A stretch of 11,269 nt of DNA from Oscillospiraceae bacterium. Its GTDB lineage: Bacteria; Bacillota; Clostridia; Oscillospirales; Ruminococcaceae. The stretch is taken from positions 1 to 11,269 of the forward strand of contig WQXP01000020.1 in the NCBI GenBank assembly GCA_009784765.1, written 5' to 3'. This document shows positions 1 to 11,269 of the stretch, piece by piece. Positions within the stretch are counted from its first letter, which is position 1. Every line of letters begins with the position of its first letter. The notes beneath the pieces were generated by a model. The model was not told the DNA's origin. It made no database searches and worked only from the letters and a program-made list of their open reading frames with translations. A program made the translations under genes and the position numbers.

Positions 1-1
1 C

Positions 2-1057
2 GTTTATATGGCACCGTCGTTCGGGATTGATTTGTTTATGTACCGCGTCGAAGATGTTGATTTCAACAGCGGCACGGTGAACGGGCGGTTCTTCAAAGAG
101 GGGAAAGTGGTGAACAAAACTGTGCCTGTTCCGAAGCTTACTGACAATCGTGTGTTAAACAAACGAAACGCAGGTTTGCATGAATTTTTCGAGAAGTTAG
201 CCCCTCTGTCCTATTGTCCGCGGGCGCGAGTTAATATAAGCAAAATCAAACAGTATCGACTATACTGCGAAAACCCTGAACCGCGTTTTGAAGCTTATGT
301 GATTCCCACCATAGAAATAGGGGTAGCACAAGAGTTGGAAGCCGCTTTCGGGCAACTGAAAACCGGGACGATTATTCTCAAGAGTGCCCACGGGAAAATG
401 GGACGTGACATTTCGAAAATAACACAACTCGATGGCGGGAACGCTTATGAGGTCAGCAAGGAAGGGCAAACATCACAGCTTAGACGCGAGGAGCTTTCGC
501 GATTTTTTGAAGAGCAGTCTCTCATTGTTCCTCTCGTGCAACCCTGTGTAAACAGCCGTGCCCAAAGCATGGGCGGTGCGCCTTTCGACATTCGTATAAG
601 AGTTCAGCGCATTAACTCCACGAAATATATGGCGGATATATACCCGCGAATTAACGCGAACGCTTCGGCGATTGCGTCGAACATTCATCGAGGCGGGTTT
701 TCTATGCCTTTAGATGCGTTTTTGCACTTGGAATACGGCGAACAAGCTACAGAAGTCAAAGAAAAATTAGATGATTTGGCGCGGCATTTTCCGCGATATT
801 TTCAGCAGTTCTTGGAACGCCCTTTCTTTGATTTGGGAATAGATGTCGGGGTTGACCGCCGCGAAGACGGGAGCCTGCAACCTAAGATTTTCGAAGTCAA
901 CGGGCTTCCGGGGGGCTCGGGGTATTTAGGTGAGCGGACAGGAATAAACAGCGTGTTTGCAACCCTTGAGTATTACTGCTATCTGTGGAATCGCTTCATA
1001 GACGACACTCACCCCGATTATGTGGGGTTGACGGCGCAGGACAGAGTTGTTAAGTAG
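2..1057 (+). CDS. YheC/YheD-family ATP-grasp protein, 5' end probably outside the window
   Basis: The protein resembles the YheC/YheD ('endospore coat-associated') branch of the ATP-grasp fold, which carries out ATP-dependent carboxylate-amine or peptide ligation; the substrate is not known from sequence. Visible landmarks are a lysine-containing nucleotide-binding strand (IILKSAHGKMGRDI, near residue 122 counting from the ATG at 8), a central PFDIRIRVQR strand, and a C-terminal FFDLGIDVGVD...KIFEVNGLPG block carrying the Glu and Asn expected to bind Mg-ATP. The ATG at position 8 has no room for a visible ribosome binding site. The frame is open to the window edge, and the N-terminal text (GTVNGRFFKEGK, then a P-x-P segment ending in NR) looks internal to the family, so the true start is probably upstream. 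The stop is 27 bases before a zinc-ribbon gene, suggesting co-transcription. Family assignment is fairly sure; a sporulation role is inference. Confidence 0.78.
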   Translation, partial: VYMAPSFGIDLFMYRVEDVDFNSGTVNGRFFKEGKVVNKTVPVPKLTDNRVLNKRNAGLHEFFEKLAPLSYCPRARVNISKIKQYRLYCENPEPRFEAYVIPTIEIGVAQELEAAFGQLKTGTIILKSAHGKMGRDISKITQLDGGNAYEVSKEGQTSQLRREELSRFFEEQSLIVPLVQPCVNSRAQSMGGAPFDIRIRVQRINSTKYMADIYPRINANASAIASNIHRGGFSMPLDAFLHLEYGEQATEVKEKLDDLARHFPRYFQQFLERPFFDLGIDVGVDRREDGSLQPKIFEVNGLPGGSGYLGERTGINSVFATLEYYCYLWNRFIDDTHPDYVGLTAQDRVVK

Positions 1058-1084
1058 GCAAAAATAGAGATAGGAGGGCAGACA

Positions 1085-1753
1085 ATGCTAATCTGCCTTG
1101 ATTGCAAGACAAAACACGGCAAGAAGCGGCTTTTTCGCAGAAACCCGAAAGTCTGCGAAAAGTGCAGCTCAAAGCTTACTAACGTGTATATGTATGAAGA
1201 CTTAAATGTCCATACTGTGCGAACGCCTTACGGGAACCCGGATAAATGGGCGCAGTCCACTTTGCCTAAACCCCATAACTTTGATGAATTAGTCGAGATT
1301 TATACGATTGAGCCGGGTAAATTCACGGACGGCAACAAATCCCGCTATCCTCGAGAGCGGATTTGGCTTCATGACTTATTAGACGACAAGGAAATCCTCT
1401 ACAAAGTCGATGTACTCGGAACTTTTAACCTCAAGCTCGGCGGAGTTCGTCGAACACGGGGCATTAAAGAAGCTCAGCATATTTTTGTTCGCAAGGAAGA
1501 TGAGAAGGCCGCTCGCAGGCTAATGCGCAAGTATGAACGTGCAGCGGCGGTCAGCGAAAAAGTGGAATTCAGCATGGAAGAAGCACTCGAACAAGTTCGA
1601 TTAGACACGGGGTTCGCTGAGGAGTTCGGGGAGGAGCAAATCAACACCTTCGATATTGATAATCTGCCGCAAATACAGTGTCCTCACTGTGGAGTTGCGT
1701 GCGATACCGATTATGAAAAATGCCCGAAATGCAAAGGGAAATTATATCTATAG
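1085..1753 (+). CDS. Double zinc-ribbon protein of unknown function
   Basis: A 222-residue soluble protein that I cannot assign to a named function. It has a four-cysteine zinc ribbon at each end: C4/C7 with C24/C27 at the N terminus, and C199/C202 with C213/C216 (plus C206) at the extreme C terminus. Between them is a basic alpha/beta stretch (about residues 95-150, WLHDLLDDKEILYKVDVLG onwards) that reads like the DUF2007 'putative signal transducing' fold, in which a short domain pairs with zinc ribbons. No signal peptide or membrane segment is seen. The start is set by AGGAGGG at 1072-1078. The gene lies 27 bases after the ATP-grasp gene and 11 bases before aspS, so it is probably in their operon. 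Nucleic-acid or protein binding through the ribbons is possible but unproven. Confidence 0.8.
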   Translation: MLICLDCKTKHGKKRLFRRNPKVCEKCSSKLTNVYMYEDLNVHTVRTPYGNPDKWAQSTLPKPHNFDELVEIYTIEPGKFTDGNKSRYPRERIWLHDLLDDKEILYKVDVLGTFNLKLGGVRRTRGIKEAQHIFVRKEDEKAARRLMRKYERAAAVSEKVEFSMEEALEQVRLDTGFAEEFGEEQINTFDIDNLPQIQCPHCGVACDTDYEKCPKCKGKLYL

Positions 1754-1764
1754 GGAGTAATAAC

Positions 1765-3483
1765 ATGAATCTAAAGAGAACACACTACCTCGGTAAAATC
1801 ACTGAGAGCGACTCGGGCAACCAAGTTCGTATTGGCGGCTTTGTTAAGCGAATCCGCGACAAGGGCGGGATTATCTTCATCGACCTGCGGGACAAAACGG
1901 GCGTAGTCCAGCTTGTCCTTGACGACACAGTCCCCGGGGAGTTGTTCGAGAAAGGGAAAACAGTCCGCAGTGAGTATGTGCTTATGATTGAGGGGGTTGT
2001 ACGCTCTCGGGAAAGTGTCAACGCTGATATGGCGACAGGGGCTGTGGAAGTTTTAGTATCGGGGCTTGAGGTCTTGTCGAAAGCCCATACTCCGCCTTTT
2101 GAGATAAAAGACGAAACTAACGTGGACGAAAACTTGCGCCTCAAATATCGTTATCTTGACTTGCGCCGAAAAGAACTTCAAGACAACTTAATTCTGCGCC
2201 ACGAAATTGCACGAGCGGCGCGGGAGTATTTCTATGACAACGACTTCATCGAAATAGAAACGCCGACGTTCATGAAAAGCACCCCTGAAGGCGCGAGGGA
2301 TTATTTAGTTCCGTCGCGGATTCATAAGGGGAAGTTTTACGCGCTGCCCCAATCTCCTCAGATTTACAAACAGCTCCTCATGATTGCGGGGTTCGACCGC
2401 TATATTCAGCTTGCGCGGTGTTATCGCGACGAAGACCTCCGCGCTGACCGTCAACCGGAGTTCACGCAAATCGACCTTGAGATGTCTTTCGTTGATGTCC
2501 CGGACATTCTCGAAATGCTTGAGGGGTTTATTGCTCATGTTATGCGCAAAGTTAAGGGAATTGAAACTGCGCTACCCCTTTCGCGATTGACTTATGATGA
2601 GGCTATGGCTCTGTACGGCTCTGATAAACCCGACACGCGGTACGACATGAAAATCGTTGACATTTCCGCACTGATTGAAACATTCGCGGCAAAAGCCGAT
2701 TTGCAGACGTTCGCGAGGATTGGAATAGTTGCCAAAGGCGCGGCGGCGGCTCTGACGCGCAAGGAAATAGATAAGCTCAGCGAGTTCGCTAAAGGCATAG
2801 GCGGCAGGAGTTTGGCTTTTATCAGATGGGTTGACGACGTTCCCGCTTGTTCTTTCGGAAAGTTCATGGGTGAGGGCGACTTGGCGAAACTCTGCACTGC
2901 TCTCGGGTGCGCGAAGGGCGATGTCGCGCTGATTAGCACCGATAACGCGATTTTAGGAGCAGTCCGCAAACAAGTCGCGGAGCAGCTCAATCTGATTCCC
3001 TCGGGGCAGTACAACTACGTTTGGATTACAGATATGCCTTACTTTGCCTATGAAGATAGTGTCAAAATCCCTATGCACCACCCTTTCACTTGTCCCACCG
3101 ACGACTCCATGCAGTATGCGAAAGCTTACGACTTAGTCATAAACGGGGTGGAACTGCTCTCGGGTTCAATTAGGATTACCGACTATGAACTCCAGCAGAA
3201 AGTCTTTGCGGAGCTTGGGCTTACGGACGACGAGATTGAGGAAAAGTTCGGGTTCTTGGTGGAGGCTTACAAATACGGCGCGCCACCTCACGGAGGGGCA
3301 GGAATCGGGTTAGACCGCCTCGCGATGGTGCTGTGCGGCGAAAACGGCGCAGACAGCTTACGCGATGTTGTGGCGTTCCCGAAAATTAAGGACGCAAGCG
3401 AGCCTATGTCAGAGTGCCCTGCGATTGTCGGGGAAGAGCAGTTAGCTGAGTTGGGAATTTCAATTCGCTGTACGCAGGAGTAG
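1765..3483 (+). CDS. aspS: Aspartyl-tRNA synthetase
   Basis: Charges tRNA-Asp with aspartate in the cytoplasm (class II aminoacyl-tRNA synthetase). The 572-residue product has the bacterial AspRS layout: an N-terminal OB-fold anticodon-binding domain (about 1-105), catalytic core with the motif 2 region RCYRDEDLRADRQPEF (218-233), a GAD insertion domain (about 290-400) that marks bacterial rather than archaeal enzymes, and motif 3 GIGLDRLAMVL (513-523). A short MHHPFT segment, typical of the bacterial enzyme, precedes motif 3. The chosen ATG at 1765 follows AGGGAG at 1752-1757; an in-frame start at 1720 lies inside the previous gene and would add 15 residues unlike AspRS. Length is slightly under the usual 590. 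Whether it also charges tRNA-Asn cannot be judged here. Confidence 0.97.
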   Translation: MNLKRTHYLGKITESDSGNQVRIGGFVKRIRDKGGIIFIDLRDKTGVVQLVLDDTVPGELFEKGKTVRSEYVLMIEGVVRSRESVNADMATGAVEVLVSGLEVLSKAHTPPFEIKDETNVDENLRLKYRYLDLRRKELQDNLILRHEIARAAREYFYDNDFIEIETPTFMKSTPEGARDYLVPSRIHKGKFYALPQSPQIYKQLLMIAGFDRYIQLARCYRDEDLRADRQPEFTQIDLEMSFVDVPDILEMLEGFIAHVMRKVKGIETALPLSRLTYDEAMALYGSDKPDTRYDMKIVDISALIETFAAKADLQTFARIGIVAKGAAAALTRKEIDKLSEFAKGIGGRSLAFIRWVDDVPACSFGKFMGEGDLAKLCTALGCAKGDVALISTDNAILGAVRKQVAEQLNLIPSGQYNYVWITDMPYFAYEDSVKIPMHHPFTCPTDDSMQYAKAYDLVINGVELLSGSIRITDYELQQKVFAELGLTDDEIEEKFGFLVEAYKYGAPPHGGAGIGLDRLAMVLCGENGADSLRDVVAFPKIKDASEPMSECPAIVGEEQLAELGISIRCTQE

Positions 3484-3537
3484 GCACGGCGTTTGCACCA
3501 AAATGAAACAAGATTTTTTAAGGGGAGGATTAAAGCT

Positions 3538-3798
3538 ATGTTGCAATCTCACGTGGGATATTTTAGCCGAAACGGCAGTTTTCTTTCAGACGGAAAAGTT
3601 ATTAAATTTACTCCCGAAAAAAAAGCAGTAGTCAGTGTGTTAGATGAACCTGCTGTGGAGTTGAAAATTATCTCGCCTAAAACAGCACAGGAGCGTTGGG
3701 AGGCAATGAAAAGCATTCGCGGCATTTGGAAAGACCACATTCAGTTAGAAGACGAGAAACTCCTAATTTCGGAAAGGCTGTGGAAAAAATATTTATGA
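3538..3798 (+). CDS. Small antitoxin-like protein (partner of a broken PIN toxin)
   Basis: An 86-residue protein beginning MLQSHVGYFSRNGSFLSDGK. This beta-rich opening, followed by a VVSVLDEPAVELK segment, resembles small clostridial antitoxins encoded just before PIN-domain toxins. The C-terminal half (TAQERWEAMKSIRGIW onward) would be the toxin-binding arm. The start is chosen from the AAGGGGAGG ribosome binding site at 3520-3528; an in-frame TTG start at 3493 has no such site. The stop overlaps the start of the PIN reading frame as ATGA (3795-3798), the classic coupling of antitoxin and toxin. Because the toxin frame is damaged, this may be an orphan antitoxin. Its role rests mainly on the neighbour and on N-terminal resemblance. 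Confidence 0.68.
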   Translation: MLQSHVGYFSRNGSFLSDGKVIKFTPEKKAVVSVLDEPAVELKIISPKTAQERWEAMKSIRGIWKDHIQLEDEKLLISERLWKKYL

Positions 3799-3987
3799 GG
3801 GTTTTAGTTGATGCCAATGTGGTTATAGATTTTCTTATGGAAAGAGAGCCTCATGCAGAACAGTCAAGCAAAATAATTGGAACGGCGAACACTCTTGTTA
3901 AAATTGTGTCGCGAAATCGAAGTTGTCAACTTAGATGAAATCAAAATCATCACAGAGTTTTTAGACATATTTTCTAAGGAGGACTGA
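3795..3987 (+). pseudogene. Decayed PIN-domain (VapC-like) toxin gene
   Basis: The frame starting at 3795 opens MRVLVDANVVIDFLMERE, the first strand and helix of a PIN ribonuclease with the first catalytic Asp (D6). After about 29 residues it runs into unrelated sequence and stops at 3938. From about 3877 a second frame reads RRTLLLKLCREIEVVNLDE, which fits the later part of a PIN domain (helix followed by the E-V-V strand), and continues to a TGA at 3985-3987. The simplest reading is an internal deletion of about 30 codons plus a frameshift; the distal acidic catalytic residues are also missing, so no active nuclease is expected. The ATG overlaps the antitoxin stop, and the last stop overlaps the Fic start, so translation coupling across the wreck may persist. 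PIN assignment of the N-terminal part is good; that of the second piece is tentative. Confidence 0.66.
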
Positions 3988-4718
3988 TGAAAACAAATCT
4001 TCTCGCGTTGTTACAGGAAGAAAGCGAAATGAAACTCAAGGGCGGATTGTATCATCAAACGCAGATTAAACTTGCGTTCAATTCCAATCGCATTGAGGGG
4101 TGCAAACTCTCGGAAGAGCAAACCCGCTATATCTTCGAAACAAACACGATTGGTATTTGTGAGAATGAGTCGGCGAATGTAGATGATATTATCGAAACAG
4201 TCAGTCATTTTATTTGCTTTGATTATATGCTCGCGACTGCTCATGAGGAGCTGTCCCAAAGGCACATCAAAGAGTATCATCGCTTGCTCAAGAGCAGCAC
4301 GACAGATTCGCGAAAAAAGGGGTTCAATGTCGGCGAGTATAAAAGCCGCCCTAATGCAGTCGGTGATACGCGAACGACTTCGCCCTCAAAGGTTATCGGC
4401 GAAATGACGAAACTACTCCGCGAATATAACGCGAAGGCTTCTGTTACCTTTGAAGAGATAATTGCTTTCCATCACAAGTTTGAATGTATTCACCCTTTTC
4501 AAGACGGTAACGGCAGAGTCGGGCGGATTATTATGTTCAGGGAATGCTTACGTAATGATATTACGCCTTTTATTGTCGGACACGAACACAAAATGTTTTA
4601 TTATCGCGGGTTGAAGGAATGGGGAAACGAGCGCGGTTTCCTGTTAGATACCTGCCTTTCGGCGCAAGACGCATATCAAAAACACGTTGATTATTTTTAT
4701 CCGCAACTAACCGACTAA
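3987..4718 (+). CDS. Fic-family AMP-transferase with N-terminal inhibitory motif
   Basis: A 243-residue Fic (filamentation induced by cAMP) domain protein, expected to transfer AMP from ATP to a hydroxyl side chain of a target protein. The catalytic loop is complete: HPFQDGNGRVGR at residues 169-180, with catalytic His169 and the acidic D173 position that orients metal. The N terminus holds an S-x-x-x-E-G inhibitory motif (S33 to G38, SNRIEG), so the glutamate finger E37 should auto-inhibit the enzyme; this is the arrangement of class II Fic proteins, which need no separate antitoxin. There is no signal peptide. The start is set by AAGGAGG at 3976-3982 and overlaps the preceding stop as TGATG. 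The target is unknown. Such proteins act in toxin-like, stress or housekeeping roles; its place next to an antitoxin-like gene makes an accessory origin plausible. Confidence 0.93.
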   Translation: MKTNLLALLQEESEMKLKGGLYHQTQIKLAFNSNRIEGCKLSEEQTRYIFETNTIGICENESANVDDIIETVSHFICFDYMLATAHEELSQRHIKEYHRLLKSSTTDSRKKGFNVGEYKSRPNAVGDTRTTSPSKVIGEMTKLLREYNAKASVTFEEIIAFHHKFECIHPFQDGNGRVGRIIMFRECLRNDITPFIVGHEHKMFYYRGLKEWGNERGFLLDTCLSAQDAYQKHVDYFYPQLTD

Positions 4719-4723
4719 AGAAT

Positions 4724-4760
4724 AACTGTCAACCGTCAATTGTCAACTGTCAATTGACAA
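4724..4760 (+). repeat. Heptameric repeat array between fic and hisB
   Basis: Five 7-bp units run head to tail: AACTGTC, AACCGTC, AATTGTC, AACTGTC and AATTGAC. The first four are in the opposite orientation to the arrays further along the his genes. The switch to the last unit creates a perfect 12-bp palindrome TGTCAATTGACA (4748-4759), able to form a short hairpin right before the hisB ribosome binding site. No factor-binding role is known to me. Confidence 0.85.
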
Positions 4761-4775
4761 GAAGGAGGACTAACC

Positions 4776-5360
4776 ATGTCAAGACAAGCAACAATCACGC
4801 GAAAGACGAGAGAAACAGACATTACAGCTTTCCTCAACCTCGACGAGAGCGGGGAGTGCAAAATCGCCACTGGAATCGGGTTTCTCGACCATATGCTCAG
4901 TGCCCTTGCGGTTCACGGAGGGTTTACTCTGCATCTCAAATGCGACGGCGACCTGAATGTGGATTGCCACCACACCACCGAAGATGTTGGTATAGTCGTG
5001 GGGCGTGCAATCAAAGAGGCTCTTACAGCATCGGCGACGCCTTTTATGCGGTATGGCTCGGCGCGAATTCCGATGGACGAAGCACTCGGGTGGTGCGATT
5101 TGGACATTAGCGGGCGTTCTTACTTGATGTTTGACGCGAAGTTCAAGCACGAGCGGTGCGGCGGAATGGACACGCAGATGGTGAAGGAGTTCATGCACTC
5201 TGTTGCCCTTAACGCAAAGATGACCCTTCATGTGGGGGCTTACGGAGATAACGACCATCACATGATTGAGGCTATGTTCAAGGCACTTGCCTATGCCCTC
5301 AAGGAAGCTGTGAGGGTTAATTCGGACGGCAAGGTTATTTCGACAAAGGGAGTACTGTAG
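4776..5360 (+). CDS. hisB: Imidazoleglycerol-phosphate dehydratase
   Basis: Catalyses the dehydration of imidazole glycerol phosphate to imidazole acetol phosphate, the sixth step of histidine synthesis, in the cytoplasm. The 194-residue protein is the monofunctional form, without the histidinol-phosphatase domain found in enterobacteria. Both manganese-binding histidine clusters are present: HHTTED at residues 65-70 and HHMIE at 161-165, along with the IGFLDHML segment near residue 35. The start follows AAGGAGG at 4762-4768, directly after a heptad repeat array. It is first of four his genes here and is followed by another repeat array and then hisA; the usual hisH between them is missing. 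Confidence 0.97.
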   Translation: MSRQATITRKTRETDITAFLNLDESGECKIATGIGFLDHMLSALAVHGGFTLHLKCDGDLNVDCHHTTEDVGIVVGRAIKEALTASATPFMRYGSARIPMDEALGWCDLDISGRSYLMFDAKFKHERCGGMDTQMVKEFMHSVALNAKMTLHVGAYGDNDHHMIEAMFKALAYALKEAVRVNSDGKVISTKGVL

Positions 5361-5362
5361 GC

Positions 5363-5394
5363 AATTGACAATTGACAGTTGACAGTGGACAGTT
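5363..5394 (+). repeat. Heptameric repeat array between hisB and hisA
   Basis: Four and a half 7-bp units (AATTGAC twice, AGTTGAC, AGTGGAC, then AGTT) begin two bases after the hisB stop. Orientation is opposite to most of the array before hisB. The array occupies the start of the 79-base gap where hisH would often lie. It contains several TTGACA hexamers that look like promoter -35 boxes, but I see no matching -10 box at the right distance. Confidence 0.88.
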
Positions 5395-5401
5395 ATTGTT
5401 A

Positions 5402-5427
5402 GGGCGCAGGGTTTTCTCGCGCCGCCT
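5402..5427 (+). other. Small inverted repeat before hisA
   Basis: GGGCGC at 5402-5407 and GCGCCGCC at 5420-5427 can pair through GGCGC/GCGCC across a 12-base loop. It sits between the heptad array and the hisA ribosome binding site. It has no T-tract, so it is unlikely to be a simple terminator; it may be part of a dispersed intergenic repeat or modulate hisA translation. Confidence 0.4.
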
Positions 5428-5439
5428 GTGAGGTGTATT

Positions 5440-6171
5440 ATGATTATATTTCCTGCTATTGACATTAAAAACGGCAAGTGTGTTCGTTTAACGAAAGGCG
5501 ATTTTTCAACTGCAGAGAAAGTCGCTGATGATTACATGATTACCGCAAAGAGCTTTGCTCTCTACGGAGCGGAGTGGATTCATATGATTGACTTAGACGG
5601 TGCGAAATTCGCCAAACCCCGAAACGCTGACATTTTTCTTGATGTTGCGGCTAATACCGAGCTGAAAGTCCAAGTCGGCGGTGGGATTCGCACACTCGAA
5701 ACTGTCGAGAGCTATCTGAGCCGCGGCATTGCCCGCGTGATTCTCGGGAGCGTCGCTGTACAAAACCCCGGCTTAGTCAAAACTGCTGTGCGGGAATTTG
5801 GCTCAGAGCGGGTAGTCGTCGGTATTGACGCAAAGAACGGCATGGTCGCCACTAATGGTTGGTTGGAGACAAGCGAAGTCAACTTTATCTCTTTGGCTAA
5901 ACAAATGGGGCAAGCGGGAGTCCGCTATTTCATCTTTACCGACATTGATAAGGACGGAACGCTTTCTCGCCCTAATCATATCAAGACGCGGCAGTTGCAG
6001 ACGGAAGTCGCGGAGTTTGGGGGGAATGTAATCGCGTCGGGTGGGATTAAGACGATTAACAATATCAAGACCCTCAAGAAAAACGGTGTCTACGGCGCGA
6101 TTTGCGGGAAGTCGATTTACTGCGGTACGCTGAATTTGGCGGCGGCGATTAAGTTGACAATTGACAGTTAG
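5440..6171 (+). CDS. hisA: ProFAR isomerase (phosphoribosylformimino-AICAR-P isomerase)
   Basis: A (beta/alpha)8-barrel enzyme that opens the ribose ring of ProFAR to give PRFAR, the substrate of HisF. The 243-residue protein shows the two catalytic aspartates, D8 in FPAIDIKNGK and D130 in GIDAKNG, and the phosphate-binding VGGGIR and ASGGI loops of the HisA/HisF family. The ATG at 5440 matches the family start (MIIFPAIDI) and follows GAGGTG at 5430-5435; an in-frame GTG at 5428 would add four residues. The last five residues (239-243, LTIDS) and the stop are encoded by heptad repeat sequence. The gene is 32 bases before hisF. Confidence 0.97.
   Translation: MIIFPAIDIKNGKCVRLTKGDFSTAEKVADDYMITAKSFALYGAEWIHMIDLDGAKFAKPRNADIFLDVAANTELKVQVGGGIRTLETVESYLSRGIARVILGSVAVQNPGLVKTAVREFGSERVVVGIDAKNGMVATNGWLETSEVNFISLAKQMGQAGVRYFIFTDIDKDGTLSRPNHIKTRQLQTEVAEFGGNVIASGGIKTINNIKTLKKNGVYGAICGKSIYCGTLNLAAAIKLTIDS
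6152..6169 (+). repeat. Short heptameric repeat overlapping the hisA 3' end
   Basis: Units AGTTGAC and AATTGAC followed by AGTT lie within the final codons of hisA and supply the T of its TAG stop. This is the same repeat family and orientation as the arrays after hisB and in hisF. Confidence 0.8.
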
Positions 6172-6203
6172 GCAGAATTGCACAACGAAGGAGAAGAAAA
6201 CAC

Positions 6204-6959
6204 ATGAAAAAAATAATTCCCTGTCTTGATATTCGCGACGGAAAAGTCGTGAAAGGGGTAAATTTTGAGGGTATCAGAGTTGTGGGCGACCCTGTTGAGA
6301 GGGCAAAGCTCTACAATGCGCAGGGGGCAGACGAGATTGTGCTGTATGACATCAGCGCGTCTGTTCAGAAGCGCATAATCGACCTTGAGTTAGTCGCGGC
6401 AGTTAAAGCGGTAATCGACGTGCCGCTGTCAGTCGCCGGGGGAATCGGGAATGTGGAAGACTTCGGCAAAGCACTCGCGGCGGGGGCAGACAAAGTTTCC
6501 CTGAACTCGTTAGCAATCCGTAATCCTGATATAATCTCGGAAGTCGCGGGCAAGTTCGGCTCGGCAAAAGTGGTTATTGGAATCGACGCGATGAAAGCCG
6601 GAGCTGCGTATCGTGTGATGTTGAACATGGGGAAAAGCGACGCAAATCTTGACTTGCTCGAGTGGGTGCGGCGCGTTACCGCTCTCGGGGCGGGGGAAAT
6701 CTGCCTGAACTCAATCGACGCGGACGGAACAAAAGCGGGATATGACACGGATATGCTCAGTGCAGTCTGCGCTGTTACTGCGCTGCCTGTAATCGCAAGC
6801 GGCGGCTGCGGGGAGTTAGCGCACTTCGCGGAGGTTTTCGCGAAAACTCCTGCGGCGGCGGCTCTTGCAGCGAGTGTTTTCCACATGGATATGCTGACTG
6901 TGGCTCAAATCAAGGAGTTTTTAACAGTTGACAATGGACAATGGACAATTGACAATTGA
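6204..6959 (+). CDS. hisF: Imidazole glycerol phosphate synthase, cyclase subunit
   Basis: With the glutaminase HisH, this barrel protein converts PRFAR plus ammonia to imidazole glycerol phosphate and AICAR. The 251-residue product carries the catalytic aspartates D9 (PCLDIRDGKVVKG) and D128 (GIDAM), plus the family phosphate-binding segments SVAGGIG and IASGGCG. A ribosome binding site (AAGGAGAAG, 6187-6195) precedes the ATG. HisF proteins usually end with a short positively charged tail; here residues 241-251 (TVDNGQWTIDN) are pure translation of a heptad repeat array, so the native C terminus has been replaced or extended. Its partner hisH is not in the window. HisF alone can use free ammonia, but poorly, so hisH is expected elsewhere in the genome. 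Confidence 0.96.
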   Translation: MKKIIPCLDIRDGKVVKGVNFEGIRVVGDPVERAKLYNAQGADEIVLYDISASVQKRIIDLELVAAVKAVIDVPLSVAGGIGNVEDFGKALAAGADKVSLNSLAIRNPDIISEVAGKFGSAKVVIGIDAMKAGAAYRVMLNMGKSDANLDLLEWVRRVTALGAGEICLNSIDADGTKAGYDTDMLSAVCAVTALPVIASGGCGELAHFAEVFAKTPAAAALAASVFHMDMLTVAQIKEFLTVDNGQWTIDN

Positions 6960-6964
6960 CAGTT
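6926..6964 (+). repeat. Heptameric repeat array forming the hisF 3' end
   Basis: Five and a half units: AGTTGAC, AATGGAC twice, AATTGAC twice, AGTT. The hisF frame reads 34 bases into the array and stops at the TGA (6957-6959) of the last full unit. The two units with TGG instead of TTG lack TGA, and the other earlier TGA falls out of frame, which is why translation continues this far. The hisI ribosome binding site begins five bases after the array. Confidence 0.9.
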
Positions 6965-6977
6965 ATGTAAAGGAGCA

Positions 6978-7307
6978 ATGTTTGTGGATATAAACAAACT
7001 TTTCGAGAAAAGCGAACTGATTCCCGCGATTGTTCAGGACGACAAGAGCGGGGCTGTTCTTATGCTTGCGTACATGAATCGCGAAAGCTTGGCGAAAACA
7101 CTCGCGCTTGGAGAAACAGTGTTCTGGAGCCGCAGCCGCAGTGAGTTCTGGCATAAAGGCGCGACTTCGGGGCATACTCAACGGGTAATGAGCATATACT
7201 CCGATTGCGACGATGATACTCTGCTCATTCGAGTCGAGCAGGTCGGGGCGGCGTGCCATACGGGGGAATACTCCTGCTTTTTTAATGAGGTAATGAAACG
7301 TGTTTGA
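6978..7307 (+). CDS. hisI: Phosphoribosyl-AMP cyclohydrolase
   Basis: Opens the adenine ring of phosphoribosyl-AMP to make ProFAR, the third step of histidine synthesis. The 109-residue protein is the stand-alone cyclohydrolase, not the HisIE fusion, so the pyrophosphohydrolase HisE must be encoded elsewhere. Metal sites are complete: zinc cysteines C77, C93 and C100, and the D76-x-D78-x-D80 cluster expected to bind magnesium. The signature [18 protein letters not shown] spans residues 51-68. The start follows AAAGGAG at 6969-6975. It is last of the his genes in the window, with 74 bases before the Mur ligase gene. Confidence 0.97.
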
Positions 7308-7381
7308 TAAAATAGATGTTTTGCTCCACTTAGTCATCATGTTGATGTAATTAAACAATCGGCAGAATTACGAGGTACTCA

Positions 7382-8572
7382 ATGCTACAACAACTCCGCG
7401 ACTTTTTCGCGAACAAACGTGTCCTGATTCTCGGCTTCGGGCTTGAAGGCAAGTCTACACTGAAACTCTTAGAACAGCTTGACTGCGGGGCGTCTGTGGA
7501 GGTTCGCGAAAAGTATCACTTTTCGGAGCTTCCTTTACCCGACGATTATGACATAATTATGAAATCACCGGGGATTCCGCTGTTTCAACAAAGGGGAAAA
7601 TTCGACCCGCGCATTACGGGACAGGCAGATTTGTTTCTGCGATTTTGTGAAAATCGCACAATCGGGATTACAGGGACAAAAGGTAAGTCTACCACTTCGA
7701 GTTTGATTCATCACATACTCTGCAAATGCGGGCGAAAATCGCGCCTTATAGGCAATATCGGTGTTCCGCCGTTAGACATTGTGTGGGATTTGGCACAAGA
7801 TTCGAAAAAGCACGAAATCATCGTGGCGGAGCTTTCTTGTCATCAGTTAGAATACTGCAAGGCAAGCCCGAATGTCGCCGTGTTCCTGAATTTGTTTGAG
7901 GAACACTTAGACCATTATATTGACTTTGCCCATTATCGCGCCGCTAAGGAGAATATCTTCAAATTCCAGGGCAAGTTTCAGCGCGAGGGCGACGTGCTTA
8001 TTCGCGGAGAGGACGTGGACGCTTCCGCTGTTGACAGCACAAAAGCACGCCTTCGCGGAGTGCATAATCTTCACAATATCGCCATTGGGGTGAGGGCGGC
8101 TGTGGCAGTCGGCGTTTTGGAGCCCGACGCACTCACAGCGGCTTATACCTTCAGCGGGCTTGAGCACAGGCTCGAGGCTTTTGAGGTCGGTGGTGTAACC
8201 TACGTCAATGACAGTATCAGCACAATTCCTGCGGCGGCGATTGCGGCAGTGGCGGCTTTCCCCGAATGCGATACGCTGATTATAGGCGGCATGGACAGAG
8301 GAATCGACTACAGCGAACTAATCGCATTTTTGAACAGCCGCACAGACATTTCTGTAATCGCGCTGCCTGATACGGGGCATAAAATCGCCGACGCTCTCGC
8401 TGCTCCGGCGACTGTACACAAATCTGCGAATCTGGAAGCCGCAGCCGCTCTTGCGCGGCGCATCACGAAACGCTGTTGTGTGCTTTCACCTGCGGCGGCG
8501 AGCTATGGGTTTTATACCAACTTTGAGGAGCGGGGGCGGCATTTCAAGGAGTTGGTGATTGAGAGGGCTTAG
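7382..8572 (+). CDS. murD: MurD-type UDP-MurNAc-L-alanine glutamate ligase
   Basis: A 396-residue cytoplasmic Mur ligase that would add glutamate to UDP-MurNAc-L-alanine in peptidoglycan precursor synthesis. It has the three Mur domains: an N-terminal Rossmann-like UDP-binding part (LILGFGLEGKST), central ATPase with P-loop GTKGKST (98-104), ELSCHQLE, the HLDHY block and carbamylation-candidate K189 in YRAAKENIF, and a C-terminal domain (FSGLEHRLE, LSPAAASYGFYTNFEERG). It is shorter than the usual 440-450. The canonical MurD motif NDSKATN is replaced by NDSISTIP (276-283), losing the lysine, and the usual LSPACAS reads LSPAAAS. These changes resemble what I recall of MurD2-like ligases that add L-glutamate; that subtype is only a hypothesis. 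Start from GAGGT at 7372-7376. A piece of its 3' part is duplicated downstream. Confidence 0.88.
   Translation: MLQQLRDFFANKRVLILGFGLEGKSTLKLLEQLDCGASVEVREKYHFSELPLPDDYDIIMKSPGIPLFQQRGKFDPRITGQADLFLRFCENRTIGITGTKGKSTTSSLIHHILCKCGRKSRLIGNIGVPPLDIVWDLAQDSKKHEIIVAELSCHQLEYCKASPNVAVFLNLFEEHLDHYIDFAHYRAAKENIFKFQGKFQREGDVLIRGEDVDASAVDSTKARLRGVHNLHNIAIGVRAAVAVGVLEPDALTAAYTFSGLEHRLEAFEVGGVTYVNDSISTIPAAAIAAVAAFPECDTLIIGGMDRGIDYSELIAFLNSRTDISVIALPDTGHKIADALAAPATVHKSANLEAAAALARRITKRCCVLSPAAASYGFYTNFEERGRHFKELVIERA
8337..8474 (+). repeat. murD segment duplicated downstream (copy 1 of a 138-bp direct repeat)
   Basis: This stretch inside murD, encoding the C-terminal-domain segment from RTDISVIALPDTG to ARRITKR, recurs at 10565-10702 with no gaps and only four mismatches that I counted by eye (about 97% identity). 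The two copies are 2,228 bases apart and bracket the M23 peptidase gene. Confidence 0.95.
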
Positions 8573-8589
8573 GCGGCAGAAGGAACGGC

Positions 8590-8649
8590 GGGGGCTTTGT
8601 GAAACTTGCACAACCCCCCCCTCCCCCTGAGAGGCTGTTCTTTGTGCAA
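8590..8649 (+). other. Competing inverted repeats between murD and the M23 gene
   Basis: GGGGG (8590-8594) and TTGTG (8597-8601) can pair with CACAA (8609-8613) and CCCCC (8614-8618) to form a hairpin with a 7-base loop, 17 bases after the murD stop. Alternatively TTGCACAA (8606-8613) pairs with TTGTGCAA (8642-8649). The two structures share bases and exclude each other. There is no T-tract after either, so this could be a factor-dependent end for murD or a repeat remnant. The rest of the 179-base gap holds only the peptidase promoter. Confidence 0.4.
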
Positions 8650-8681
8650 ATCGCCGAATTTCAAAAATTTTGCGAAAAGCC

Positions 8682-8710
8682 TTGACATTCGCAAAAGTTT
8701 AGCATATAAT
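8682..8710 (+). promoter_or_regulatory. Perfect-consensus sigma-A promoter for the M23 peptidase gene
   Basis: TTGACA at 8682-8687 and TATAAT at 8705-8710 are separated by exactly 17 bases, an exact match to the vegetative sigma-70/sigma-A consensus. Transcription would start near 8717 and give a short leader before the AAGGGGGG ribosome binding site at 8735-8742. It shows that the gene is transcribed independently of murD. Confidence 0.88.
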
Positions 8711-8751
8711 AGATATATCAAGTAAATTAACAGTAAGGGGGGAAACAAATC

Positions 8752-10509
8752 ATGAAAAAGAGGATAATATCGGCAATTCTCGCGGGGGCAATGTTCACCA
8801 CAATGCTTATGTTCACGGGGGCGACGGAGCGGGATGCAAATCCAAACGACAACGGCTTTGCATTTATGCAAGACGACCACCACGTTACAAGCGATTTTTT
8901 TGAACTCGCTTATCGCGCTTCTACGGTAGAAGATGTAATTAAGAACGTAGAGCAACATGAGAGTGTCAACGATGTACAGGTTTTCAAAAACTTTTCTGAC
9001 CCGGACTCCAGAGGCGAGGTGCAGATTTTCGACGGTTTAATTGTACAGGAAATGTTTGTTCGGGTTTTTTATGATGATATATCAATGGTTGAGTTTTTTC
9101 TTTTAGAAGCCCCCCACGTTACTGCCGAGTTTTTTGATATAGCATATAGTGTTAAAACTGTTGAAGAGTTCATTCAAAAAATTAGGCGTCATGGCCGTGT
9201 CAACGATGTGCAAATTTTCGCTGATTCGTCTGAGCGCGGCGCTCAAATCTATGAAGGCAAAACCTCTCATGGAATGCTTATACGTGTATTTTATGATGAT
9301 GTTTCGTGTGTCGATTTTGAGTTCCCCGAAGAAAACATGATACGGAACTCACAAGGGAATGCAAATCATGGTTTTATTTTGCCGTTGGACGGCATGAATT
9401 TAAGTTCACATATAACTTGCTTTTTCGATTGCCATAATGAGAGTACGAATTGGCTTTGTCCGAGGTGTAGCAGATGGTGGCGTAGTAATAGACCTCACAA
9501 AGGGATTGATGTGAGTTTTAGCAATGTCGTAGGAAGACCGGTCAGAGCAGTGCGTTCCGGTAACATAAGAGTTAGATGGTTGAACGACGCCGGTGTGGGT
9601 AACGCTGTGGCAATAGCGCATTCCAATGGCTTGACAACAATGTATGCGCATATGCAAAATGCGCCACCTTCCGGGGCGGTTAATCAAGGTGCGGTTATCG
9701 GAACTGTTGGTAGTACGGGAGCGGTTACAGGAGTACATTTGCATTTTGAGGTGAGAATTGGAAACCCTGCAAACGCAACTCAGTTTTGGGCACTAACAGC
9801 TCGTAATCCTATTGACTACTTGACGAACGCCCCCACATTCGACAACCACGGAGCTTTCAAAATCCGCAACTTCGGCAACGGGCGTTATTTGCACAGAGTC
9901 AACAATAACATAGGCAGCACGGTTGAAGCACGTGCAAGTAGTACCTCAGAAGCACAAAACTGGATTGTCAACAGGGTTACGGGAAACACACAATTTCAAA
10001 TTCGCGGGTTTGCGCCGATTAACACAACGAATGGGATTGGAATGATAACGGGGACGTCAATCGCAGGCAACCAAGCAACTATGATTTTGGGTACCTCTAA
10101 TATTCCGACTGCTGATACGACAATCACTGTTGAATCTAATGTTGCAGACGGCACGGTAAGATTTCGGCGCGGTTCACTTACTCTTGGGGTTGACTCAAAC
10201 AACAATGTGGTTTGGCAGACCAACAACGCAAGCGCGAACGCACAAAAATGGGTTCTTGAACCTCACGCCCTGAATGACAGCCGCGGAGATGTGGATGGTA
10301 ACGGGAGCGCGCAAGTGGCGGATTCTAATTTGATTTCTAATTTTGTAGTTAATCCTGCAATATTAACGCCGCAACAAATTTTCAAAGCCGATGTAAATCG
10401 CGACGGTAGAGTAACCATTGATGACTCCCTTCAAATTTCGCGCTTTATTATCGGGCTTCCCAATTGCTTCGAGCGTACTTGCGTGAATTGCAATCAGTGC
10501 TTCAAGTAA
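8752..10509 (+). CDS. Secreted M23 peptidase with tandem N-terminal module, ricin-like lectin and dockerin
   Basis: A 585-residue modular exported protein. In order: signal peptide (1 to about 24, KKR then a hydrophobic stretch); two copies of an unrecognised module of about 75 residues (44-121 and 122-196) sharing VTxxFF, the VNDVQ core and RVFYDD; a cysteine-rich lead-in (CFFDCHNE, CPRC); an M23 metallopeptidase domain with H249/D253 (PHKGID) and HLH at 329-331, which bind and activate zinc; a beta-trefoil ricin-type lectin (about 364-508, with AQNW at W404 and AQKW at W500); and a type I dockerin (about 511-572) with two calcium loops, DVDGNGSAQVAD and DVNRDGRVTIDD, positions 1, 3, 5 and 12 all intact. 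It probably cuts peptidoglycan or peptide cross-links outside the cell, docked to a cohesin scaffold. No cohesin gene is in view. Own promoter and terminator. Confidence 0.93.
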   Translation: MKKRIISAILAGAMFTTMLMFTGATERDANPNDNGFAFMQDDHHVTSDFFELAYRASTVEDVIKNVEQHESVNDVQVFKNFSDPDSRGEVQIFDGLIVQEMFVRVFYDDISMVEFFLLEAPHVTAEFFDIAYSVKTVEEFIQKIRRHGRVNDVQIFADSSERGAQIYEGKTSHGMLIRVFYDDVSCVDFEFPEENMIRNSQGNANHGFILPLDGMNLSSHITCFFDCHNESTNWLCPRCSRWWRSNRPHKGIDVSFSNVVGRPVRAVRSGNIRVRWLNDAGVGNAVAIAHSNGLTTMYAHMQNAPPSGAVNQGAVIGTVGSTGAVTGVHLHFEVRIGNPANATQFWALTARNPIDYLTNAPTFDNHGAFKIRNFGNGRYLHRVNNNIGSTVEARASSTSEAQNWIVNRVTGNTQFQIRGFAPINTTNGIGMITGTSIAGNQATMILGTSNIPTADTTITVESNVADGTVRFRRGSLTLGVDSNNNVVWQTNNASANAQKWVLEPHALNDSRGDVDGNGSAQVADSNLISNFVVNPAILTPQQIFKADVNRDGRVTIDDSLQISRFIIGLPNCFERTCVNCNQCFK

Positions 10510-10530
10510 AGCTTAAGAAGAGATAAACCC

Positions 10531-10564
10531 AACAAAACCGCTCGTAAAAGAGCGGTTTTGTTTT
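10531..10564 (+). terminator. Strong intrinsic terminator after the M23 gene
   Basis: A perfect 13-bp stem (AACAAAACCGCTC with GAGCGGTTTTGTT) around a six-base GTAAAA loop, ending in a T-rich run. It starts 21 bases after the peptidase stop. The A-rich 5' arm would also allow termination on the opposite strand. The murD fragment begins at the very next base. Confidence 0.93.
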
Positions 10565-10702
10565 GCCGCACAGACATTTCTGTAATCGCGCTGCCTGATA
10601 CGGGGCATAAAATCGCCGACGCTCTCGCTGCTCCGGCGACTGTACACAAATCTGCGGACATGGAAGCCGCAGCCGCTCTTGCGCGGCGCATCACAAAACG
10701 CT
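10565..10702 (+). pseudogene. Internal fragment of murD (copy 2 of the 138-bp direct repeat)
   Basis: Gap-free copy of murD 8337-8474, still open in the murD frame (RTDISVIALPDTGHKIADAL at its start). Four mismatches: three alter two adjacent codons (Asn-Leu to Asp-Met) and one is silent in a threonine codon. It lacks the start, the ATPase domain and the final LSPAAASYGF...ERG motif, so it cannot encode a ligase. It abuts the terminator on the left. On the right, similarity to murD fades at about 10703, though a few weakly matching bases follow if one base is inserted. Confidence 0.93.
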
Positions 10703-10706
10703 TATT

Positions 10707-11093
10707 ATGTCCCTCGGGGGTTGTGTCTTTGTGGGGTTTCAGTCGCCTCCTCCTCCGCCGATTGTCGGCAGCGGCGAGATTCGGCAGTTTATGTACGACA
10801 TCAGCGATTTGAACGGGGTTGAAATGCTTTACATCTACGTTCACGGCGATTTTTTCGTCGCCATTGAGCGAAACCCGGACATTGAGTGGTTTTCCATGCA
10901 AATCGACACGCCTTTAAGCCTTGAGCGGCGTCTGAGCGTATACCCCTCTCTGTCGGACGATGACACCACCGGGTATCTCGAAGTTTTCGGGGGTTCCGTC
11001 GGTGCAAGGCTGCGAAACGCCGACGGCTCTCTTTTAGAGCTGATAATCAGGATTCCCGAGGGCGTGGAGTATCATACGCATTTCATCGGATAA
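10707..11093 (+). CDS. Orphan 128-codon frame, probably a 5'-truncated gene
   Basis: I do not recognise this protein. From about residue 13 it reads like genuine coding sequence: a PPPPP linker, then a beta-rich, acidic domain of about 110 residues (EIRQFMYDISDLNG, LYIYVHGDFFVAIERN, LEVFGGSVGARLRNADG, LLELIIRIPEG) ending HTHFIG. The first codons arise where the murD fragment ends. No ribosome binding site precedes the ATG at 10707, and a GTG at 10731 has only a weak GGGGG upstream. The proline run suggests the C-terminal domain of a larger, perhaps exported, protein whose front was replaced by the murD fragment. It could be silent because a strong terminator lies upstream and no promoter is evident. 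A terminator follows 27 bases after the stop. Confidence 0.5.
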   Translation: MSLGGCVFVGFQSPPPPPIVGSGEIRQFMYDISDLNGVEMLYIYVHGDFFVAIERNPDIEWFSMQIDTPLSLERRLSVYPSLSDDDTTGYLEVFGGSVGARLRNADGSLLELIIRIPEGVEYHTHFIG

Positions 11094-11102
11094 GCAATTG
11101 AC
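11094..11102 (+). repeat. Solitary heptad repeat unit
   Basis: GCAATTGAC directly follows the stop of the orphan frame, exactly as GCAATTGAC follows the hisB stop. It is a single unit of the family that forms arrays in the his operon; at nine bases chance cannot be excluded. Confidence 0.4.
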
Positions 11103-11120
11103 CCCTCTGCGTACCATAAC

Positions 11121-11150
11121 AAAAACCCGCTTCACAAGAGCGGGTTTTTT
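11121..11150. terminator. Bidirectional intrinsic terminator between the orphan frame and rsmG
   Basis: AAAAACCCGC (11121-11130) pairs with GCGGGTTTTT (11140-11149), with one further T-A pair and a short loop. There is a T run at the 3' end on both strands, so it can stop transcription from either side. The rsmG stop codon (TCA on +, 11132-11134) lies in the loop. Confidence 0.9.
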
Positions 11151-11269
11151 ACTATATTCGTTCTTTTTCGCGGATACTGCGCCGAAGTTTGGCGAACCTT
11201 GCGAACAACGACCAAATTCCGCTTGTCGCCGCTCGGGAGGGCATACTCATGCACCGCCTCAAGCCGCCC
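11132..11269 (-). CDS. rsmG: 16S rRNA (guanine-N7) methyltransferase RsmG, C-terminal end only
   Basis: Read on the - strand, the last 138 bases encode 45 residues and a stop. The text HEYALPSGDKRNLVVVRKVR followed by QTSAQYPRK and ending KNPLL matches the C-terminal tail of Gram-positive RsmG (GidB): a leucine-proline turn, an R-x-L-V-V strand with K, then T-x-x-x-YPR and K-x-PL. RsmG makes m7G at position 527 of 16S rRNA; its loss gives low-level streptomycin resistance. The S-adenosylmethionine-binding part lies beyond the window. The gene converges on the + strand genes, and its stop codon lies within the loop of the shared terminator. Identification rests on a short tail, so it is good but not certain. 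Confidence 0.82.
   Translation of the reverse strand, partial: GRLEAVHEYALPSGDKRNLVVVRKVRQTSAQYPRKRTNIVKNPLL

Follow-up and report, generated by a model that had tools for sequence, protein, structure and literature searches.

A displaced murD fragment beside a dockerin-bearing M23 peptidase gene looks like an ordinary recombination scar in an Oscillospiraceae genome

In homology-facilitated illegitimate recombination, reportedly described by De Vries and Wackernagel in 2002, one side of a join is anchored by homology and the other is made without it. Partial tandem duplications made by transformation (merodiploids) are described for Streptococcus pneumoniae, where they span about 100–900 kb and arise between repeats (PMC3784515). 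Ruminococcus flavefaciens has dockerin-containing proteins, among them a peptidase-like one (PMC2930009, PMC3573020).

Here we analysed a window of 11,269 nucleotides, the entire contig C20 of an Oscillospiraceae MAG (219 contigs, 1.33 Mb, 61% complete), in which a piece of murD recurs downstream of a peptidase gene. Like the S. pneumoniae merodiploids (PMC3784515), the locus has a chromosome repeat in direct order beside an intact copy, attributable to unequal joining; unlike them, it involves at most 2.2 kb, has no long repeat at the join and has 138 bp left. The peptidase resembles the R. flavefaciens proteins (PMC2930009, PMC3573020) in bearing a dockerin, although the peptidase-like module described there resembles papain-like cysteine peptidases (PMC3573020). 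With homology-facilitated illegitimate recombination the locus would share a murD anchor on one side, which would explain an identity of 97% rather than 100%; this is a possible parallel. Search listings returned no published literature on this locus.

Table 1 Features of the murD–rsmG region (window coordinates)
Feature	Position	Strand	Basis or remark
murD, 396 aa, intact	7382..8572	+	above NCBIfam TIGR01087 cut-off
Left repeat copy, 138 bp	8337..8474	+	inside murD, whole codons 320–364; alignment
Dispersed upstream module: inverted repeat TTGCACAA-28-TTGTGCAA (8606–8649) and promoter region	8596..8743	+	similar copies elsewhere in genome
Sigma70-type promoter, TTGACA-17-TATAAT	8682..8710	+	12/12 consensus bases, 17-nt spacer
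M23 peptidase, RicinB-like stretch (below cut-off) and type I dockerin, 585 aa	8752..10509	+	profile search
Terminator-like hairpin 3′ of peptidase gene, 13 pairs	10531..10562	+	scan, fold
Right repeat copy, murD fragment without the gene's end	10565..10702	+	alignment
ORF, 128 aa, coding-like codon use, without detected relatives	10707..11093	+	ORF list, codon use, searches
rsmG 3′ end, 45 aa, cut by contig end	11132..11269	-	82% to RsmG of G003

The two repeat copies aligned over 138 bp without gaps, at a spacing of 2,228 bases and 97.1% identity (E = 4.8e-61, which excludes chance), bearing out a first-pass annotation that had noted by eye a gap-free, roughly 97% identical piece of murD at that distance. 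The four mismatches (positions 8429, 8431, 8432 and 8467) leave exact runs of 92, 1, 0, 34 and 7 bases, the opening 92 bp being identical, and fall in three murD codons, where they give N350 to D, L351 to M and a silent change at T362, the two conservative changes and one silent change that had been reported. Across the MAG, the murD piece was present at these two sites only. The right copy has the same sense as murD and is thus not antisense; neither copy had an unusual RNA fold (z −0.94 right, −0.04 left), and a search of the whole window gave no Rfam match at E up to 0.5.

The assembly is fragmented and incomplete, other contigs break inside repeats (the end of C6 and the start of C23 lie within the promoter module listed in Table 1), and the identical opening 92 bp is a stretch that a short-read assembler could have mis-threaded, or at which it could have merged two strains. 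We nevertheless consider an artefact or strain mixture unlikely, as the right copy has four private differences and both the peptidase flank and the right flank are unduplicated in the genome, so that a separate piece of DNA should underlie the copy. Threaded the other way, the sequence would moreover give a truncated murD and a separate circle, which would be improbable in a living strain.

Both ends of the right copy are sharp. Beyond its right end the similarity stops abruptly: the best local alignment comprised 11 matching bases and one gap, a score that 23% of 500 shuffles reached or exceeded, and no further murD sequence above chance was found past 10702 by local alignment and shuffling. 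On the left, only TTTTG precedes both copies, set off by four mismatches; the candidate microhomology seen at the novel join is this motif, four bases to the left, and the left junction, read from its sequence, appears to be without clear microhomology directly at the join. The right join is hidden by the 5′ part that ORF 10707 would have lost. From about 10785 onwards this ORF shows a good coding signal in its frame; it has no evident ribosome-binding site at the junction, and no relatives were found in 40 other genomes, or in phages, plasmids and PHROGs. It is probably what remains, at the 3′ side, of a gene truncated at the junction.

The sharp ends on both sides, the shared orientation, the nearby source and the apparently truncated neighbour would also suit a single event, in which a deletion or rearrangement connected the hairpin region with the next gene and a 138-bp filler was copied by template switching from murD, 2.2 kb off, without passing through a complete tandem duplication. 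Nothing here separates such a filler from the two-step model that we set out below, but 138 bp seems long for filler, and we regard a single event as improbable.

Between the repeat copies lie the 3′ end of murD and the peptidase gene, which has a promoter and a terminator-like hairpin to itself. M23 peptidases carry the zinc-ligand motifs HxxxD and HxH, and the protein encoded here has them as HKGID at 249 and HLH at 329. Its start is signal-peptide-like by eye, and it scored above the Pfam cut-offs for Peptidase_M23 (76.1 versus 28.7 bits) and type I dockerin (PF00404, Dockerin_1; 29.7 versus 22.9 bits). No full-length relative was among the matches listed from 40 other genomes, the best (E = 6e-18) covering the M23 domain only. 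The earlier description of a perfect promoter and terminator held for the promoter, one of 8 promoter-like sites found against 4.1 expected. The hairpin is present, folds well (z −4.8) and ends two bases before the right repeat copy, but only on the minus strand did the scan call it terminator-like (2 sites against 3.3 expected), and its plus-strand U-run (UUUUGUUUU) overlaps the stem. The peptidase gene, with its promoter and hairpin, is independent of both repeat copies.

Repeats that bracket a block equipped with promoter and hairpin could point to a mobile element with a target-site duplication, or to site-specific integration into murD. We hold this to be very unlikely: target duplications are usually far shorter than 138 bp, and the left copy runs on into the rest of murD, not into an element. 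The ORFs of 8573–11269 included no recognisable recombinase, the family scans there covering the M23 gene and ORF 10707; in the block 8573–11131 only the M23 gene and this orphan ORF were of note. Peptide patterns from the M23 protein, searched against viral contigs, gave no match. Campbell-type integration of a circle carrying the fragment alone was rejected, as it is the left copy, not the right, that continues into the remainder of murD.

In the nearest relative genome compared (G003; MurD identity only 71%), the order aspS-hisB-hisA-hisF-hisI-murD is kept, and rsmG lies on another contig than murD, between mnmG and parB. In the related loci L023 and L025, both hisF and hisI are found upstream of murD, as is hisI in L024. 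On the 3′ side, the gene after murD differed in each of the three nearest relatives, and gene order there and around rsmG is variable anyway among relatives. In the present genome, rsmG occurs on C20 only and parB on C10. Profile matches passed NCBIfam cut-offs for rsmG, mnmG, aspS, hisB, hisA, hisI, groEL and ftsZ and fell just under them for hisF (286.0 versus 294.55 bits) and a cysteine desulfurase family gene (367 versus 377). Neither rsmG nor parB was found in 80 related murD loci, within the reach of each, some extending only a short way past murD; judged by this gene order, the murD-to-rsmG block looks lineage-specific. The comparison that the first-pass annotation had proposed, for relatives with a single murD, gave no second or overlapping murD match in any of the 80 loci within the same reach, as expected of relatives without the event.

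In 31 other stretches of the same genome (416,564 bp, about a third of it), 12 repeat rows had a length of 60 bp or more and an identity of 85% or more. They comprised tandem repeats whose units overlap or lie close together, dispersed repeats, some of them inverted, a copy pair of the module on C63 and, on C31, a 115-bp repeat that spans the promoter and the opening codons in two similar adjacent small genes. None was recognised as a further housekeeping-gene fragment out of place, coding content being checked for part of the rows. The 80 related loci (868,695 bp) gave six rows of at least 60 bp and at least 90% identity, none overlapping murD.

Recombination that deleted the DNA between the copies would exchange the C-terminal 32 residues of MurD for an unrelated 36-residue tail (frame 1). 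All 13 aligned relatives have the motifs LSPAAAS and NFEERG of the lost part (two of them with a one-residue change in the intervening YGFY), so the earlier statement that such recombination removes a conserved murD end is right by sequence. The further proposal, that direct repeats drawn from an essential gene render cassette loss lethal and were selected for this addiction-like retention, draws on the same predicted loss, and we find it extremely unlikely. Breakage of murD is predicted for the repeat-mediated route only, so the hazard is owed to the repeat itself, which adds a lethal route and leaves harmless ones open: the peptidase gene could still be lost through deletions that end elsewhere. 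The case is also a single one, with no further displaced housekeeping-gene piece recognised in the 416,564 bp of own contigs and no second murD piece in the 80 related loci.

Together, these results suggest that the right copy is probably the scar of a duplicative illegitimate join, later trimmed by deletion; its direct orientation, proximity to the source gene and gap-free alignment are as expected of a tandem-duplication or duplicative-join scar. Most likely, sequence just 3′ of the peptidase terminator would first have been joined to the murD interior at position 8337, either by tandem duplication of a 2.2-kb segment holding the murD end and the peptidase gene, or by insertion of incoming DNA for which murD homology anchored one side only. 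A deletion would later have removed everything in the second copy from murD position 8475 onwards and run into the 5′ end of the following gene, so that 138 bp of murD would now be fused to a shortened ORF facing rsmG.

At codons 350–351 the right copy reads GACATG, the same as L023/G003, and murD here reads AATCTG. Because the fragment matches the nearest relative at these three clustered differences, murD, or an incoming murD allele, would be the changed copy, as expected if the fragment was copied before murD changed or if the end of murD came from another allele. The earlier suggestion of a diverged, still functional murD as the source of the copy gains mild support from this. What type of events took place and in which order, and that ORF 10707 is truncated, we infer. 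A scar of duplication and deletion, or of insertion, as proposed at first pass, is still the best reading, and the first-pass interpretation as a whole is partly supported; neither a complete tandem duplication nor a locus without the fragment was found among the relatives compared, the nearest of which, at 71% in MurD, is too distant for a fair test, for dating the event or for ordering its steps.

The core of the module's inverted repeat, which lies 32–33 bases before the −35 box, occurs in 7 copies, in this genome only among 71 in the genus (pattern search). On C63 it forms a 118-bp repeat with copies 1,154 apart. C23 has a signal peptide in common with C9, and its promoter half resembles that of the window. 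Housekeeping genes beside or near the putative module cassettes are murD, ftsZ, the cysteine desulfurase family gene and groEL (with one gene between).

By itself the repeat is of minor weight, as a marker of a recombination breakpoint and an example of how partial gene copies arise. The right copy looks like a non-functional murD scrap at a rearranged chromosomal place, an ordinary scar and not a retention device, and the locus cautions against taking repeats that bracket a gene for such a device by default. A more speculative and rather unlikely reading is that the peptidase gene is one of several secreted-protein cassettes that share the lineage-specific module and were moved or copied into gaps next to or near housekeeping genes, with the murD scrap as the insertion scar. 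If true, this would mean that a co-regulated set of secreted proteins has spread without transposases, under one promoter type, in one Oscillospiraceae-like lineage.

The internal piece of murD reappears downstream of the M23 peptidase gene as a gap-free match of 138 bp with four mismatches (at 8429, 8431, 8432 and 8467; BLAST E = 4.8e-61), bearing out the first-pass annotation's by-eye reading of about 97% identity; its first 92 bp are identical. As described there, two MurD codons differ (N350 to D and L351 to M) and one change is silent (T362). The repeat ends sharply: to the right of it, local alignment yields a top score like that of shuffled sequence, with no further similarity to murD, and on its left only TTTTG is shared, set apart by four mismatches. 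The genome bin G000 (1,327,460 bases, 219 contigs, 61% complete) contains no third copy of the piece. The intact murD gene scores above the NCBIfam cut-off for MurD.

The protein encoded between the copies (585 aa) carries Peptidase_M23 and Dockerin_1 domains that clear their Pfam cut-offs and a RicinB-like stretch that falls slightly short, with HKGID and HLH providing the usual M23 ligands. Its gene had been credited with a perfect promoter and terminator of its own. The promoter matches the consensus at 12/12 positions, but a scan scored the hairpin, which ends two bases ahead of the right copy, as terminator-like solely for the minus strand; the U-run that it has on the plus strand overlaps with the stem.

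Features of the window and related elements elsewhere in G000
Feature	Position	Remark
Block between aspS and hisB	3493-4718	two small ORFs and a Fic-domain gene
TTGACAATTGACA-like short-repeat arrays	4713-4760, 5354-5400, 6152-6169, 6910-6966	around his genes, both orientations
Left copy	8337-8474	inside murD
Dispersed module	8596-8743	murD-peptidase gap
Peptidase promoter	8682-8710	
Peptidase N-terminal region	8863-9330	two-copy internal repeat, unnamed domain of ~80 residues; halves 44% over 82 residues
Hairpin	10531-10562	3' of peptidase gene
Right copy	10565-10702	
ORF, 128 aa	10707-11093	beyond right copy; codon use like real genes
rsmG 3' end	last 138 bases	other strand than murD; 82% over 45 aa to RsmG of G003
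Module copies, 80-86% similar	C63 (4744, 5898), C9 15208, C31 8510, C56 720-807, C6 18994	
Module promoter half, 81%	C23 4-69	
Weaker module piece	C156	
Second dispersed repeat	e.g. L125 6239-6304, L122 3112-3195, L131 6745-6810	about 55-80 bp, many copies, both orientations; L125 copy at parB 3' end

MAGs that bear the label Oscillospiraceae are the closest relatives, and their isolate codes suggest an origin in termite guts. The nearest, G003, has the order aspS-hisB-hisA-hisF-hisI-murD in common with the window and a different gene after murD; the three nearest relatives each have a different one there. In G003, rsmG, whose product passes the NCBIfam RsmG cut-off, lies on a separate contig from murD, flanked by mnmG and parB, while the parB of G000 lies on contig C10, away from rsmG. 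The comparison of relatives that the first-pass annotation proposed covered 80 murD loci, extending at most 6 kb past murD and in some cases only a few hundred bases; within each locus's reach, none held a second, overlapping murD match, rsmG or parB. The stretch from the murD end to rsmG thus looks lineage-specific, with either order possibly the older. In another relative, G085, other genes follow rsmG (by eye), so the rsmG-parB adjacency is not universal.

The two ORFs flanking the block at 3493-4718 are 27 bases apart in G003, making this another block not shared with that genome. Nine of the 80 loci (L026, L029, L033, L034, L036, L040, L041, L044 and L045; four labelled Ruminiclostridium, five uncultured Clostridia) have a terminase large subunit gene just 3' of murD, behind a small gene that resembles a terminase small subunit by eye and has no PHROG match; L045 also has a portal gene. 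These genes are perhaps a kept prophage remnant.

The repeat, its sharp ends, its restriction to two places in this MAG and its absence from the relatives compared are shown directly and fit best the scar of duplication and deletion, or of insertion, proposed earlier; the kind and order of events are inferred. We favour a duplicative illegitimate join of the end of the peptidase unit to the inside of murD, after which a deletion would have taken away what remained of the second unit together with the 5' end of the gene beyond it. Searches of Pfam, NCBIfam and PHROGs, of 40 other genomes, and of phages and plasmids returned no match for the ORF at 10707, which was probably truncated at its 5' end by this deletion. 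Alternatively, incoming DNA may first have been inserted by one-sided homology, giving the same structure and also accounting for 97% instead of 100% identity. The main rival to both is mis-threading by the short-read assembler; two contigs, C6 and C23, do have an end within a different repeat.

Where the three clustered differences lie, the fragment has GACATG, identical to locus L023 (apparently that of G003), and murD has AATCTG; position 350 of MurD is aspartate in 11 of 13 aligned relatives, and position 351 is M in seven and L in six. The fragment therefore seems to represent the older allele; otherwise, the end of the murD now in place may have come from a different one. The earlier suggestion of a diverged but functional donor murD is mildly supported by GACATG, but the overall margin is small (85 matches to L023 over 135 positions for the fragment, 83 for murD). 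The fragment has decayed little, which suggests a fairly recent event.

A crossover between the copies would, by sequence, swap the last 32 residues of MurD for an unrelated 36-residue tail, and the conserved LSPAAAS and NFEERG would be lost, as the first-pass annotation held. Its idea that this loss retains the peptidase gene in an addiction-like manner does not follow: the repeat itself creates the lethal outcome, and since deletions that end elsewhere would still do no harm, the peptidase gene gains nothing. Neither in 416,564 bp of other contigs nor in the 80 relatives was a similar case recognised.

The dispersed module between murD and the peptidase gene holds more promise than the repeat itself. 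The arms of its inverted repeat, TTGCACAA...TTGTGCAA, are separated by 21-28 bases, and TTGAC (-35 box) lies 33 bases past the repeat in the five other copies with downstream sequence and 32 in the window. A pattern search of 71 genus genomes matched G000 alone, nine times, with an interior common to seven matches and different in two (C10 and C151); the control gave no matches. Searching DNA with the gap returned short, weak matches elsewhere, the best being 60 bases at 80% in genome G021. The genes upstream of module copies are murD, ftsZ, a cysteine desulfurase family gene and, one gene removed, groEL. Signal-peptide-like gene starts are seen by eye beyond the module in the window, at both C63 copies and on C9 (at least four of seven, C56 uncounted), as well as beyond the half copy of C23. 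The C63 copies (118 bp, 92%) enclose one such gene; on C31 a lipoprotein-like ORF lies further past the module, and the C6 copy is at the contig end. Six proteins at module places, five of them downstream of it, had no Pfam match at E <= 0.001.

C9 (L124 15374-15700) and C31 (L147 near 8670) have module, promoter and gene start in common. On C23 (L149 162-833), the signal peptide MKQRRFKRL... is that of C9 and a different protein follows, with a promoter half closer to that of the window. Promoters and signal peptides appear to have been mixed and reused here.
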